A stretch of DNA of 64,000 nucleotides from Bacteroidales bacterium (lineage in GTDB: Bacteria > Bacteroidota > Bacteroidia > Bacteroidales > UBA10428). The first letter of the stretch is position 1, and each line of letters begins with the position of its first letter. The translations under genes were made by a program, and so were the position numbers. Positions 1 to 64,000 of the stretch are shown here, in pieces. The stretch covers positions 85,782 to 149,781 of the forward strand of contig JAFGQZ010000073.1 in the NCBI GenBank assembly GCA_016935435.1, read 5' to 3'. Below the pieces are notes generated by a model. That model did not search any database. It saw only the letters and a list, made by a program, of their open reading frames with translations, and was not told where the DNA came from.

Positions 1-35
1 GCGATGTATTTTTATTGCCTCAAACAAAACTGTTT

Positions 36-1115
36 ATGAAAACAATAACGCCAAAACAACAAGCCATTTATATAGCTGTTTTTAGTACAATTGTTACCGT
101 TGTATCGGGTCTGGCCATTCATTTTTTTGCCAAAGGCATCAATTTTTATATCGATTTGGTTTTTGTTGGGCTTTTGGAGTTCTTTATTGTTTACCTCATT
201 GTGTTTTATTCGCTTAACAACTTTATATTTAACAGGTTAAAGCCAATTTATAAAACTATACACAGTATAAACTTTACCGAGGGCTCGCTTAAAAGGGATT
301 TGGAAGAGAAAGACCGCGATATTGTTAAAGATGTGCAGGACGATGTACTGATTTGGGCAAAGCGAAAGACACGCGAAATTGCCCAGCTCCGTCAACTTGA
401 GAAGTACAGGAGAGAGTTTGTCGGCAATGTTTCGCACGAACTGAAAACCCCAATATTTAATATTCAGGGATATATTTCGACCCTGCTCGATGGGGGTATC
501 GAAGATGAGGCCATTAACAAGCTCTACCTCGAAAAGGCCGATAAGAGCGTAAACCGCATGATTTCGATTGTAAACGACCTTGAATCGATTTCCAGGCTCG
601 AATCGGGAGAACTAAAGCTTGATATGAAAAAGTTCAACCTGGTAAAGTTGGTCGAAGATATCTTTGAAGATTTAGAAATGCTTGCTTCCGAAAGAAAAAT
701 AAAGCTCCGGTTTGCTGCAACGCCCAATGGGCCCATTTATGTTTTTGCCGATCGCAAACGCATACAGGAAGCTATGAACAACCTAATTGTAAATTCAATT
801 AAGTACGGTCGGACAGGGGGCACAACAACTATCGACTTCCACGATATGGACGATGTGGTGCTTGTAGAAATTGAAGATAATGGCATTGGAATTGCCGAGA
901 AAGACCTGCCTCGCATTTTTGAAAGGTTTTACCGCACCGATAAAAGCCGCTCGCGCGAAATGGGGGGCACCGGCCTGGGCCTTTCTATTGTAAAGCATAT
1001 TATTGAAGCCCACTCGCAAACCATTAATGTGCGCAGTAAACCAAATAGTGGCAGCACTTTTACATTTTCGCTTGCTAATGCAGGTGCAAATTCTGAAAGC
1101 AATTTTATGCTATAG
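36..1115 (+). CDS. Membrane sensor histidine kinase, PhoR-like
   Basis: A 359-residue membrane sensor kinase. Two hydrophobic segments lie near residues 10-33 and 43-62 with only a short stretch between them, so there is almost no periplasmic sensor domain. A charged linker leads to a HisKA phosphoacceptor box (SHELKTP, about residue 135) and a HATPase_c domain with an N box (NNLIVNSIKYG), a G1 box (DNGIGI) and a G2 box (GGTGLGLSI). This is the cytoplasmic core typical of PhoR/WalK-type kinases. The frame is open back to a TTG at 15, but ATG 36 starts directly before the first membrane segment. A cognate regulator may lie upstream, outside the window. The gene is convergent with, and overlaps by 11 bp, the next one. 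Family is certain; the stimulus is unknown. Confidence 0.9.
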   Translation: MKTITPKQQAIYIAVFSTIVTVVSGLAIHFFAKGINFYIDLVFVGLLEFFIVYLIVFYSLNNFIFNRLKPIYKTIHSINFTEGSLKRDLEEKDRDIVKDVQDDVLIWAKRKTREIAQLRQLEKYRREFVGNVSHELKTPIFNIQGYISTLLDGGIEDEAINKLYLEKADKSVNRMISIVNDLESISRLESGELKLDMKKFNLVKLVEDIFEDLEMLASERKIKLRFAATPNGPIYVFADRKRIQEAMNNLIVNSIKYGRTGGTTTIDFHDMDDVVLVEIEDNGIGIAEKDLPRIFERFYRTDKSRSREMGGTGLGLSIVKHIIEAHSQTINVRSKPNSGSTFTFSLANAGANSESNFML

Positions 1116-2295
1116 CCGGCATAGTAATCCTTACAACTGCCCCATTTGGCTCGCGGTTACTAACGCTTATGCCGCCACCGAACAAATCAAGAATGGTCTT
1201 CACTGTGGCCAGCCCTATGCCAAACCCATAGCTGTGGTACGAAAGGTTATCGGCCGAGAAAACGTTAAATAGTTCTTTCAGGGCTTTATCCGATAATCCG
1301 GGACCTTTGTCGGCCAGTATAAATTCAACTACCGATTCGTTAACCTTTAGCGACATTTCAATGGTACTCCCCGATGGCGAGTATTTTATGGCATTGTCAA
1401 TAACTTCGGAAAAGCAATTCTGCAATAACCTCGATTCGGCTTTAACCATAATCTGGCTGTAAGGGTTTTCGAAATCTATCTGCAAATTCTTTTTGCTAAG
1501 TTCGGCGTTGTCAATGGCATTGTTAAGTACGCCTACAATATCAACATTGTGCAAATCAATTTGCTGTTCGCGGGTGTTAAGTTCGGCGAACAATAACGAT
1601 AGCTCGGCAACTTTAATCAGGCGCGATGTAAGTGTCTGTATCGATTTTACATACGACTTGCCAGGTTCTTCCCTGAGAGTTTCACTTAATAAATCGACAT
1701 ATCCCTGAATGCCGTTTAGCGGGGTGCGCAGTTCATGGTTTATATGTAAAACAAAATCGGTTTTTGCCCGGTCGAGTTTTTCCAGCTTCTCGTTAGCTAA
1801 AAGCAAGTGCTCGTTTACATGTTTAAGTTCTTCGTAAGCAACTTTAAGTTCGCAGGTCCGCTCATCAATTATCGATTCGAGCTTCTGGTTGAGTTCTTTT
1901 AGTTGTTCACCTTTATTTTTTAGGTCGAGGTGGGTTTTTACCCTCGAAATAAGTTCGCTGAAATTAAATGGTTTAACAATATAATCGACGGCGCCTAGTT
2001 CAAAGCCTTTAATAATCTCTTCTTTTTGTACACGTGCAGTTAGAAAAATTATAGGTATTTCGCATGTGCTGGTATCGCTTTTTAATATTTTGCAAACTTC
2101 GTATCCATCCATTCCGGGCATTGAAATATCGAGCAATATCAGATCGGGTTCTTCCTCCCTGGTAATCTCAAGCGCTTCTTCACCGTTTTTAGCGTTTAGC
2201 ACATGCAGGTTTTCCAATTCCAGCACATCGGTAACAAATTCAATATTACTTTGAATATCGTCAACCACCAGTACTTTAGATTTATTCTCTACCAT
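1105..2295 (-). CDS. Response regulator-histidine kinase hybrid (receiver at N-terminus)
   Basis: A 396-residue soluble protein. Residues 1-125 form a receiver domain: an acidic pair in VVDD, the phosphoacceptor Asp in LLDISMPGMDG, a Thr in FLTA and a Lys in VKPF. A coiled-coil linker (about 128-175) follows, then a HisKA box (HINHELRTPLNG, about 185) and a HATPase_c domain (NAIKYS, DKGPGLS, GFGIGLATV). There is no membrane segment. The order receiver-kinase is typical of soluble signalling relays that receive phosphate from another kinase and modulate their own output. It starts at ATG 2295 and faces the SDR gene across a 360-bp intergenic region. A role in a multi-step relay is inferred. 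Confidence 0.88.
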   Translation of the reverse strand: MVENKSKVLVVDDIQSNIEFVTDVLELENLHVLNAKNGEEALEITREEEPDLILLDISMPGMDGYEVCKILKSDTSTCEIPIIFLTARVQKEEIIKGFELGAVDYIVKPFNFSELISRVKTHLDLKNKGEQLKELNQKLESIIDERTCELKVAYEELKHVNEHLLLANEKLEKLDRAKTDFVLHINHELRTPLNGIQGYVDLLSETLREEPGKSYVKSIQTLTSRLIKVAELSLLFAELNTREQQIDLHNVDIVGVLNNAIDNAELSKKNLQIDFENPYSQIMVKAESRLLQNCFSEVIDNAIKYSPSGSTIEMSLKVNESVVEFILADKGPGLSDKALKELFNVFSADNLSYHSYGFGIGLATVKTILDLFGGGISVSNREPNGAVVRITMPAIA

Positions 2296-2655
2296 TCTCC
2301 CTTAAAATTTTACCGAAAACTGTTAATCCCGGCCTGAATCAATGTCTATGGCCTTAAGTAAGCTTTCAGCGAACAATTAAGAACTATATTCTGCGGTTAA
2401 CTTCACCTAGGCTTAAACAGTGCTTGTTTGCAAAATATAATCCTGCGACAAAGCATATCCGGGGCTTTCCAGCATTTTTAAACTCCGGGTTTTGCTAAAA
2501 TAATATTTTGTTTCGAGAAACAATGTTTTATTTGACCATTAAACACGTTATTTTTACCAAAGTTGTATGTCTTACATTAAAAGTTTGTTAACGGCTTGGG
2601 TGTTAATCGAAGCTATAGGGGCACGTTAGTTTTACTTTAGAGAAAATACTGGATT
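2296..2655. other. Divergent intergenic region
   Basis: This 360-bp gap separates two divergently transcribed genes and should hold both promoters. It is AT-rich and carries no credible reading frame and no strong hairpin. I see no exact TAnnTTTG box on either strand. A near match (TACTTTAG) lies about 20 bp before the plus-strand gene. Confidence 0.4.
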
Positions 2656-3666
2656 ATGATACTTATAACCGGAGGCAGCGGGCTGGTAGGCAGCCATTTA
2701 GTTACAGAATTGTTGGCACAGGGCTTTCAGGTACGAGTGCTGGTGCGCAGCGGGGAATCGAAAAATTGGATTAGAAAAGTAATGGGATATTATATGCCTG
2801 ACCCGGATAATGCCTTAAAAAAGGTTGAATGGGCAAATGGGGATATCCTCGATAAGGTTTCGCTTGCCGAGGCATTGCAGGGTGTGGATTATGTTTTCCA
2901 TTGCGCAGCAGTGGTATCATTTAGCCGGAGCGATAGAAAATACATGCTCGATGTTAACATACGTGGCACTGCCAACCTGGTTGATGCCTGCCTCGCAGCA
3001 GGAATAAAAAAACTCGTGCACCTGAGTTCAATAGCTGCTATTAAAGCCGGACTGCCAGGTACGTTTGCTATTGAAAGTAACGGATGGCCCGAGGGGCACA
3101 AGCTTAACTATGCTTACAGTAAAACACAAGGCGAATTCGAGGTTTGGCGTGGCATAACCGAAGGTTTAAATGCTGTAATCCTTAACCCTTCGGTAATATT
3201 AGGCCCCGGCAATTGGAAATCGGGCAGCCCTAAGTTTTTTTCTACCGTTTATAAAAGGTTAAAGTTTTATACCCGCGGGGTTACAGGTTTTGTTGACGTG
3301 TGCGATGTGGTAAAAGTTATGGTAATGTTTATGCAAAATAATATTCACTCGCAACGTTATATTGTAAGCGCTGAAAACCTTAGCTACCAACAGTTGTTTA
3401 CTGCAATTGCCCTCAGTCTGGGGGTTAAGCCCCCTTCGGTTTATGCTGCACCGGCATTGACAAGGCTTGCGGTATATGCCGGAATGGTTAAATCGGCCTT
3501 GTTTTTTTCGCCTCCCCTTATTACTGCTGAAACTGAACGGTCGGCACATAAGGTCAACCATTATTCGTCTGATAAATTAATTGGCGATACAGGTTTTACT
3601 TTTTTGCCAGTGGAAAGTTCTATCGAACGTATAGCAAAGCTTTTTATTTCCGATAAAAAGCTTTAG
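2656..3666 (+). CDS. NAD(P)-dependent SDR epimerase/dehydratase family protein
   Basis: A 336-residue extended short-chain dehydrogenase/reductase. The N-terminus carries the Rossmann motif GGSGLVGSH (residues 6-14). The active-site set is also visible: a Ser-rich strand (LVHLSSIAA) followed by YAYSKTQGE, which holds the Tyr-x-x-x-Lys pair. Members act on nucleotide sugars, dihydroflavonols or steroid-like alcohols, and the substrate cannot be read from the sequence. It has its own upstream region. It sits 150 bp ahead of the surface-polysaccharide block, so a sugar substrate is possible but unproven. The start ATG 2656 lies directly at the Rossmann strand. Confidence 0.85.
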   Translation: MILITGGSGLVGSHLVTELLAQGFQVRVLVRSGESKNWIRKVMGYYMPDPDNALKKVEWANGDILDKVSLAEALQGVDYVFHCAAVVSFSRSDRKYMLDVNIRGTANLVDACLAAGIKKLVHLSSIAAIKAGLPGTFAIESNGWPEGHKLNYAYSKTQGEFEVWRGITEGLNAVILNPSVILGPGNWKSGSPKFFSTVYKRLKFYTRGVTGFVDVCDVVKVMVMFMQNNIHSQRYIVSAENLSYQQLFTAIALSLGVKPPSVYAAPALTRLAVYAGMVKSALFFSPPLITAETERSAHKVNHYSSDKLIGDTGFTFLPVESSIERIAKLFISDKKL

Positions 3667-3803
3667 CAGGCTACTTTTTATGTTACAGTTTACAATAATT
3701 TTTAAACAAAGCATATTTTTTAAATGAATTCAATAACAATGTGTTACAAAATTTAATGTTGTTACTTTTTACGATTGTCGGGTTACTTAAACAATCCAAT
3801 TGT

Positions 3804-3811
3804 TATTTTTG
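3804..3811 (+). promoter_or_regulatory. Candidate -7 box ahead of the antiterminator gene
   Basis: TATTTTTG matches the Bacteroidota -7 consensus TAnnTTTG. It would place the transcript start about 15 nt before ATG 3834. No TTTG lies at the usual 19-21 nt upstream distance, so support rests on the -7 box and its position alone. Confidence 0.4.
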
Positions 3812-3833
3812 ATTGGCTAAACATTGCTGCATT

Positions 3834-4367
3834 ATGATATTAGGGCCATACGAGTATAGGTCGTTAAGGAAAAAAAGATGGTACGCAGTTTACACTCGTT
3901 CGAGATATGAACGAAAAGTTTATTGCAGGCTGCTCAAAGAAAATATCGAATGTTTCATGCCTACTTATAAAACAATAAGGCAATGGAGCGATCGTAAAAA
4001 GCGGGTGGAACTGCCCCTGTTTACTTCTTATGTGTTTGTTTGCACCAGGGAGGTAGATGCATATATTATTTCATTAACCGAAGGTATAGTACGCTTTGTG
4101 TCGTTCGAAGGAAGACCCGCCGAAATTCCATTATACCAGATAGAAAACCTGAAAATTCTATCGCAGGCCGAAACGGAAATTGAAAAAACCACACAAAGTT
4201 TTGCCCCCGGACAAAAAGTTACTGTGGCAACCGGTAAGTTAAAAGGCCTTATTGGGGAGTTGGTTAGAATAGGAAGAAAAAACCGTTTGTTAATAAGGGT
4301 AGAACATATTTCGCAGAACTTACTTATTGAGGTTCCGGCATCGGCACTCGAAGGAGAAATATTCTGA
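3834..4367 (+). CDS. UpxY/NusG-like specialised transcription antiterminator
   Basis: A 177-residue NusG-family protein. The N-terminal NGN domain opens with WYAVYTRSRYERKV and contains the conserved pattern PLFTSYVFV. A C-terminal KOW domain follows (PGQKVTVATGKLKGLIGELV). In Bacteroides such UpxY/RfaH-like paralogues are the first gene of capsule loci and let polymerase read through long operons. Here too it directly precedes surface-polysaccharide genes. The open frame begins at a TTG at 3813, but ATG 3834 fits better because the candidate promoter ends at 3811. No UpxZ-type partner follows. The regulated operon is presumed to be the adjacent export and GDP-fucose genes. Confidence 0.85.
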   Translation: MILGPYEYRSLRKKRWYAVYTRSRYERKVYCRLLKENIECFMPTYKTIRQWSDRKKRVELPLFTSYVFVCTREVDAYIISLTEGIVRFVSFEGRPAEIPLYQIENLKILSQAETEIEKTTQSFAPGQKVTVATGKLKGLIGELVRIGRKNRLLIRVEHISQNLLIEVPASALEGEIF

Positions 4368-4509
4368 TTAAGGTAATGAAAGAATTGAAATTTAACTAAA
4401 CCAGGTTAGTTTTGTTATTCGCCAAAACAGGTGCTGCTTTAACACTAATTAAAAGAATAGGGCAGGTTAATTTCTGTTTGAATAGCATGCCCAAATAAAT
4501 TGATAATTG

Positions 4510-4517
4510 TACCTTTG
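4510..4517 (+). promoter_or_regulatory. Candidate -7 box ahead of the polysaccharide export gene
   Basis: TACCTTTG is an exact TAnnTTTG match located 41 bp before ATG 4558. A TTTG lies at 4477-4480, but its 29-nt spacing is longer than usual. A second promoter inside the block would make the export gene partly independent of the antiterminator gene. Confidence 0.45.
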
Positions 4518-4557
4518 TAAAAGAAAACCAAAACTTAACCCTGTAATTTATCTTGTA

Positions 4558-5343
4558 ATGCAGCTTAAAAATATATTGTTGGCCACATTTGTGCTTTTGG
4601 CCGCTTCCTGCACCCGTTACAGAAACATTGTTTACCTTCAGCAGGATAAGGGTGCCACCGATACCCTAAACCTGTATCCATACCAGGTACCTGTTTACAG
4701 GATTCAGGCACGCGACATTCTGTATATTCGAATATTATCGATGAACAAAGAAGTTACCGAACTCATAAATACATCGCCAACATTTACCACAAATATTTAT
4801 ACAAACGATGCCAGTTTTTATATCTATGGGTACAATGTTAACGATTCCGGCGATGTTGAAATACCGGTAATTGGTAAAGTAAATGTGGTTGGAAAAACCC
4901 TTGAAGAGGCAAAAGAGTCAATAAAACTTCAGACAGCTAAATTTTTGAAAGATCCGACCATAATTGTAAAGCTGATTTCTTTTAAAATTGCGGTAATTGG
5001 CGAAGTAACCCGGCCCGGAACCTATCAGAACTATAACAACCAGCTTACAGTACTTGAAGCAATAAGCATGGCAGGCGACATTACTGCCTTTGGGAACAGG
5101 CAAAAAATTATGGTTATCAGGCCCGATACCGGGGGCACAAAACTATTAAGGCTCAATTTAACCAGCAATAGCATCTTAAAGTCGGAAGGTTTTTATTTGC
5201 TGCCGAACGATATTGTGTATGTCGAACCGGTAAAAAGTAAAAATTTCAGGAACAATGTGCCTACCATGACCCTGACCCTGGGCGCAATATCAACCTTTAT
5301 TTTAGTATTGAATTATATCAATTCAAATTCAAAAAACCCTTGA
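4558..5343 (+). CDS. Polysaccharide export lipoprotein, Wza/BexD-like
   Basis: A 261-residue outer-membrane lipoprotein. It starts at ATG 4558, which gives a clean signal peptide with lipobox LAASC; the frame also extends upstream without a plausible start. A Poly_export domain (about residues 45-135, with the typical motif GDVEIPVIGKV) is followed by an SLBB domain (about 140-220, KIAVIGEVTRPGTY). A hydrophobic segment near the C-terminus (about 235-255) may cross the outer membrane as in Wza. The family forms the outer-membrane channel for capsule or exopolysaccharide. The usual Wzc-type inner-membrane partner is not next to it, so the export machine must be completed elsewhere. Confidence 0.9.
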   Translation: MQLKNILLATFVLLAASCTRYRNIVYLQQDKGATDTLNLYPYQVPVYRIQARDILYIRILSMNKEVTELINTSPTFTTNIYTNDASFYIYGYNVNDSGDVEIPVIGKVNVVGKTLEEAKESIKLQTAKFLKDPTIIVKLISFKIAVIGEVTRPGTYQNYNNQLTVLEAISMAGDITAFGNRQKIMVIRPDTGGTKLLRLNLTSNSILKSEGFYLLPNDIVYVEPVKSKNFRNNVPTMTLTLGAISTFILVLNYINSNSKNP

Positions 5344-5380
5344 TTAATCAAAGTATTTCTGTAATTGATCAAGGACTTTT
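5338..5380 (+). terminator. Hairpin at the end of the export gene
   Basis: CCTTGAT at 5338-5344 pairs with ATCAAGG at 5368-5374, and the stem extends inward with one mismatch. ACTTTTAT follows. The stop codon lies inside the stem. The T-run is short, so it may be a weak terminator that antitermination could override. Confidence 0.45.
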
Positions 5381-5401
5381 ATAATTAATGTTTGTTTATT
5401 T

Positions 5402-5409
5402 TAAGTTTG
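5402..5409 (+). promoter_or_regulatory. Candidate -7 box ahead of gmd
   Basis: TAAGTTTG is an exact TAnnTTTG match ending 21 bp before ATG 5431. With the hairpin just upstream, it suggests that gmd and fcl can be transcribed as their own unit. Confidence 0.45.
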
Positions 5410-5430
5410 TACCCAAAATAGTTAATAACA

Positions 5431-6552
5431 ATGAGCAACCAAAAAACAGCCTTAATAACCGGAATTACCGGGCAGGATGGAGCATACCTGGCCGAATTTT
5501 TATTGAAAAAGGGATATATTGTGCATGGTACAAAGCGTAGAAGTTCGCTTTTTAATACCGACAGAATCGACCACCTGTACGAAGATCCGCATATCGAACA
5601 CCGGAATTTTGTGCTGCATTATGCCGATCTTACCGATTCCACAAACCTTATCAGGATTATTCAGGAAACCCAACCCGATGAAATTTATAACCTGGCGGCC
5701 ATGAGCCATGTAAAAGTATCGTTCGACACCCCCGAATATACAGCCAATGCCGATGGTATTGGAACATTGCGCATCCTGGAAGCTATAAGGCTTCTCGGCC
5801 TGACAAAAAAAACCCGGTTTTACCAGGCATCTACAAGTGAACTTTACGGGCTTGTGCAACAAGTGCCCCAATCAGAAAAAACCCCTTTCTACCCCAGGAG
5901 CCCTTATGCTGTAGCAAAACTATACGGGTACTGGATTACTGTTAATTACCGCGAAGCTTATGGAATTTATGCCTGCAACGGAATTCTTTTTAACCACGAA
6001 TCGCCTATACGTGGCGAAACTTTTGTTACCCGCAAAATTACACGGGCTGTTGCCCGGATAGCCCTGGGCCTTCAGGAAAAATTTTTTCTGGGCAACCTGT
6101 CGGCAAAACGCGACTGGGGCCACGCCAAAGATTATGTTAAGGCAATGTACCTGATGTTACAACAAGACACACCCGACGATTTTGTTATTGCCACCGGTGT
6201 AACCACCGAAATACGCGACTTTGTGCGTATGACATTTGCCGAACTGGGCATTGAAATTGAGTTTAAAGGTACAGGTATCGACGAAAAGGCTTTTGTTGTT
6301 ACCTGCAACAACCCTGAATTTAAAATACCGGCTGGCAAAGAAGTGTTGAGTGTCGATCCACGCTATTTCAGGCCCACAGAGGTTGAGTTGCTAATTGGCG
6401 ATCCGACAAAGGCCAATAAAAAACTGGGCTGGCAACCTGAATACGGTTTAAAGGAGCTGGTCAAAGACATGGTTTGGTCTGATGTAAAACTAATGAAAAA
6501 AGAACAGTACCTCCGCGATGGTGGGTTCAAAATTATGAACTACTACGAATAG
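5431..6552 (+). CDS. gmd: GDP-mannose 4,6-dehydratase
   Basis: A 373-residue enzyme of the usual family length. It converts GDP-D-mannose to GDP-4-keto-6-deoxymannose, the first step to GDP-L-fucose. The NADP-binding motif [10 protein letters not shown] is at residues 10-19. The catalytic set is clear: Ser/Thr in QASTSELYG, then [10 protein letters not shown] with the Tyr-x-x-x-Lys pair. The GMD signature [16 protein letters not shown] is also present. Start ATG 5431 matches family N-termini. It is followed after 45 bp by fcl, the next enzyme, so the two should form an operon. Identification is very secure. Confidence 0.97.
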
Positions 6553-6597
6553 GTTTTTTGTACACCCGGTTTTATACCATAAAGCAGTTTATCCAAT

Positions 6598-7707
6598 ATG
6601 CAAAAAAACTCAAAAATATATATTGCCGGCCATTTGGGCCTTGTAGGCAGCGCCCTTACACGTAACCTGAAAAAAAAGGGCTATACAAATATTATCGGCA
6701 GGAGCATTGATGAGCTCGATTTGATGGACTATAACGCAGTTGGCCGTTTTTTTGCCCAGGAGAAGCCCGAATACGTGCTGCTTGCCGCCGCAAAAGTTGG
6801 CGGAATTGTGGCCAACAATACCTACAGGGCGCAGTTTATCTGGGAGAACCTTCAAATTCAGAACAACGTTATACACCATGCATACCTTAACGGGGTAAAA
6901 AAACTGTTGTTCCTTGGGAGTAGCTGTATTTACCCGAAAGCCTGCCCTCAGCCTATTCTCGAAGAATACCTGCTTACCGATGTACTGGAATATACCAACG
7001 AACCTTATGCCATTGCCAAAATTGCAGGTATTAAGGTAAGCGAGAGCTACAACCTGCAATATGGAACAAACTTTATTTCGGTTATGCCCACCAACCTTTA
7101 CGGGCCAAACGACAATTACGATCTGGAAAAATCGCATGTGCTGCCGGCTTTAATCCGAAAAATGCACCTGGGCAAATGCCTCCTAGAGAATAACTGGCAG
7201 GCAATACGCAACGACTTTAACCACTTGCCGGTTGAAGGCGTAAATGGCAACACCGGGGAAAACAGCATAAGGGAAAAGCTTCTTAAATACGGAATTTCTG
7301 AAAACAATGGCAATGTGTTGGTTACCTTATGGGGAACCGGAAGCCCCATGCGTGAGTTCTTGCATTCCGACGATATGGCCGATGCCTGTGTTTATATTAT
7401 GGAAAACATCGATTTTGCCGATTTGGTTGAAATCCGTAAAAAATCGGTTGGCCCCGATGAAGCCAAAGAAATAAGGAATACACACATAAATATTGGCACC
7501 GGCCGCGATTTAACCATTAAGGAACTTGCCATGCTGGTTAAGAAGGTTACCGGCTTCGGGGGCGAAATTGTATGGGACAGCTCTAAGCCCGACGGAACCG
7601 CCCGGAAATTGCTTAATGTCGATAAACTGCATGCCCTTGGCTGGAAAGAAACCATTGAACTTGAACAGGGAATCAGATTGGTTTATAACGATTACTGTTC
7701 AAGGTAA
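6598..7707 (+). CDS. fcl: GDP-L-fucose synthase
   Basis: A 369-residue bifunctional epimerase/reductase (also called WcaG) that turns the Gmd product into GDP-L-fucose with NADPH. The Rossmann motif GHLGLVGSA lies at residues 11-19. The catalytic triad region shows SSCIYP and then YAIAKIAG with Tyr-x-x-x-Lys. It is about 50 residues longer than the E. coli enzyme because of an insertion near residues 195-245, after the RKMHLGK region; to my recollection many Bacteroidota homologues share this. Fucosyltransferases are not in the window, so the GDP-fucose is used by enzymes encoded elsewhere. Confidence 0.96.
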
Positions 7708-7984
7708 ACTTGCTGGCTTCCAATTCCGATAAGGGAATTGAGGTTCACCAGTTAAGCGGTATTCAAATCGTTTTACAAAGTTTTGTTTGTTGATAATTTA
7801 ATTGTGCCAATTAATTATTGCTTACAGGGCAATTTTTATACGTGTAGCATGAATTTAATTTGTATTAAATTACAAATACTTGTTTTATTTAAATTCTATA
7901 CTTATGAAAAGAGCTCTTTTGTTATATAATACAAACACTTTGAAATACAACCGTTGCCAGGTAATTAATTTCAACTTTACGAAA

Positions 7985-10414
7985 ATGTATTGGGCAAAAC
8001 CTGTCCTTTTCTTTTTTCTTATATTCTTTAACGTTGCAGCTTATTCGCAAAACGATGAAAAACTTGAAAGCCTCGCAGGTGCTTTGAATACTAAAATTCA
8101 AGAAAATGCGCCAATTCCATTTTTGTTCACCGACAAAAACATTTACTCTCCCGGCGAAAAAATCGATTTTATTGTTTCACTAAAAAATTATCATAAAAAC
8201 CATGCAGAAAACCCTGCTATTTATTTGATGGTTGTTGATGAAACAGGCAGCATTGTTGTTCATGAGCAACACAATTATAAAAACATAAATTTTGCTGGTT
8301 CAATAGAAATACCAGAACAGGCCCGAAGCGGCAAATATACTCTGCTTTGCTTTCCATCGCTGAAAAATTCAAATAATCCTCTTTGCTATAAGGAACTAAT
8401 TATTACAAACGAGCCTCCCGGAAATGCTTTCTTTGAAATTAGTTTCGACAAGTCGAACTTTATTGCTCAACAAACCATATCTGGCAACATAACTGTTTAT
8501 GGTTCCGATAATAATCCTTTGGGAAATATACCCATAAGTTTAGCCCTATTAGTAAATTCTTCCAATAGCGAAAGCGTTTCGCTTTTAACCGATAATAAAG
8601 GACAGGCTGAATTTAGTTTTAATCTTGCTCAATCCATTTCTGGCGACAATTATTATGGCATAAAAAGCGAAACAAGGGTGAATGATGTAAATAATATAAA
8701 ATATACACCCGTACCAGTTTACACAAAAAACAATATTCGTGTTGATTTTTTTCCCGAAGGCGGCAACTTAATAAGCAATATTCCGGGCAATGTTGTGGTG
8801 CGGGTTACCGACAAACATTACCGGCCTTTAAAAGTTTCGGGCTTTGTTTACGATAATAATAACACAAAACTTGCCAGAATTGAAACAAACGTCCTAGGTT
8901 ATGCCCGTTTCAAGCTTTTGGCAGGCTCAAATGCACATTATTTTGTTAAGCTTAGCGAACCGGAACTTGATGAGACTTTTGCTCTTGGTTTTATTAAAAA
9001 CACCGGTTTAAGCCTGAGCGTTGACGATAATTATGCCGATAAAATTAATGTTACAGCAAGTTGTTCGCCTGCCAGCCAACAACTGGCCACTATATGGTAT
9101 ATTGTTTCGGGGGGCGAAGTTGTTTCGGCATACCGCATCGATATCCAATCGAAAAAGACTTTTCAAATACCTTATTCTATACTTCATGCTAACAACTTTT
9201 CGGAAATAGTTGTTACAGATACTGCCGGGAATATTTTGGCAAACAGGGTTGTTTACCGCAACAACGATATGCCAGAAAGCACTGTAAAAGGTAGAATGTC
9301 AGGCGATACTATTGTGCTTTCCGGCAGGTTGCCCGAAGGTTTTACCAATTGCAACATATCGGTTTTTCCAATTAACAATGGCAACTCAATTGAGAAAACC
9401 CTGCTTAGTTCTAATAATCTCTCAAAACTTTTAAACAATTCCGAATCGTTCCTGCTTAGTTTGTTTACCAACAATTATTCGCAGGTATGCACAGGAGGTA
9501 AACCCGATACCCTTCATTTACCTTATATCGAAGGCCTTGTTGTTAACAGAAAAGATGTTCCCTTAACCGAGGGCAACATAATTGCGGTTAACCCGTCAGA
9601 CATGGCCACGAAAATAGCCCCAATTAATAAAAATGGTGTTTTTAAAATTCGTTGGGACGAAGGCACTGTTGATTTAAACAATTTACTTATTAAAACATCC
9701 GGTAAAATAAAAAATGCTAAAATAACTCTTCAACCCAATATTAGTTTTAACCATTTTCAAGGTTTTTTTCCCGAAACCGACAATTGGGAAGCAGTTAAGC
9801 TTAAATTGCTTTACACGCATAATTACCCGACATATTTATATTCGGGCGAGTTCAAAAAACAGGAAATTAAACTGAAAAGCACCCCAGAGCATGCCAACGT
9901 ACTCGATTATGCAAGATATGCCTCTGTGCTGGATATTGTAAAATCGAAAAAGCCTCTTTTGGTTACCAACAATAAAATATTTTTCCTGAACCAGGGTATT
10001 AATACTAATGGGGCAATGGATGGGGCCCTTGTAATTATCGATGGGCAGAATATGGGCCAAAATGTGGGAGTGATGGAACACATTGATGTTAAGGAGGTGG
10101 CCGAAGTATATGTTTCAACTAACTTTGTTGATATACAGCGGTATTCAGCACTAAACACTATGGGTATTATTGAAATAAAAACCCACAATTATGTTCAAGC
10201 ATCAAAAATCAGCGCTGTAAGGCCCGGCCAGCCTAAGAAAAATTCAGAAACACTTTATTCTGCATTTAAGCAACAAAACGTGCAAGACTATCAGTTGTGT
10301 GAGTTAGTGTTTACCTGTAAAAATAAAGGTGCCGGACTCACGGGCATTATTTCTGCGGTAAACGATAAGGGCGATTTTTTTATCGAAAAAATTACTGTTC
10401 AAAACGCAAAATAA
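7985..10414 (+). CDS. Secreted MG2-domain protein with TonB-plug-like C-terminus
   Basis: An 809-residue exported protein starting at ATG 7985, where the signal peptide (hydrophobic core LFFFLIFFN, end AYSQ) begins. The open frame reaches back to 7880, but those 35 residues do not resemble a secretion signal. An MG2-like beta domain (about residues 45-145, FTDKNIYSPGEKIDF) is followed by Ig-like domains and a segment with FFPEGGNL, typical of this Bacteroidota family. The end (about 655-750, including LVIIDGQNMG and MGIIEIKTHN) resembles a TonB receptor plug domain, but no beta-barrel follows. Such proteins lie in the cell envelope; the function is unknown. An unrelated role next to fcl is as likely as a linked one. 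Confidence 0.7.
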   Translation: MYWAKPVLFFFLIFFNVAAYSQNDEKLESLAGALNTKIQENAPIPFLFTDKNIYSPGEKIDFIVSLKNYHKNHAENPAIYLMVVDETGSIVVHEQHNYKNINFAGSIEIPEQARSGKYTLLCFPSLKNSNNPLCYKELIITNEPPGNAFFEISFDKSNFIAQQTISGNITVYGSDNNPLGNIPISLALLVNSSNSESVSLLTDNKGQAEFSFNLAQSISGDNYYGIKSETRVNDVNNIKYTPVPVYTKNNIRVDFFPEGGNLISNIPGNVVVRVTDKHYRPLKVSGFVYDNNNTKLARIETNVLGYARFKLLAGSNAHYFVKLSEPELDETFALGFIKNTGLSLSVDDNYADKINVTASCSPASQQLATIWYIVSGGEVVSAYRIDIQSKKTFQIPYSILHANNFSEIVVTDTAGNILANRVVYRNNDMPESTVKGRMSGDTIVLSGRLPEGFTNCNISVFPINNGNSIEKTLLSSNNLSKLLNNSESFLLSLFTNNYSQVCTGGKPDTLHLPYIEGLVVNRKDVPLTEGNIIAVNPSDMATKIAPINKNGVFKIRWDEGTVDLNNLLIKTSGKIKNAKITLQPNISFNHFQGFFPETDNWEAVKLKLLYTHNYPTYLYSGEFKKQEIKLKSTPEHANVLDYARYASVLDIVKSKKPLLVTNNKIFFLNQGINTNGAMDGALVIIDGQNMGQNVGVMEHIDVKEVAEVYVSTNFVDIQRYSALNTMGIIEIKTHNYVQASKISAVRPGQPKKNSETLYSAFKQQNVQDYQLCELVFTCKNKGAGLTGIISAVNDKGDFFIEKITVQNAK

Positions 10415-10496
10415 GAACTATTTCGAATTTACCTTTTGTACTTGATTACTGCCTTTTCGTATGGTGTATAAATCTGTAAAGGTTTGTTTATTTTGC

Positions 10497-11363
10497 TTAC
10501 AGCCCTTTAACAATTTCCTTCAGGTATTCGGCAAAAGGGGCTGCAAATTCTTTTCGTTTAAGGGCAAACTCCACGGTAGTTTTCAGAAAATCGAGCTTGT
10601 TGCCTATGTCGTAGCGTTTTCCTTCGATAATGGTGGCAACAATATCTTCCTGTTTTAGCACTATGCGCAAAGCATCGGTTAGCTGAATTTCGTTTCCCTT
10701 GCCCCGTATTGTTTGCTCTATTGCCGGGAAAATTTCGGGCGTGAGTATGTATCGGCCGGCAATGGCCAGGTTAGATGGGGCTTTGTCGATGTCGGGCTTC
10801 TCGACCATTTCGGTCAGGCGCAAGACTTTTTCGCTGAGTTTTTCACCCCCGACAATGCCATAGCGGTTTACTTTGTCGTGTGGCACCGTTTCAACGGCAA
10901 TTACAGGGTGGCCGTATTGTTCGTAGGCATCAATAATTTGTTGGGTAACCGGAATGGCCGAGTTTAATATGGTATCGCCGAGCAGCACAGCAAAGGGTTC
11001 GCTGCCGCAATGGAAGCGGGCATAATATATGGCATCGCCTAGGCCGTTAAGTTCGCGCTGGCGTATGAAATGGATGTTTGCCATGTTTTCGATATGGCGC
11101 AGCTGGTTATAGAGTGCTTCTTCTTCTTTCTCAACAATGCGCGACTCCAACTCGAAATTTCGGTCGAAGTGGTCTTCCATAGAGCGTTTTCCTTTGCCCG
11201 AAATAATTAATATGTCTTCTATGCCCGAATCAACCGCTTCCTGCACCACGTATTGAATTACCGGGGTATCAATAATAGGCAGCATTTCTTTGGGCTGTGC
11301 CTTTGTTGCGGGCAAAAAGCGGGTGCCAAAGCCTGCCGCTGGTATTACAGCTTTTCTTACCAT
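10497..11363 (-). CDS. galU: UTP-glucose-1-phosphate uridylyltransferase family protein
   Basis: A 288-residue nucleotidyltransferase of normal GalU length that forms UDP-glucose from UTP and glucose-1-phosphate. The signature PAAGFGTRFLPATKAQPKEM is at residues 8-27. The sugar-binding segment includes VEKP, and a late Lys-rich stretch (EGKRYDIGNKLDFL) is standard. It begins 4 bp after the stop of the upstream GHMP kinase, so the two are surely co-transcribed. Because that kinase resembles glucuronokinase, the natural substrate here could include glucuronate-1-phosphate; this is inference only. It ends convergently with the MG2 protein gene. Confidence 0.92.
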   Translation of the reverse strand: MVRKAVIPAAGFGTRFLPATKAQPKEMLPIIDTPVIQYVVQEAVDSGIEDILIISGKGKRSMEDHFDRNFELESRIVEKEEEALYNQLRHIENMANIHFIRQRELNGLGDAIYYARFHCGSEPFAVLLGDTILNSAIPVTQQIIDAYEQYGHPVIAVETVPHDKVNRYGIVGGEKLSEKVLRLTEMVEKPDIDKAPSNLAIAGRYILTPEIFPAIEQTIRGKGNEIQLTDALRIVLKQEDIVATIIEGKRYDIGNKLDFLKTTVEFALKRKEFAAPFAEYLKEIVKGL

Positions 11364-11367
11364 GTTT

Positions 11368-12363
11368 CTATAAAATATAAGGTTTTATTACTCGTGCATC
11401 GATTTTTTTAAGTTCCACTATGAGTTTGCGGAGCATTTCATCATCGTGGTACATGCCAATGATGGCGCCGCCCGAGCCGGAGAATTTTGCCGAAGCGCCG
11501 CATTTCCTGGCGGTCTCAACCAGCTCGATATTGCTTGGCGAAATGTTCATTATTTTCCGTCGTAAATCAAAATTTCGGTCGATTAAGGTATTTAACAATT
11601 GATGATCATTATCCAGAATAGCCTGTTTGCCCTGTTGGGCACAATGTGCAATTTCACCGAGCGTTTCCAACACTTGTTTGTCGCCCGACAAGAAACGTTC
11701 TTTCAGGTTGTTAAACATACTCCCCGAAACTTTGCTTAACCTGGTTTTATAGGCCATGTAAAGGTTTGGAAGTTTTGAGGCGTCTATAGGTTCGTATTTT
11801 CCGTAGCCGTTTTGTTCGAGCTGTCCTTTTTCAAAATCCATATATACGCAGCCTTCGTACACTTGAATTACCCGATCCTGCAACCCGGCATTTATGTTGA
11901 GTTCGTCGGTTTCTGCCTGCAAAATAAGGGTAGGCAGAATATGTTGTACAATATCGACATTGTAAAACTGCATCAGGGCCCTGAACGAAGCCGTAACAAT
12001 TGCACTGGAACCTGCCATTCCTACCTGTCGTGGAATCGAAGTCTGATAACTAATGGTGAAATTCTTATTTTCGAGCTTTATGGAATTTTCCTGACAATAT
12101 TGCCAGAATTTAACAATAGCAGCCTTAACCAGCCTTGCGCCGCCATAATATCCGGTGAGCCTTACAGAATCGACAAGTTGGTATAAATTTCTGAATTGGT
12201 TTCGGTCTTCCGGGGTTTCTTCGATAACCAGTCGGGGTGTCTGGTAAATCTGCACACGGGCGCCAAAGTTCCGTACCGATACCGATATGGTTTTGCCATA
12301 ATAGCCATCCGACGGGTTTCCTAAAAGGCCGGCCCTGGCAAAAGCCCTTGTTTCAATAATCAT
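11368..12363 (-). CDS. GHMP kinase resembling glucuronokinase
   Basis: A 331-residue GHMP-superfamily sugar kinase. The N-terminus (ARAGLLGNPSDGYYGKTIS), a middle GYYGGARL, the ATP loop IPRQVGMAGSSAIV (about residue 110) and the C-terminal KFSGSGGAIIG follow the pattern I remember for plant glucuronokinase (Arabidopsis GlcAK) almost motif by motif. That enzyme phosphorylates D-glucuronate at C1 to feed UDP-glucuronate synthesis. The alternative is a heptose or other sugar 1-kinase of the same superfamily. GalU follows 4 bp downstream, which fits kinase plus pyrophosphorylase salvage of a free sugar acid. The kinase family is certain; the substrate is inferred. Confidence 0.75.
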   Translation of the reverse strand: MIIETRAFARAGLLGNPSDGYYGKTISVSVRNFGARVQIYQTPRLVIEETPEDRNQFRNLYQLVDSVRLTGYYGGARLVKAAIVKFWQYCQENSIKLENKNFTISYQTSIPRQVGMAGSSAIVTASFRALMQFYNVDIVQHILPTLILQAETDELNINAGLQDRVIQVYEGCVYMDFEKGQLEQNGYGKYEPIDASKLPNLYMAYKTRLSKVSGSMFNNLKERFLSGDKQVLETLGEIAHCAQQGKQAILDNDHQLLNTLIDRNFDLRRKIMNISPSNIELVETARKCGASAKFSGSGGAIIGMYHDDEMLRKLIVELKKIDARVIKPYIL

Positions 12364-12455
12364 TTTAAAAAATTTGGCACTAAAATACCCAGAATCCGGT
12401 ACAATACCAATTCCGATTGGTTAATTCCGGCATGGAAAAGATGGGTTATATGGTT

Positions 12456-13352
12456 TTATATTAAAATGCCTTCCTGGTCGCCCAGGGCAATAAGTTCGAT
12501 TTTTGCCGGATCGGCCGTTCCGATATGGTGCCTTGTATCGGCCAGCAGAATATGTTTTGCAGGAGGGTTAAGCTGGCTGTCGTCGCCAAAATATTCCCTT
12601 CGTTTTGCTTGTATTATCTGTAACCCGGTAGCATCGACTGCTACGGGGTCGAATCCAATAATAATTCCGTTGTAAGCCCAGGTGTATTGTTTGTTAAAAT
12701 GGTGCGGCCCCACACCATGGAACAGCGGGGTAAGCATTACCAGAATGTTCAAACGGGTTTTTTCTTTTAGGTTGTTGAGTTTCCATATTGCAGCCGGATC
12801 GGCGCACGAATCATCATGGTATGCATAGGGTTTATCGACAAACATAATATAGTTTTTAATTAGGCTCCCAACTCCCGACCAGGCATGTGTGCGCATGGGC
12901 CGCACATTTATCAGTGCTGTGGCCTTTTGAAAAACCGGGTCTTTCAACACCCCGCGGTCTTTAATGCTTATATTTTCGGGTTTTATGCCAGCGCTTATCG
13001 CTTTTTCCTGTAATATTTCCTCAAGGGCTGCCGGTGTTCCCAGTTTGTTCCATTCGTTCGATTTTATTCCCAGAATGTCCGAGGGTTTAAATATTTCGGT
13101 CCAGGCTGCGGCAGCTGTTCCTGCCCCTGTTAATTTTAGCAGGGCTTCTTCCAGCATTTTTTCAATTACCTCTTTTTGAACCTTGCCCTCGTTGTCGAGC
13201 ACATTTTTGTTACGCATGAGCACTACTTTTTCAGCAGTGTTGCCTGTTTTGCCGTAAGCTTTTACAGGCAGGTTTAGAAAAAGGCTGGCGCCAATTGTGG
13301 CAATCGTAGTGTCTTTAAGCAGTTTTCTGCGTGTAATGTTTTGGTTTGCCAT
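12456..13352 (-). CDS. Tat-exported DUF362 family protein
   Basis: A 298-residue protein with a twin-arginine signal (ITRRKLLKD at residues 6-14, then a hydrophobic stretch and cleavage near VKAYG), so it is exported folded. The body fits the DUF362 family: a substrate-like core with VRPMRTHAW, SLIKNYIMF and FDPVAVDATG, in which conserved Asp and His residues recur. Some DUF362 proteins carry ferredoxin-type cysteine clusters; none is visible here. It starts 18 bp after the DUF6599 gene and is clearly in its operon. The biochemical function is unknown. Confidence 0.75.
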   Translation of the reverse strand: MANQNITRRKLLKDTTIATIGASLFLNLPVKAYGKTGNTAEKVVLMRNKNVLDNEGKVQKEVIEKMLEEALLKLTGAGTAAAAWTEIFKPSDILGIKSNEWNKLGTPAALEEILQEKAISAGIKPENISIKDRGVLKDPVFQKATALINVRPMRTHAWSGVGSLIKNYIMFVDKPYAYHDDSCADPAAIWKLNNLKEKTRLNILVMLTPLFHGVGPHHFNKQYTWAYNGIIIGFDPVAVDATGLQIIQAKRREYFGDDSQLNPPAKHILLADTRHHIGTADPAKIELIALGDQEGILI

Positions 13353-13370
13353 ATCCGAGAGGTATTTATT

Positions 13371-14267
13371 TTACATAGGAATGCCTGCTTCGGTTTTTTT
13401 TATTAATTCTTCTGCATCGAGGGCTGTTGCTGCATTAAAAACAGCTATGAAGTATTGGTTTTTGCAGCTATGGGCAACAAAAGTGCCGTCTTCTATTTTT
13501 CGGGTTTGTTTTTCGGCTGTCCTGCCCATATATTTCAACGAAAACAGTTCTGTAGCTTCTGCCGCCATCTGTGAAGAAGGGTATTCAATAAGTAAAAGGT
13601 ACATCCTGTTTGCCGTCGCGGCGTACTTTGCTAATACTGCATCGGTTTGTTCGTCAAGCTTAAGAATATTTTCGGTGCTGATAAAATAATACGAATTTAA
13701 CCAGATATAATGGTGGAAATACAAATAACCGTCTTCTACAAGGTCTTCGGCAGGAAGCCGGCTTACAACAGAGGGTTTTTGCCCCTGTACGTTAATTTTT
13801 TTATCGATCTGTTGCGATATATTTTTAATGGTATTTTTTATTTCTTCGTTTCCATCGTCGGCAATTACGGTAATATAAAAAGGCCCTTTCCAGAATATTT
13901 GTGCCCCGGTGAAATATTGAGAGCCATTGCCAAATTCGCCTTCGTCTTTTGTACGGGTATGCGAGAAAACCCCAAAAGCATTTTTAGGCAGCCCCATATC
14001 GAAAATTTCTACCCTTATTTCCCCAAGGCTTTTGTGGGTATATACGGCACTCATTACCGATTGAAAACTGTATGAAATATAGAGTTCGGCCCCGCCGTTA
14101 ATATAATCGTATAGAGCTTCAACATCAATTATTTTCTGTGTGCCCGACAAATGCCAGTTTTCGGGGGCTTCGGGCAAAAAGTCGGTAAGTTGCCGGTTTT
14201 GTGCGAACATATATACTGAATTTAGGGATAATGTAAGCAGGTATAAAACTTTTGCTATATTTTTCAC
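13371..14267 (-). CDS. Exported DUF6599-like protein
   Basis: A 298-residue secreted protein. The start is chosen as GTG 14267, which gives a typical signal peptide (core VLYLLTLSLN, end YMFAQ). A -7 promoter box at 14295-14302 rules out the upstream TTG at 14297. The mature part has the pattern DYINGGAELYISY near residue 50 and a repeated beta structure, as in the DUF6599 family. The two halves both end in segments about an instrument-like 'Y..Y.S' pattern, but I recognise no catalytic site. It is the first gene of a minus-strand run with the DUF362 gene. The function is unknown; the pairing suggests a shared periplasmic role. Confidence 0.65.
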   Translation of the reverse strand: MKNIAKVLYLLTLSLNSVYMFAQNRQLTDFLPEAPENWHLSGTQKIIDVEALYDYINGGAELYISYSFQSVMSAVYTHKSLGEIRVEIFDMGLPKNAFGVFSHTRTKDEGEFGNGSQYFTGAQIFWKGPFYITVIADDGNEEIKNTIKNISQQIDKKINVQGQKPSVVSRLPAEDLVEDGYLYFHHYIWLNSYYFISTENILKLDEQTDAVLAKYAATANRMYLLLIEYPSSQMAAEATELFSLKYMGRTAEKQTRKIEDGTFVAHSCKNQYFIAVFNAATALDAEELIKKTEAGIPM

Positions 14268-14294
14268 GGGAAATGCTTTTTTTTGTGCTAAACT

Positions 14295-14302
14295 CAAATT
14301 TA
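14295..14302 (-). promoter_or_regulatory. Candidate promoter of the DUF6599-DUF362 unit
   Basis: On the minus strand TAAATTTG matches TAnnTTTG, and TTTG lies at 14327-14330, 24 nt upstream. The expected transcript start is near 14288, which supports the GTG start at 14267. Confidence 0.5.
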
Positions 14303-14411
14303 TAATAAAATGCTAAATTTATAACACAAATTAAGTTTTTAATAATCAATCGGATAAGCTTAAAAAGAAATTAAACAGAAATTGCTAACTTACATCAAAA
14401 AAAATATATAC

Positions 14412-14783
14412 ATGGCATTGGTATTAACAGAAAGCGAACTTAAAAAGCAACGCGGCGATGAAAAAATTGTGAGGGAAACCGCAGCACAGGTTATAAAAGA
14501 TTTTGCCATGTTTGGCATGGAAGTAGCATTTCCCGAAAATATTCACTGGGCTTACGACGAACTATTTGAACAATTGAACAGGCATATTGGTTACCTCCTG
14601 GGCGCTAACGATAAAATGTTGCTTTCGTTGTTGTACCAGATTGATGTTTCGGAAAAATCGATTCGGAAAGGGGTAGAAAGCAATGCAGGAAACAGTTTAT
14701 CGGAAGTGGTTACCAGCCTTGTCCTGGAAAGGGAACTCAAAAAAGTAATAACCCGAAATTATTTTAAGGAACAGGGGACATAA
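14412..14783 (+). CDS. Conserved-looking small protein of unknown function
   Basis: A 123-residue cytoplasmic protein; I do not recognise a characterised family. ATG 14412 is preferred over the upstream in-frame ATG 14382 because the latter would add an odd AT-rich leader. The sequence is acidic and helical, with a repeated heptad-like character and no membrane segment or cysteine cluster. Its coding composition matches the neighbours, and it ends in a good terminator, both of which support a real gene. It lies between the divergent DUF6599 unit and the GH16 gene; no functional link is evident. Confidence 0.65.
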   Translation: MALVLTESELKKQRGDEKIVRETAAQVIKDFAMFGMEVAFPENIHWAYDELFEQLNRHIGYLLGANDKMLLSLLYQIDVSEKSIRKGVESNAGNSLSEVVTSLVLERELKKVITRNYFKEQGT

Positions 14784-14820
14784 AGCCGCATGCCTGTGTA
14801 AACAGGGCTTTATGTTTCTA
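14779..14820 (+). terminator. Intrinsic terminator after the small protein gene
   Basis: CATAAAGCC at 14779-14787 pairs with GGCTTTATG at 14806-14814, with an inner CTGT/ACAG pairing. TTTCT follows. It separates the small gene from the GH16 gene, which must have its own promoter. Confidence 0.65.
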
Positions 14821-14858
14821 AACAAACATATAGAAAGTAATAACCAGAAAATTGATAC

Positions 14859-16328
14859 ATGATGAAAAAATGTTTTTTAGTATTGACGATGGCTGCGTTT
14901 TTGTTTTCGTTGCAAACAGAGGCACAAACAAAAAAACTCGAACTGGTTTGGTCCGATGAGTTTGATTATAACGGCCTGCCCGATTCCACCAAATGGAACT
15001 ACGATGTAGGCGGGCACGGATGGGGCAACGATGAGCTCCAGTTTTATACACATAAACGACTTGAAAATGCCCGTGTTGAAAACGGGAAACTGGTTATTGA
15101 GGCCATAAAAGAAGATTATAAAGGCTCGGGCTATACCAGCACAAGGCTTGTAACCAAGGGCAAGGGCGACTGGCTCTATGGCCGTGTAGAGGTTCGGGCA
15201 AAGCTGCCTAAAGGCCGCGGCACCTGGCCGGCTATATGGATGCTGCCCACCCACTGGACATACGGGGCATGGCCCGAAAGCGGCGAAATAGACATAATGG
15301 AACACGTTGGTTACGACCCCGACATGGTGCATTTTTCGGTACACTGTCTCGATTATTTCTTTAAAATTGGTACCCAAAAATCGTCGCAGCGCAAAATGTT
15401 CCGTACCGATTCGATATTTTATACATATGCCACAGAGTGGTATCCCGACCGCATTGAAGGTTATATCGATGACAGCCTGTATTTTACTTTCCGGAACGAA
15501 CATGCCGGTTGGACCAAATGGCCTTTCGACAAACCCTTTCATTTAATTCTAAATATTGCTGTTGGCGGTGGATGGGGAGCTGTAATGGGCATCGACGAAA
15601 CAATATGGCCCCAGAAAATGGAAGTCGATTACGTGAGGGTTTATAAATATATTAGTGATACCGATACCATTGTGCCCACAGCACCGCAGAGCCTTAGCGC
15701 TGTTTGTGCCGGAAACCGCATAAGCCTTGCCTGGCAGCCTGCTTACGATAATTATGGGGTAAAAAAGTATGAGGTATTTTGCAACGATAAACCGGTTGGA
15801 AAGTCGAAGCAGCACAGTTTCGATGTGAAAGGGCTTAAACCCTCCACAGCATACTATTTTAAAGTAGAGGCCATCGATTGGGAGGGTAACCGCTCGCCTG
15901 CCCTCGAAGATAAGTTTTCGACCCTGCATGAAGCTGCGCACCCTGTACCCGGAAAAATTGAGGCAGAAAGCTATATTGCCGAAGAAGGTGCGGTTATCGA
16001 ACCTGTTTCCGATACCCTGGGCGGATATAACCTGGGATGGGTTGAACCTGGCGACTGGATGGAATACGAAATTGAAGTTAGAAAGGCCGGAAGGTATTCA
16101 ATTGCCTATCGGGCAGCTACCGAACGCAAAGATGCGGTAATTCAACTGCTCGACGATAAAGGCTCCCTGCTTTGCCTTACCCCTGTGGGAAACACCAAAG
16201 GATGGCAAAAATGGGAATCGTTTACATCGCCCACAGTAAACCTTAAAACCGGCAGGCAAATTATTAAATTGCACATTGTAGGTGACAGGATTAACCTTAA
16301 CTGGTTCGAAATAAAACAGGCACAGTAA
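14859..16328 (+). CDS. Secreted GH16 beta-glucanase with FN3 and CBM6 domains
   Basis: A 489-residue secreted glycoside hydrolase. A signal peptide (about residues 1-22, end TEAQ) precedes a GH16 catalytic domain (about 25-265). The active-site motif GEIDIMEHVG holds the nucleophile and acid/base glutamates, and the beta-bulge form EIDIME is typical of laminarinases (endo-beta-1,3-glucanases). The C-terminal part carries a fibronectin type III domain (about 270-360) and a CBM6-like domain (about 365-489, starting KIEAESY and ending NWFEIKQ). Substrate is probably laminarin or a mixed-linkage beta-glucan; agar or carrageenan activity is less likely from the motif. ATG 14862 is an equally possible start. 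Confidence 0.9.
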   Translation: MMKKCFLVLTMAAFLFSLQTEAQTKKLELVWSDEFDYNGLPDSTKWNYDVGGHGWGNDELQFYTHKRLENARVENGKLVIEAIKEDYKGSGYTSTRLVTKGKGDWLYGRVEVRAKLPKGRGTWPAIWMLPTHWTYGAWPESGEIDIMEHVGYDPDMVHFSVHCLDYFFKIGTQKSSQRKMFRTDSIFYTYATEWYPDRIEGYIDDSLYFTFRNEHAGWTKWPFDKPFHLILNIAVGGGWGAVMGIDETIWPQKMEVDYVRVYKYISDTDTIVPTAPQSLSAVCAGNRISLAWQPAYDNYGVKKYEVFCNDKPVGKSKQHSFDVKGLKPSTAYYFKVEAIDWEGNRSPALEDKFSTLHEAAHPVPGKIEAESYIAEEGAVIEPVSDTLGGYNLGWVEPGDWMEYEIEVRKAGRYSIAYRAATERKDAVIQLLDDKGSLLCLTPVGNTKGWQKWESFTSPTVNLKTGRQIIKLHIVGDRINLNWFEIKQAQ

Positions 16329-16351
16329 AGGTTAACAGGAAATAAAGAAAC

Positions 16352-16405
16352 GAAGGGCTCTCCGGTGCATAACCAATGCATAGGGAAGCCCTTCATATCT
16401 TTTTT
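16352..16405 (+). terminator. Terminator between GH16 and GAF-kinase genes
   Basis: GAAGGGCT at 16352-16359 pairs with AGCCCTTC at 16387-16394. An inner TGCAT/ATGCA pairing lies between them, and six T follow. It ends the plus-strand GH16 transcript and may also stop the convergent kinase message. Confidence 0.75.
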
Positions 16406-16421
16406 CCCGGCTTAAACGTTT

Positions 16422-17684
16422 TTAGTTGTTCTCTATGGTGGGCAGGTTAAACCAAAAAGTCGAACCTTTTTTAAGTTCACTTTCAACGCCTATTTGCCCA
16501 TTGTGTTTTTTTATAAATTCCTGGCAGAGTATTAAACCTAAACCAGTTCCTGATTCGTTTTCTGTTCCGGGTGTGGCAAATGATTGCTCAATTCTAAAAA
16601 GCTTTTCAATATTGGCTGAACTTATACCAATTCCGTTATCTTCGACACGAACTAAAATGCCTTTGGTTTTTTGCACTGATGATATGCATACTTCGCCTTT
16701 GGGATAACTGTATTTTATGGCATTTGAAACCAGATTTATAAGCACTGTTTTAATCATATTCTTATCCGCAAAAATTTCGAGCTTGTCGGGTACGTTTAAC
16801 CGGAACGATATTTTTTTGTTTTGGGCCTGAAGCAATAAAACACTCGTTATTTCTTTGGTCAGGTCAGATAACTTAAACCACGAAGGGCTGTATTCAATTC
16901 TGTTTGTTTGTAACCTCGACCAATCGAGCAAATTGTTCAGGTAGTCAAAAGTTTTTGTTAATGTTTGATATAAAAGCGATGAATATTCGATGATTTTTTC
17001 ATTCTTGGTTTTTTTGCTTTCTTTTTCAAGAATTTCGCTCAGGAAAAGCAGAGAAGAAAAAGGCGACTTTAAATCGTGGGCAACTATTGAGAAGAACCTG
17101 TCTTTCGTAATGTTTGAAGCATTAAGTTCTTCAAGGTTCTTGCTGTTCTGAAGGGCAATTGCAGCATAGTCGCCGAAAGCTGCAGCCAGTTTTGCATCGT
17201 TTTCGGTGAAATCGCCATCTTTGCATGCAAAGCCCATAATGCCAACGGTTTTATTGTCGATATTTAATGGGCTGAAAAGTACATTCCTAAGTGACATGTG
17301 CCCTTTTGGCATAAACTTTACCCATTCGCTTTTCATGAAGTTGTTATCAAACACAACTTTTCCCGATCGGTAGGCTTCTTCCCGCAAACCTCTTATGGGC
17401 ATAGGCAAGGCGGGGTTAACACTACAGGGCATTCCGCCATCCTCCAAAAACAACAACTCGTTTTCCTGTCCATCGTCAGACAATAGGGCCACATACCCCG
17501 ATTTTGCCCCAATTACCTTTGCACAACTATCAAAAACCTGTCGGGCAGTAATTCTAAAATCGTTCGATTTTAAAATTGCCTTTGTTGCAATAAGCAATTC
17601 GGTAATTTCTTTTTCTTTTCTTTCATGTTCTTTCAAAACATTTTGAACCGTTTCGGAACATTTATCTAATTCATCGTTGTTCAT
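16422..17684 (-). CDS. GAF-domain sensor histidine kinase
   Basis: A 420-residue soluble kinase. A short coil (residues 1-30) is followed by a GAF domain (about 40-185), a HisKA box (FSIVAHDLKSPFSS, about 208) and a HATPase_c domain (NAIKYSYPKG, DNGIGIS, GTGLGLILCQEF). There is no membrane segment or receiver, so the partner regulator is encoded elsewhere. The catalytic half closely resembles that of the corrinoid-linked kinase just upstream (both share the pattern TKDRFFSI.AHDLKSP), which points to a shared ancestry or a local duplication. It is separated from that gene by 254 bp, so it need not belong to the same operon. The signal is unknown. Confidence 0.88.
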   Translation of the reverse strand: MNNDELDKCSETVQNVLKEHERKEKEITELLIATKAILKSNDFRITARQVFDSCAKVIGAKSGYVALLSDDGQENELLFLEDGGMPCSVNPALPMPIRGLREEAYRSGKVVFDNNFMKSEWVKFMPKGHMSLRNVLFSPLNIDNKTVGIMGFACKDGDFTENDAKLAAAFGDYAAIALQNSKNLEELNASNITKDRFFSIVAHDLKSPFSSLLFLSEILEKESKKTKNEKIIEYSSLLYQTLTKTFDYLNNLLDWSRLQTNRIEYSPSWFKLSDLTKEITSVLLLQAQNKKISFRLNVPDKLEIFADKNMIKTVLINLVSNAIKYSYPKGEVCISSVQKTKGILVRVEDNGIGISSANIEKLFRIEQSFATPGTENESGTGLGLILCQEFIKKHNGQIGVESELKKGSTFWFNLPTIENN

Positions 17685-17938
17685 TGCTCCATTGCGTATT
17701 TGAATTTTGGCCTATTTTAAATTTAACAAAAAGATAGCAAAAAAAGTTTTTTCCGGGAATAATACACCAGAATTTTGTGAAATTTCTATTAACGGTTTAA
17801 GGTTGCAGGTTGTGTCTTTGGCCTGGAGTAAATGAGCTATTAATTTACACGGACAATGGTGATAAAATTTTGCGATTTAGCAGCGATTTGATTCAACCTT
17901 TCAAAATGCACACTGTTATTCAGGTCACCATTTATTAC

Positions 17939-19681
17939 TTACGCCTTTGCAATATGGTTTGGTAAAGTGAAATAAAATGCTGAGCCTTTGCCGGGTTCGC
18001 TTTCAACCCAAATTTTTTTGTCATGCTTTCTGATGAATTCTTCACAAAGCAACAACCCCAGCCCGGTTCCTGCTTCGTTTGCAGTACCTGGTGTGGTGTA
18101 ATTTGAATCTATTCGGAACAATTTGTCTATTCTGTCTTTCGGTATTCCTAATCCGTTATCTTTTACCGTTACAATGCATTCGTTTCTTTCAACTTTCAAT
18201 GATATTGTAACTTCGCCATCCGGCTTTGTAAATTTAACCGCATTCGAAAGAAGGTTTCTCAGAACAGTGCTTATCATTGCCATATCAGCAAAAACCAGGG
18301 CTTTGGGGGGTAATAACCTTTTGATTGTTATTCTTTTTTGCCCGGCTATATCATCAAACATGGGTATAATATCATAAGCGAGTTTTGTTAAATCGAACTC
18401 CCGGGGCGTGTATTCCATCCTGCCGGTTTGGGATTGCGACCATTGCATAAGGTTCATAAGTAAATTAACTGCCCTTTGCGACGATTGCAGAATGATACCG
18501 GCATATTTTTCAATACTGGCAATGTCATTCTTTTCTATTTGCTCAACAAGTATCTCGCTAAACCCGACAATTGAACTTAACGGGCTTTTCAAATCGTGGG
18601 CTATTATGGAGAAGAATCTGTCTTTGGTGGCATTAAGCGCGGTTAACATGGCTTTACTCTCTTTTAGTGCCTTATTGGCATCTTCAAGTTCGGAGTATTT
18701 TCGTGCATTGGCAATTGCCATTCCAAATATTTGGCTGATAACAATTCCCATCTCTTCATATTTCTTTCTAAATTGTGGAAAATGAATGCCAATAACCTCA
18801 ACAGTCCCTAATAATTCACCGGCATATTTAATTTCAATTTTGAAAGAGTTTTCTGAGTTGATACCAACAGAGTTAAAAAAGCCCTTAAACTCGAATAATT
18901 CTAACCGATCGTTGTTTATAGGTTTATAAACTATTTCTGAAGGTGCAAATAAAACATGTATCAATTCAACTCCAATTTTTGTTATTTCTTTTTCGCTTGT
19001 CAGGCTAACAAGTGTTTCTAATTGATTAAAAATAAGCTGGTAATCGGCACTTTGTTTTGAAATAGCCGAAAGTTTGGCACTTAATTTTTTTTGTTCATTG
19101 TCGTTTCTCCAGTTTAGTACTACAGAATCGATATATTTTTTGCAATGCGACAAGCCTGTGGGGAAGATCTCGTATGGCAAACCCATATAGTCGGAAAGGG
19201 CCAGAAGGTTAGGCATATAATCGCCCGGAATTTTTGTGTCGAGTAACAATATAGATTTCATCGATTCCTGAAAAAACAACCGGCCCGATGTTTTGTCAAA
19301 ACCCCAGGCGCGTATATTGCGTTCACAGGTCTTTAGCCACCCATTGGTTACAATATAGTAACCTTGTTTTACAAAATGATATATTGTTTCGGGGTTTATA
19401 ATGAGTTCAAAGCATTGTTCCAATTGAACAACCTGAACGTTTTTTAAGCCAGCGATTTCAGATTTCTGGGGTACATGGCAAAAACTCCCGAAAACAATAA
19501 TGTCGGAACCAGAAACCGATTTTGATGAAATTTCGTTAACCACGGCCAAATTAAGCGAGTTCGAGGCGCAATTAGCCGGATAGGAGATTAACTGCACCTC
19601 TGGATAATTGCCATTTTTAATAACCTGTGCAATTTCCGGAATTAAAAAGTTGCATGCTGATAAGGTCAGTTTTTCATCCAT
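17939..19681 (-). CDS. DUF1638-like / GAF histidine kinase linked to a corrinoid system
   Basis: A 580-residue soluble kinase with an unusual front end. Residues 1-195 (LSACNFLIPEI, an FGSFCHVP segment, GYYIVTNGWL, LLLDTKIPGD) resemble DUF1638, a family often found beside corrinoid methyltransferases. A GAF-like domain (about 205-345) follows, then a HisKA box (IIAHDLKSPLSS, about 365) and a HATPase_c domain (NAVKFTKPDG, DNGLGIPKD, GTGLGLLLCEEF). It starts at ATG 19681, sharing one base with the stop of the methyltransferase gene (TGATG), so translation is coupled. I infer that the front end senses the state of the methyl-transfer proteins encoded with it. The DUF1638 assignment is from memory and is moderately sure. 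Confidence 0.75.
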   Translation of the reverse strand: MDEKLTLSACNFLIPEIAQVIKNGNYPEVQLISYPANCASNSLNLAVVNEISSKSVSGSDIIVFGSFCHVPQKSEIAGLKNVQVVQLEQCFELIINPETIYHFVKQGYYIVTNGWLKTCERNIRAWGFDKTSGRLFFQESMKSILLLDTKIPGDYMPNLLALSDYMGLPYEIFPTGLSHCKKYIDSVVLNWRNDNEQKKLSAKLSAISKQSADYQLIFNQLETLVSLTSEKEITKIGVELIHVLFAPSEIVYKPINNDRLELFEFKGFFNSVGINSENSFKIEIKYAGELLGTVEVIGIHFPQFRKKYEEMGIVISQIFGMAIANARKYSELEDANKALKESKAMLTALNATKDRFFSIIAHDLKSPLSSIVGFSEILVEQIEKNDIASIEKYAGIILQSSQRAVNLLMNLMQWSQSQTGRMEYTPREFDLTKLAYDIIPMFDDIAGQKRITIKRLLPPKALVFADMAMISTVLRNLLSNAVKFTKPDGEVTISLKVERNECIVTVKDNGLGIPKDRIDKLFRIDSNYTTPGTANEAGTGLGLLLCEEFIRKHDKKIWVESEPGKGSAFYFTLPNHIAKA

Positions 19682-20733
19682 CAAGCCTGCACTTTTTGAA
19701 TTGGGTAGGTTCCATATTTTTTTACAGCCTCTTTAATTGCCAATAAAGTTTCGTCTTTCACCTGAAAGGGTATTTCGCCATGATTATCGGCCAGGATAAA
19801 GCCGCCGCCCGAAGCTGCTTTTTCTATTACGCCTTTAACAATATTTGTGGCTTCTTCTTTTGTCCAACGCCTCATTTCTATTCCATTCAAATTTCCTAAA
19901 ACCGATAATTTATTTTTAAAAGCTTGCTTTAATTCACTGATGTTTTCCTGTGCGCTTACCCCTACCACTGCTGTTCCGGTTTGGAGCAGTAAACCAGACA
20001 GTGTTAAGCAATTGCCGGAAGCAAAGTGGGTGGCCGTTGGCCCATTAATTTTTGCAATGGTTTGTTTTGCCACCTGAAAGCCGGTTTTGTAATAAAGTTC
20101 TTTGGGGACTATGGTGGTGGAGGAAACCGGATCGAAATAGCAAATTGCTGTGGCACCGGCAGCCAGTTGGGCATTTGCCCAATCGATACAAAAGGCCATG
20201 TTGATTTTCATTAAATGCTCAAACAAATCGAGGTGATAATGCATGAGCTCAAGGTATTTTTCAAACCCAAGTTGCATTACAGGCAAGGAAAAAGGCGACA
20301 TTGCAACACCTATAATTGGTAAATTCCCTTTGCTTTCTGCTTTGAGAATTTCAATTGATTTTAAAACTTTATGCAACACTTTAGTGTTTTCCACTCGCGG
20401 TGCTTCCAGTTTTTTAATGTCAGATATATTGTTAATTACAGGTAACCCCGAATTTGGAGGGCCATCTTCACTATAAATTACTTCTGCTCCAAATGCTTCA
20501 ACTTCGATTGGGGCATAGAAAAAAGGATAATAACAATCTGAAGTGTACTTTTTTTGCAGTCTTTTCTGGCCTTCAGCCACATTTTCGGCCTTTGAAAAGT
20601 ATTCTTTAATGCTCAAGCCCAGTTCTTTTGCACCATGCATTGTGAGCATTAAAAACAATGGTACACGATCGGGTTCCTTATGCGACAGTGTGGTTAAAAC
20701 ACGCTCCATCGGGGTCATTTCGGCATGTTTCAT
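19681..20733 (-). CDS. URO-D family methyltransferase, MtaA/CmuA-like with altered metal site
   Basis: A 350-residue protein of the uroporphyrinogen decarboxylase superfamily, in the branch of corrinoid methyltransferases (start MTPMERVLTTLSHKEPDRVP). Known members bind zinc through an H-x-C pair and a distant Cys in a GCDIP-like motif, and use it to activate a thiol such as coenzyme M. Here the matching places read THFASGNC and ADNHGEIP, so the first Cys is Ala and the last Cys is gone. A different ligand set (His, the shifted Cys, His) or loss of activity is possible. It is co-encoded with a corrinoid protein upstream (4-bp ATGA overlap) and a kinase downstream, which argues for a joint task. 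Confidence 0.82.
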   Translation of the reverse strand: MKHAEMTPMERVLTTLSHKEPDRVPLFLMLTMHGAKELGLSIKEYFSKAENVAEGQKRLQKKYTSDCYYPFFYAPIEVEAFGAEVIYSEDGPPNSGLPVINNISDIKKLEAPRVENTKVLHKVLKSIEILKAESKGNLPIIGVAMSPFSLPVMQLGFEKYLELMHYHLDLFEHLMKINMAFCIDWANAQLAAGATAICYFDPVSSTTIVPKELYYKTGFQVAKQTIAKINGPTATHFASGNCLTLSGLLLQTGTAVVGVSAQENISELKQAFKNKLSVLGNLNGIEMRRWTKEEATNIVKGVIEKAASGGGFILADNHGEIPFQVKDETLLAIKEAVKKYGTYPIQKVQA

Positions 20734-21368
20734 AGTCTATCCCCCATAATTTTTTGTACAATTTGTAATGCTTCAGAGGAATCTTTCCCGTAATAATCGG
20801 CATTCACTTCCTTCCATAATTGCTCATCAAAGCGGAATGGCGCGCCGCCCACTACAATAGTTACATCACTATTGTGTAGTTGCGTTTTTAGTTCTTTAAC
20901 GCGAAGTGCCGATGATAACATCAATACAGAGAGCAACAATATTTTTATATCTTCGGCTTTTACAATGTCAATAAGGCGTTCGATACTTAAGCCCCCGCCT
21001 AAGTCAACCAGTTCAAAACCGCTTGCCCTTAGTGTTGAGTAGATTATTCTTTTTCCAAGCAAATGAAAATCTTCCAACACGGCAATGGCCATTTTAGGTT
21101 GGCTTTTTCTGATCGGGCTTTGTGGGGGCAGAATTTTATCGATTACTTTTTCGCAAATTATGCCACTCATATAAACTTGCGACAACGATAGATTTCCCAG
21201 TTCCCATGAATCGCCAATTCTCATTAAGGTTGATGATATTAATTCACCGGCAATTATATCGGGCGAATTGTTGCCCTGGGCTTCCCTTACTATTTGTATT
21301 GCTGCTTCCTGATCGAGTGATAGCAAGGCGTGTTCAAGCTGAACACTGGTACTTTGGAGCCGTTCCAT
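20730..21368 (-). CDS. Corrinoid (B12)-binding methyl-carrier protein
   Basis: A 212-residue protein of the MtaC/MtbC/MetH-fragment type. The four-helix cap (about residues 10-80, with GDSWELGNLSLSQVY) is followed by a Rossmann B12 domain. The classic set DxHxxG (D100, H102, G105), SxL 41 residues later (S147-L149) and GG (G174-G175) is complete, so His102 should be the lower cobalt ligand. Such proteins carry a methyl group on cobalt between a substrate methyltransferase and an acceptor methyltransferase. No MtaB- or MttB-type substrate enzyme lies nearby. It is the first gene of the three-gene run and overlaps the next by ATGA. Confidence 0.9.
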   Translation of the reverse strand: MERLQSTSVQLEHALLSLDQEAAIQIVREAQGNNSPDIIAGELISSTLMRIGDSWELGNLSLSQVYMSGIICEKVIDKILPPQSPIRKSQPKMAIAVLEDFHLLGKRIIYSTLRASGFELVDLGGGLSIERLIDIVKAEDIKILLLSVLMLSSALRVKELKTQLHNSDVTIVVGGAPFRFDEQLWKEVNADYYGKDSSEALQIVQKIMGDRL

Positions 21369-21577
21369 TTTATAGAGCTTTTATTCAATATAAGGTAATG
21401 AAAAAGTACCAATTATACCAGTTCAGGTTAACTTTTCTGAAAAAGTTTTTACCCTCAATAACAATAAATTGTTGAGGTTAGGCAGGGCGCTAACCATTGA
21501 GTATAAGTAAATATATGGGGTTTTATGAAAAACGGCTGGTTATACAAAAGGGCGGTGGCCTAAAATAACCGAAAAGG
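21369..21577. other. Leader region of the corrinoid cassette
   Basis: This 209-bp gap between cysS and the corrinoid gene should hold the cassette promoter. An imperfect hairpin (CCTCAA.. paired with ..TTGAGG) lies at about 21451-21476. I looked for a cobalamin riboswitch B12 box and did not find one. Confidence 0.3.
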
Positions 21578-23044
21578 CTAATCTTTTTCCCATAGGGTAC
21601 CTTCTTTGGTGTCTTTAAGGGTTACGCCGGCTTCTTTAAGTTTGTCCCTAATTAGGTCCGACAGGGCAAAATCTTTGTTTTTCCTTGCATCCAGGCGCAT
21701 GTCTATAATCATGTCCATGAGGGCTGATTCGAGGTTGCTGCCTGTTTCCTGCTCGGGCAACAAGCCGAGTATATCAAAGAATACCGGTTTGTAAAAATTT
21801 TTCAGTTTTTCCAGGTCGGATTCCGACAAGGTTTCGCGCCCGTCGTTCACCGAATTTATAATGCGGGCAGCCTCGAAAAGCTGTGCAATGGCAACCGGTG
21901 TGTTCAGGTCGTCGTTAAGTGCTGCAAAGCAGCCGTCGATGCAGGCCTGGATATCTGTCGAGCTGGCAGGGGCTGGTTTTATTTTTTCAAGTAGTTGCAG
22001 GGCATTGTTGAGCCTTGTAAATCCTTTTTCGGCGGCCTGCAGGGCTTCGTTCGAAAAATCGACTGTGCTGCGGTAATGGGCCTGCAACACAAAAAAGCGC
22101 ATGGTATTGGGCGAGTAGGCTTTGTCGAGTTTTTCGTGGTTCCCGGAGAAGAGTTGGTTTAAGGTAATAAAATTGTTCAGCGATTTGGCCATTTTTTGCC
22201 CGTCGATGGTCATCATGTTGTTGTGCATCCAGTAACGAACGTGTTCTTTGCCATTTGCGGCTGTCGATTGCGCAATCTCGCATTCGTGGTGCGGGAACAA
22301 CAGGTCCATGCCCCCACCGTGTATATCAAAGGTTTCGCCCAGGTATTTAGTTCCCATGGCCGAGCATTCGAGGTGCCAGCCCGGAAAGCCTTCGCCCCAC
22401 TCAGACGGCCAGCGCATGATATGTTCGGGGGCAGCTTTTTTCCATAAAGCAAAATCGAGCGGGTTACGTTTTTCCGATTGTCCGTCGAGCTCACGAGTGT
22501 TGACCAGCATATCTTCAACTTTTCGGCCCGAGAGTTTTCCGTAGTTATGTTTTTTATTATAGGTTTCAATATCGAAATAAACCGAGCCGTTAACGGTGTA
22601 TGCAAACCCCCGGTCGATGATTTTTTTTATCATCAGCTGTTGCTCTATAATATGGCCGGAAGCCTGCGGTTCAATGGTTGGCGGAAGTATGTTTAATTTC
22701 CTGAATGCATCGGCAAACAGGTTTTTATATTTTTGTACTATCTCCATGGGTTCCAGTTCTTCGAGTTTTGCCCTTTTGGCTATACGGTCTTCACCGGCCC
22801 CGGCAACTTCGTCTTCGAGGTGCCCCACATCGGTAATGTTTCTTACAAACCGTACTTTATAGCCCAAATGCAGCAGGTAACGATATAAAATGTCGAAAGT
22901 AATGGCCATGCGCACATGTCCCAGGTGGGGTTCGCCATAAACTGTAGGGCCACATACATAAAGGCCTGCATGTGGCGGGTTTAATGGTATAAAAAGTTCT
23001 TTCTGCCTCGACAGCGAGTTGTAAATTGTAAGCTGGTGTTTCAT
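21578..23044 (-). CDS. cysS: Cysteinyl-tRNA synthetase
   Basis: A 488-residue class I aminoacyl-tRNA synthetase that charges tRNA-Cys. The zinc site Cys and the HIGH-type motif sit in [13 protein letters not shown] (about residues 29-41). A second zinc motif is seen in GWHLECSAM, then [15 protein letters not shown], and the KMSKS-type loop reads KMAKSLNN. The ATG at 23044 (MKHQL) fits the family better than the in-frame ATG at 23050. A -7 box lies upstream at 23076-23083. Identification is secure and the gene is intact. Confidence 0.96.
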
Positions 23045-23075
23045 AAACATTGCTGATACCCGTTGAACAAAAATG

Positions 23076-23083
23076 CAAATGTA
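23076..23083 (-). promoter_or_regulatory. Candidate -7 box of cysS
   Basis: On the minus strand TACATTTG matches TAnnTTTG, about 32 bp upstream of the ATG at 23044. No TTTG is found at the usual 19-21 nt distance. Confidence 0.45.
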
Positions 23084-23193
23084 ACAATATTTTTCGGGCT
23101 AAACTGAAAACAATAGCCTGCCTGTATTGTTTAACTGTTTAATTTTCCTTTTCCTTTGCTTTGGTGAATACTTTCTTGTTAAAAACCATGTTT

Positions 23194-24192
23194 ATGCCAG
23201 TAAAAATTGCTTTTTTCGATACAAAACCTTACGATAGGGAGTCGTTCGACCAGGTTAACAGCAACTATGGTTTCGAAATTAAATATTTCAAATCGCACCT
23301 AACAGACGACAATGTTGTGCTCACACAGGGTTTCGATTGCATTGTGGTATTTGTTAACGATATTATTGGCCCGTCGATAATTGAAAAAATGCACAGCTAT
23401 GGTGTAAAACTTATTGCCCTGCGGTGTTCCGGCTTTAACAATGTCGATTTAAAGGCGGCCAAAGATGTTATTAAGGTTGTTCGTGTGCCTGCCTATTCTC
23501 CCAATGCAATAGCAGAGCATACAGTTGCCCTTATGATGTCGTTAAACCGGAAAATCCACCGTGCATATTTCCGCACCCGCGATGCAAATTTTGCCCTTAA
23601 CGGCCTCATGGGTTTCGATATGTACAAAAAAACCGCCGGCGTTATCGGCACCGGAAAAATTGGCAAGGCTCTTATTAAAATACTTAATGGCTTTGGCATG
23701 CGTGTGCTGGCTTACGACCCTTTCCCCGATGAGGCATTTGCGGCTGAAAACGCCCTTGAATATACAACAACCGAAAGGCTGCTCCCGGAATCGGATATTA
23801 TTTCGCTTAACTGCCCCCTTACAAAAGATACCGAGTACCTGATTAACAAAAGATCCATAGAAAAAATGAAAGACGGGGTAATGCTCATCAACACAGGAAG
23901 GGGAAAGCTCATCAAAACTTCCGACCTGGTACAGGGGCTCAAATCGGGGAAAATTGGCGCTGCCGGCCTTGATGTATATGAAGAAGAAAGCAACCTTTTC
24001 TTCGAAGACCTTTCGGATCGTGTGCTTACCGACGATGTTCTGGCCCGTTTGCTTACCTTTAATAACGTAATTATTACCTCGCACCAGGGTTTTTTTACCT
24101 TCGAGGCCATGCACAATATTGCCGAAACCACTATGCAAAATATCGACGGGTTTTTCAAGGGTCTTCCGCTCCCGAACGAGGTGAAGGCCTGA
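23194..24192 (+). CDS. ldhA: D-lactate dehydrogenase / 2-hydroxyacid dehydrogenase
   Basis: A 332-residue NAD-dependent D-2-hydroxyacid dehydrogenase of the fermentative LdhA type, which reduces pyruvate to D-lactate. It shows the substrate-side motif RCSGFNNVD, the nucleotide-binding GVIGTGKIG (about residue 150), the signature NTGRGKLI, and the catalytic Arg, Glu and His (HQGFFTFEAM at the end; LDVYEEES before it). ATG 23194 is chosen because it starts directly before the first strand (MPVKIAFFD); the frame extends back to a TTG at 23161. Presence of this enzyme fits a fermenting or facultative lifestyle. Confidence 0.92.
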   Translation: MPVKIAFFDTKPYDRESFDQVNSNYGFEIKYFKSHLTDDNVVLTQGFDCIVVFVNDIIGPSIIEKMHSYGVKLIALRCSGFNNVDLKAAKDVIKVVRVPAYSPNAIAEHTVALMMSLNRKIHRAYFRTRDANFALNGLMGFDMYKKTAGVIGTGKIGKALIKILNGFGMRVLAYDPFPDEAFAAENALEYTTTERLLPESDIISLNCPLTKDTEYLINKRSIEKMKDGVMLINTGRGKLIKTSDLVQGLKSGKIGAAGLDVYEEESNLFFEDLSDRVLTDDVLARLLTFNNVIITSHQGFFTFEAMHNIAETTMQNIDGFFKGLPLPNEVKA

Positions 24193-24266
24193 AAAAAAAA
24201 TCTTTCGTCCTTTGAAACAATTTTTGTTCAAACAGAGTTATATATGCAGAACTAAAAAACCAGCTT

Positions 24267-25106
24267 ATGAAAAAATACCTCTTAAGTTTGATGTTTGCCG
24301 GTCTTATGGCTGTTGTTTTTACCAGTTGCGAAAAGAACAACGAAGAGCCTCCGGTTATGCCCCCTTACGAATCGATGGCAATCGATTTCAGTAAATTTTC
24401 CGACAACACAAAATCGGCTGCCGGTATAAATGCCGAAACCACTATATGGAATTTTGCCACTGCCAGCCTTACCGTTTTTGCCTGGAATGTTGTGCTTACC
24501 GGAACCCTTGTTGTGCCAGTTGCAGCCTTTTCGCAGGCAATAAGCAAAACCCCGGAATACCTGGGAAATAAAAAATGGCAGTGGAAATTCGATGCTTCCG
24601 GTATGGCCAATACTTACCATGCCCGTATGACGGGTACCATTCGCGAGAACGATGTGAAATGGGAAATGTATATTTCTAAAACAGGTGTAAATGCCCACGA
24701 CGAGTTTTTATGGTTTGAAGGCACTTCGAAACTCGATGGTAACAGCGGCCAGTGGATATTGTACCATAGCTATGCCCTGCAGGAAGCTGTATTGCAAATC
24801 GATTGGGCAAAAGCCGGGAACGAAGTAGGTTCGGTTAAATATACTTATATCCGCGAATCGGACAATATCGACCCAAACCAGTTAACCAACGGGAGCAACC
24901 TTGAATATGGATTGGGCAGCGGCACACTGGATGCTTTTTACAATATCGATTACAATACCCGCAACAGGGCCGATTCGGCAAACTTGCAGGTGAATATCGA
25001 ATGGAGCACCACCCTTTATAACGGACGCATAAAAGCCGAACATTTCTTTAAAGACAACATTTGGCATTGCTGGGACAGCCAGGGGAACGATGTAGTTTGT
25101 GAATAA
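24267..25106 (+). CDS. Lipoprotein of unknown function
   Basis: A 279-residue exported lipoprotein with a signal peptide and lipobox VFTSC at residues 17-21. An acidic spacer (EKNNEEPP) follows, as is common for Bacteroidota surface lipoproteins. The mature part is rich in Trp, Tyr and Thr and probably forms beta sheets; a C-terminal Cys (DVVCE) may pair with the Cys in WHCWD. I recognise no family. It is a single gene between ldhA and the palindromic element, with start ATG 24267. Confidence 0.75.
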   Translation: MKKYLLSLMFAGLMAVVFTSCEKNNEEPPVMPPYESMAIDFSKFSDNTKSAAGINAETTIWNFATASLTVFAWNVVLTGTLVVPVAAFSQAISKTPEYLGNKKWQWKFDASGMANTYHARMTGTIRENDVKWEMYISKTGVNAHDEFLWFEGTSKLDGNSGQWILYHSYALQEAVLQIDWAKAGNEVGSVKYTYIRESDNIDPNQLTNGSNLEYGLGSGTLDAFYNIDYNTRNRADSANLQVNIEWSTTLYNGRIKAEHFFKDNIWHCWDSQGNDVVCE

Positions 25107-25112
25107 AAAATA

Positions 25113-25250
25113 AACAGGCTCCCTAATAAGTTTCTGTGGCCTTTCCCCTATGTGTATATCTGTTAGCAAATATTCTTTAACCACCAATAACACATAGATT
25201 TACACAAAGGACACAGAAGTTAAACACAGAAACGTTTTTGGGAGCCTGTT
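25113..25250. repeat. Nested palindromic intergenic element, probable bidirectional terminator
   Basis: The outer arms AACAGGCTCCC (25113-25123) and GGGAGCCTGTT (25240-25250) are perfect inverted repeats, with T-runs outside on both strands, so they can terminate both convergent genes. Inside lies a second imperfect palindrome: TTCTGTGGCCTTT (25132-25144) pairs with AAAGGACACAGAA (25206-25218) with one mismatch, and CTATGTGT (25148-25155) with ACACATAG (25190-25197). The inner part resembles the TTAACCAC..ACAAAGGACACAGA intergenic repeats seen in many environmental genomes, which suggests a MITE-like insertion into a terminator. Confidence 0.6.
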
Positions 25251-25251
25251 T

Positions 25252-26385
25252 TTATACCCTGAAAAACGCTTCCATTATACGGTCGGCTATCAGCCACGAG
25301 CTTTCCGGAATTCTGAAATTTCGGCCTTGTATAACTATATTATCTTTAACAGCCTTGTTGGCAAGCGTTTCATGGCACCATTCAGAATAGTTTCTGCCAA
25401 AATCATTTTCAATTTTTTCAAGGCTGGCGCCCCACATGGTGCGCAACGATGTTAAAATGTAATCGTTAAACCTCTCATCGGTACTTAGGTTTTCTTCCTC
25501 GAAATATCTGTCAGGCTTATCTGTCAGGCAATTGCTGTAAAGTGTATTGTTGGGCAGGTTCCACCGCCGCACATTTTTATTGTACGAATGCGCCGAAGGG
25601 CCAATGCCAATATATGGAATATTCTGCCAGTAGGCTGTGTTGTGCTTCGAATACATTTTACCGGCGGCAAAGTTCGAAATTTCGTAATGTTCAAAACCTG
25701 CTTCGGCCAAAATACCTGTAAGCATTTTATATTGTTGTACACTAACATTGTCGCTTACCGGCGCAATCCTGTTTTTTTTCTGCCAGACACCAAAAACTGT
25801 TTTAGGTTCAATTGCAAGGTGGTAGGCCGCAAGGTGTTTTATCCCTAAGCCTAAAAAAGTTACAAGGGCCTTTTCCCATTCGGCGTTGGTTAGTCCCGGA
25901 ATTCCATAAATCAGGTCGATGGTAATATTGTCAAAACCTGCATCGCGAGCCCTGTTTACCGAATCAATAGCTTGCTTTCCGCTATGCCGTCGGTTCAGGA
26001 ATTTTAAAATATTGTCGTTAAACGATTGTATGCCAATGCTTAACCTGTTAATACTGGTTTCGCTTTTTAATGCGCGCAAATAGGCGGGGGTTAAGTCGTC
26101 GGGGTTTGCCTCAATGGTAAATTCAGGGCTTTCAGAAAAATTGTAATTTTTGAAGATAGTTTCGCAAAGGGCTTTTATTTCATCAATGCTTAATACCGAT
26201 GGGGTACCGCCCCCAAAATATATCGTTTCGAACTGGTGTTCCTGCCAATCATTTTTTCTTTGTTCTGTTTCGTTATGCATAGCATCCAGTACCCTGCTTT
26301 TTGCCTTGAGCCCGGCAACAAAATGAAAGTCGCAATAATAACATACTTTGCGGCAAAAGGGAATATGAACATAAAAGCCAGCCAT
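25252..26385 (-). CDS. hemW: HemW-like radical SAM protein (heme chaperone)
   Basis: A 377-residue radical SAM protein of the oxygen-independent coproporphyrinogen oxidase-like group now named HemW. The iron-sulphur motif CxxxCxxC appears as CRKVCYYC at residues 11-18, followed by the SAM-binding FGGGTPS. The HemW C-terminal domain follows. HemW binds heme and delivers it to respiratory enzymes; it is not the decarboxylase HemN. Start ATG 26385 puts a short strand before the motif, as in the family. It is divergent from the large PAS kinase gene. Confidence 0.92.
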   Translation of the reverse strand: MAGFYVHIPFCRKVCYYCDFHFVAGLKAKSRVLDAMHNETEQRKNDWQEHQFETIYFGGGTPSVLSIDEIKALCETIFKNYNFSESPEFTIEANPDDLTPAYLRALKSETSINRLSIGIQSFNDNILKFLNRRHSGKQAIDSVNRARDAGFDNITIDLIYGIPGLTNAEWEKALVTFLGLGIKHLAAYHLAIEPKTVFGVWQKKNRIAPVSDNVSVQQYKMLTGILAEAGFEHYEISNFAAGKMYSKHNTAYWQNIPYIGIGPSAHSYNKNVRRWNLPNNTLYSNCLTDKPDRYFEEENLSTDERFNDYILTSLRTMWGASLEKIENDFGRNYSEWCHETLANKAVKDNIVIQGRNFRIPESSWLIADRIMEAFFRV

Positions 26386-26486
26386 ATATTTGGTTTGACC
26401 GAAAAATTTTTAACTTTATTAAACCGAAAAATTTTATACATTATCCGAAATCGGATTAACAAAAATAGAAAGGCTGGTTGAAATAA

Positions 26487-29400
26487 ATGAAAAACCTACC
26501 TCAAATTAACAAACCACTGCAAGAAAGCGAATGGATTGCCAGTGCAGCAGGCCTTTCAATCATTTGTGTCGATAAACAGGGGGGGCAGGCAACATTAAAC
26601 AGCCAAGCTTGCAAGCTTTTTCATTCCGAAACGGAAATTATTAGTGTTGAAAAACTTGCCGAAAGATTTGTACATGCCGATGAGTTTTATGCCTTAACGG
26701 GCATTGATGCCGATAGTTTTTCGGTTCCGGAAGTGGCTTTGTTTTCCAATGCCCGGTTGTTGTTTTTTAAAGTTGAAGCACAACGGAATACTTCAGGCGA
26801 ACTATTGGTTTTGTTTGTTCCCCTAGAGAAAAATATTGAAAATGAACAGGAGTTTTTCAGGCAGTTTATAAAAAACTCTAAAGATGTTTTTTCGCTATGG
26901 ACAGCCGACCACCAGTTGTTATATGCAAGTGAACAATTTGAAAAGGTTTTTGAGCGCAAAATTTCTGAACTCAGCAATAACCCTTTCAGTGTAATGAAAT
27001 GGGTACACCCCGATGATGCCCAGGTTCTGCTGAACAGCACCCGCGAAAACAACGACACCGATAGTGAACAGTTTGAAATAGAGTTCAGGATTGTTTTGCC
27101 CGATGGAAACCACCGATGGATATGGTACAGGCGCAAAAAACTATTAGACAGCGCTGGAAACCCATACCGGTATTTGAGCATTATTTCAGATATCGACCAA
27201 AGAAAAAAGGCTGAAAAACTTTTATTGTACCGAAACGAACTGGAAAGCTTGTTTTTTAAGTTGTTAGCAAGATTTATTGATTTAAACCCCGAAGATACCG
27301 ATAAAAATATCGATTTAACAATTAAAGAGTTATGCACTTTTACCGGTGCCGACGATTCGTATGTGTATATTTTCGATGAACAGCATCTTGGGGCAATACG
27401 CGAACATTATTTTTCGGCTGTACCCGATAAAAAAACAGGGGAATTACTTTATTACTATAACGTTGCAAAAAACCCATGGCATTACAACGAACTTAAAAAG
27501 CGCGCAACAGTTAAAATAACCGATGCAACCAACCCCGATATTGATACAGATGTTAGAAGGTCTTGCACCCATGCCGGCATAGGTTCTTTTGTCGATATCG
27601 GGCTATATTACCAAAACATGCTTATTGGCTTTTTTGGCCTTTCGTCGCATAAAGGGCCCAGGGACTGGACTGACGATGAAATTCTTATCCTGAAAATTGT
27701 TGGCGATATTTTTATTAATGCTGTTGTAAGAAAACGCTCGCAGCTTAGTTTGCACGAAACTGAACTAACCTACCGCGAAATATTTAACTCTTCAACCGAT
27801 GCTATTTTTATTCTCGATGCCGAAAACGGACAGATTATTGATGTTAACAGGGCCGTTCTCGATATGTTTGAGATAACTTATAGCCAGGCAGAACAACTTA
27901 CAGCCGATAACCTAAGTGCCCTTGACAGCAATTATAATAAGCAGGCTTTTCTTGCCCGTATTAAAAGTGCCACCGAAAAACCAAAAGTATTCAACTGGCA
28001 TGCCAGTACATACAGAGGAAAACTATTTTGGGCCGAAGTTACACTGAAAAAGGCCGAAATTCATGGAAAAACACGGGCAATGGCAATTGTGCGCAATATA
28101 GAAGAACGTAAAAGAACCGAGGAGCTCCTTAAAAAAAGCGAGGAAAAGTACAGAATGATAATTGAAGGGCAAAACGAACTGGTTGTAAAAGTCGATAACG
28201 AAGGGGCCTTTTTATTCGTAAGCCCGTCGTATTGCAGGCTTTTTGATAAAACCGAAGATGAATTGCTTGGGCAGAAGTTTCAGCCCCTTGTTCACGAAGA
28301 TGATTTGGAATCGACCCTGTTGGCTATGGAAAACCTGTACAAAGCGCCTTATTCTTGTTATCTTGAGCAACGCGCCAAAACAAAAAAGGGCTGGAGGTGG
28401 CTTGCCTGGAGCGATACAGCAGTTCTCGACGAAAACAACAATGTGAAAGAAATATTGGGTGTAGGCCGCGACATTACCTATCAGAAAATGGTGGAAAGTG
28501 CCCTCAGGGAAAGCGAAGAACAGTTCCGCTCTATTGTGCAAAACCTTTCCGATGTGGTTTTTCTTCTCGACCATAAATCGGTAATTAAATATGTAACCCC
28601 TTCGTGCAGCGAGTACCTGGGCATGCAGATTGAAGAACTCCTGGGCAGGAACATAATCGATCTGGTTCACAACGATGACCGGTGGCTGGCCGAATCAAAC
28701 ATGAACCAGCACCTGAATGGTACCGATTTTGTTTCGCCTTATGAATTACGCTTCCGACATGTATCATCGTCGTGGAAAATATTTGAAGCTAAATCGCAAA
28801 GTATGCTCAGCCACCCTGCTGTGAAAAGCATAATTTTTACCATTAGCGATATTACCGACCGAAAACTAATGGAAAAACACGTTCTCGAAGCCATTATCAA
28901 AACCGAAGAAAAAGAACGCGAACGATTTGCCAAAGATTTGCACGACGACTTGGGGCCTTTGCTCTCCAGCATTAAAATGTATATCGGTATGCTCTCGAAA
29001 GCCAATGATAAAGACAAATTGCAGTTTATTGTTAAAAACCTCGGCGAAATTGTAAAAGAAGCCATTTCTACCACCAAAGAAGTTTCGAACGATTTAAACC
29101 CGCATGTGCTTAACAACTATGGGTTGGTTTCGGCAATCGAACTGTTTATCGAAAAAGTATCGACCGAAATAGAAATAGAGTTTGACCACAACATTGAGAA
29201 TACAAGGTTTGCCCCGGCCATCGAGCTTTCGCTTTACCGTATTTCCAAAGAGCTTATAAACAATACCATAAAACATGCCGGGGCAACACACATTGCTTTA
29301 TCGGTTTTCGAGAAAAACGGAAGGCTTGAACTGGTTTATTCCGATAATGGTAAAGGCATTGATGAAAGTGCATTAAAATCGTACAACACCCAGGGCATGG

Positions 29401-29513
29401 GCCTGTCGAATATTATCAGCCGTGCAAAATCGTTAAATGCCGTGTATAATTTTCATATTGCCCCCGGAAAAGGATTTGCTTTCGATATTGTAATTCCGCT
29501 AATGCAGGATTAA
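26487..29513 (+). CDS. Large multi-PAS/GAF sensor histidine kinase (NarL-type)
   Basis: A 1008-residue cytoplasmic sensor. After an N-terminal PAS-like segment, a PAS domain with PAC (about 130-245), a GAF domain (about 255-415) and three further PAS/PAC units (about 425-795) follow. The C-terminus is a HisKA_3 domain (ERERFAKDLHDDLGPLLSS, about 810) and a HATPase_c domain (NNTIKHAGATH, SDNGKGI, GMGLSNI). HisKA_3 kinases pair with LuxR-type regulators, and one lies 109 bp downstream. No membrane span is present. Several PAS units suggest integration of redox, light or small-molecule signals; none can be named. Confidence 0.92.
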   Translation: MKNLPQINKPLQESEWIASAAGLSIICVDKQGGQATLNSQACKLFHSETEIISVEKLAERFVHADEFYALTGIDADSFSVPEVALFSNARLLFFKVEAQRNTSGELLVLFVPLEKNIENEQEFFRQFIKNSKDVFSLWTADHQLLYASEQFEKVFERKISELSNNPFSVMKWVHPDDAQVLLNSTRENNDTDSEQFEIEFRIVLPDGNHRWIWYRRKKLLDSAGNPYRYLSIISDIDQRKKAEKLLLYRNELESLFFKLLARFIDLNPEDTDKNIDLTIKELCTFTGADDSYVYIFDEQHLGAIREHYFSAVPDKKTGELLYYYNVAKNPWHYNELKKRATVKITDATNPDIDTDVRRSCTHAGIGSFVDIGLYYQNMLIGFFGLSSHKGPRDWTDDEILILKIVGDIFINAVVRKRSQLSLHETELTYREIFNSSTDAIFILDAENGQIIDVNRAVLDMFEITYSQAEQLTADNLSALDSNYNKQAFLARIKSATEKPKVFNWHASTYRGKLFWAEVTLKKAEIHGKTRAMAIVRNIEERKRTEELLKKSEEKYRMIIEGQNELVVKVDNEGAFLFVSPSYCRLFDKTEDELLGQKFQPLVHEDDLESTLLAMENLYKAPYSCYLEQRAKTKKGWRWLAWSDTAVLDENNNVKEILGVGRDITYQKMVESALRESEEQFRSIVQNLSDVVFLLDHKSVIKYVTPSCSEYLGMQIEELLGRNIIDLVHNDDRWLAESNMNQHLNGTDFVSPYELRFRHVSSSWKIFEAKSQSMLSHPAVKSIIFTISDITDRKLMEKHVLEAIIKTEEKERERFAKDLHDDLGPLLSSIKMYIGMLSKANDKDKLQFIVKNLGEIVKEAISTTKEVSNDLNPHVLNNYGLVSAIELFIEKVSTEIEIEFDHNIENTRFAPAIELSLYRISKELINNTIKHAGATHIALSVFEKNGRLELVYSDNGKGIDESALKSYNTQGMGLSNIISRAKSLNAVYNFHIAPGKGFAFDIVIPLMQD

Positions 29514-29570
29514 TTTTATTGTTTTAACCATTTTTATAACCCGAATCTAACAGTCTGAAATATAAATTAA

Positions 29571-29578
29571 TATTTTTG
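29571..29578 (+). promoter_or_regulatory. Candidate -7 box of the LuxR regulator gene
   Basis: TATTTTTG is an exact TAnnTTTG match 44 bp before ATG 29623. It suggests that the regulator can be made separately from the kinase upstream. Confidence 0.45.
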
Positions 29579-29622
29579 CAGGTATAAGTACAGATTTCCA
29601 TACCAGAAAAATTCAACCCTCA

Positions 29623-30267
29623 ATGAAAACCCAGGCCGGAAATAAAATAAAAATTGCCCTCGTTGACGATCACCAGTTGTTTCGAAGCGGCATAAATTTT
29701 ATTATAAACGATACCAGCGATATTGAATTGGCTTTTGAAGCCTCAAACGGCCAGGAGTTTTTGGAAAACCTCGAATATTTTCAACCCGATGTAGTACTTA
29801 TGGACATAAACATGCCCATTGTCGATGGCGTTGAAGCTACACGCAGGGCACTTGAGAAATACCCCAATCTGAAAGTATTGGTGCTTTCGATGTTTGGCGA
29901 AGTCGATTACTATAACACCATGATCGATTTGGGGGTTAAGGGTTTCATACTGAAAGATATCGATAATGAAGAACTCATCGATGCCATTCGTAAAGTAAAC
30001 AACGGCGGGAGTTATTTTTCGCAGGAACTGTTGCTGCAGCTTATAAAAACAAAACCGGGCACCGATCAGGTCGATCTTACCCGCCGCGAGAAGGAAGTGC
30101 TTGAACTTATCTGCCTGGGAATGTCGAACCAGGAAATTTCCGATAAATTGTTTATAAGCCAGCGCACAGTTGAAAGGCACCGTTCCAGCCTGCTATTTAA
30201 AACCGAATCGAAAAATTCGGTAAGCCTGGTTGTTTTTGCCATTAAAAACGGGTTGGTAAAAATCTGA
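29623..30267 (+). CDS. LuxR/NarL-family response regulator
   Basis: A 214-residue regulator. The receiver (residues 8-125) has the acidic pair VDDHQ, the phosphoacceptor in LMDINMP and the Lys in LKDID. The C-terminal GerE/LuxR helix-turn-helix (about 148-212) has TRREKEVLELICLG and SQRTVERHRSSL. It is the expected partner of the PAS kinase directly upstream. It is a clear paralogue of the regulator at 38964 (shared DGVEAT.RALEK and GFILK/GFVLK). Start ATG 29623. Confidence 0.93.
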   Translation: MKTQAGNKIKIALVDDHQLFRSGINFIINDTSDIELAFEASNGQEFLENLEYFQPDVVLMDINMPIVDGVEATRRALEKYPNLKVLVLSMFGEVDYYNTMIDLGVKGFILKDIDNEELIDAIRKVNNGGSYFSQELLLQLIKTKPGTDQVDLTRREKEVLELICLGMSNQEISDKLFISQRTVERHRSSLLFKTESKNSVSLVVFAIKNGLVKI

Positions 30268-30291
30268 TTTTTTACATTCACTCTGTTTCTT

Positions 30292-31464
30292 TTATTTTTT
30301 TTCCCTTCTTAAAGCTGCTTCCAGAAAATAGTAGTCGGCGTAGATAATTGGCACGTCAATTTCGTCGTTTTTAGGCATGTGGCCGGTGCTGTGTTTTAGA
30401 ATAAAATAGTTGTTTGTGCCCTGTACGGCAAGGTATTCAGCGGAACTGAGGGAGAGAAATACTTTTTCGGCAAACTTTAAAAAGCTTTCTTTTTCATTTT
30501 CGATATAGCCAGAAAGTTCAAACAAGGCCGAACATATTACAGCGGCAGCCGATGCATCGCGTGGCGCATTTGGTATTGACGGGTCGTCAAAATCCCAGTA
30601 CGGTACCCCGTCAACCGGCAGGCGCTGATGGTTAATTATGTACCGGGCAATATTTGTGGCCATTTCCAGAAAACTCTCATCGCCGGTTTCGCGAAAAGCC
30701 ATTGTAAAGCCGTACAAGCCCCATGCCTGCCCGCGTGCCCATGCCGACTCATGATGGAGCCCCTGGTGGGTATGTTTTTGTAATACATTACCGGTTGCCG
30801 TATCGTACCCGATTACATGGTAACTGCTAAAATCGGCCCTGAAATGGTTTTTTAATGTTGTAAGGGCATGGTTATATGCAATGCGGTAATAGGTAGAATC
30901 GCCAGTCTCCCGTGTGGCCCAGAACAACAGTTCGAGGTTCATCATATTGTCGATAATTACCGGAAACTGCCATTTATCGGCATTGTGGTCCCACGAACGA
31001 AGGCAACCTACCTTTGGGTTATACCTTGTTATGAGTGTTTTTGCGCTTTGCAGCAGTATTTCTTTATATTCTTTGTTGTTCGTTAAACGATACCCATTTC
31101 CAAAACTGCAATACATTTTAAAGCCCATATCGTGGGTTTTTCCATTAAATTGTTCCCGGACAATGTAACGGGTATGTTTTTCGGCCTGTACCCTCCAGTA
31201 AGGGTCGTTCGAATACTCATACTGGTACCACAGGCATCCGGGAAAGAAACCGCTTGTCCAGTCGTTGGGGCGCACCAGCCTTATGCTGCCATCGTGGTTG
31301 GTGCAACGGGGGCTCAGGTTTGTGTCGCCCAGAAAAGCTACCATACCTTTAAGCTGTTGCTCACTTAAGGCAAATATATCGGATGTGGTTTTGTCCTGGG
31401 CAGAAGCCCATCTGGCAAAGCTTATTGTTGCCAGTAGTACTAAATGAAATATTTTTTTTACCAT
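30292..31464 (-). CDS. Secreted GH88 unsaturated glucuronyl hydrolase
   Basis: A 390-residue exported enzyme (signal peptide about residues 1-22, end ASAQ). GH88 enzymes remove the 4,5-unsaturated uronic acid left on oligosaccharides after polysaccharide lyase action. The (alpha/alpha)6-barrel has the two conserved aspartates: one in THDMGFKM and the catalytic one in FPVIIDNMMNLEL. The motif WARGQAWGLYGF is also typical. No lyase is in the window, so the substrate (ulvan, glycosaminoglycan, gellan or similar) stays open. It lies 133 bp downstream of, and on the same strand as, the GH2 gene, so the two probably act together. Confidence 0.92.
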   Translation of the reverse strand: MVKKIFHLVLLATISFARWASAQDKTTSDIFALSEQQLKGMVAFLGDTNLSPRCTNHDGSIRLVRPNDWTSGFFPGCLWYQYEYSNDPYWRVQAEKHTRYIVREQFNGKTHDMGFKMYCSFGNGYRLTNNKEYKEILLQSAKTLITRYNPKVGCLRSWDHNADKWQFPVIIDNMMNLELLFWATRETGDSTYYRIAYNHALTTLKNHFRADFSSYHVIGYDTATGNVLQKHTHQGLHHESAWARGQAWGLYGFTMAFRETGDESFLEMATNIARYIINHQRLPVDGVPYWDFDDPSIPNAPRDASAAAVICSALFELSGYIENEKESFLKFAEKVFLSLSSAEYLAVQGTNNYFILKHSTGHMPKNDEIDVPIIYADYYFLEAALRREKK

Positions 31465-31597
31465 ATTGGTTGACTTTAATCTGTTTAATTAGCTTCGTGT
31501 TCATTCCGATATTCGCCGCAACAGTTCCTGCTTTAGCACTGGTTATTGGCAAAATCGGGGAATAGGGCAGGTAAATTTTATGTTTTTAAAGCTGAAT

Positions 31598-34033
31598 TTA
31601 GTGCTGAAAATCGATAATAGCTGCCGGAATGCCTTCCGATTTTACACTTACTGTAGAAAAGCCAGGCTCAAGAATTACTTTTATAAAAGCACGGCCACTA
31701 TACAGTTGTACTTTCCTCGATCCGTCGGAAGTGCCCAGGTTATCGATAAGCCGGGCATTACCTGCTGTTTCGAACTCTGCCAGGTTGTTTGCCTCGGGAC
31801 AAAAAACCCCATGGCTGTCGTAAATTTTTGCACATACGGTTATTGTATCGCCATTGCGTTCGTATTCTTCAAGTTTAAGCATGGAAGGGTTGCCCCATTT
31901 TTCGGTTTGATAGAAAAATTTTATTTCGTCTTCAACAATGGTTTTGCCCGATTTAGCCAGTACTTTCAAATGGTTTTCGCCAGTGTTGAAAATTACTTCC
32001 CAACGAAGGCCCGCTGCCGGATAATCCTGGCTGTTGCGGGTTTTAATGCCCATACTACGGCCATTGAGGAATAATTCAGCCTGGTTGCAGTTTGAGAAAA
32101 CCTTAACAGTTTTGGTTTCGCCTTCGTCGCCCCACCGTGTTTCCCAGCTGTGCCCGTAAATATGTGCCATGGGTTTTTTCGTCCAGTACGATTGGAAGAT
32201 ATAAAAGGACTCCTTTGGGCGTAAATCGCGTTGTACAACCCCTTTTTGGTTAACGTATGGTACGGGGTTTTCGGGCCTCAGGGGGGTTGAGAAATCTTTA
32301 AAAGGCCAGTAAGCCGTGCCGGTTAGCCAGTGCATGGTTTCCTGTTCTTTCAGGTGCCAGTCGATTAAATTGCAGGCATAAGTTTCCGACCAGTCGCCAT
32401 TTTTTGAAAACCGCGGTTCGCCGCCGCTCATCAGAAAATCGCCTGCACGTTCGTCGGCACCGTCGGTTTTTATTGCCGATAAAATTTTTTCAGGTTCTTC
32501 GGAATGCCTCCCTGCGTGCTGGTCGGCGCCCCACTCAACATGCAGGAAGTGGTTCACATCCATGGCTTCCTTATAACTTATATCTTTGTATTGGGTATAT
32601 ACACCACGGTACCACCCTGCCCAAATCGATGGGGAATACACATCAATAATATCTTTGCAAAAATCGCAGCGCCTAATGCTTGTTTTGCGCACAGGGTCGA
32701 GCTTATGGGCGAGTTCGTTCAGTTCTGACATAAATGCCCTTATTTTCTCTTTGTCGAATTCGGGGAAATCGCCCGGCCAGTCGTTTTCGTTGCCCAGCCC
32801 CCATAATATTATTGAAACATGGTTGTAGTGCTGGTTTATCATATTTGTGAGCATGCGCCTGGCTTGCTGCTTGTAGGTTTCGTTGCCCAAACCGCCACGG
32901 CACCAGGGAATTTCTTCCCATACAAAAATGCCCAGCGAGTCGCATAGTTCCAAAACCCTGCGCGATTGCTGGTAATGTCCCAACCGGATAAAATTTACGC
33001 CCATTTCTTTAATCATTACCATTTCCTGCAGAATCAGGCCATCGGTCATTGCGGCGGCCAGCCCTGCATGATCTTCGTGCCGGTGTGTGCCCTTTAGCAG
33101 CAAACGTTCGCCGTTTACATAAAGGGGGCCTTTTTCTTTAAATTCTACCTCGCAGAAACCCACCGGAAAATTTTCCTGATATATTAACGTATCGGCAAAA
33201 ACCTTTACATTCATACGGTACAGGTATGCATTGTCGGGGTGCCAAAGCTTTGGGGCTTTTAAGCCAAACCTGGCAATTTCCAGGTTACCTGTCCATGCCT
33301 GCAAGGTATTATTAGCATTTGCAACCACCTTGCCAGAAGCATCGGCCAGGGAAACTTCGATGCGGAGCTTTTCCGGTGAACCGTGATTGTTTTCGAGCAA
33401 CGATGTAAGGGAAATATCAATATTATTCTTTTTATCGAACCCGTAGTTTACTTTAATATCTTTTAATGAAATACAAGGAAGATATAGCAGGTTTACATGC
33501 CTGTAAAGGCCGCCATAGAGGTTAAAATCGCTTAGGTCGGAAGGGATCATTTCCACATCGCGGGAGTTGTCGCACCTTATGGCTATGGGTACAGGGCCTT
33601 TGTTTTCAGGGCTCTCTTTTTTATAGCGGGCAATTGCACCGGTTATATCGAAAGCAAATTCATCGTAACCGCCAACATGCCTGCCGACCAATTCTGAGCC
33701 GATGTACACTTCGGTTTTTTGTCCGGCGCCTTCGAAATGCAGCAGTGTACGGCCGTTTATATATGGGTTTGCCACAATAATTTTGGTACGGTACCAGCCG
33801 GGCCCCTGGTAATAGGCAACATCGGGGTCAACGGCATCGGAAGCGTTAAAACAGTGTGGTAAAGCAACTTTTTTCCACACCGGCAGGGGGCTTAGCGATG
33901 CCGGGCGGAAAGCCTCCCAGGTCGATCCAATATCACCTTTTACAAATTCCCAATTGGTTGTGAGCCTTTGTTTCTGCTGCGCGTTTAATGTAAAAGCCAG
34001 AAATCCGGCCAGGCCAATAAATGCTTTTCTCAT
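31598..34033 (-). CDS. Secreted GH2 glycosidase (beta-galactosidase/beta-glucuronidase type)
   Basis: An 811-residue exported GH2 enzyme. ATG 34033 begins a standard signal peptide (end LNAQ); the frame extends 11 codons further without a good start. Domains run: jelly-roll sugar-binding (about 25-210), Ig-like (about 215-310), TIM barrel (about 312-620) and a C-terminal Ig-like domain (about 700-805). The acid/base Glu is in ILWGLGNEND and the likely nucleophile in HVEWGADQH. The family covers beta-galactosidase, beta-glucuronidase and others, and the exact specificity cannot be read from the motifs. Linkage with the GH88 gene favours a uronic-acid-containing glycan. Confidence 0.9.
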   Translation of the reverse strand: MRKAFIGLAGFLAFTLNAQQKQRLTTNWEFVKGDIGSTWEAFRPASLSPLPVWKKVALPHCFNASDAVDPDVAYYQGPGWYRTKIIVANPYINGRTLLHFEGAGQKTEVYIGSELVGRHVGGYDEFAFDITGAIARYKKESPENKGPVPIAIRCDNSRDVEMIPSDLSDFNLYGGLYRHVNLLYLPCISLKDIKVNYGFDKKNNIDISLTSLLENNHGSPEKLRIEVSLADASGKVVANANNTLQAWTGNLEIARFGLKAPKLWHPDNAYLYRMNVKVFADTLIYQENFPVGFCEVEFKEKGPLYVNGERLLLKGTHRHEDHAGLAAAMTDGLILQEMVMIKEMGVNFIRLGHYQQSRRVLELCDSLGIFVWEEIPWCRGGLGNETYKQQARRMLTNMINQHYNHVSIILWGLGNENDWPGDFPEFDKEKIRAFMSELNELAHKLDPVRKTSIRRCDFCKDIIDVYSPSIWAGWYRGVYTQYKDISYKEAMDVNHFLHVEWGADQHAGRHSEEPEKILSAIKTDGADERAGDFLMSGGEPRFSKNGDWSETYACNLIDWHLKEQETMHWLTGTAYWPFKDFSTPLRPENPVPYVNQKGVVQRDLRPKESFYIFQSYWTKKPMAHIYGHSWETRWGDEGETKTVKVFSNCNQAELFLNGRSMGIKTRNSQDYPAAGLRWEVIFNTGENHLKVLAKSGKTIVEDEIKFFYQTEKWGNPSMLKLEEYERNGDTITVCAKIYDSHGVFCPEANNLAEFETAGNARLIDNLGTSDGSRKVQLYSGRAFIKVILEPGFSTVSVKSEGIPAAIIDFQH

Positions 34034-34432
34034 AATCTTATATTGTTTAGGCGGTTTTCTGTCCATTTTTCCTCGAGCCTTGTACCGAAAACCTTATATA
34101 TTAATGTTTTAGTAGAATTGCCCCCCATAGCTGATGTTTTGTAAAGGGAGCCCCTTTCATGCAAAAAAGAACAACAAAAATTTAAATACCAATACATGAA
34201 AGAAGCCCCTTTGCTAACCACTAATAACCCCTTTCATAGATATACTATGAAAAAAAGAACCAAAAACTCCTTTTCAGGCCAGGTGCTGTAACTGCCATTT
34301 TGGCGATACAGAATTTGCAGCCTGAACGACAAAATTAGGCAGCCTTTGCCAATATAAATGTTGTGCAGATGCCAAAAACTATAAAAAATGTTGCATGTTC
34401 AAAAGAAATAAGTTTGGGCACTTTTAATTGAA
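34034..34432. other. Intergenic region with short repeats
   Basis: This 399-bp gap lies upstream of the GH2 gene. It holds two related copies of a CCCCTTTCAT..AAAAAAGAAC..AAAAA sequence (34151-34180 and 34228-34266), and the second is a perfect small palindrome (TTCATAG/CTATGAA). CTTTCATG at 34154-34161 also pairs with CATGAAAG at 34195-34202. I see no gene and no exact promoter box. Confidence 0.4.
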
Positions 34433-34723
34433 TTGAATGCAAATGGAGAAATGTATTATAAAAATTCAAATCAATTTAAAGGAATCTTGATTTGGCTTTT
34501 TCAAGATGAGCCACAACTTAAATTTGATGTTCAAAATACCGGTTTTAAATATAAATCACTCATAAATATTACAAAGAAATACCACTCTTATGCCTGTAGG
34601 GGCGATAAATGCATTGATTATTCAAAAGATAAGTGTGTCAACTTTAAAAGTTTTCGCCCCGAAAATACCACTCTGACAAGCAAATTTGCAAAACACTGCA
34701 AGCAAGGCTATGCCAGTTTGTAA
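34433..34723 (+). pseudogene. Probable remnant of a Bacteroidota envelope protein gene
   Basis: A 96-codon open frame that starts only at TTG 34433 (first ATG 34451), directly after an in-frame stop. The text resembles the middle part of a family of Bacteroidota cell-envelope proteins that I recall by a lysine-rich segment before KKYHSYACRGDKC, followed by a stretch after which a beta-barrel would begin. No signal peptide precedes it and no barrel follows. It is AT-rich like the PAS kinase gene after it. A short genuine cysteine-rich protein is the alternative. Confidence 0.3.
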
Positions 34724-34778
34724 AAGAACCTTTTCGATTTTTTTTTATTAACTTTAGTGTAACCTAAAATTAGAAATA

Positions 34779-37700
34779 ATGCAAACACTCATTATTGTAA
34801 TTCTTTTTTTAGTTACCTCAAACGCATTTTTCATCGTCTTATTCTTAAAAAAAAAATATTTGTCCGGCTCAGGCAAAAAAGCAACGGAAAATACAAATAA
34901 AATAAAATTGGTACAGGAAGGGCCTGAGGCACAAAATATCCGGCTGAAACTTGAACAATTGGTTGAAGAAAAATCGAAAAACCTTGAAGAAGCCAACCGC
35001 GAGCTTCAAACACTGAATGAAGAATTAGATGCATCAAATGAAGAATATCAAGCCATTAATGAAGAGTTAAATGCCATAAATAATGAATTGGAGCGCAGCA
35101 ACAAGGCTTTATTAAAAGAAATAGAAGAACACAAGAAAACTCAAGCAGAAAAAGATATAACAGAAGAAAAACTAAAACAATTTATCTCACAGTCAAGCGA
35201 AGCAATAATTATTATTAACGAAAAAGCTGTTGTTGAAGACTGGAACGAAACAATGGCACAAATCACCGGAATTACAAAGAATGTTGCATTGGGAAAATTT
35301 GTGTGGGATGTTACTTATATGATGGCTCCTGATTTGGAAAAGGCTGAATTCTATCGGGAAAGCTTTAAGAAAAATACCATGCTTTTTTTTGAGAAAATAA
35401 AGCATGGAAACATAAAAGAACAGGTTTTAGAAGCCCGGATTAAGCATCACGATTCGTCTCTCAGATATATCCGCACTACACTTTTTCCAATTGTTTCAGA
35501 AAGTGGCACCTATGGAGGTGTTATCATTTCTGATATTACCCAAAAGAAAGAAAGTGAAGCCCAATTAGAGAAATACCGAATTGAACTGGAAAAACTTTTA
35601 AAACAAAGAACCGAACACCTTGAACAATTATCTGTGCGTTTTAATGAAGTTTATGCCAATTCTTCCGATGCTATTACATTTATGGACATTTTCGATGAAG
35701 GGCGTTCTATAAAAGTATTCGATATGAACCCCGTTTCTAAAAGCCTTTTTAAAATATCCGATGAACAACTTGTCAAGGGTGTTTATATTGATGAATTATT
35801 ACCGCAAGTAAAAATCGAATCTTTTAAACAGCATTTTTTGCCCCGGTTGATTAATGGGGAACCGGTAACATTTACCGATGACAGGGATACCGGAAATGGA
35901 CATTGGAACTCAACGATTTACCCTGTTAAGGACGAAACCGGTAAAGTATCGCGTATTGCTGCATTTTCGAGAAATGTTACTGCCGAGCATGAGCGTGAAA
36001 AAACATCGGCTATTCTTAATTCGGCCATAGGGAGTTGGCCATACGAATTTTGGGTAAGCAATAAAGATGGTGTTTGTATTTTACAGAATAATGCTTCTCA
36101 AAAAATCTGGGGTAATCTAATCGGGAAAAAGTTGACGGATTTGGATATACCTGATGCTATAAAACAAAAGTCTGTTGCTAATGAATCAAAAGCCTTAAGT
36201 GGCACAGCCGTGAGCTATGAATTAATATTTAAAACTTCAGAAAGGCCACGATATGTATTGGTTAATCTAAATCCTATAATTACAAAAGACAAGATTACAG
36301 GTTTTCTAGGCATACATGTTGATATAACTCAGCAAAAATTAGCCGAATTAGCGTTACAGGAAAGTGAAAAACGCCTGAACCAACTTCTTTCAGCAGTAAC
36401 CAATTATAAGTTCACAGTTGAGTTTGCAAATGGGAAAGCCATTAGTACTATACATAGTCAAGGTTGTCTGGCTGTAACTGGTTATAGCCCTGATGATTTT
36501 CAAAATAATCCTTATCTGTGGTTTGAAATGGTTCATGATGATGATAAACAGTATTTAATAGAATGGATAGAAAATATCCAAAAAGGTATCGAAGTTGAGC
36601 CTGTTGAGCACCGCATTATTCGGAAAAACAATGAAATTGTTTGGGTAAGTAATACAATTGTATTAAGAAAAGATAGTGAGGGCAAACTTTTAGGTTTCGA
36701 CGGATTAATTTCAGATATTACAAAGCGAAAAAATGCCGAACTGGCATTGAGAGAAAGTGAGAAACGCTTTTTTGATGCACTCGATTTACAACCACTTCCT
36801 ATAGGAATTATTATCGACGGCAAACCTTTTTTTTACAATAAAAACTTTACCGAAAGGTTTGGTTATACCATAGAAGATGTCGCAACCGTTGAAGCTTGGA
36901 TTGAAAAACTGATAATAGATAAAGAAAGTCGAGAAAAGATATTGGACGATATAAAAATAGCTATAGATAAAAATAACAATTACGATATTACAAGATATAG
37001 CAGAGATTATAAAATACGGTGTAAAAACGGATCTGAAAAATGGATAGAAATTTCAGACAGAAGAATTGGAAATATGCTGGTTACCGTTTTTAACGACATC
37101 ACAGAACGAAAAGAATCGGAAGAAAAAATCAGGCATAGTGAAGAACAATATCGGCTTTTGGCTGAAAATATCGATGACGTTATTTGGAAATTTAACATTA
37201 AAACCTTAAGATATACATATTTTAGCCCATCTGTTATCAAGTTAACCGGCTATTCTGTAGAAGAAGCTCTGGGTTTAACACTTGAGGAAATCCTTATGCC
37301 CGACTCTTATAACGATATTTCAATTGCCTTACCTGAGTGGATAAATCAGTATAAAAACACGCATCAAACTGCCAACAGGTCCTTCGCATACCAGATTCGG
37401 CATAAAAATGGATACGCTGTTTGGGTAGAAATAAATGCGGCGTTAATTTTAGACAACTCAGGAAAAATACAGGAAATTGTTGCTACATCGCGCAATATCG
37501 ATGAACGAATAGCTGCCGAAAAGGCAATAAGGGAAAGCGAGGAACGGTTTAGGGCTATAGCACAGCTCTCTAATAATTTGGTTTACGAATACTACCTCGA
37601 AAACAACTTAATTCTCTGGGATGGGGCAATAAAAGAGGTTACCGGGTTTGAGCCTGAAGAATACAAGAATACTGATTTTAACGATTGGGTAAACCTTATT

Positions 37701-38915
37701 CACCCGGAAGACAAAGAAAAAACGATGGCTTTGTATTATAAATCATTGAAAGAACACTGTCCATTCAGGGCCCAATACCGGTATAAAACCAAAAACGGTG
37801 AATATAAATGGATCGAAGAAGACAGCCATTTCGTAGAAATAATAGCCAATAAACCTTTCCGTATGCTTGGTATTATGAGAGACATTACCGAACAGCTTCG
37901 GGTGCAAACATTAATTCAAGAAAGTGAAAAGAAACTAAAAACCATATTTAATACAAGCAAAGATGGCATTGTGCTACTTAACAAGAATATGGAGGTTTTC
38001 GATATTAATAATTCTGCATTAAAACGTACAGGATTTTCACGCGAAGAAATTCTTGGAAAAAATGCCTTAGGTTTGCTGATTAAGGCAGAACTATCTGCAA
38101 TTGCAGAAAAAGCCTGGCCGAATTGGGGAAAAGATAAAATTGATAATTTCGAAACAGAAATTTGTATAAAAAACGGTGGTTCTTTCCCGGTTGAAATAAG
38201 TGCTACATCGCTTCAAATTGAAAAGCAGGATATGCTGTTGTTAATGATCCGTGATATTTCTGAACGTAAACTACTCGAAAAACAATTGTTGCATAGTGTA
38301 ATTAATACAGAGGAAAGAGAACGCATTCATTTTTCGCAGGAACTACACGATGGGCTTGGCCCCCTGTTATCTGCCGCAAAATTATATACCGAATGGCTTG
38401 CTGAACCAGAACCAGGTGTTGACCAAAAAATTATTATTCAGGATATTAAGAAACTTCTCGAAGAATCAACCCTGGCAGTGAAAGACATATCTTTTAAACT
38501 TAGCCCTCATATTCTACAAAACTACGGTATTGTGGAAGCTTTAAAGGCGTATGCCGAAAAAGCAGAAAAATCAAGCAAAACTCATATTGGCATAAGTGCT
38601 AAAAATGTAGGGCGTACCAGCAAATTAACTGAAACTATTATATTCAGGGTTTTATGCGAGTGCATTAACAACTCTCTAAAGTATGCTAAAGCCACAAATA
38701 TTAATATTTCACTTATATCAGCCGAAGAATTTTTAAATATCGATTTCTCCGACAATGGTATTGGTTTTGATATAAATTCTATTACAGAAAAACACACAGG
38801 CATTGGTTTATTAAACATTCAAAGCCGTTTAAAATCAATTAACGGAAATTTTTCTATACACAGTGAAATTGGGGGAGGTACTAGTATTACCATTAAAGTT
38901 CCTCTTCAGCCATAA
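34779..38915 (+). CDS. Giant membrane-anchored multi-PAS sensor histidine kinase (NarL-type)
   Basis: A 1378-residue sensor kinase. One N-terminal membrane helix (about residues 3-25) is followed by a coiled coil (about 45-120, with repeated NEEL). Then come about eight PAS/PAC units (about 125-1160), many of them ending in DITxRK or a similar linker. The C-terminus is HisKA_3 (ERERIHFSQELHDGLGPLLSA, about 1180) and HATPase_c (NNSLKYAKATN, SDNGIGFD, HTGIGLLNI). It is followed after 48 bp by a LuxR regulator, its likely partner. It is a larger paralogue of the kinase at 26487. GC content is clearly lower than in genes on either side, which suggests a different origin. Confidence 0.92.
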   Translation: MQTLIIVILFLVTSNAFFIVLFLKKKYLSGSGKKATENTNKIKLVQEGPEAQNIRLKLEQLVEEKSKNLEEANRELQTLNEELDASNEEYQAINEELNAINNELERSNKALLKEIEEHKKTQAEKDITEEKLKQFISQSSEAIIIINEKAVVEDWNETMAQITGITKNVALGKFVWDVTYMMAPDLEKAEFYRESFKKNTMLFFEKIKHGNIKEQVLEARIKHHDSSLRYIRTTLFPIVSESGTYGGVIISDITQKKESEAQLEKYRIELEKLLKQRTEHLEQLSVRFNEVYANSSDAITFMDIFDEGRSIKVFDMNPVSKSLFKISDEQLVKGVYIDELLPQVKIESFKQHFLPRLINGEPVTFTDDRDTGNGHWNSTIYPVKDETGKVSRIAAFSRNVTAEHEREKTSAILNSAIGSWPYEFWVSNKDGVCILQNNASQKIWGNLIGKKLTDLDIPDAIKQKSVANESKALSGTAVSYELIFKTSERPRYVLVNLNPIITKDKITGFLGIHVDITQQKLAELALQESEKRLNQLLSAVTNYKFTVEFANGKAISTIHSQGCLAVTGYSPDDFQNNPYLWFEMVHDDDKQYLIEWIENIQKGIEVEPVEHRIIRKNNEIVWVSNTIVLRKDSEGKLLGFDGLISDITKRKNAELALRESEKRFFDALDLQPLPIGIIIDGKPFFYNKNFTERFGYTIEDVATVEAWIEKLIIDKESREKILDDIKIAIDKNNNYDITRYSRDYKIRCKNGSEKWIEISDRRIGNMLVTVFNDITERKESEEKIRHSEEQYRLLAENIDDVIWKFNIKTLRYTYFSPSVIKLTGYSVEEALGLTLEEILMPDSYNDISIALPEWINQYKNTHQTANRSFAYQIRHKNGYAVWVEINAALILDNSGKIQEIVATSRNIDERIAAEKAIRESEERFRAIAQLSNNLVYEYYLENNLILWDGAIKEVTGFEPEEYKNTDFNDWVNLIHPEDKEKTMALYYKSLKEHCPFRAQYRYKTKNGEYKWIEEDSHFVEIIANKPFRMLGIMRDITEQLRVQTLIQESEKKLKTIFNTSKDGIVLLNKNMEVFDINNSALKRTGFSREEILGKNALGLLIKAELSAIAEKAWPNWGKDKIDNFETEICIKNGGSFPVEISATSLQIEKQDMLLLMIRDISERKLLEKQLLHSVINTEERERIHFSQELHDGLGPLLSAAKLYTEWLAEPEPGVDQKIIIQDIKKLLEESTLAVKDISFKLSPHILQNYGIVEALKAYAEKAEKSSKTHIGISAKNVGRTSKLTETIIFRVLCECINNSLKYAKATNINISLISAEEFLNIDFSDNGIGFDINSITEKHTGIGLLNIQSRLKSINGNFSIHSEIGGGTSITIKVPLQP

Positions 38916-38963
38916 TTGTTTTATAAAATTCATAACTTTAAAAGTATATCCTAATAACAAATA

Positions 38964-39599
38964 ATGATAAAACTTATAATTGCCGATGATCATACAATGT
39001 TCCGTGAAAGTTTGAGCAAAATGCTGACATTAAAAAAAACGGCGCAAGTTATTGCTGAAGCCGCTAATGGGGCTGAACTCTTGGCAATACTCGATAATCA
39101 AAAGCCCGACCTGGTTTTAATGGACATTTCAATGCCTGAAATGGATGGTGTTGAAGCCACAAAAAAAGCACTGGAAAAACAACCCGGGTTAAAAGTACTA
39201 ACCTTATCTTCATGGGGCGATGAGCAATATTATTTTAATATGCTCGAAGCCGGGGCTAAAGGTTTTGTTTTAAAAAATGCAAGTATAATTGAATTAGAAA
39301 AAGCAATTGTAGAGGTTGCAAAAGGAGGTAGTTGGTTTTCTTCCGAACTGTTGCAAAAAGTAATCCTGAATATTAGTTCTAAGCCCAAAAAAGAAAATGA
39401 AATTGAACTAACTGACCGTGAACTGGAAATACTAAAACTTATTTGTGAAAATTTTACCAACGAACAAATTGCTGAAAAAGTAAATTTGAGTTACGATACC
39501 GTAAAATGGCACCGGGCCAATATTATGTCTAAAACAGGCTGCAATAATGCTGTAGGACTTTTGCTATTCGCCCTTAAAAGCAAATTAATCGAAATCTGA
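38964..39599 (+). CDS. LuxR/NarL-family response regulator
   Basis: A 211-residue regulator. The receiver domain (residues 1-120) has ADDH, LMDISMPEMDG and VLKNA. The LuxR-type helix-turn-helix is at about 145-210 (TDRELEILKLICEN, SYDTVKWHRANI). It lies 48 bp after the giant PAS kinase, the obvious cognate kinase. It resembles the regulator at 29623 across the whole length, so the two kinase-regulator modules are duplicates. Start ATG 38964. Confidence 0.93.
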   Translation: MIKLIIADDHTMFRESLSKMLTLKKTAQVIAEAANGAELLAILDNQKPDLVLMDISMPEMDGVEATKKALEKQPGLKVLTLSSWGDEQYYFNMLEAGAKGFVLKNASIIELEKAIVEVAKGGSWFSSELLQKVILNISSKPKKENEIELTDRELEILKLICENFTNEQIAEKVNLSYDTVKWHRANIMSKTGCNNAVGLLLFALKSKLIEI

Positions 39600-39777
39600 A
39601 GAGATAGTTCATTCTGCATTTATTTCAGCAACCCTTGCAAAATGGCTACTTTTACAAGTTGTTATTTTTTGCCCATCACTGGGGGTAGTATTGATCCCTT
39701 CCTGTAACTATTCAAATTCCCTCCCAAAATAAATTTTTTCCGTTAGCCTGGGTGGTGCTTTCACCAGCTTGACAATA

Positions 39778-39785
39778 TAACTTTG
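39778..39785 (+). promoter_or_regulatory. Candidate -7 box of the receiver-only gene
   Basis: TAACTTTG is an exact TAnnTTTG match ending 29 bp before ATG 39815. The following gene therefore seems to have its own promoter. Confidence 0.5.
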
Positions 39786-39814
39786 TAGCAGTAATAACCT
39801 TTATAAAATTCTAT

Positions 39815-40237
39815 ATGCAAGGTCTTAAGGTAATTCTTGTAGATGATAACGAACCTTTTCGTAATGCACTGAAAAATGTGCTTATGAATAAGTTTCATGC
39901 CCAAATAATAGGCGAAGCTTCTTGTGGCGCAGAATTTAAAGAACTTACTAATCTGCATTTGGCCGATATTATTTTAATGGATGTTATGATGCCCGATATT
40001 GATGGGATAACTCTGACAAAAAATGCATTATGGACTAACAAACATTTAAAGTTTATTGCAATTACAATGCACTACGACAAAGTTTATCTAACATCGTTAA
40101 TGGGAGCAGGTTTTAGAGGTTGTGTTTTTAAGAGCAATATTTTTTCTGAAATCCATAATGCGATAGAAATGGTTATGGAAGGGAAAAGATACTTTCCTAA
40201 AAATATTCTGCTCGAAAATGAAGGGACTTTAACATAA
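39815..40237 (+). CDS. Stand-alone receiver protein of NarL-family ancestry
   Basis: A 140-residue single-domain response regulator. All receiver residues are present: VDDNE, the phosphoacceptor in LMDVMMPDIDG, the Thr in AITM and the Lys in VFKS. It resembles the two nearby LuxR-type regulators, including a final EGKRYFPKNIL segment, but stops exactly where their DNA-binding domain would begin. It may act as a phosphate sink or as a partner of the chemoreceptor gene that follows 101 bp later. That link is inferred from position only. The stop is clean, with no remnant of a helix-turn-helix after it. Confidence 0.85.
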   Translation: MQGLKVILVDDNEPFRNALKNVLMNKFHAQIIGEASCGAEFKELTNLHLADIILMDVMMPDIDGITLTKNALWTNKHLKFIAITMHYDKVYLTSLMGAGFRGCVFKSNIFSEIHNAIEMVMEGKRYFPKNILLENEGTLT

Positions 40238-40329
40238 TAGTTGGTGCAAGTATATTATTAAACATAAATACTTTATAAGGGAACTGGTTATTAATGCTAT
40301 ATAGAATAAAACAATAAACTTTTAAAACG

Positions 40330-40338
40330 GGAGGTGAT
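40330..40338 (+). promoter_or_regulatory. Perfect Shine-Dalgarno sequence of the chemoreceptor gene
   Basis: GGAGGTGAT is fully complementary to the 16S rRNA 3' tail sequence (ATCACCTCC) and directly abuts ATG 40339. No other gene in the window shows such a site, and Bacteroidota as a group make little use of Shine-Dalgarno pairing. Confidence 0.8.
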
Positions 40339-41460
40339 ATGGAAGACTTATTAATACAGGGAATATTGGCTTCTTCAAGTTTTGTGGCGTCATACTTCAT
40401 CCTTAGAATAATTTTTAAGAAATCCATTGTATTTCAAGCTGGATATTTATTGGTATGTTTTGCCATATTCGTTTTTTTTATGGCATTTTGGGAAGCTAAA
40501 TTAGGCATAAAGTCTGCATTCTGGATTTTACCTGTAATATATGTCGTGGGCATAAGTATTTTATTGCTTGTAAATAAAATATTAAGGTTACCCTTGGAAA
40601 AATCAATAATGCAGGTTAAAAATATTTCACAAGGCATTTTAAACCAGAATATTGAACATAATAATTCAAAAAATGAATTAGGGGTTCTTAACAATTCTAT
40701 ATTGGGTTTATCCGATAACCTTAAAAGGATAATTGGCGAAATAGCATCTAATACCGGTTATCTTGTTTCCGCCAGCCAACAAACAAGTGGTTCCTCGCAA
40801 CAATTGGCTCAGGGAGCTAACGAGCAGGCATCGTCCATTGAAGAGATGACAGCATCAAGTGAAGAAATGAACTCTGCTATTGAACAGAATACCAATAATG
40901 CATTACTGGCCGAAAAAATGGCAATAGAAATGCAAAATAGTATAAATATAGTGGCAATTGATGCTGGAAAGGCAAATGATGTAAATAAAAGTGTTTCGGA
41001 AAAAATTCGAATAATAACCGATATAGCATTTCAGACTAATTTACTCGCCCTTAACGCCGCAGTTGAAGCTGCCCGCGCTGGTGAATATGGCAAAGGGTTT
41101 GCTGTGGTAGCTGCCGAGGTACGGAGACTTGCGGAACGAAGCAAGAAGGCTGCCGAAGAAATTGTTTCTCTTGCCGAAGAAAGCTATAAATTATCAAATA
41201 ATGCAGGAACTAAACTCTCGCAAGCAATACCCACTATTCAGAAAACAGCTCAGCTAGTCCAGGAAATAGCCGCTTCAAGTAACGAACAAAAATCAGGAGC
41301 AACTCAGTTTGGTTCTGCTATGCAACAACTTAATTCAGTTACACAGCAAAATGCCGCTGCTTCCGAAGAATTAGCTACAAGTGCTGAAGAACTGGCAAGC
41401 CAGGCTGAACAATTAAATGAGCTTATTTCATTTTTTAGGATAGAAAATAAAAAGAAATAA
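40339..41460 (+). CDS. Methyl-accepting chemotaxis protein without a periplasmic sensor domain
   Basis: A 373-residue chemoreceptor. Three hydrophobic segments lie within residues 1-85, and only short loops separate them, so no periplasmic ligand domain exists. A short HAMP-like segment (about 85-130) leads to the signalling coiled coil. The hairpin tip that contacts CheA and CheW is canonical ([22 protein letters not shown], about residues 228-249, then [15 protein letters not shown]). Glutamate-rich methylation patches are visible ([15 protein letters not shown]). No che genes are in the window. The stimulus may be membrane state or an internal signal. Start ATG 40339 is fixed by the Shine-Dalgarno sequence. 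Confidence 0.92.
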
Positions 41461-41584
41461 CCATTTGTTATACGGTCAGAAAGAATACATTAACTGGTAA
41501 TTTATTTTAAAAGGCAAACAAAAATTAATAAAACAACTATCGCTTATTTGTATCCTTAAAAATATTACAATTCAGTTATAGCAA

Positions 41585-44500
41585 CTAAGCCTGCGAATCT
41601 CCTTTTTGTTTTAAGTTCATAAGCATTGAGTATTCTTTCGGGGTTTTTTTGAAGTGTTTCTTGAAACTGGCAATAAAGTGCGAAGCACTGGTAAACCCGC
41701 ATTCAAAGGATATCTGATTAATATTCAGTTCGCCGGCGGCCATTAGTTCGGTAGCATATTTTAAACGTACGGTTTTTATAAATTCGTTTGGCGATTGTGC
41801 GGTTACAGCCTTGAATTTCCTGAATAGTTGGCTGCGGCTTAAGCCAAGCTGTTCGCCAAGCTGTTCTACACTGAGTTCGGGATCGCTTTTGCGTTCGAAA
41901 ATAATCTGCCGTGCTTTCTTAATAAACCCGTCTTCGTATTTATTGATGAAATCTTCGGGCTTTTCCGAGGAAATCTGTCCCGAATAATGTTCGCGCAACG
42001 CCCTGCGCTGGTTAAGCAGGTTTTTTACATTGGCTTCGAGCAGTTGCATGTTAAAGGGTTTTTCCATATATAAGTCGGCACCCAGGGCTGCTCCTTCCAG
42101 CTTGTTTTCGATGTTGATTTTCGCCGTAAGCAATATTACCGGTATGTGGCTGGTAAGGCTGTTCGATTTTATTTGGCGGCAGAATTCCAGGCCATCCATA
42201 ACAGGCATCATAATGTCCGATATAATAAGGTCGGGGAGCATTTTGCGGGCAATTTTCAGCGCCTCTTTCCCATTTTCTGCCTCAAACAATTGGTACGATG
42301 CCAACTGTCCTTTAATAAACCCGCGCAGCTCCATGTTATCTTCGACAATAAGCACCGATTCGGCTTCGGTTTGGCCTTGCATGTCAATATCAGAAGGGAG
42401 TACTTCAGGCAGGAATTCCTGGCGCTGGTTTGTAAAGGGGGGTTCCTGTGCCGAAATTTCCGAATCGTCGTAAATCTCCCTGTCAACCGGCAGAGAAACT
42501 GTAAAAGTTGTGCCTTTTTCGGGCTCGCTTTCAACCTTAACGGTGCCTTTGTGTAGTTCAACCAGGCTTTGGGCAAAGTCGAGGCCAATGCCTGTTCCAA
42601 TACTTTTTGTGTATTTTAGGCTGTTGTCGCTGTAAAAGCGTTCAAAAATATGGTTGAGTTTTTCGGGGGGTATGCCAATGCCTGTATCAGAAACTATAAT
42701 ATTGGCAGTGCCATGGCCATTTTGGGTTTCAATAGTGATAGTACCTCCCGGAGGGGTAAATTTTACAGCGTTCGACAGCAAAATAAAAATAATATTATCG
42801 ACAATATTATGGTCGAACCAGGTTTCGGTAGCAGAATCTGAAGTATGCTTTGTCTGCAACAATATGTTCTTTTGCCGGCAATATTCTTCAAAAAAATTCA
42901 CAGTTTCCACAACAAACTGTTCCATGTTTCCGGGAGCCACGTTTAGTTTCATTTTTTTATTTTCGAGCTTACGAAAATCCATGAGTTGGTTTATGAGCCT
43001 TTGCAACCTCAAGGCGCTTTTGTACATGAGCGAATGCAGGTAATGTTGTTTGTGTTTCTCCATATCGGGCTCTTGTAACAGTTTCTCCAGAGGGGCCGCA
43101 ATTAGGGTCAAAGGAGTCCTGAACTCGTGCGAAATGTTTGTAAACACCCGTAGTTTCATCTGGTTAATTTCGTCAATACGAATTTTTTCGAGCCGTTCGT
43201 TCTCCAGAAGGTGCTTTTGGGTTGTGCGGTAAACAATAGATTGCCTGAAAGCAAACATGAGCAATATGGCAGTAATGAAATAAATAAGAAAAGCCCAGCG
43301 TGTTTGCCAGAAAGGGGGGTGTATAACGAGTTTAATGCTGGTTCCTTCGTTGTTCCATAAGTTATCGTTGTTCGATGCCTTTACCCGAAAAACATACTCG
43401 CCCGGATCGATATTGGTATAAACGGCATAGCGGTTTTTGCCGGTAACCACCCAATTATTGTCGAACCCTTCCAACATATAAGCGTATTGGTTTTTTTGGG
43501 GCTTATCGAAATTAAGGGCAACAAAATCGAAACGGAACGACGATTGTTTGTGCCCCAGTTCTATAATTTCTGTTTTACTAATGTGTTGCTTTAAAGGCGA
43601 ATTCCCACCATACGATACTACTTTTTCGTTCGAAAGGTAAAAGCTGGTAATTACCACTGGCGGTTTTGCCATGTTTTGGGTGATATTTTCGAGCTTAAAC
43701 GAATTAAAGCCCTTAAGGCCTCCAAAGTAAATGGCCCCGTTGCGCGAACGGTAATATGCCCCCCGGTTAAACTCGTTGCCCTGCAAGCCGTCGTTTATGT
43801 CGTAAACAATAATTGGGGCATCGTTTAGGTTTTTTTTGTTATAATATGCTGTTAATGGAAATTTTAACAGTCCCCTGTTGGTACTTATCCACAAATGGTT
43901 GTTATTGTCTTGCACAATACCGTATATAATGTTGCCCGACAAACCGTTAATCTGTGAAATTTGCTGAACTGAGCCCTTTTTGGTGTCGTAACTAAAAAGC
44001 CCGAAATCTTCGGTGCCTATCCAAATGGTGCCTGCCGAATCGGGCATAAGAGCCAGTACATTTATATCGGCTGCTGGTTTGTTGTTTTCGTTAAACAATC
44101 CTATTTTATGGAATTCTTTTCCATCGAACCTTGCCAGCCCTATATCGGTAGCAAACCAAATTTGGCCATTGGAACCTTCTGCAATAGCGTTAACGGTATT
44201 GCCGATAATTGTTTCGCCTTTGTTGTTTGTTTGCCCGATGCGCTTAAAGCTACCCAACTTGTAATTATAAAGGTTTAAGCCTCCCTGGTTAGTGCCTATC
44301 CACATGCGCCCGCGAGTGTCGTGCAGGAAAGAGTATATGTTGTTGCTCGAAATAGTAGTGGTGTCGGCTGGTATGCATCGGTGGTTCTTTATTTTTCCCC
44401 CATGAAGCGGCATAATATCGATACCGCTACCATAGGTGCCTATCCACAGGTTATTGTGCCTGTCGATATGCAAGGCTTTTACATTGTTGTTTGATATGCC

Positions 44501-45727
44501 TGGTTTGCCGGGGCGGTGCCTGTAAACGGTAAACTTATCATCTGTCGGCGAAAACCTGTTTAACCCTCCGCCTTCCGTGCCAATCCATATATTGCCATTT
44601 TCGTCTTCAACAAAAGAGCTCACTACTTCGTAGCTCAGGCTGTTTGGGTTATTGTTGTTGGGCTTGTAAACCAAAAAGTTCTGGCTCGAACCGTAAAGAA
44701 TGTTTATACCACCATAATAGGTGCCAAACCACAGGTTGCCGTTATTGTCTTCGAAAATCGATCGTATTGAGTTGTGCGACAATGTTTTATTGTTGTTTGC
44801 ATTGTGGAAGTATTGAACAAACCCACCCTTTTGTTTGTCGTACCTGTTCAACCCTACCCGTGTTCCTACCCACAATGTGCCATTGCTGTCTTCAATTATG
44901 GCCCTTATGGCATTGTGGCTTATGCCATTTATATAGTTTTCGCGGAAATACGAAATAGTATTTGTTGAAGGGTTGTACCGGGTAAGCCCGTCTTCATCGG
45001 ATCCAATCCAGATATTTCCCGGCTTGTCCTGGTAAACAATGCGTATGGAGTTCGACAGCAGCCCTACATTGTTTGTGGCCCCCAGGGTTACCTGCCTTAA
45101 TTTTCCCGTTTCGATTGAATAAATAAAGAGCCCATCGCCTTTTGTGGCAATCCATATTTCACCCTCTGCTGTTTCTGTTATTGAGCGTATCCGTATTTCG
45201 TCGTTGCGTTTTAGCAGCTGGTTTAACTGCCGAAAGGGTTTAAATGTTCCGGTGGAATAATTGAAATGGCAAATTCCGCCCCCATCTGTACCTACCCAAA
45301 CGGTGCCTTTTGAGTCTTCGAACAAGGCATATATGTGGTTGTTAATAAGCGATGAGCTGTTTTTTTCAATACTCCTGTAACTGATAAACGAGTCGGAGCC
45401 TTTCTTATAAATGCTCAGGCCGTTATCGGTGCCGGCAAGTATATCGCCATTCATTAGCTCAAGCAGGCAAAATACCTGGTTGTCGGCCAGCGAGGCAGTG
45501 TCGTCTTTGTCGTTCAGGTAAATATCAAAGTTGTACCCATCGTAGCGGTTCAGGCCATACCGGGTTCCTATCCAGATAAAACCATCTGAATCTTGTGTTA
45601 TGCAATATATGGTACTTTGCGAAAGCCCTTCGTTTACAGTAAGGTGGTTAAGTAAAAAATCGTCTTGTGCCGGCATTGTTTCGAAGAAAAAAACACAAAA
45701 CAAGCCGGAAAAGAAACAGCATAACAT
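41585..45727 (-). CDS. Hybrid two-component system (propeller sensor, kinase, receiver, AraC)
   Basis: A 1380-residue one-protein signalling system of Bacteroidota. The signal peptide starts at ATG 45727; the frame continues to a TTG at 45796. The periplasmic part has a two-bladed propeller of about fourteen repeats (WIGT..GLNRYD type, residues 25-740) and a Y_Y_Y domain (about 745-805). A membrane helix (about 815-835) leads to HisKA (NISHEFRTPLTL), HATPase_c, a receiver (VEDNME, ISDIMMPVMDG, EKPF) and an AraC helix-turn-helix (ending HFIASFKKHFKKTPKEYS). Such proteins bind oligosaccharides and activate glycan-use genes. The GH5 gene or the divergent kinase may be targets. Confidence 0.95.
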   Translation of the reverse strand: MLCCFFSGLFCVFFFETMPAQDDFLLNHLTVNEGLSQSTIYCITQDSDGFIWIGTRYGLNRYDGYNFDIYLNDKDDTASLADNQVFCLLELMNGDILAGTDNGLSIYKKGSDSFISYRSIEKNSSSLINNHIYALFEDSKGTVWVGTDGGGICHFNYSTGTFKPFRQLNQLLKRNDEIRIRSITETAEGEIWIATKGDGLFIYSIETGKLRQVTLGATNNVGLLSNSIRIVYQDKPGNIWIGSDEDGLTRYNPSTNTISYFRENYINGISHNAIRAIIEDSNGTLWVGTRVGLNRYDKQKGGFVQYFHNANNNKTLSHNSIRSIFEDNNGNLWFGTYYGGINILYGSSQNFLVYKPNNNNPNSLSYEVVSSFVEDENGNIWIGTEGGGLNRFSPTDDKFTVYRHRPGKPGISNNNVKALHIDRHNNLWIGTYGSGIDIMPLHGGKIKNHRCIPADTTTISSNNIYSFLHDTRGRMWIGTNQGGLNLYNYKLGSFKRIGQTNNKGETIIGNTVNAIAEGSNGQIWFATDIGLARFDGKEFHKIGLFNENNKPAADINVLALMPDSAGTIWIGTEDFGLFSYDTKKGSVQQISQINGLSGNIIYGIVQDNNNHLWISTNRGLLKFPLTAYYNKKNLNDAPIIVYDINDGLQGNEFNRGAYYRSRNGAIYFGGLKGFNSFKLENITQNMAKPPVVITSFYLSNEKVVSYGGNSPLKQHISKTEIIELGHKQSSFRFDFVALNFDKPQKNQYAYMLEGFDNNWVVTGKNRYAVYTNIDPGEYVFRVKASNNDNLWNNEGTSIKLVIHPPFWQTRWAFLIYFITAILLMFAFRQSIVYRTTQKHLLENERLEKIRIDEINQMKLRVFTNISHEFRTPLTLIAAPLEKLLQEPDMEKHKQHYLHSLMYKSALRLQRLINQLMDFRKLENKKMKLNVAPGNMEQFVVETVNFFEEYCRQKNILLQTKHTSDSATETWFDHNIVDNIIFILLSNAVKFTPPGGTITIETQNGHGTANIIVSDTGIGIPPEKLNHIFERFYSDNSLKYTKSIGTGIGLDFAQSLVELHKGTVKVESEPEKGTTFTVSLPVDREIYDDSEISAQEPPFTNQRQEFLPEVLPSDIDMQGQTEAESVLIVEDNMELRGFIKGQLASYQLFEAENGKEALKIARKMLPDLIISDIMMPVMDGLEFCRQIKSNSLTSHIPVILLTAKINIENKLEGAALGADLYMEKPFNMQLLEANVKNLLNQRRALREHYSGQISSEKPEDFINKYEDGFIKKARQIIFERKSDPELSVEQLGEQLGLSRSQLFRKFKAVTAQSPNEFIKTVRLKYATELMAAGELNINQISFECGFTSASHFIASFKKHFKKTPKEYSMLMNLKQKGDSQA

Positions 45728-45820
45728 TTTCCTGCCAATTATAAAATGGCGTTTAATATAGGTATCCAGGTGCAAAAAATATTTCAAAAACCCCAAATAT
45801 TATTATCAATATAATAAACC

Positions 45821-45828
45821 CAAATTTA
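45821..45828 (-). promoter_or_regulatory. Candidate -7 box of the hybrid two-component gene
   Basis: On the minus strand TAAATTTG matches TAnnTTTG, about 94 bp upstream of ATG 45727. The shared 330-bp region between the two sensor genes should also hold the divergent promoter, for which I see no exact match. Confidence 0.4.
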
Positions 45829-46055
45829 ATGTTTATAGTAATACGGTAATTAATAACAGGAGGTTGAACGATTTATAATTATGTCTTTAAAAGTGTTGCC
45901 CTTTTAAATGGCGCTTAGCCTAACTTGCACAATACCATTACATAACATCAATTGATTAATTTGTCTGTTGATCTGTTTTTTTGCCTTGTTTTGTCTGATG
46001 TTTTCAACTTAATTCGTTAAATTCAATATAATTATGAATTATTTATGCAGCCAGA

Positions 46056-49000
46056 ATGAAAAAATGGGTTTCATTTTTTGGGGTCTTGATATTTTTTTCA
46101 TTTAAATCGTTTCCACAAGGTTTACAGTTTGAAAATATTTCAATAAACCAGGGTTTGTCAAATAATTCGGCCACCTGCATATTTCACGATAGTGAAGGGT
46201 ACATTTGGATAGGTACCGAAGATGGGCTAAACAGGTTCGATGGTTATTCTTTTACTGTATTTCGTTCCAGGCTGAACGATACAACAAGCTTAACCGAAAA
46301 TATTATCAAAACTATTTTTGAAGATCACAAAAAGAACTTATGGGTAATTACTTTTATTGGGAGTATAAACAGGTTCGACCGTCAAACGGCAACTTTTAAG
46401 CAATATCATATTGGCGACCAGCTTAATTTAATGGATGTTCCGTTCGATCCTGCCGCACGCATGTATGAAGACAGGCAACAGAACCTTTGGGCATATAACC
46501 GCACAGTTTATAAATACCTGCCTGGTAAAGACAAGTTTATGGAAGTCGATTTGAACCTGGCCATACCAGAAATGGTTGTTTATTTTTTTTATGAAGACAG
46601 TGACAACGATTTCTGGATAGGGACCAACGAAGGATTGTTAAAATATAATTGGAACGATAGCACTTATATAAGTTTTAAAGCCCAAAATGAGGCCGCAGAT
46701 CCGGCAGGAAATATTTTTTATTCTATAACAGAAGATGCCGGTGGTGTTTTTTGGCTCGGTAGCAGCCGTGGCCTCTGCCGCTTCGATAAAAATGCCGGTA
46801 AATTCACCGGAAGGTGGAAGGTTAGCAGTTCTCCGGGGAAAGGTATTGCCTTTATCGATATCCCATCGTTGTTAAACAGCCACTCTTATATCTGGATGAC
46901 CTGGCAATGCTGGAACGATAATAAAGTTGGTATTTCGAGGTTTAATAAAAATACCAGCGAGCTTACCATTTATCCGTTCGACAGCTCATTGCCAGTTGGC
47001 CCGAGCGTGAATGTTCCGGTAAACATGATTGAAGATCGTTCGGGCCTGGTATGGGTGGGTACTTTTATGGGCGGCGTTTTTATGTTTGAAAAAGAACGCA
47101 GGTTTGAAACCCTCATGACAGGCCATACCATTTGTGCCTTTACCGAAGACAAAAAGGGCAACCTCTGGCTGGCAGCTTCCAAAGATGGCATTTACAGGTA
47201 TAACTTTACAAAAGGCGAACTAAAGCATATTAAAAGCACCAATAAGTTTGGCCAGGTCAACACTATGATTGTTGACCCTGCCGGAACACTATGGTTTGGT
47301 ACTTACAGCGGGCTTTATCGTATTAAAGGTTTATTGCAAAGCCCGGGCGAAATAAAAGTTGAAACAATGTTGGAGGGCAAAGTAAAAGTTATTGCCCTCG
47401 ACTGGTTAAACCGTTTATGGATTGGCATGGAAGGAAGCCTGTGTTTTTTTGACCCGGCAAGCGGCGAAAAAATTTTTTTCCGAAGTGAGGCAAACAACCC
47501 GAATTCATTGTCGAACAATTCGGTTGAATCGATTGTTGCCGACAAACAGGCAGGTGCCTTATGGGTTGGTACCTGGGACGGGCTTAATATGTTAAATCTA
47601 TCGGACAATGATAAGCCTTTACCAGGCAAAACTAAAATCCTTCAGTTTAGACATTCTTCGTCCGATTTAAATTCTTTAAGCGAAAACAAGGTAATTTCTC
47701 TTTGCCTCGATGGAAGCGGAGTTCTTTGGGCAGGCACCTATGGTGGCGGCCTTAACCGCATTGAACGGTTTAAAACAAACAATTCCCAAGAATTTTATAA
47801 AATACATTCAATTTCAACAAACGAAGGGTTGCCAAACAATGTTGTTTATGGTGTGCTGGCCGATAAAAACAACAACTTATGGGTGAGCACCAACGATGGC
47901 CTGGCAAGCCTTGATGCTTCAAACGGAACAATTAAAATATACGGGGCAAACGACGGCCTGCAGGGAAACCAGTTTTTTTGGAGGTCTTACCACCTTGGCG
48001 CTTCCGGAAGAATGTATTTCGGCGGTGGAAACGGGTTCAATGCTTTTCATCCCGAAAGCCTGAAGAACAACACCTACCTGCCCCCGGTTAAAATTATTGG
48101 CTTTTCGGTATTTAACAAACCAGTTGTGCCGGGTGACGCAAACTCGCCGCTAAATGTACAAATCGACCAGGCCAAAGAAATTGTTATAAAACACAGCCAG
48201 TCGGTAATAAGTTTCGATTATGCTGCCTTAAACTTTAACCAGCCCGAAAAAAATAACTATGCCTATAAAATGGAAGGTTTCGATAAAGATTGGCAGTATG
48301 TGGGCACACAGCGAAAGGCCACCTATACAAACCTTAACCCTGGTAAGTACATTTTTAGGGTTAAAGCTTCGAACAACGATGGCATTTGGAACGAACAGGG
48401 AACTTCCATAAGGCTTGTTATTGTGCCCCCATTTTGGCTAACCTGGTGGTTTAGGGTATTATTGGTGCTGGTTGTTGTTTTTAGTGCTATTGCCATATTC
48501 CGGATACGAATTAAATCGATAAGGGACCAAAAAGAACACCTCGAAAAAGTGGTGAAGGAACGCACCCATGAGTTATTGATGAGCAATAATTTATTAAAAA
48601 AACAATCGGAAGAACTTAATGAAACAAATACCTTGCTCGAAGAACGGCAGCAATTAATCGAGGAGCAATCGGAAGAACTTATGGCCCAAAAAGATGAGCT
48701 GGTAAATATAAACCAGGAACTTCAAAACCTGAATGCTACAAAAGACAAATTTTTTTCAATAATTGCCCACGATATAAAAAACCCATTTAACACCATTCTT
48801 GGTTTTTCGGAATTGTTTCTATACAATATCGATAAATGGAACGATGAAAAAAAGCGGCAAATAGCCGAAATAATATATAAATCGTCGCAAAGTTTGTACC
48901 AGCTGCTTGAGAATCTTTTGCAATGGTCGCGTTCGCAGAGGGGGCTTATAGCATTTAAGCCCGAATTGTGCGATTTAAACCAGCAGGTAAACAATGCAGT

Positions 49001-49424
49001 AAAACTGTTAAACGAATCTGCAAGTTCTAAAAACATTTCTATCAGCACCAGGTTTGTAACAGAACAAATATCCATAAATGCCGATTTGCACATGCTCGAC
49101 ACAATATTGCGCAACCTCATAAGCAATGCAATAAAATTTTCTTATAGCGGAGGTACGGTTTGGGTCGAAACCATTGTTGAGGGCAATACACATGCAGTTG
49201 TATCGGTAATTGACAATGGTACAGGCATGCAGGAAGAAGTTCGCAGCAATTTGTTTTCCATAGGGTCGCACCATTCTTCAACAGGCACAAACGATGAAAA
49301 AGGCTCCGGCCTGGGGCTTATTCTTGTGAAGGAATTTGTTTTAAGGCATGGGGGCGGTATCTGGGTTGAAAGCGAACCGGGAAAAGGGAGTACGTTTTGT
49401 TTCCGCCTCCCATTGTCAAATTAA
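46056..49424 (+). CDS. Propeller/Y_Y_Y sensor histidine kinase lacking receiver and AraC domains
   Basis: A 1122-residue membrane sensor. A signal peptide (about 1-20) is followed by a propeller region (about 22-700, WIGTEDGLNRFDGYSF and similar repeats) and a Y_Y_Y domain (about 705-765). A membrane helix (about 798-820) leads to a long coiled coil (about 825-890), HisKA (FSIIAHDIKNPFNT) and HATPase_c (NAIKFSYSGG, DNGTGM, GSGLGLILVKEF). The input half matches the hybrid protein encoded divergently, but the output half is that of the soluble kinases at 16-20 kb. It therefore needs a separate regulator; the lone receiver at 51602 is a candidate. Confidence 0.93.
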   Translation: MKKWVSFFGVLIFFSFKSFPQGLQFENISINQGLSNNSATCIFHDSEGYIWIGTEDGLNRFDGYSFTVFRSRLNDTTSLTENIIKTIFEDHKKNLWVITFIGSINRFDRQTATFKQYHIGDQLNLMDVPFDPAARMYEDRQQNLWAYNRTVYKYLPGKDKFMEVDLNLAIPEMVVYFFYEDSDNDFWIGTNEGLLKYNWNDSTYISFKAQNEAADPAGNIFYSITEDAGGVFWLGSSRGLCRFDKNAGKFTGRWKVSSSPGKGIAFIDIPSLLNSHSYIWMTWQCWNDNKVGISRFNKNTSELTIYPFDSSLPVGPSVNVPVNMIEDRSGLVWVGTFMGGVFMFEKERRFETLMTGHTICAFTEDKKGNLWLAASKDGIYRYNFTKGELKHIKSTNKFGQVNTMIVDPAGTLWFGTYSGLYRIKGLLQSPGEIKVETMLEGKVKVIALDWLNRLWIGMEGSLCFFDPASGEKIFFRSEANNPNSLSNNSVESIVADKQAGALWVGTWDGLNMLNLSDNDKPLPGKTKILQFRHSSSDLNSLSENKVISLCLDGSGVLWAGTYGGGLNRIERFKTNNSQEFYKIHSISTNEGLPNNVVYGVLADKNNNLWVSTNDGLASLDASNGTIKIYGANDGLQGNQFFWRSYHLGASGRMYFGGGNGFNAFHPESLKNNTYLPPVKIIGFSVFNKPVVPGDANSPLNVQIDQAKEIVIKHSQSVISFDYAALNFNQPEKNNYAYKMEGFDKDWQYVGTQRKATYTNLNPGKYIFRVKASNNDGIWNEQGTSIRLVIVPPFWLTWWFRVLLVLVVVFSAIAIFRIRIKSIRDQKEHLEKVVKERTHELLMSNNLLKKQSEELNETNTLLEERQQLIEEQSEELMAQKDELVNINQELQNLNATKDKFFSIIAHDIKNPFNTILGFSELFLYNIDKWNDEKKRQIAEIIYKSSQSLYQLLENLLQWSRSQRGLIAFKPELCDLNQQVNNAVKLLNESASSKNISISTRFVTEQISINADLHMLDTILRNLISNAIKFSYSGGTVWVETIVEGNTHAVVSVIDNGTGMQEEVRSNLFSIGSHHSSTGTNDEKGSGLGLILVKEFVLRHGGGIWVESEPGKGSTFCFRLPLSN

Positions 49425-49458
49425 CCAATACAAAGGCAAAACGGCAATATAAGTTTTA

Positions 49459-51531
49459 TTATTTCGCTGTTTTAATTGCCCCCAGGTTTCGCGGGCTGGA
49501 ATTTGCATCGTCGCGGGTGTTTGCCCACGAAAGTTTTGTTTTACGTGTTGTGCTGTCGGTATCATTTATCTGCACATCGAGCCCTATGTAGGCAGATGAT
49601 AATTTTCCCACTTCATCCCAGGGCAATGCCAGCTCTACAACATAGCCTTTAGGGGCAATAGTTTGTTTCATGGAAAAAATGGCATCCCGCTTGCCACGAT
49701 CGATAAATATATCGTTTCGTCCGGGCACAATTCGCACAATAAATTCTTCCTGAGTATAATATTTTGGCCGGTTGTTGTCGGTATCGAGGTAAATTTCCAC
49801 ACCATCGTTCTGAAATCTCGATCGGTTGCTGTTAACTATGGAATCGTCTGTTACTTCAACCAGAAAATACAGGTTTTTTTGATCGTACATGGTTTTAAAA
49901 TACCCGCCAAAGTCTTTTTCACATTCTGCTTTACCGTAAACGGCTTTGTCAATTTCACATTTTTGAACATTGTCCCAGCATTTGTCAATTTTGCCATCGA
50001 TTATTGGGGCACTTGCCGTTTCTTTCAGTATTGGCCCTATATAGGGAATAATATTAAGCGGAACAGCCAGCGAAGTAATATTTCCTAATCGGTTTTGCAC
50101 GGTGGCGGAAAAGTATGCTAGGGTATCGCCGGGCGATACTATATATTTGAGTTCGTTACCGGTTGCACCCTCAATAGGTATATTGTTTTTGTTCCACTGT
50201 ATGTTGAGGTTATTGCCAACAGCAATTATCTCAAAGTATGCGGGCATGCCGGTATAGGTATTAACTTCACGGGGCTGCAACAATATTTCGGGAAAGAAAT
50301 CCTCCAGCGATGCCAGATAGCTCTCAGGATCAAGGGGCACGAGCGATTTTACCATATCGGGCAAAAAAACACAATATTTGGTATTTGTAAGGCGTGCCTG
50401 GTCAAAAAGCCATTTTTCGGCGTCTTCGGCATTGGGGCGCGGAGCCCTTCCGCGCCAGTAATCGAGAATGTTCCGAAACCCTTCGGTAGCAATTATGCTC
50501 CAGGGCTGCGAGGTATTATCGAACTTTTTATGGGTCCACCATGCCCACCCGACATTCTCCTGTTCGAGCAGGCTTGTCGATGCAATGTTTATTGTATAGG
50601 GTGCCCTTTGCTCGCCGGTTTCGCCATGCCACAAAGGGATATTGTATTTCTGCCGGAAGGTATCCCAGCGTTTCAGCCCGTCGATTGTGGATGTAGGTGG
50701 ATAAGAATGAAATGCAATTACAAGGTGCTTGTCCCAGTTGATGGGTTCTAGTATTTCGAATTCCTGCGCCCATTCATCGCCTTCAATAAAAATAATACCT
50801 TCTTTATCCACTTCTCGAATTTCATTGGTCAGCAAAACATAAAGTTTCCTTAACAAACTTTGGTCGATTTCGGGGTAGCGCCTGAGAAGCGGTTCGTTAA
50901 GTAAATCGTAGCCCACAATGCATTCGTTGTTTTTATAGCGTTCGGCAATTTTGCGCCATAAGTCGGCACACATGGGGAAATACTTATCTTTTTCGCTCCA
51001 AAGGCGGGCTTCTCCGTCGCTGTCTGCTATATTTTCTTTGCTTTGGGCCCCGGGTGCCCCATGCAAATCCCAAATTACACCAATGTGGTATTTTCCCGAC
51101 CATTTAACAACGCTATCGAGAAAGCGGAAGCCCTCTTCGGAATATAAGTAAGGTGCGCTGTCGGGTTGTCCGTCGCGCGGTTGCAGTTTTGAGGCCAGTA
51201 AGGGTATGCGTACAGTGTTCAGCCCCCACATTTTCATTGCTGCAAAATCGTGTTCGGTAACAAAGTTATCGTGATAGATGCGCCAGAATTCTTCGGCCTT
51301 TTCTTGCCCGATAAGGTCGATAATGGCTTTTTCGAATTGCCATGGCCTGTCGGGCACACGTGTACCCCACATATAGCCTTCGGGCAGAAGCCAGCCGCCC
51401 AGGCCAATGCCCCTGAGTATAACCCTTTCACCTGTTTTTCGATCGACAATGTCTTTGCCGTTGGTGGTATAATAGGCAAATACAGGAATGAACATGAACA
51501 GGGTTGCAGCAATTACGATAAACTTTTTCAT
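49459..51531 (-). CDS. Secreted GH5 glucanase with C-terminal CBM9-like domain
   Basis: A 690-residue exported glycoside hydrolase. ATG 51531 starts the signal peptide (end VFAYY). The GH5 barrel spans about residues 20-370. The acid/base Glu is in YDLLNEPLL and the nucleophile Glu in PLWHGETGE; DLHGAPGAQ resembles exo-beta-1,3-glucanases. A linker and Ig-like region (about 410-480) is followed by a CBM9/DOMON-like domain (about 485-690, IDGKIDKCWD, DGVEIYLD). The GH16 and glucokinase genes in the window support a beta-glucan substrate; cellulose is an alternative. It lies next to the two propeller sensors, which probably control it. Confidence 0.88.
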   Translation of the reverse strand: MKKFIVIAATLFMFIPVFAYYTTNGKDIVDRKTGERVILRGIGLGGWLLPEGYMWGTRVPDRPWQFEKAIIDLIGQEKAEEFWRIYHDNFVTEHDFAAMKMWGLNTVRIPLLASKLQPRDGQPDSAPYLYSEEGFRFLDSVVKWSGKYHIGVIWDLHGAPGAQSKENIADSDGEARLWSEKDKYFPMCADLWRKIAERYKNNECIVGYDLLNEPLLRRYPEIDQSLLRKLYVLLTNEIREVDKEGIIFIEGDEWAQEFEILEPINWDKHLVIAFHSYPPTSTIDGLKRWDTFRQKYNIPLWHGETGEQRAPYTINIASTSLLEQENVGWAWWTHKKFDNTSQPWSIIATEGFRNILDYWRGRAPRPNAEDAEKWLFDQARLTNTKYCVFLPDMVKSLVPLDPESYLASLEDFFPEILLQPREVNTYTGMPAYFEIIAVGNNLNIQWNKNNIPIEGATGNELKYIVSPGDTLAYFSATVQNRLGNITSLAVPLNIIPYIGPILKETASAPIIDGKIDKCWDNVQKCEIDKAVYGKAECEKDFGGYFKTMYDQKNLYFLVEVTDDSIVNSNRSRFQNDGVEIYLDTDNNRPKYYTQEEFIVRIVPGRNDIFIDRGKRDAIFSMKQTIAPKGYVVELALPWDEVGKLSSAYIGLDVQINDTDSTTRKTKLSWANTRDDANSSPRNLGAIKTAK

Positions 51532-51601
51532 GATGTGAGCAATTATATGCAATATATAATTTCTCTTTTAATTTGAGCTTAACGTACCGAAAAAAAACAA
51601 T

Positions 51602-51979
51602 TTAGAAATATTCGCTAAGCATTATTAAAAATTCGTTCATCCCAATTGGTTTTAGCAGGTAAGAGTCGCAGCCGGCGGCTATTGCTTCCGAAAGTATTTC
51701 GGGCTCGGCAAAAGCAGTTTGTGCTACTACAGGTAAAAGCGGGCGAATTTTTTTTATGGATTGTGCAACTTCAGCGCCACTAATAAACGGCAGTTTTAAA
51801 TCGACCAAAACCAGGTCGATTGATGGGTTGTTAATAATAATATCTGTGGCCATTGCCCCCGAGGGCGCCCAAATTGGTATTCCTCCGAAAAGTTCAATCA
51901 TATCGCGCAGGAGGAACCAGTTCATCTCCTCATCTTCGACAACTAGTATCTGACGGTTGTTTATATTGGGCTGGTGCAT
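51602..51979 (-). CDS. Stand-alone response regulator receiver
   Basis: A 125-residue single receiver domain with all key residues: acidic pair in VVEDEE, phosphoacceptor Asp in LVDLKLP, Thr in AQTAF, and Lys in LLKPIG. No output domain is attached. It may carry phosphate for the soluble kinases or for the receiver-less propeller kinase nearby; no direct evidence. The start ATG 51979 follows directly on the T-run of the upstream gene's terminator, so its message starts in or beyond that hairpin. It ends 70 bp before the GH5 gene start region and could be co-transcribed with it. Confidence 0.85.
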   Translation of the reverse strand: MHQPNINNRQILVVEDEEMNWFLLRDMIELFGGIPIWAPSGAMATDIIINNPSIDLVLVDLKLPFISGAEVAQSIKKIRPLLPVVAQTAFAEPEILSEAIAAGCDSYLLKPIGMNEFLIMLSEYF

Positions 51980-51980
51980 A

Positions 51981-52014
51981 AAAAAACCTGTTGCCAGGTA
52001 TTACGCAACAGGTT
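51981..52014 (-). terminator. Intrinsic terminator of the ROK kinase gene
   Basis: On the minus strand AACCTGTTGC (52014-52005) pairs with GCAACAGGTT (51994-51985), followed by a T-run that runs into the ATG of the lone receiver gene. The hairpin is strong, with a ten-base perfect stem. Confidence 0.8.
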
Positions 52015-52038
52015 CATAAAAGTTAGGCAATTATGCTG

Positions 52039-53001
52039 TTATTTTTCCAGTTCTTTCCATGCAAGGGCACTGGCCCCCAGTACGGCAGCATTTGTTTCTT
52101 GCAATTGCGAAGGCAGGAGTTTAACTTTTCCCTTATATATTGGGAAAAGGTTTTCCTCCATAGCTTTAAGTGTGGGATTGAATATAAGGTTGCCTGCTTT
52201 GGCAAGGCCGCCAAAAATAAATATAGCTTCGGGGCTTGTACAGGCAACTGCATCGGCTAATTTTGTGCCGAGTATTTCGCCGGTAATTTCAAATGCTTCA
52301 ATTGCAATTTGGTCGCCTTTTTTTGCAGCTTCCCAAATTATTTTCGAGGTCATATCGTTAAAGCTGATGCTTCGGAGTTCGCTTTTATCGGCTTTGTCGG
52401 CAAGTAATTTAAAAACAGTGCGTTTTATGCCGGTTGCCGATGCATAAGTTTCGAGGCAGCCAAATTTTCCGCAACCACATTCGCGCCCTTTCTGCCTTAC
52501 ATTAAAATGGCCAAGCTCGCCGGCAAAACCATCGTGGCCGTAAACAATATCGCCATTTACAACAATACCGCTGCCAAGGCCGGTACCCAATGTAATAACA
52601 ATAAAGTTTTTCATGCCTTTGGCACCACCATAAATCATTTCTCCAATTGCAGCGGCATTGGCATCGTTGGTTAATACAATAGGCATTCCGGGAAAATATT
52701 CCTTAAATTTCTCAACAAAAGGCACTATGCCTTTCCAGTTAAGATTTGGTGCATGTTCAATGGTGCCTTTGTAATAGTTGCCATTAGGGGCACCTACGCC
52801 AATCCCCTTAATTTTAATATCGGAACCGGCAGAATTGATAAGTTCTTCTATCTCGGTATGCAAATGTTCGAGATAAACATCAAAGTCGGTATATTTATCG
52901 GTACTTGTGAAATTTTCTTTAAGGCAGTTGCCATTTTTATCGACAATGCCAAATTTGGTAAATGTCCCCCCGATGTCAATTCCTAATACTACATCTCTCA
53001 T
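52039..53001 (-). CDS. ROK-family glucokinase
   Basis: A 320-residue sugar kinase of the ROK family. The phosphate loop GIDIGGTFTKFGIVD is at residues 7-21, the catalytic Asp sits in TNDANAAAIGE, and the zinc site reads CGCGKFGCLE. These fit a glucokinase that makes glucose-6-phosphate from free glucose released by the glucanases. Fructokinase or N-acetylmannosamine kinase activity is less likely. A -7 box (53022-53029) is upstream and a terminator downstream, so it is a single-gene unit. Start ATG 53001. Confidence 0.9.
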   Translation of the reverse strand: MRDVVLGIDIGGTFTKFGIVDKNGNCLKENFTSTDKYTDFDVYLEHLHTEIEELINSAGSDIKIKGIGVGAPNGNYYKGTIEHAPNLNWKGIVPFVEKFKEYFPGMPIVLTNDANAAAIGEMIYGGAKGMKNFIVITLGTGLGSGIVVNGDIVYGHDGFAGELGHFNVRQKGRECGCGKFGCLETYASATGIKRTVFKLLADKADKSELRSISFNDMTSKIIWEAAKKGDQIAIEAFEITGEILGTKLADAVACTSPEAIFIFGGLAKAGNLIFNPTLKAMEENLFPIYKGKVKLLPSQLQETNAAVLGASALAWKELEK

Positions 53002-53021
53002 CCTTTAAGTTTTTTGTGCGG

Positions 53022-53029
53022 CAAAAATA
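53022..53029 (-). promoter_or_regulatory. Candidate -7 box of the ROK kinase gene
   Basis: On the minus strand TATTTTTG matches TAnnTTTG, 21 bp upstream of ATG 53001. No TTTG is seen at the usual -33 distance. Confidence 0.45.
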
Positions 53030-53097
53030 TAATATATACTGTTTAGTAATGCTATAATCCATAAAAGGTTTTCAGGTATTCATCAAAGAATCTATTT

Positions 53098-53733
53098 TCA
53101 TAAATCCTTAAACAATCGCTTTTGAAAAACAAGTATAAGCACAACACCTATTGATATAGCCGAGTCGGCAATATTGAAAATGGGCCTGAAAAATTCAAAG
53201 TCGCGGCCGCCTAAAACAGGTATCCACCGGGGGTATGTGCCTTCGATAAGGGGGAAATAAATCCAATCAACAACACAGCCTTTAAAGGGCGCAGCATACC
53301 CTGCAAAGTTTGCCTGTGCCAGCCCGCTGTAACCAACCCAACGGCCTATTTGCGGGTCGTAAATGGTGCCCTTGTCGAATATTATTCCATAAAAAATGCT
53401 GTCGAGCAGGTTTCCGATTGCCCCGGCCAGTATCATTGATACGCACACAACCAGAAGCATTTTTGCTTTTTTTTGTATCAGGGTGCGCATATACCAGATA
53501 ATACCAATTATGGCTACCAGGCGAAAAAGGCTGAGCGCAATTTTGCCAAATTTTCCGGGTATATCAATGCCAAAAGCCATTCCGGGGTTTTCGATATAGC
53601 GTATTTTAAACCAGTCGCCAAACACAGGAATCGATTCGCCCAGGTACATATTGGTTTTCACAATAATTTTAATTACCTGATCAACAATCAATATAAGTAT
53701 TACTATAAGTGCAGCTTTAGTTGCTTTTGACAT
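53098..53733 (-). CDS. lspA: Lipoprotein signal peptidase (signal peptidase II)
   Basis: A 211-residue inner-membrane protease that removes the signal peptide of prolipoproteins. Four membrane helices are visible, and the two catalytic aspartates lie in GCVVDWIYFP and FNIADSAIS. ENPGMAFGI is the family motif. The protein is about 45 residues longer than E. coli LspA owing to an inserted loop (about 115-160), as is usual in Bacteroidota. It is the last gene of the ileS-dksA-lspA run. The window's lipoproteins (export gene at 4558, 24267) depend on it. Confidence 0.95.
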   Translation of the reverse strand: MSKATKAALIVILILIVDQVIKIIVKTNMYLGESIPVFGDWFKIRYIENPGMAFGIDIPGKFGKIALSLFRLVAIIGIIWYMRTLIQKKAKMLLVVCVSMILAGAIGNLLDSIFYGIIFDKGTIYDPQIGRWVGYSGLAQANFAGYAAPFKGCVVDWIYFPLIEGTYPRWIPVLGGRDFEFFRPIFNIADSAISIGVVLILVFQKRLFKDL

Positions 53734-53770
53734 ATTTGTGCATTAAGGTGTAAGTAATGAATGCGCAAAA

Positions 53771-53805
53771 ATAAAAAAAATGATTGGATATTCTTCCAAT
53801 CATTT
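53771..53805 (-). terminator. Hairpin between the dksA-like gene and lspA
   Basis: On the minus strand AAATGATTGGA pairs with TCCAATCATTT around the loop at 53789-53794, followed by eight T. It ends the ileS-dksA message, so lspA may rely on read-through or its own promoter. Confidence 0.75.
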
Positions 53806-53828
53806 CTAAACCAAATATTTTTCAGAAA

Positions 53829-54206
53829 TTATTTTTGTTTTTGCTTTGCTTCGATCGACAAGGTAGCATGTGGAACAGCGTAAAGCCTTTCTTTAGATAT
53901 TAATTTTCCTGTTTCGCGGCAAATGCCGTAGGTTTTGTTTTCGATACGCACCAGGGCAGCTTGTAAATGCTGGATAAACTTTTGCTGTCTTTGGGCCAGT
54001 TTTCCCGATTCTTCTTTTGAAAGTGTTGCTGCGCCTTCTTCCAAAACTTTAAAAGTAGGCGAAGTATCCTGGGTATCGTTGCTTTCGCTTTGGGTAATGG
54101 CGCTTTTCAGCAGCTCATAGTCTTTTTTTGCTTTATCGAGTTTTGTCAGAATCAATTCTTTAAATTCCGCAAGCTCTTCGTCCGAATATCTTGTCTTTTC
54201 AGCCAT
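53829..54206 (-). CDS. TraR/DksA-family protein lacking a full zinc finger
   Basis: A 125-residue protein with the coiled-coil plus C-terminal finger layout of TraR/DksA proteins, which bind RNA polymerase in its secondary channel. The C-terminal signature TYGICRETGKLISKERL and VPHATLSIEAKQ is clear. Only one Cys remains at the zinc-finger position (YGIC), while the other ligands are replaced. To my recollection this is common in Bacteroidota homologues, so it should not be read as a defect. It lies between ileS and lspA, an arrangement I recall from other Bacteroidota. Start ATG 54206. Confidence 0.88.
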   Translation of the reverse strand: MAEKTRYSDEELAEFKELILTKLDKAKKDYELLKSAITQSESNDTQDTSPTFKVLEEGAATLSKEESGKLAQRQQKFIQHLQAALVRIENKTYGICRETGKLISKERLYAVPHATLSIEAKQKQK

Positions 54207-54267
54207 GGCCGTTTTTTTAGTGTGTGTTAAATATAAAAAAAAATCTTATCAATGATACTATATGTCG

Positions 54268-57200
54268 TTAAATCTTATGAATTGAAATCGATGTTTTAAG
54301 GTTATCGTCAATTTCAACTTCTAGTGCTGTAATGTTATTGAGGTTTTCAACCCATTCAATTTTAGCAGCAAGGGTTTGTAGGCCTATATATTCTTTATGC
54401 GAATTTATTGCTTCAACAATTCCTTCGGCATGTAGTATTTTCAGGTGTATTTTGTCGGTAACTTCCAGGCCGCTGTCTTTTCTAAGGTTTTGTATGCGGT
54501 TTACCAACTCACGGGCAATGCCTTCGTGGCGAAGTTCGTCGGTAATGGTTACATCGAGGGCAACGGTAAGGCGGCCTTCGCTGGCCACAAGCCAGCCGGG
54601 TATGTCTTCCGATGTAATTTCAACATCACTGGCCAGAAGATCTATAACTTGTCCTTCGATATTTATGGAATAGCTGCCGGTAGTTTCGATTGTTGCAATA
54701 TTTTCCTGGCTAAAGCCGGTTAAGGCAACGGCTATTTGTTTCATTAGTTTGCCGTAACGGGGGCCGAGGGTTTTAAAATTGGGTTTAATTTTTTTCACCA
54801 ATATTCCGGTACCTTCTTTCAGGTATTTAATTTCTTTAACATTTACTTCGGAGAGCACAAGCGGGGCAATGGCCTGTAATTGCATTTCGAATTTATTATC
54901 GGGTACAGGAACCATTATCTTGCTGAGCGGTTGTCGTACTTTTATGTTTACTTTTCGCCTCAGCCCTAATATCATCGACGAAAGCTGTTGTGCAATTTCC
55001 ATCCGCTGTTCGAGATCTGAATCGATGAGTGCTTCGGAATATTCAGGGAAATCGGTTAAATGTACCGATGGATAGTTGTGGCGTTTTGAAACGGCGTTCA
55101 GGTCGCAGAATATTTTATCGGAATAAAACGGTGCAACAGGTGCCATGAGCATAGCTATGGTTTCCAGACAGGTATAAAGGGTTTGATAGGCCGAAATTTT
55201 ATCTTCATCGAAGGTGCCTCCCCAATAACGCTTGCGGTTCAGCCGTACATACCAGTTGCTAAGGTTTTCGGTAACAAAATCCTGTATGGCCCTTCCGGCA
55301 CGGGTTGGTTCGTAGTTTTCGTAATGTCTGCCAACTTCTTTTATAAGGGTATTTAGAAGTGATATAACCCACCTGTCGATTTCCGGCCTTTTTTCTACAG
55401 GCACTTCGGGCTGCGAATAGTCGAACCCGTCAACATTGGCATAAAGGGCAAAAAATGAGTAAGTGTTGTACAAGGTGCCGAAAAATTTACGGCGCACTTC
55501 CTCAACTCCTTCCACATCGAATTTTAGGTTGTCCCAGGGCTGGGCATTGGTAATCATGTACCAGCGCAGTGGGTCGGAACCGTATTTTTCGATTGTTTCG
55601 AACGGATCGACAGCATTGCCCAGCCGTTTCGACATTTTATTCCCGTTTTTGTCGAGCACCAGTCCGTTGCTGATAATATTTTTAAAAGCAACCGAATCGA
55701 AAAGCATGGTAGCTATGGCATGCAGGGTAAAAAACCATCCACGGGTCTGATCGACACCTTCGGCAATGAAATCGGCAGGAAATACTTTACGGAATTTTTC
55801 TTCGCTTATGGCAAAGGGGTAATGTACCTGGGCGTAAGGCATTGCACCTGAATCGAACCAAACGTCAATTAAATCGTTTTCGCGGTACATGGGCTGCCCA
55901 TTGTCCGATATCAGCACTACATTGTATTTTCCGCTTACCGGATCTTTGTCAAATGTATTGCGGTGGAGGTCAATTTTTTCGTAGTTTTCACTGGTATAAA
56001 CCCCTGGCTGAAAACCTGCATTTGCAAGCGGGTTTGTTTGCATGGCACCGGCTTTTACTGCTTTTTCGATTTCGGTAAAAAGTTCTTCGGCCGAGCCGAT
56101 GCATTTTTCTTCCGAGCCGTCGTCGGTACGCCATATTGGCAGGGGGGTGCCCCAATAGCGCGATCGGGAAAGGTTCCAGTCAACCAGGTTTTCGAGCCAC
56201 ATGCCAAACCTTCCGGTACCAGTCGATTCGGGTTTCCAGTTTATGGTTTTGTTGAGTTCGATAAGCCGGTCTTTAACAGCTGTTGTGCGAATAAACCAGG
56301 AGTCGAGCGGATAATACAAAACAGGTTTGTCGGTGCGCCAGCAATGGGGGTAGTTGTGGGTATGTTTTTCTATGCGGAATGCTTTGTTTTCTTTTTTCAG
56401 CATTACCGCAATGTCGATATCGGTTGTCGTGTCGTTTTCGGTAAGTTTTTCGTCGTAGGCATTTTTAACAAACCGGCCTGCAAATGGCTTATAGGTTTCG
56501 AGGTTTACCTGTGTGGCAATAAAAATATCGTCGAGATCTTCAAGGCGGTAAAATTTACCGGTTTTATCGACCAGTGGCGCCGATGCCCCTTCTTTGTCGG
56601 TTACCAGCAATGCAGCGAAATTATATTTTTGAGCCACCCGGTAGTCGTCGGCACCGAAGGTGGGGGCAATATGTACAATACCGGTACCGTCTTCGGTTGT
56701 TACAAAGTCGCCAAGTAAAACTTCGAAAGCTTTGCCCTTAGGCCTTACCCAGTTTATGAGCTGTTCGTATGCAATTCCTTCGAGTTGCTGGCCCGGGTAT
56801 TCACCCAGAATTTTATAGGGAATGGCCTTATCGCCCTCTTTGTAACTATTGGTTGGCAATTCGGCGTTTTTCGGGTCGAAATAGGTATTCATTAAATCTT
56901 TTGCCAGTATTACTGTTACCGGCATGCCCGTATAAGGGTTAAAGGTACGAACTTTAACATAAGTAATATTTCCGCCAACAGCTAGTGCTGTGTTCGAGGG
57001 AAGTGTCCATGGGGTGGTGGTCCATGCCAGGAAAAACACTTCGGTGTCGGTATTGTTAAACAGGAATTCCGATTTTGGGTCCCTGGCAACTTTAAACTGG
57101 GCAACGCAGGTGGTGTCTTTTACATCGCGGTAACAGCCCGGCTGGTTAAGCTCGTGCGAGCTGAGGCCTGTGCCGGCTGCGGGGGAATATGGCTGAATGG

Positions 57201-57741
57201 TATAACCTTTATATAAAAGTTTTTTCCCGTAAAGTTTTTTCAGCAGGTACCATATCGATTCGATGTACCGGTTATCGTAAGTAATGTAGGGGTCGTGCAT
57301 GTTTACCCAATATCCCATACGGCTGGTGAGTTCTTCCCATTCGCGGGTGTATTTCATAACCTCTTTACGACAGGTTTGGTTATATTCTTTTACCGATATC
57401 TTTTTACCGATATCTTCTTTAGTAATGTTCAGGCTTTTCTCTACGCCCAGTTCTACAGGCAAGCCGTGTGTGTCCCATCCTGCCTTGCGCTCTACAAGGT
57501 GCCCCTGCTGGGTTTTATATCTGCAGATAATATCTTTTATGGTACGCGAAATAACATGGTGTATGCCGGGCATTCCATTTGCCGAGGGAGGGCCTTCGTA
57601 AAAAATAAAAGCTGGTTTATCGCTTTTTTTTCGGTTTTCCAGGCTTTTCTCAAATATTTTTTCTTTCTCCCATTTTCCGGTGTATTCCTTATTAATTGCC
57701 GACAGGTCGAACTTCTTGTATTCTGCGAATTTACCGCTCAT
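54268..57741 (-). CDS. ileS: Isoleucyl-tRNA synthetase
   Basis: A 1157-residue class I synthetase that charges tRNA-Ile, with editing of valine. The HIGH-type motif is in GMPGIHHVISRT (about residues 57-68), the editing domain spans about 200-420, and the KMSKS loop reads KMSKRLGNAVDP. The length matches the long eukaryote-like or Bacteroidota form, about 200 residues more than E. coli IleS; such enzymes are typically less sensitive to mupirocin, though this is inference. A strong promoter lies upstream. Start ATG 57741. Confidence 0.97.
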   Translation of the reverse strand: MSGKFAEYKKFDLSAINKEYTGKWEKEKIFEKSLENRKKSDKPAFIFYEGPPSANGMPGIHHVISRTIKDIICRYKTQQGHLVERKAGWDTHGLPVELGVEKSLNITKEDIGKKISVKEYNQTCRKEVMKYTREWEELTSRMGYWVNMHDPYITYDNRYIESIWYLLKKLYGKKLLYKGYTIQPYSPAAGTGLSSHELNQPGCYRDVKDTTCVAQFKVARDPKSEFLFNNTDTEVFFLAWTTTPWTLPSNTALAVGGNITYVKVRTFNPYTGMPVTVILAKDLMNTYFDPKNAELPTNSYKEGDKAIPYKILGEYPGQQLEGIAYEQLINWVRPKGKAFEVLLGDFVTTEDGTGIVHIAPTFGADDYRVAQKYNFAALLVTDKEGASAPLVDKTGKFYRLEDLDDIFIATQVNLETYKPFAGRFVKNAYDEKLTENDTTTDIDIAVMLKKENKAFRIEKHTHNYPHCWRTDKPVLYYPLDSWFIRTTAVKDRLIELNKTINWKPESTGTGRFGMWLENLVDWNLSRSRYWGTPLPIWRTDDGSEEKCIGSAEELFTEIEKAVKAGAMQTNPLANAGFQPGVYTSENYEKIDLHRNTFDKDPVSGKYNVVLISDNGQPMYRENDLIDVWFDSGAMPYAQVHYPFAISEEKFRKVFPADFIAEGVDQTRGWFFTLHAIATMLFDSVAFKNIISNGLVLDKNGNKMSKRLGNAVDPFETIEKYGSDPLRWYMITNAQPWDNLKFDVEGVEEVRRKFFGTLYNTYSFFALYANVDGFDYSQPEVPVEKRPEIDRWVISLLNTLIKEVGRHYENYEPTRAGRAIQDFVTENLSNWYVRLNRKRYWGGTFDEDKISAYQTLYTCLETIAMLMAPVAPFYSDKIFCDLNAVSKRHNYPSVHLTDFPEYSEALIDSDLEQRMEIAQQLSSMILGLRRKVNIKVRQPLSKIMVPVPDNKFEMQLQAIAPLVLSEVNVKEIKYLKEGTGILVKKIKPNFKTLGPRYGKLMKQIAVALTGFSQENIATIETTGSYSINIEGQVIDLLASDVEITSEDIPGWLVASEGRLTVALDVTITDELRHEGIARELVNRIQNLRKDSGLEVTDKIHLKILHAEGIVEAINSHKEYIGLQTLAAKIEWVENLNNITALEVEIDDNLKTSISIHKI

Positions 57742-57773
57742 CGCTGTGATATTATCGTTATTAAAAAAGTGTA

Positions 57774-57804
57774 CAAAGATAGGCTTATGCCTATTAAAAA
57801 CAAA
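57774..57804 (-). promoter_or_regulatory. Promoter of ileS
   Basis: On the minus strand, TTTG (57804-57801) and TATCTTTG (57781-57774) are separated by 19 nt, the exact Bacteroidota consensus. The predicted transcript start lies about 26 nt before ATG 57741. Confidence 0.75.
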
Positions 57805-57970
57805 ATCGATAAGATTTAATTTATTGGATGAATTAAATAAAAGATTAACAGGAAGTTGAAAAGATGGCCGTTGTGTTTTCCGGAATAAAATAAATTATGG
57901 TGTGTATGGCATGTAATTTGTAAGTAATACTATAACAGTTCATCCAAAAATATACCTGATAATACAGGGC

Positions 57971-58000
57971 AAGCCCCATAAAAAATGGGGCTTCTTTTTT
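57971..58000 (+). terminator. Plus-strand intrinsic terminator without a known gene
   Basis: AAGCCCCAT (57971-57979) pairs perfectly with ATGGGGCTT (57985-57993), followed by C and six T on the plus strand. The nearest genes on both sides run on the minus strand, so this terminator belongs to no annotated transcript. It may end a small RNA that begins in the ileS upstream region. Confidence 0.65.
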
Positions 58001-58015
58001 CTGTATGTCAGCTAG

Positions 58016-59020
58016 TTATTGATAAATACCAACCAGTTTTTTTACGTGGCCCAATGTTTCATCGGCCAATGCCTGTGCCTTTTTTGCATGCTCGGCAATA
58101 AGTTTTTCAACATAAGGCCTGTTTTTGCTGAGTTCTTCCTTTCGTTGCCTGAAGGGTGCAGTTAGCTCAATTACAGCATCGGCAGCAGCATCTTTAATGT
58201 CTTTATATTTAAGTGAGCCGGCATTATAATCGTTTAAAAAGGAATTCATCTCAGCATTCTTTCCGCAGGCTTTCAGCAGGTTAAACAGGTTTTCCACCCC
58301 GGGGCTCATTTTGCCTTCGGTGTTTTCACCGGTGTCGGTAACTGCCGAGCGGATTTTTTTGCGGGTTTTTTCCGGATCTTCAAATACCCCTATATAATGC
58401 TTCTCGCCAAGGCTTTTGCTCATTTTTTTTGTTGGGTCGGCAAGCGACATTAATTTGGTTATTTCGGTATAAAGGGGCAGCGGTTCGTTAAAATATTCGC
58501 CAAACTGGTTGTTGAAACGAACAGCTATATTCCGTGTAAGTTCAAGGTGTTGTTCCTGATCTTTGCCAACAGGCACAAAATTGGCATTGTATATCAATAT
58601 GTCGGCAGCCTGCAATACAGGGTAGGTAAAGAGCCCGGCCGAAATAATATTTTTGTTCGATTTGCTTTCGAGCAAATCCGATTTGTCTTTAAACTGGGTC
58701 ATACGCGAAAGCTCGCCATACGATGTAACACAGTTGAATATCCATGAAAGTTCGGTATGCTGAGGGACCATCGACTGGATAAACAAAACAGATTTTTCAG
58801 GATCGATGCCACAGGCAAGCAATTCCATAACCATGCGCATGGTGTTTTCTCTCAGTTCTTTCGGGTTGTAGGGCATAGTCATAGCGTGCAAATCGACTAC
58901 CCCATATACACAATTGTATGTATCTTGTATGCCTACCCAATTTTTTACAGCACCAAAATAGTTCCCGAGGTGAATTTCGCCAGTAGGCTGGATACATGAT
59001 AATACACGCTTTTTATTCAT
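58016..59020 (-). CDS. trpS: Tryptophanyl-tRNA synthetase
   Basis: A 334-residue class I synthetase that charges tRNA-Trp, of normal bacterial length. The HIGH motif appears as QPTGEIHLGNYFGA (residues 11-24), the specificity segment as GKDQEQHLELTRNIA and the KMSKS loop as KKMSKSLG. A -7 promoter box lies upstream. It is transcribed alone. Identification is secure. Confidence 0.96.
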   Translation of the reverse strand: MNKKRVLSCIQPTGEIHLGNYFGAVKNWVGIQDTYNCVYGVVDLHAMTMPYNPKELRENTMRMVMELLACGIDPEKSVLFIQSMVPQHTELSWIFNCVTSYGELSRMTQFKDKSDLLESKSNKNIISAGLFTYPVLQAADILIYNANFVPVGKDQEQHLELTRNIAVRFNNQFGEYFNEPLPLYTEITKLMSLADPTKKMSKSLGEKHYIGVFEDPEKTRKKIRSAVTDTGENTEGKMSPGVENLFNLLKACGKNAEMNSFLNDYNAGSLKYKDIKDAAADAVIELTAPFRQRKEELSKNRPYVEKLIAEHAKKAQALADETLGHVKKLVGIYQ

Positions 59021-59051
59021 GATAAATATGATTGAAAAATTAACTGAGGCA

Positions 59052-59059
59052 CAAAACTA
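59052..59059 (-). promoter_or_regulatory. Candidate -7 box of trpS
   Basis: On the minus strand TAGTTTTG matches TAnnTTTG, 32 bp upstream of ATG 59020. A TTG lies 24 nt further upstream, a longer spacing than usual. Confidence 0.5.
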
Positions 59060-59227
59060 ACAAATGTTGGTGAAATTGAAAACCAATGTTGGCATGAAGC
59101 AATGTAATATTTCGGATAGAAATGATACATGCATCAATAAAATTGTATGCTTTACTGGCGTATGTCATTTTTTTTCGTTATTCAAACTTAGTAGTAGTAT
59201 GGATAACTTCAATAAAATTTACAATTC

Positions 59228-59259
59228 TTTGAAAAGCCATGAATTAAAACTTATTTTTG
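59228..59259 (+). promoter_or_regulatory. Promoter of rbfA
   Basis: TTTG (59228-59231) and TATTTTTG (59252-59259) are spaced by 20 nt, matching the Bacteroidota consensus. The predicted transcript start near 59266 fixes the rbfA start at ATG 59286. Confidence 0.75.
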
Positions 59260-59285
59260 CAGGCTGCACTTTGAAAAAAAATACT

Positions 59286-59624
59286 ATGGAAACGACACGT
59301 TTAACCCGGGTGGAAAAGCAAATACAGAAAGACCTTTCAGAAATATTTATTACACTGGGTCGCTCGCTGGCTGCAGGAAAAATGCTAACCGTAACCCGTG
59401 TAAGGTTAACACCCGACCTTGGCCTGGCCAAAGCTTATATCAGTGTTTTCCCTTCAGAAGCTTCGCAGGCTGTGGTTGACATGCTTAACGAAAATGTTTC
59501 TAAAGTACGTAATGAGCTTGGGCAACGTATCCGCCACCAGGTTCGGAAAATACCCGAACTTAAATTTTTTCTTGACGATTCGCTCGATTATATCGAAAAC
59601 ATTAACAACCTGTTAAAAGAGTAA
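59286..59624 (+). CDS. rbfA: Ribosome-binding factor A
   Basis: A 112-residue KH-fold protein that assists 30S subunit maturation by binding 16S rRNA. The N-terminus METTRLTRVEKQIQKDLS and the motif VRLTPDLGLAKAYISVFP are typical. The open frame reaches back to 59064, but the promoter at 59228-59259 and family length support ATG 59286. The next gene starts 3 bp after its stop, so the two are co-transcribed and probably translationally coupled. Confidence 0.95.
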   Translation: METTRLTRVEKQIQKDLSEIFITLGRSLAAGKMLTVTRVRLTPDLGLAKAYISVFPSEASQAVVDMLNENVSKVRNELGQRIRHQVRKIPELKFFLDDSLDYIENINNLLKE

Positions 59625-59627
59625 GCG

Positions 59628-60851
59628 TTGAACCTTCCGTTTTATATTGCAAAGCGATACATACTGGGAAAGAAATCGCACAATGCCATTAATATTGTTT
59701 CGGCAATTTCTATGGGCGGTGTGGTTTTCGGCACAATTGCCTTTGTGCTCATATTGTCGGTTTTTAATGGGTTCGACCAGCTCGTGAAAGGTATGTACAA
59801 TTCGTTTTATCCCGATATACTGGTTGTTGCCGGCAAGGGAAAAGTTTTTTCGGTTTCCGAAGATACCCTAAAACTGATAAAAGGCATTCGCGGGGTTGAC
59901 GATGTTGCACTGGTTCTGGAAGACAATGCACTGTTGGTATATAACGAAAAACAAACTGTTGGCCGGGTAAAAGGGGTAAGCGATAACTTCAGCCATATTA
60001 CAGGAATAGATTCGCTAATATGGTCGGGCGAAAACAAATTATGGCACCAGTCGATGCCCCGTGCTGTGATAGGCAGGGGACTGGCATATTCCCTCGGGGT
60101 AAACCCCGAGTTGTACCAGGCCTTAAAAATTTACGTTCCCAGGCGCAATGCAGCTTATTCTAACGATCCGAACAAATCGCTGAACAGAAAGCTTACATTG
60201 GTATCGGGAATATTTGCATCGCAACCCGACATTGATGGAAAAATATTATTGGTGCCCCTGGAATTTGCCCGGGAATTGTTTGAATATGAAGGTTTTGTTT
60301 CAGCACTGGAACTTAAGATCGATAATTCGGTTTCCGAAAAAAAGGTAATTAGCAGCCTAAAGGGTCTTCTTGGCGAAAACTTTATTGTTCAGGACAGGTT
60401 CCAGCAAAACGAACTTCTGTATAAAACCATGAAAACCGAAAAATGGGCTATTTTTCTAATTTTGGCCTTTGTGCTCATTATTTTATTGTTTAGCCTGGTT
60501 GGTTCTGTAAGCATGCTTATTATCGAAAAGAAAAAAGATATTTCTATTTTGTACAGCCTTGGGGCAAACCAAACACTGGTGAGGCGCATTTTTTACCGCG
60601 AAGGCCTTCTAATAACCATTGCCGGACTGTTTATCGGCCTTGTGCTCGGCTCTTCTTTGGCCTTGTTGCAAGAACATTTTGGCTTTATAAAACTTAACGA
60701 GGGGTTTGTTATTGATGCATATCCGGTTGTTGTTAAATGGGCCGATCTGCTTGTGGTTTCATTGTCGGTAACACTTATTGGCGTGTTTTCATCGTGGTAC
60801 CCGGTAAAACTTATGCTCCGGCAAAAGGTTGAACAAGTAAAGGAAACCTGA
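59628..60851 (+). CDS. LolC/LolE-like ABC transporter permease
   Basis: A 407-residue inner-membrane permease of the FtsX/MacB type. One helix (about 20-42) is followed by a large periplasmic domain (about 43-265), and three helices lie in the FtsX core (about 270-300, 320-345, 370-395). This is the topology of LolC and LolE, which move lipoproteins from the inner membrane toward LolA. It starts at TTG 59628, three bases after rbfA, which suggests coupled translation. The pairing rbfA-permease is, to my recollection, common in Bacteroidota. The ATPase partner is elsewhere. Confidence 0.88.
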   Translation: MNLPFYIAKRYILGKKSHNAINIVSAISMGGVVFGTIAFVLILSVFNGFDQLVKGMYNSFYPDILVVAGKGKVFSVSEDTLKLIKGIRGVDDVALVLEDNALLVYNEKQTVGRVKGVSDNFSHITGIDSLIWSGENKLWHQSMPRAVIGRGLAYSLGVNPELYQALKIYVPRRNAAYSNDPNKSLNRKLTLVSGIFASQPDIDGKILLVPLEFARELFEYEGFVSALELKIDNSVSEKKVISSLKGLLGENFIVQDRFQQNELLYKTMKTEKWAIFLILAFVLIILLFSLVGSVSMLIIEKKKDISILYSLGANQTLVRRIFYREGLLITIAGLFIGLVLGSSLALLQEHFGFIKLNEGFVIDAYPVVVKWADLLVVSLSVTLIGVFSSWYPVKLMLRQKVEQVKET

Positions 60852-61362
60852 TAATTAACATACCCGGGCAAATTGCACCCGATGACAATCGACATGCTTT
60901 ACTGATTCTCAATTATTTATTAACAATTGTTTTTATACACGCACATTATTTAAAGCACACATAATCAGGCATATACGCCATTTTGAATATTCCAATGCCT
61001 GCCTGTGCAGTTTGTACGATAATTTACCAGCGCTCATTTTTGCTTTATTTTTAAGCCATTCGGAGTTTTATGGGCAGTGTTATACAACGTAACATTACCT
61101 ATGAACAATCCGTAAATGCATTTAATAATTTGTTCGGACAAAACATGTTAGGTTATCTCACACATTTCAATGCATGCTATTTGCATGTGCTATTTTCGGG
61201 TGCGTATTTTGCCCGTAAAATCCCTGTTTTCATAAGTAAGTTTAACAATACTGTTACACAAAACATTTCCGGCGCTATACTATGTTTCAAAAACAGCCCA
61301 AAACAGTTCTATATCAGAACAGCTTACCATTATATACCTCAAAACTATAACATTTACAACTC
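60852..61362. other. Intergenic region before the secreted repeat-protein genes
   Basis: This 511-bp gap follows the permease gene. It holds only an AT-rich open frame at 61070-61366 that has neither a signal nor family features, and I judge it not to be a gene. A near -7 match (TATGTTTC, about 61279-61286) could serve the next gene. I see no terminator and no RNA gene. Confidence 0.4.
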
Positions 61363-61695
61363 ATGAAAAGAAGTATATTTATTTCATTACTGGCTATTTG
61401 CGTATTTCTGCCTTTGTTTTCACAGGTGTTGTTTGACTTTGATTTAAATATCACTACAAAAGTTAAAGATGGAAATGTTGTTGGCGATGTTCAAATTGTA
61501 CTAACAACTGGTGAGACACCTGTTAAATACATTATTATAAATGGTGGTAGAATAACTGATGAAATTTTAGTGGAATCAAAATTCACTAAAAAAGCCGATT
61601 ATAAGTTTAAAGATATCCCGGCAGGAAAATATTTGATTAAAATTGAAGATAAGCAGGGCAGGATGGCAGGTAAGGCTTTTGAAATTAGTCGATAG
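61363..61695 (+). CDS. Small secreted beta-domain protein
   Basis: A 110-residue exported protein with a signal peptide (about 1-21, end PLFSQ). The mature part (about 85 residues) is rich in beta-forming residues with DIPAGKYLIKIEDKQG near the end, a pattern found in Ig-like and SprB-type modules. It precedes the giant repeat protein gene by only 10 bp, so the two form an operon, and it may be an accessory of that adhesin. No family is recognised with certainty. Start ATG 61363. Confidence 0.65.
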   Translation: MKRSIFISLLAICVFLPLFSQVLFDFDLNITTKVKDGNVVGDVQIVLTTGETPVKYIIINGGRITDEILVESKFTKKADYKFKDIPAGKYLIKIEDKQGRMAGKAFEISR

Positions 61696-61705
61696 GATAA
61701 TTATT

Positions 61706-64000
61706 ATGAAACTACCAAAACGAATCAATATGTACAGGAATTATTACTTAAAATATATACTTACGGCATTTTTAATTTTATGTGCCATTAAGATTAATGC
61801 TCAATCTGTTGACTTTTCCAGCACAAATATTACATGCTTTGGTGCTGCAAATGGTACAATTACAGCAACAATAAGTGGTGGAAGTTCAGTATACATATAT
61901 TATCTGTCAAAACTTTCACCATCACCTCCGAGCAATTCTTCATATGGTCCAACTATCGAATTAGAACATATTTTTTCAGGCTTAGTACCTGGCACATATT
62001 TCATAAGTATTTATGATACTGTAGCAGCAGTTGATATTGCGTTTACAAGCATAATAATATCCCAGCCCGCCCAACTAAACGCAACAGTTAGTTCAACAAA
62101 CATTGTTTGTTTTGATGCCGACAACGGCACAATTACTTTTTCAAGCCCGGTTGGCGGCTCTGGTGCATGGGAGTATTCTATCGATGGTGGCACAAGCTGG
62201 CACGCTACATCGGGTTATACAGGCCTGGAACCGGGCAATTACGATTGTTATATTCGTGATGCAAATGCTACAGCTTGCACTCGGTTTTTAAGTACACAAA
62301 CCATTACCGAACTGCCACAAATGTCGGCAACGGTTGCGTCAACAAACATTACCTGTAATGCCCTGAATAATGGTACCATAACCATTAATTCACCAACGGG
62401 CGGGTCGGGCACCTATCAATACCAGATTACCGGATATTCGTGGCAAAACGGGCCGAGCTATACTTTTAGTGGCCTTTCGAATGGCACTTACGCAGTTTCC
62501 ATGCGCGATGCGGCCAATACTTCCTGCGTGGTTTCGTTGGGCAATGTGGTTATTACCAGGCCGGCCCAGATCTCAACCACCATAGCAATACAGAAAGGGT
62601 TAACCTGTTTCGATGGCAGCGATGGCGAGCTTCGGGCAGTGCCATCAGGTGGAACGCCCCCCTATAATTATTTATGGGAAAAATGGAATGGCAGTTTAAT
62701 TGTATATGAATCAATTGGCCAGCCTGTCCAAACAGCTGTCGGCCTAGACCAGGGCCGCTACAGGGTAACTGTGGGCGACAATAATGGTTGTCCGACTGTA
62801 AATAGTGTAATTTATTTCACTATTGGGTTTACCGATTCTATTCCGCCATCGGTGCCCCAGATTACTAACGTGGAAACTGTTAATTCATGCCAGGGGCAAA
62901 ATAACGGGGCGGTTACGCTTACCGGTTCCGGGGGCATACCAGCGTACACCTTTGCTTTAGATGGAGGCCCCTATCAGGCAGGCACTTCTTTTACCGGGTT
63001 AGCGCCTTCAACCTACACTACCTGGATACGCGATTCGAAAGGCTGTATAAAACAAGGGGCCAATGCCATTGTTGGCGAAGACCCTATATTGCCAATAAGT
63101 GTTTCCATTACCGCCGATCCGTCGGGGGCTGTTTGTCCGGGTGTAAATGTAAATTTTGAAGCCACTCCGGCCCATCCGGGAGCTACCCCTGTCTATCAAT
63201 GGCAGATAAACGGCAGCAATGTGGGCGCCAATGCCGATTCTTACAGTTCTTCAACCCTTGTTAACGGCGATCAGGTGAGGGTTATACTAACTTCGTCCGA
63301 ACGATGTACAAGTGGCAACCCTGCAACATCGAATGTGATAACCATGGCTTTAAATACCATTCCCCAGGTTACTTCACAGCCATCTAACAGCACCATTTGC
63401 GCTGGCGATGCAGCCCAATTTGTCATTACAGCAACCGGAACCGGAATAAATTATCAATGGCAGGTAAATACCGGAAGCGGTTGGAACAATATTTCCGGAG
63501 CTGGGAGCAACCCGACTTATGCCGACTGGAATTCCAACCAATTGAATATTTCAGGTACAATTGCCTCAAATAACGGGTACCAATACCGATGTGTTGTTTC
63601 AGGCACATGCTCCCCTGATGCTACATCCGATGCAGCCTTATTAACGGTAAATACTGTACCCGATCAGCCATCGGTAATAACCGGTGATAACGATGCCTGC
63701 CAGGGCTCAACAGAAACCTATTCGGTAACCAATGTAGCAGGTGTAACTTATACATGGGCAGTTCCGGGCGACTGGACAATCACTTCCGGGCAGGGCACCA
63801 ATTCAATAACCGTAACTGTTGGCACTACAGCAGGCAATATAACCGTAACCCCTTCTAATGGTTGTGGAAACGGCGCTTCAAGGAGCCTGGCTGTTGTAAC
63901 ACATACCGTACCGGCACAGCCTTCTGTAATTACCGGCGACAACGACCCCTGCCAGGGCTCAACAGAAACCTATTCGGTAACCAATGTGGCAGGTGTAACC
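61706..64000 (+). CDS. Giant secreted SprB/PKD-like repeat protein, 3' end beyond the window
   Basis: An open frame of 765 codons with no stop before the window ends. After a signal region (about residues 10-35, end NAQS), at least four SprB-type repeats follow (about 38-420; each has a Cys-rich, N-G-T-I pattern such as CFDADNGTITF and a YSIDGG turn). Then come Ig-like domains with WQ.N motifs (about 465-650) and PKD-like domains in tandem (from about 654). SprB-repeat proteins are carried to the surface by the type IX secretion system and serve in adhesion or gliding; the sorting domain would be at the missing C-terminus. The start could also be ATG 61730. Confidence 0.85.
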   Translation, partial: MKLPKRINMYRNYYLKYILTAFLILCAIKINAQSVDFSSTNITCFGAANGTITATISGGSSVYIYYLSKLSPSPPSNSSYGPTIELEHIFSGLVPGTYFISIYDTVAAVDIAFTSIIISQPAQLNATVSSTNIVCFDADNGTITFSSPVGGSGAWEYSIDGGTSWHATSGYTGLEPGNYDCYIRDANATACTRFLSTQTITELPQMSATVASTNITCNALNNGTITINSPTGGSGTYQYQITGYSWQNGPSYTFSGLSNGTYAVSMRDAANTSCVVSLGNVVITRPAQISTTIAIQKGLTCFDGSDGELRAVPSGGTPPYNYLWEKWNGSLIVYESIGQPVQTAVGLDQGRYRVTVGDNNGCPTVNSVIYFTIGFTDSIPPSVPQITNVETVNSCQGQNNGAVTLTGSGGIPAYTFALDGGPYQAGTSFTGLAPSTYTTWIRDSKGCIKQGANAIVGEDPILPISVSITADPSGAVCPGVNVNFEATPAHPGATPVYQWQINGSNVGANADSYSSSTLVNGDQVRVILTSSERCTSGNPATSNVITMALNTIPQVTSQPSNSTICAGDAAQFVITATGTGINYQWQVNTGSGWNNISGAGSNPTYADWNSNQLNISGTIASNNGYQYRCVVSGTCSPDATSDAALLTVNTVPDQPSVITGDNDACQGSTETYSVTNVAGVTYTWAVPGDWTITSGQGTNSITVTVGTTAGNITVTPSNGCGNGASRSLAVVTHTVPAQPSVITGDNDPCQGSTETYSVTNVAGVT
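63665..64000 (+). repeat. 252-bp tandem repeat coding PKD-like domains
   Basis: A unit starting CAGCC(A/T)TC at 63665 is repeated from 63917 with a period of 252 bp (84 codons), and the second copy runs off the end of the window. The visible copies differ at only about 12 of the 84 comparable bases, mostly silent changes, which indicates recent duplication or gene conversion. Confidence 0.85.

What the first reader, a model, noticed from the sequence alone, without database searches (positions are those of the whole stretch)
17939..21368. Corrinoid protein, atypical methyltransferase and DUF1638-like histidine kinase fused into one translationally coupled cassette
Three minus-strand genes overlap stop to start (ATGA at 20730-20733, TGATG at 19679-19683): a B12 carrier with a complete DxHxxG-41-SxL-24-GG set, a URO-D-type methyltransferase, and a histidine kinase whose front 195 residues resemble DUF1638. 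No MtaB/MttB-type substrate methyltransferase lies nearby. This suggests a methyl-transfer module used for sensing (methylation state or methyl donor read out by the kinase), rather than a catabolic pathway. I know of no characterised B12-methyltransferase system whose kinase is encoded in the same coupled operon with this domain order.
Basis: partly seen in the sequence, partly recalled or inferred. Interest (0 to 1): 0.85.

Follow-up and report, generated by a model that had tools for sequence, protein, structure and literature searches.

The report
Vitamin B12 carrier wired to kinase
Three overlapping bacterial genes, a set that recurs in related bacteria, encode a predicted vitamin-B12 carrier, a methyltransferase look-alike without the expected zinc-binding residues, and a histidine kinase, and together they likely let the cell sense a methyl compound or the chemical state of B12 rather than feed on methyl compounds.

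Summary
Corrinoid protein (COR), UROD-fold protein (URO) and a DUF1638–GAF-like–histidine kinase overlap as stated; the assigned Pfam domains pass curated cut-offs. The set is conserved: of 22 COR–URO–DUF1638 loci read, kinase domains are seen fused to DUF1638 or in the next gene in 16; in 3 more that gene is cut by a contig end. The joints move (DUF1638–kinase fusion, separate genes, URO–DUF1638 fusion, a swapped kinase type), so COR+URO+DUF1638 looks like one input unit on exchangeable kinases. COR keeps the B12 motif in 25 of 25. URO has the MtaA zinc motif HxC in 0 of 240 homologues, one unaligned, whereas a UROD protein in a RamA-containing cluster has it. The window's genome shows no RamA, MtaB or MttB. 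Elsewhere DUF1638 sits in catabolic corrinoid operons and is needed for B12-dependent methionine synthesis in Phaeobacter. So this is most likely a sensor derived from corrinoid methyl-transfer machinery; what it senses and how is inferred. The mec cassette is a known corrinoid cassette with its own kinase; I found no described counterpart of this module.

The parts
20730..21368 (-). COR: corrinoid (B12-binding) protein, 212 aa, DxHxxG / SxL / GG motifs
   Evidence: DxHxxG in 25 of 25 COR proteins of related loci
19681..20733 (-). URO: UROD-fold protein, 350 aa, nearest NCBIfam models MtaA/MtbA/CmuA (below their cut-offs), without the zinc motif HxC...C
17939..19681 (-). DUF1638 - GAF-like - HisKA - HATPase_c sensor histidine kinase, 580 aa
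19097..19681 (-). DUF1638 domain (residues 1-195), Cys10/38/68/90 each just after one of the first four predicted strands
18662..19096 (-). GAF-like middle domain and coiled-coil helix (residues 196-340)
   Evidence: predicted model and fold matches to GAF domains; no Pfam match
18422..18625 (-). HisKA dimerisation/phosphoacceptor domain; catalytic His362 (580-aa numbering)
   Evidence: His present in 56 of 57 homologues (one gap)
17957..18274 (-). HATPase_c catalytic domain
20730..20733 (-). ATGA overlap COR stop / URO start
19679..19683 (-). TGATG overlap URO stop / kinase start

Best explanation
This is likely a soluble sensory module derived from corrinoid methyl-transfer machinery, in which the UROD-fold protein, which lacks the expected zinc motif, is predicted to bind the signal molecule and act on the predicted B12 carrier, and DUF1638 would read the carrier's cobalt state and switch the fused histidine kinase. 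Shown by sequence: the three coupled genes, the kept corrinoid motif, the missing zinc motif, the kept cysteines and kinase residues, and recurrence of the set with changing kinases. Inferred: that COR holds cobalamin; that a methyl group, or a change of cobalt redox state, is the message; that DUF1638 docks on COR; and that the kinase answers to it. The proposed cycle: URO binds a small, perhaps methylated, signal and either loads the methyl onto Co(I) or gates access to the cobalt; the loaded or oxidised COR is recognised by DUF1638, whose cysteines may hold a metal or Fe-S centre; the GAF-like and coiled-coil linker passes the change to HisKA. The phosphate acceptor is unknown.
For: Recurrence and modularity: DUF1638 fused to the kinase (window, L027, L031, L032, L033), COR-URO-DUF1638-HK as separate genes (L042, L079, L080, L081, L082, L085, L087, L096, L097), URO-DUF1638 fusion followed by HK (L074), HisKA_2-type kinase in the same place (L095). 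COR motif DxHxxG 25 of 25; kinase His362 in 56 of 57 homologues; Cys10/38/68/90 in 54/56/56/55 of 57, all but one of the exceptions being gaps. Zinc motif HxC in 0 of 240 URO homologues (1 unaligned); kept residues stand in its place, nearly uniform in the window's group (THFASG...DNHGEIP) and in two main variants in the separate-gene group (HNGG or HHGG...SNADIP), which argues for a kept binding site rather than decay. The metabolic UROD of L094, in a cluster with an MtgC-like protein, DUF1638 and RamA, has HNC...SGC. DUF1638 is tied to corrinoid methyl transfer: Phaeobacter fitness data (passages of PMC5764234) and 10 of 25 survey loci in MttB- or MtaB-type operons. No RamA, MtaB or MTTB in the window's genome; no MttB-, MtaB-, RamA- or methyltetrahydrofolate-transferase-like frame in the stretches read around any of the 22 module loci.
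Against: No biochemistry. URO might still transfer methyl groups without the MtaA-type zinc site, or might not bind COR at all. In 6 of 22 loci no kinase domain is seen fused or in the next gene: L035 and L036 have none, L026 has a kinase upstream of COR instead, and L028, L030 and L039 are cut by contig ends. L038, L040 and L041 have URO-HK without DUF1638, L034 has URO alone. One metabolic DUF1638 locus (L029) also has a kinase-containing gene next, 242 bases on. The predicted DUF1638 fold gives no specific structural relative, so the metal-site idea rests on sequence and strand positions only. Kinases are common near these loci.
Confidence: 0.5

Rival explanations
1. Cobalamin as redox, oxygen or light sensor: COR's cobalt state changes with the environment, URO is only a scaffold or gate, and no methyl transfer takes place.
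For: Zinc motif absent in URO; no RamA found in 14 of 18 genomes checked, so no RamA-type reactivator for a turning-over methyltransferase there; several partner kinases also carry PAS domains.
Against: A pure redox sensor would not need a UROD barrel whose pocket residues are this strongly kept. Absence of RamA does not exclude another reductant.
Confidence: 0.22
2. A working corrinoid methyltransferase (URO as substrate methyltransferase in the manner of CmuA) whose kinase regulates its use, like the mec cassette for dichloromethane.
For: mec cassette joins HK, response regulator, corrinoid protein and MtaA/CmuA-family protein (passages of PMC9768040). The best NCBIfam matches of URO are methylcobamide:CoM and MtaA/CmuA methyltransferases.
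Against: No methyltetrahydrofolate-transferase-like, MttB-, MtaB- or RamA-like frame in the stretches read around 22 module loci; no RamA, MtaB or MTTB in the window's genome; URO scores 109 bits against a 235-bit cut-off for mtaA_cmuA and lacks the zinc motif.
Confidence: 0.2
3. Corrinoid supply sensor: the module reports B12 availability through loaded versus empty COR.
For: A dedicated B12 protein coupled to a kinase; the genome has two other B12-binding_2 proteins, by eye a methionine synthase and a MerR-type regulator.
Against: No Rfam match, hence no cobalamin riboswitch, in the window, and in 8 module loci only a tRNA and a DUF805b element; no B12 uptake or synthesis gene among the window neighbours identified; a supply sensor would not need a UROD-fold partner.
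Confidence: 0.08

Closest known systems
mec cassette of dichloromethane-fermenting Peptococcaceae (passages of PMC9768040)
   Same: Histidine kinase, corrinoid protein and MtaA/CmuA-family protein in one cassette; MecG/H are described there as likely corrinoid reactivation proteins.
   Different: Catabolic; has a response regulator, MTII and transporter; its kinase carries a PocR domain, not DUF1638. I did not see which family MecH belongs to.
DUF1638 of corrinoid methyl-transfer operons (Phaeobacter three-part methionine synthase, passages of PMC5764234; Ruegeria glycine-betaine demethylation, passage of PMC12478193; L029 and nine MttB-type loci here)
   Same: DUF1638 goes with a corrinoid protein; three of the four cysteines are shared with L029.
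   Different: There it goes with RamA, MttB/MtaB or methyltetrahydrofolate transferase, in the MttB-type loci without a kinase next to it; here it goes with a URO lacking the zinc motif and a kinase, and the fused form has an extra Cys38.
MtaA/MtbA/CmuA methyltransferases
   Same: UROD fold; corrinoid partner (recalled for these enzymes).
   Different: Zinc motif HxC...C absent; below subfamily cut-offs.
MsmS/RdmS methyltransferase-associated kinases of Methanosarcina (passages of a review, PMC6944256)
   Same: Kinases tied to methyl metabolism, redox-responsive.
   Different: Sense through heme or thiol in proteins with PAS and GAF domains; the passages seen name no corrinoid protein or UROD partner.
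CarH/LitR-type B12 regulators (recalled)
   Same: B12-binding domain used for regulation.
   Different: B12 domain fused to a MerR DNA-binding domain; here COR is separate and the output is a kinase.

Membership tests
MtaA/CmuA methylcobamide methyltransferase | UROD fold (PF01208) | tested here: met
   187.8 bits, cut-off 23.9
MtaA/CmuA methylcobamide methyltransferase | Zinc motif HxC...C (that these are the zinc ligands is recalled) | tested here: not met
   HFA...NHG in the window; HxC in 0 of 240 homologues, 1 unaligned; positive control L094 HNC...SGC
MtaA/CmuA methylcobamide methyltransferase | Score above NCBIfam TIGR01463 cut-off (235.4) | tested here: not met
   109.4 bits
HemE uroporphyrinogen decarboxylase | Score above TIGR01464 cut-off (302.95) | tested here: not met
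   59.8 bits; the genome has one other UROD protein at C75, 316.7 bits to PF01208, taken as HemE
Methyltransferase corrinoid proteins (MtaC/MtbC/MttC kind) | B12-binding_2 plus B12-binding domains, DxHxxG, SxL, GG | tested here: met
Methyltransferase corrinoid proteins (MtaC/MtbC/MttC kind) | Score above NCBIfam TIGR02370 cut-off (215.3) | tested here: not met
   76.4 bits
Methyltransferase corrinoid proteins (MtaC/MtbC/MttC kind) | Actual cobalamin binding | not testable with these tools
   needs protein
DUF1638 (PF07796) | Score above gathering cut-off (27) | tested here: met
   34.5 bits, residues 42-183
HisKA sensor histidine kinase | HisKA and HATPase_c above cut-off, phosphoacceptor His | tested here: met
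HisKA sensor histidine kinase | Cognate response regulator next to it | tested here: not met
   Adjacent genes are another kinase (16422-17684) and CysS (21578-23050)
mec cassette | PocR-domain kinase, response regulator, MTII in the cassette | tested here: not met
   for the window; one PocR kinase was seen near the module in L033, a separate gene on the opposite strand
CarH/LitR B12 regulator | MerR DNA-binding domain fused to the B12 domain | tested here: not met
   COR has B12 domains only

The most novel reading that the evidence does not exclude
A previously undescribed class of bacterial two-component input: a dedicated, non-catabolic corrinoid methyl-transfer complex (B12 carrier, zinc-less UROD receptor, cysteine-rich DUF1638 reader) in which the methylation of B12 itself is the signal, plugged onto interchangeable histidine kinases across the window's phylum and possibly beyond.
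Probability: 0.4. Interest if true: 0.88.

Novelty: new variant of a known kind. Interest (0 to 1): 0.68.

Why it matters
B12 is known in regulation mainly through riboswitches and light-responsive repressors (recalled). A kinase input built from methyl-transfer machinery would add a way to sense methylated compounds or cobalt redox state; would give DUF1638, a domain that Price and colleagues found needed for methionine synthesis but for which they had no specific proposal, a testable role as reader or reactivator of corrinoid proteins; and would warn against names such as uroporphyrinogen decarboxylase or MtbA, which sources give to proteins of this kind (240 such proteins examined).

Tried and rejected

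Rows dropped or corrected: L037 has an open frame joining URO residues to kinase residues, probably a deletion or misassembly; its COR is among the 25, but the locus is not among the 22. L042's DUF1638 is split in two frames; it is counted as a DUF1638 gene. L039's next gene matches the L042 kinase (318 bits) and L030 has an 80-residue frame matching it (33 bits), but both are cut by the contig end before any kinase domain, so neither is counted as a kinase seen; I had first counted L039. In one search the wrong reading frame (a HemN-like protein) was used as HemE control; corrected. P0251, a URO with an AraC-type end, lies on a 1.4-kb contig with a partial HTH and is treated as a probable chimaera. 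PF07796 missed L032 and L036, found by phmmer, so the order and phylum surveys are lower bounds. RamA/MtaB/MTTB were checked in 18 genomes only, not in the nine module or DUF1638 genomes found later (G503, G576, G578, G608, G671, G736, G073, G302, G094), nor in those of the MttB-type loci. The Tyr-Cys URO group (L038, L040, L041, L095, L097) was not searched for; its motif was read only. The 57 proteins include a few partial ones.
Full report
WHAT IS THERE. COR has both B12 domains and the exact motif spacing reported (DFHLLG, 41 residues, SVL, 24, GG, read from the sequence). URO is a UROD-fold protein at 187.8 bits. The kinase begins with DUF1638 (34.5 bits, cut-off 27) and ends with HisKA and HATPase_c. 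The part between is predicted to be GAF-like. Where sources name the nearest homologues they are mostly Bacteroidales and other Bacteroidota; the window's genome itself is unnamed, 3.94 Mb, 93.5% complete.

IT IS CONSERVED. A search with the DUF1638 half of the kinase found 57 proteins. 30 of these 57 (29 without the window's own) have the same longest-contig length as one of the 120 listed URO homologues, out of 4186 hits, an indirect sign of linkage. Whole-genome surveys made it direct. URO-like proteins were found in 13 of 393 genomes of the order (E <= 1e-40) and 2 of 395 of the phylum (E <= 1e-60), the window's own included, so the module is sparse. DUF1638 was found in 24 of 393 genomes of the order, 25 genes. 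I read the surroundings of all 25. 14 are COR–URO–DUF1638 loci: 3 have the kinase fused (window, L031, L033), 8 have it as the next gene with kinase domains seen (L042, L074, L079, L080, L081, L082, L085, L087), 2 are cut by the contig end inside a next gene that resembles the L042 kinase (L039 at 318 bits, L030 at 33 bits), and 1 has no kinase (L035). 9 are MttB-type operons; six of them show the whole run of MtgC-like corrinoid protein, two MttB-like proteins, hydantoinase-like protein, DUF1638, methyltetrahydrofolate:corrinoid methyltransferase and sarcosine/dimethylglycine N-methyltransferase-like protein (L072, L073, L076, L077, L083, L088), and three show part of it up to a contig end (L075, L078, L086). 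1 is MtaC–MtaB–RamA–DUF1638 (L029), followed after 242 bases by a very large protein kinase/histidine kinase. 1 is response regulator–HK–DUF1638 (L084). In the phylum, 5 of 395 genomes gave 6 genes: the window, three more COR–URO–DUF1638–HK loci (L095, L096, L097), L026 with a kinase upstream of COR, and one metabolic locus, L094. Adding L027 and L028 and L032 and L036, I read 22 COR–URO–DUF1638 loci. Kinase domains are seen fused (5: window, L027, L031, L032, L033) or in the next gene (11) in 16 of 22. The other six are L028, L030 and L039 (cut by contig ends), L026 (kinase upstream), L035 and L036 (none).

MODULARITY. The order COR, URO, DUF1638, kinase is kept while the joints move: DUF1638–kinase fusion in the window's group, URO–DUF1638 fusion in L074, separate genes elsewhere, PAS inserts and receiver domains added to the kinase, and in L095 a kinase of the HisKA_2 type in place of HisKA. 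In the 15 loci measured the spacing is short as a rule; the exceptions are L087 COR–URO at 174, L039 and L042 URO–DUF1638 at 116 and 175, and L042 DUF1638–HK at 232, where DUF1638 is split. This is the pattern of one input unit on exchangeable outputs. On the third, MtaB or MTTB genes occur in G667 and G644 but away from the module.

WHAT THE PARTS KEEP AND LOSE. COR keeps DxHxxG in 25 of 25. In the 57 kinase homologues Cys10, Cys38, Cys68 and Cys90 are present in 54, 56, 56 and 55, and the phosphoacceptor His362 in 56; all exceptions are gaps but one Asp at position 90. The cysteines fall just after predicted strands 1 to 4 (5-10, 29-34, 60-66, 82-87), which would bring them to one edge of the sheet; that they bind a metal is inference. 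Cys10, Cys68 and Cys90 also occur in the separate and metabolic DUF1638 proteins aligned, while the fused L028 lacks Cys90; Cys38 is not in L030, L039, L042 or L029. URO differs: aligned to MtaA (4ay7), its H-F-A stands where MtaA has H-I-C, and HxC is found in 0 of 240 homologues from two searches (one row unaligned at this site and three at the second). In one search, none of 26 URO rows has the full motif; five rows of one clade keep the Cys but have Tyr for His (L038, L040, L041, L095, L097), and L027 and L034 lack even the His. The one UROD protein read in a metabolic cluster (L094, with an MtgC-like protein, DUF1638 and RamA) has HNC and SGC, a useful internal control. The replacing residues are themselves kept within each group, so a conserved but different site is likely. 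The tree separates three URO groups: the window's group of 10 (98/96), the separate-gene group of 11 (98/99) and the Tyr-Cys group of 5 (100/100); HemE and L094 sit on long branches and their placement is unsure.

NO CATABOLIC SETTING SEEN. In the window's genome no RamA (PF14574), MtaB (PF12176) or MTTB (PF06253) was found; over the 18 genomes checked they occur in 4, 3 and 1. In the stretches read around the 22 module loci no MttB-, MtaB-, RamA-, hydantoinase- or methyltetrahydrofolate-transferase-like frame was found; the same queries do find them in the metabolic loci. Other B12 proteins in the window's genome are, by eye, a methionine synthase and a MerR-type regulator, and there is one other UROD protein, taken as HemE. 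No cobalamin riboswitch was found in the window or in 8 module loci.

HOW IT LIKELY WORKS. DUF1638 is needed for B12-dependent methionine synthesis in Phaeobacter and its presence follows a RamA-like protein across alpha-proteobacteria (passages of PMC5764234); a later paper calls it predicted to enable recharging of cobalamin (passage of PMC12478193). A domain that works with corrinoid proteins in metabolism, here joined to a kinase and to a dedicated corrinoid protein, most simply reads that protein's state. URO, without its zinc motif, would supply specificity: it either loads a methyl group from an unknown donor without zinc chemistry or gates the cobalt. I therefore prefer a methyl-donor or cobalt-state sensor (0.5), over a pure redox sensor (0.22), a real but unrecognised catabolic methyltransferase (0.2) and a B12-supply sensor (0.08). 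Binding, methyl transfer, docking and kinase control are all untested.

AGAINST WHAT IS KNOWN. The mec cassette already joins a kinase, a corrinoid protein and an MtaA/CmuA-family protein (passages of PMC9768040), so a kinase inside a corrinoid cassette is not new in itself. New here, as far as ten searches of the open-licence library show, are the DUF1638 input, the UROD partner that consistently lacks the zinc motif, the absence of acceptor and substrate enzymes, and the recurrence with exchangeable kinases. Hence a new variant of a known kind, with a realistic chance of being a new input class.

Noticed in passing
window 16422-17684 (-): A second GAF-HisKA-HATPase kinase follows the module on the same strand after about 250 bases; it may be a partner or a tandem relative.
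   Followed up: partly
L029 4931-16255: MtaC-MtaB-RamA-DUF1638 cluster followed by a 2150-aa protein kinase/AAA/GAF/PAS/histidine kinase and preceded by a kinase-containing gene: a methanol-type system that may have its own sensors.
   Followed up: partly
L084 5394-8884: Sigma-54-type response regulator, histidine kinase and DUF1638 in a row without COR or URO.
   Followed up: no
L033 5650-8124 (+): A PocR-domain PAS kinase lies close to the module on the opposite strand; PocR is also the sensor domain of MecA.
   Followed up: no
P0057, Heliorestis convoluta: A DUF1638-HisKA-HATPase-receiver protein in an organism named outside Bacteroidota; its gene neighbourhood could not be fetched.
   Followed up: partly
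L038, L040, L041: URO-kinase without DUF1638, after COR in L038 and L040; in L041 no COR is seen in the 286 bases between contig start and URO. URO has Tyr-Tyr-Cys at the zinc site. L095 and L097 have the same URO type with DUF1638.
   Followed up: partly
L037 9912-11396 (+): One open frame joins the first part of URO to late DUF1638, GAF-like and kinase residues; probable deletion or misassembly.
   Followed up: no
L042 6818-7389 (-): DUF1638 split over two frames, by frameshift or assembly error.
   Followed up: no
P0251: URO whose last part is replaced by a partial AraC-type DNA-binding domain on a 1.4-kb contig; probably chimaeric.
   Followed up: partly
L072, L073, L076, L077, L083, L088: Repeated operon of MtgC-like, two MttB-like, hydantoinase-like, DUF1638, methyltetrahydrofolate methyltransferase and sarcosine/dimethylglycine N-methyltransferase-like genes, in several loci near AhcY- and MetK-like genes (the last two by eye): looks like betaine-linked methyl cycling.
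   Followed up: partly
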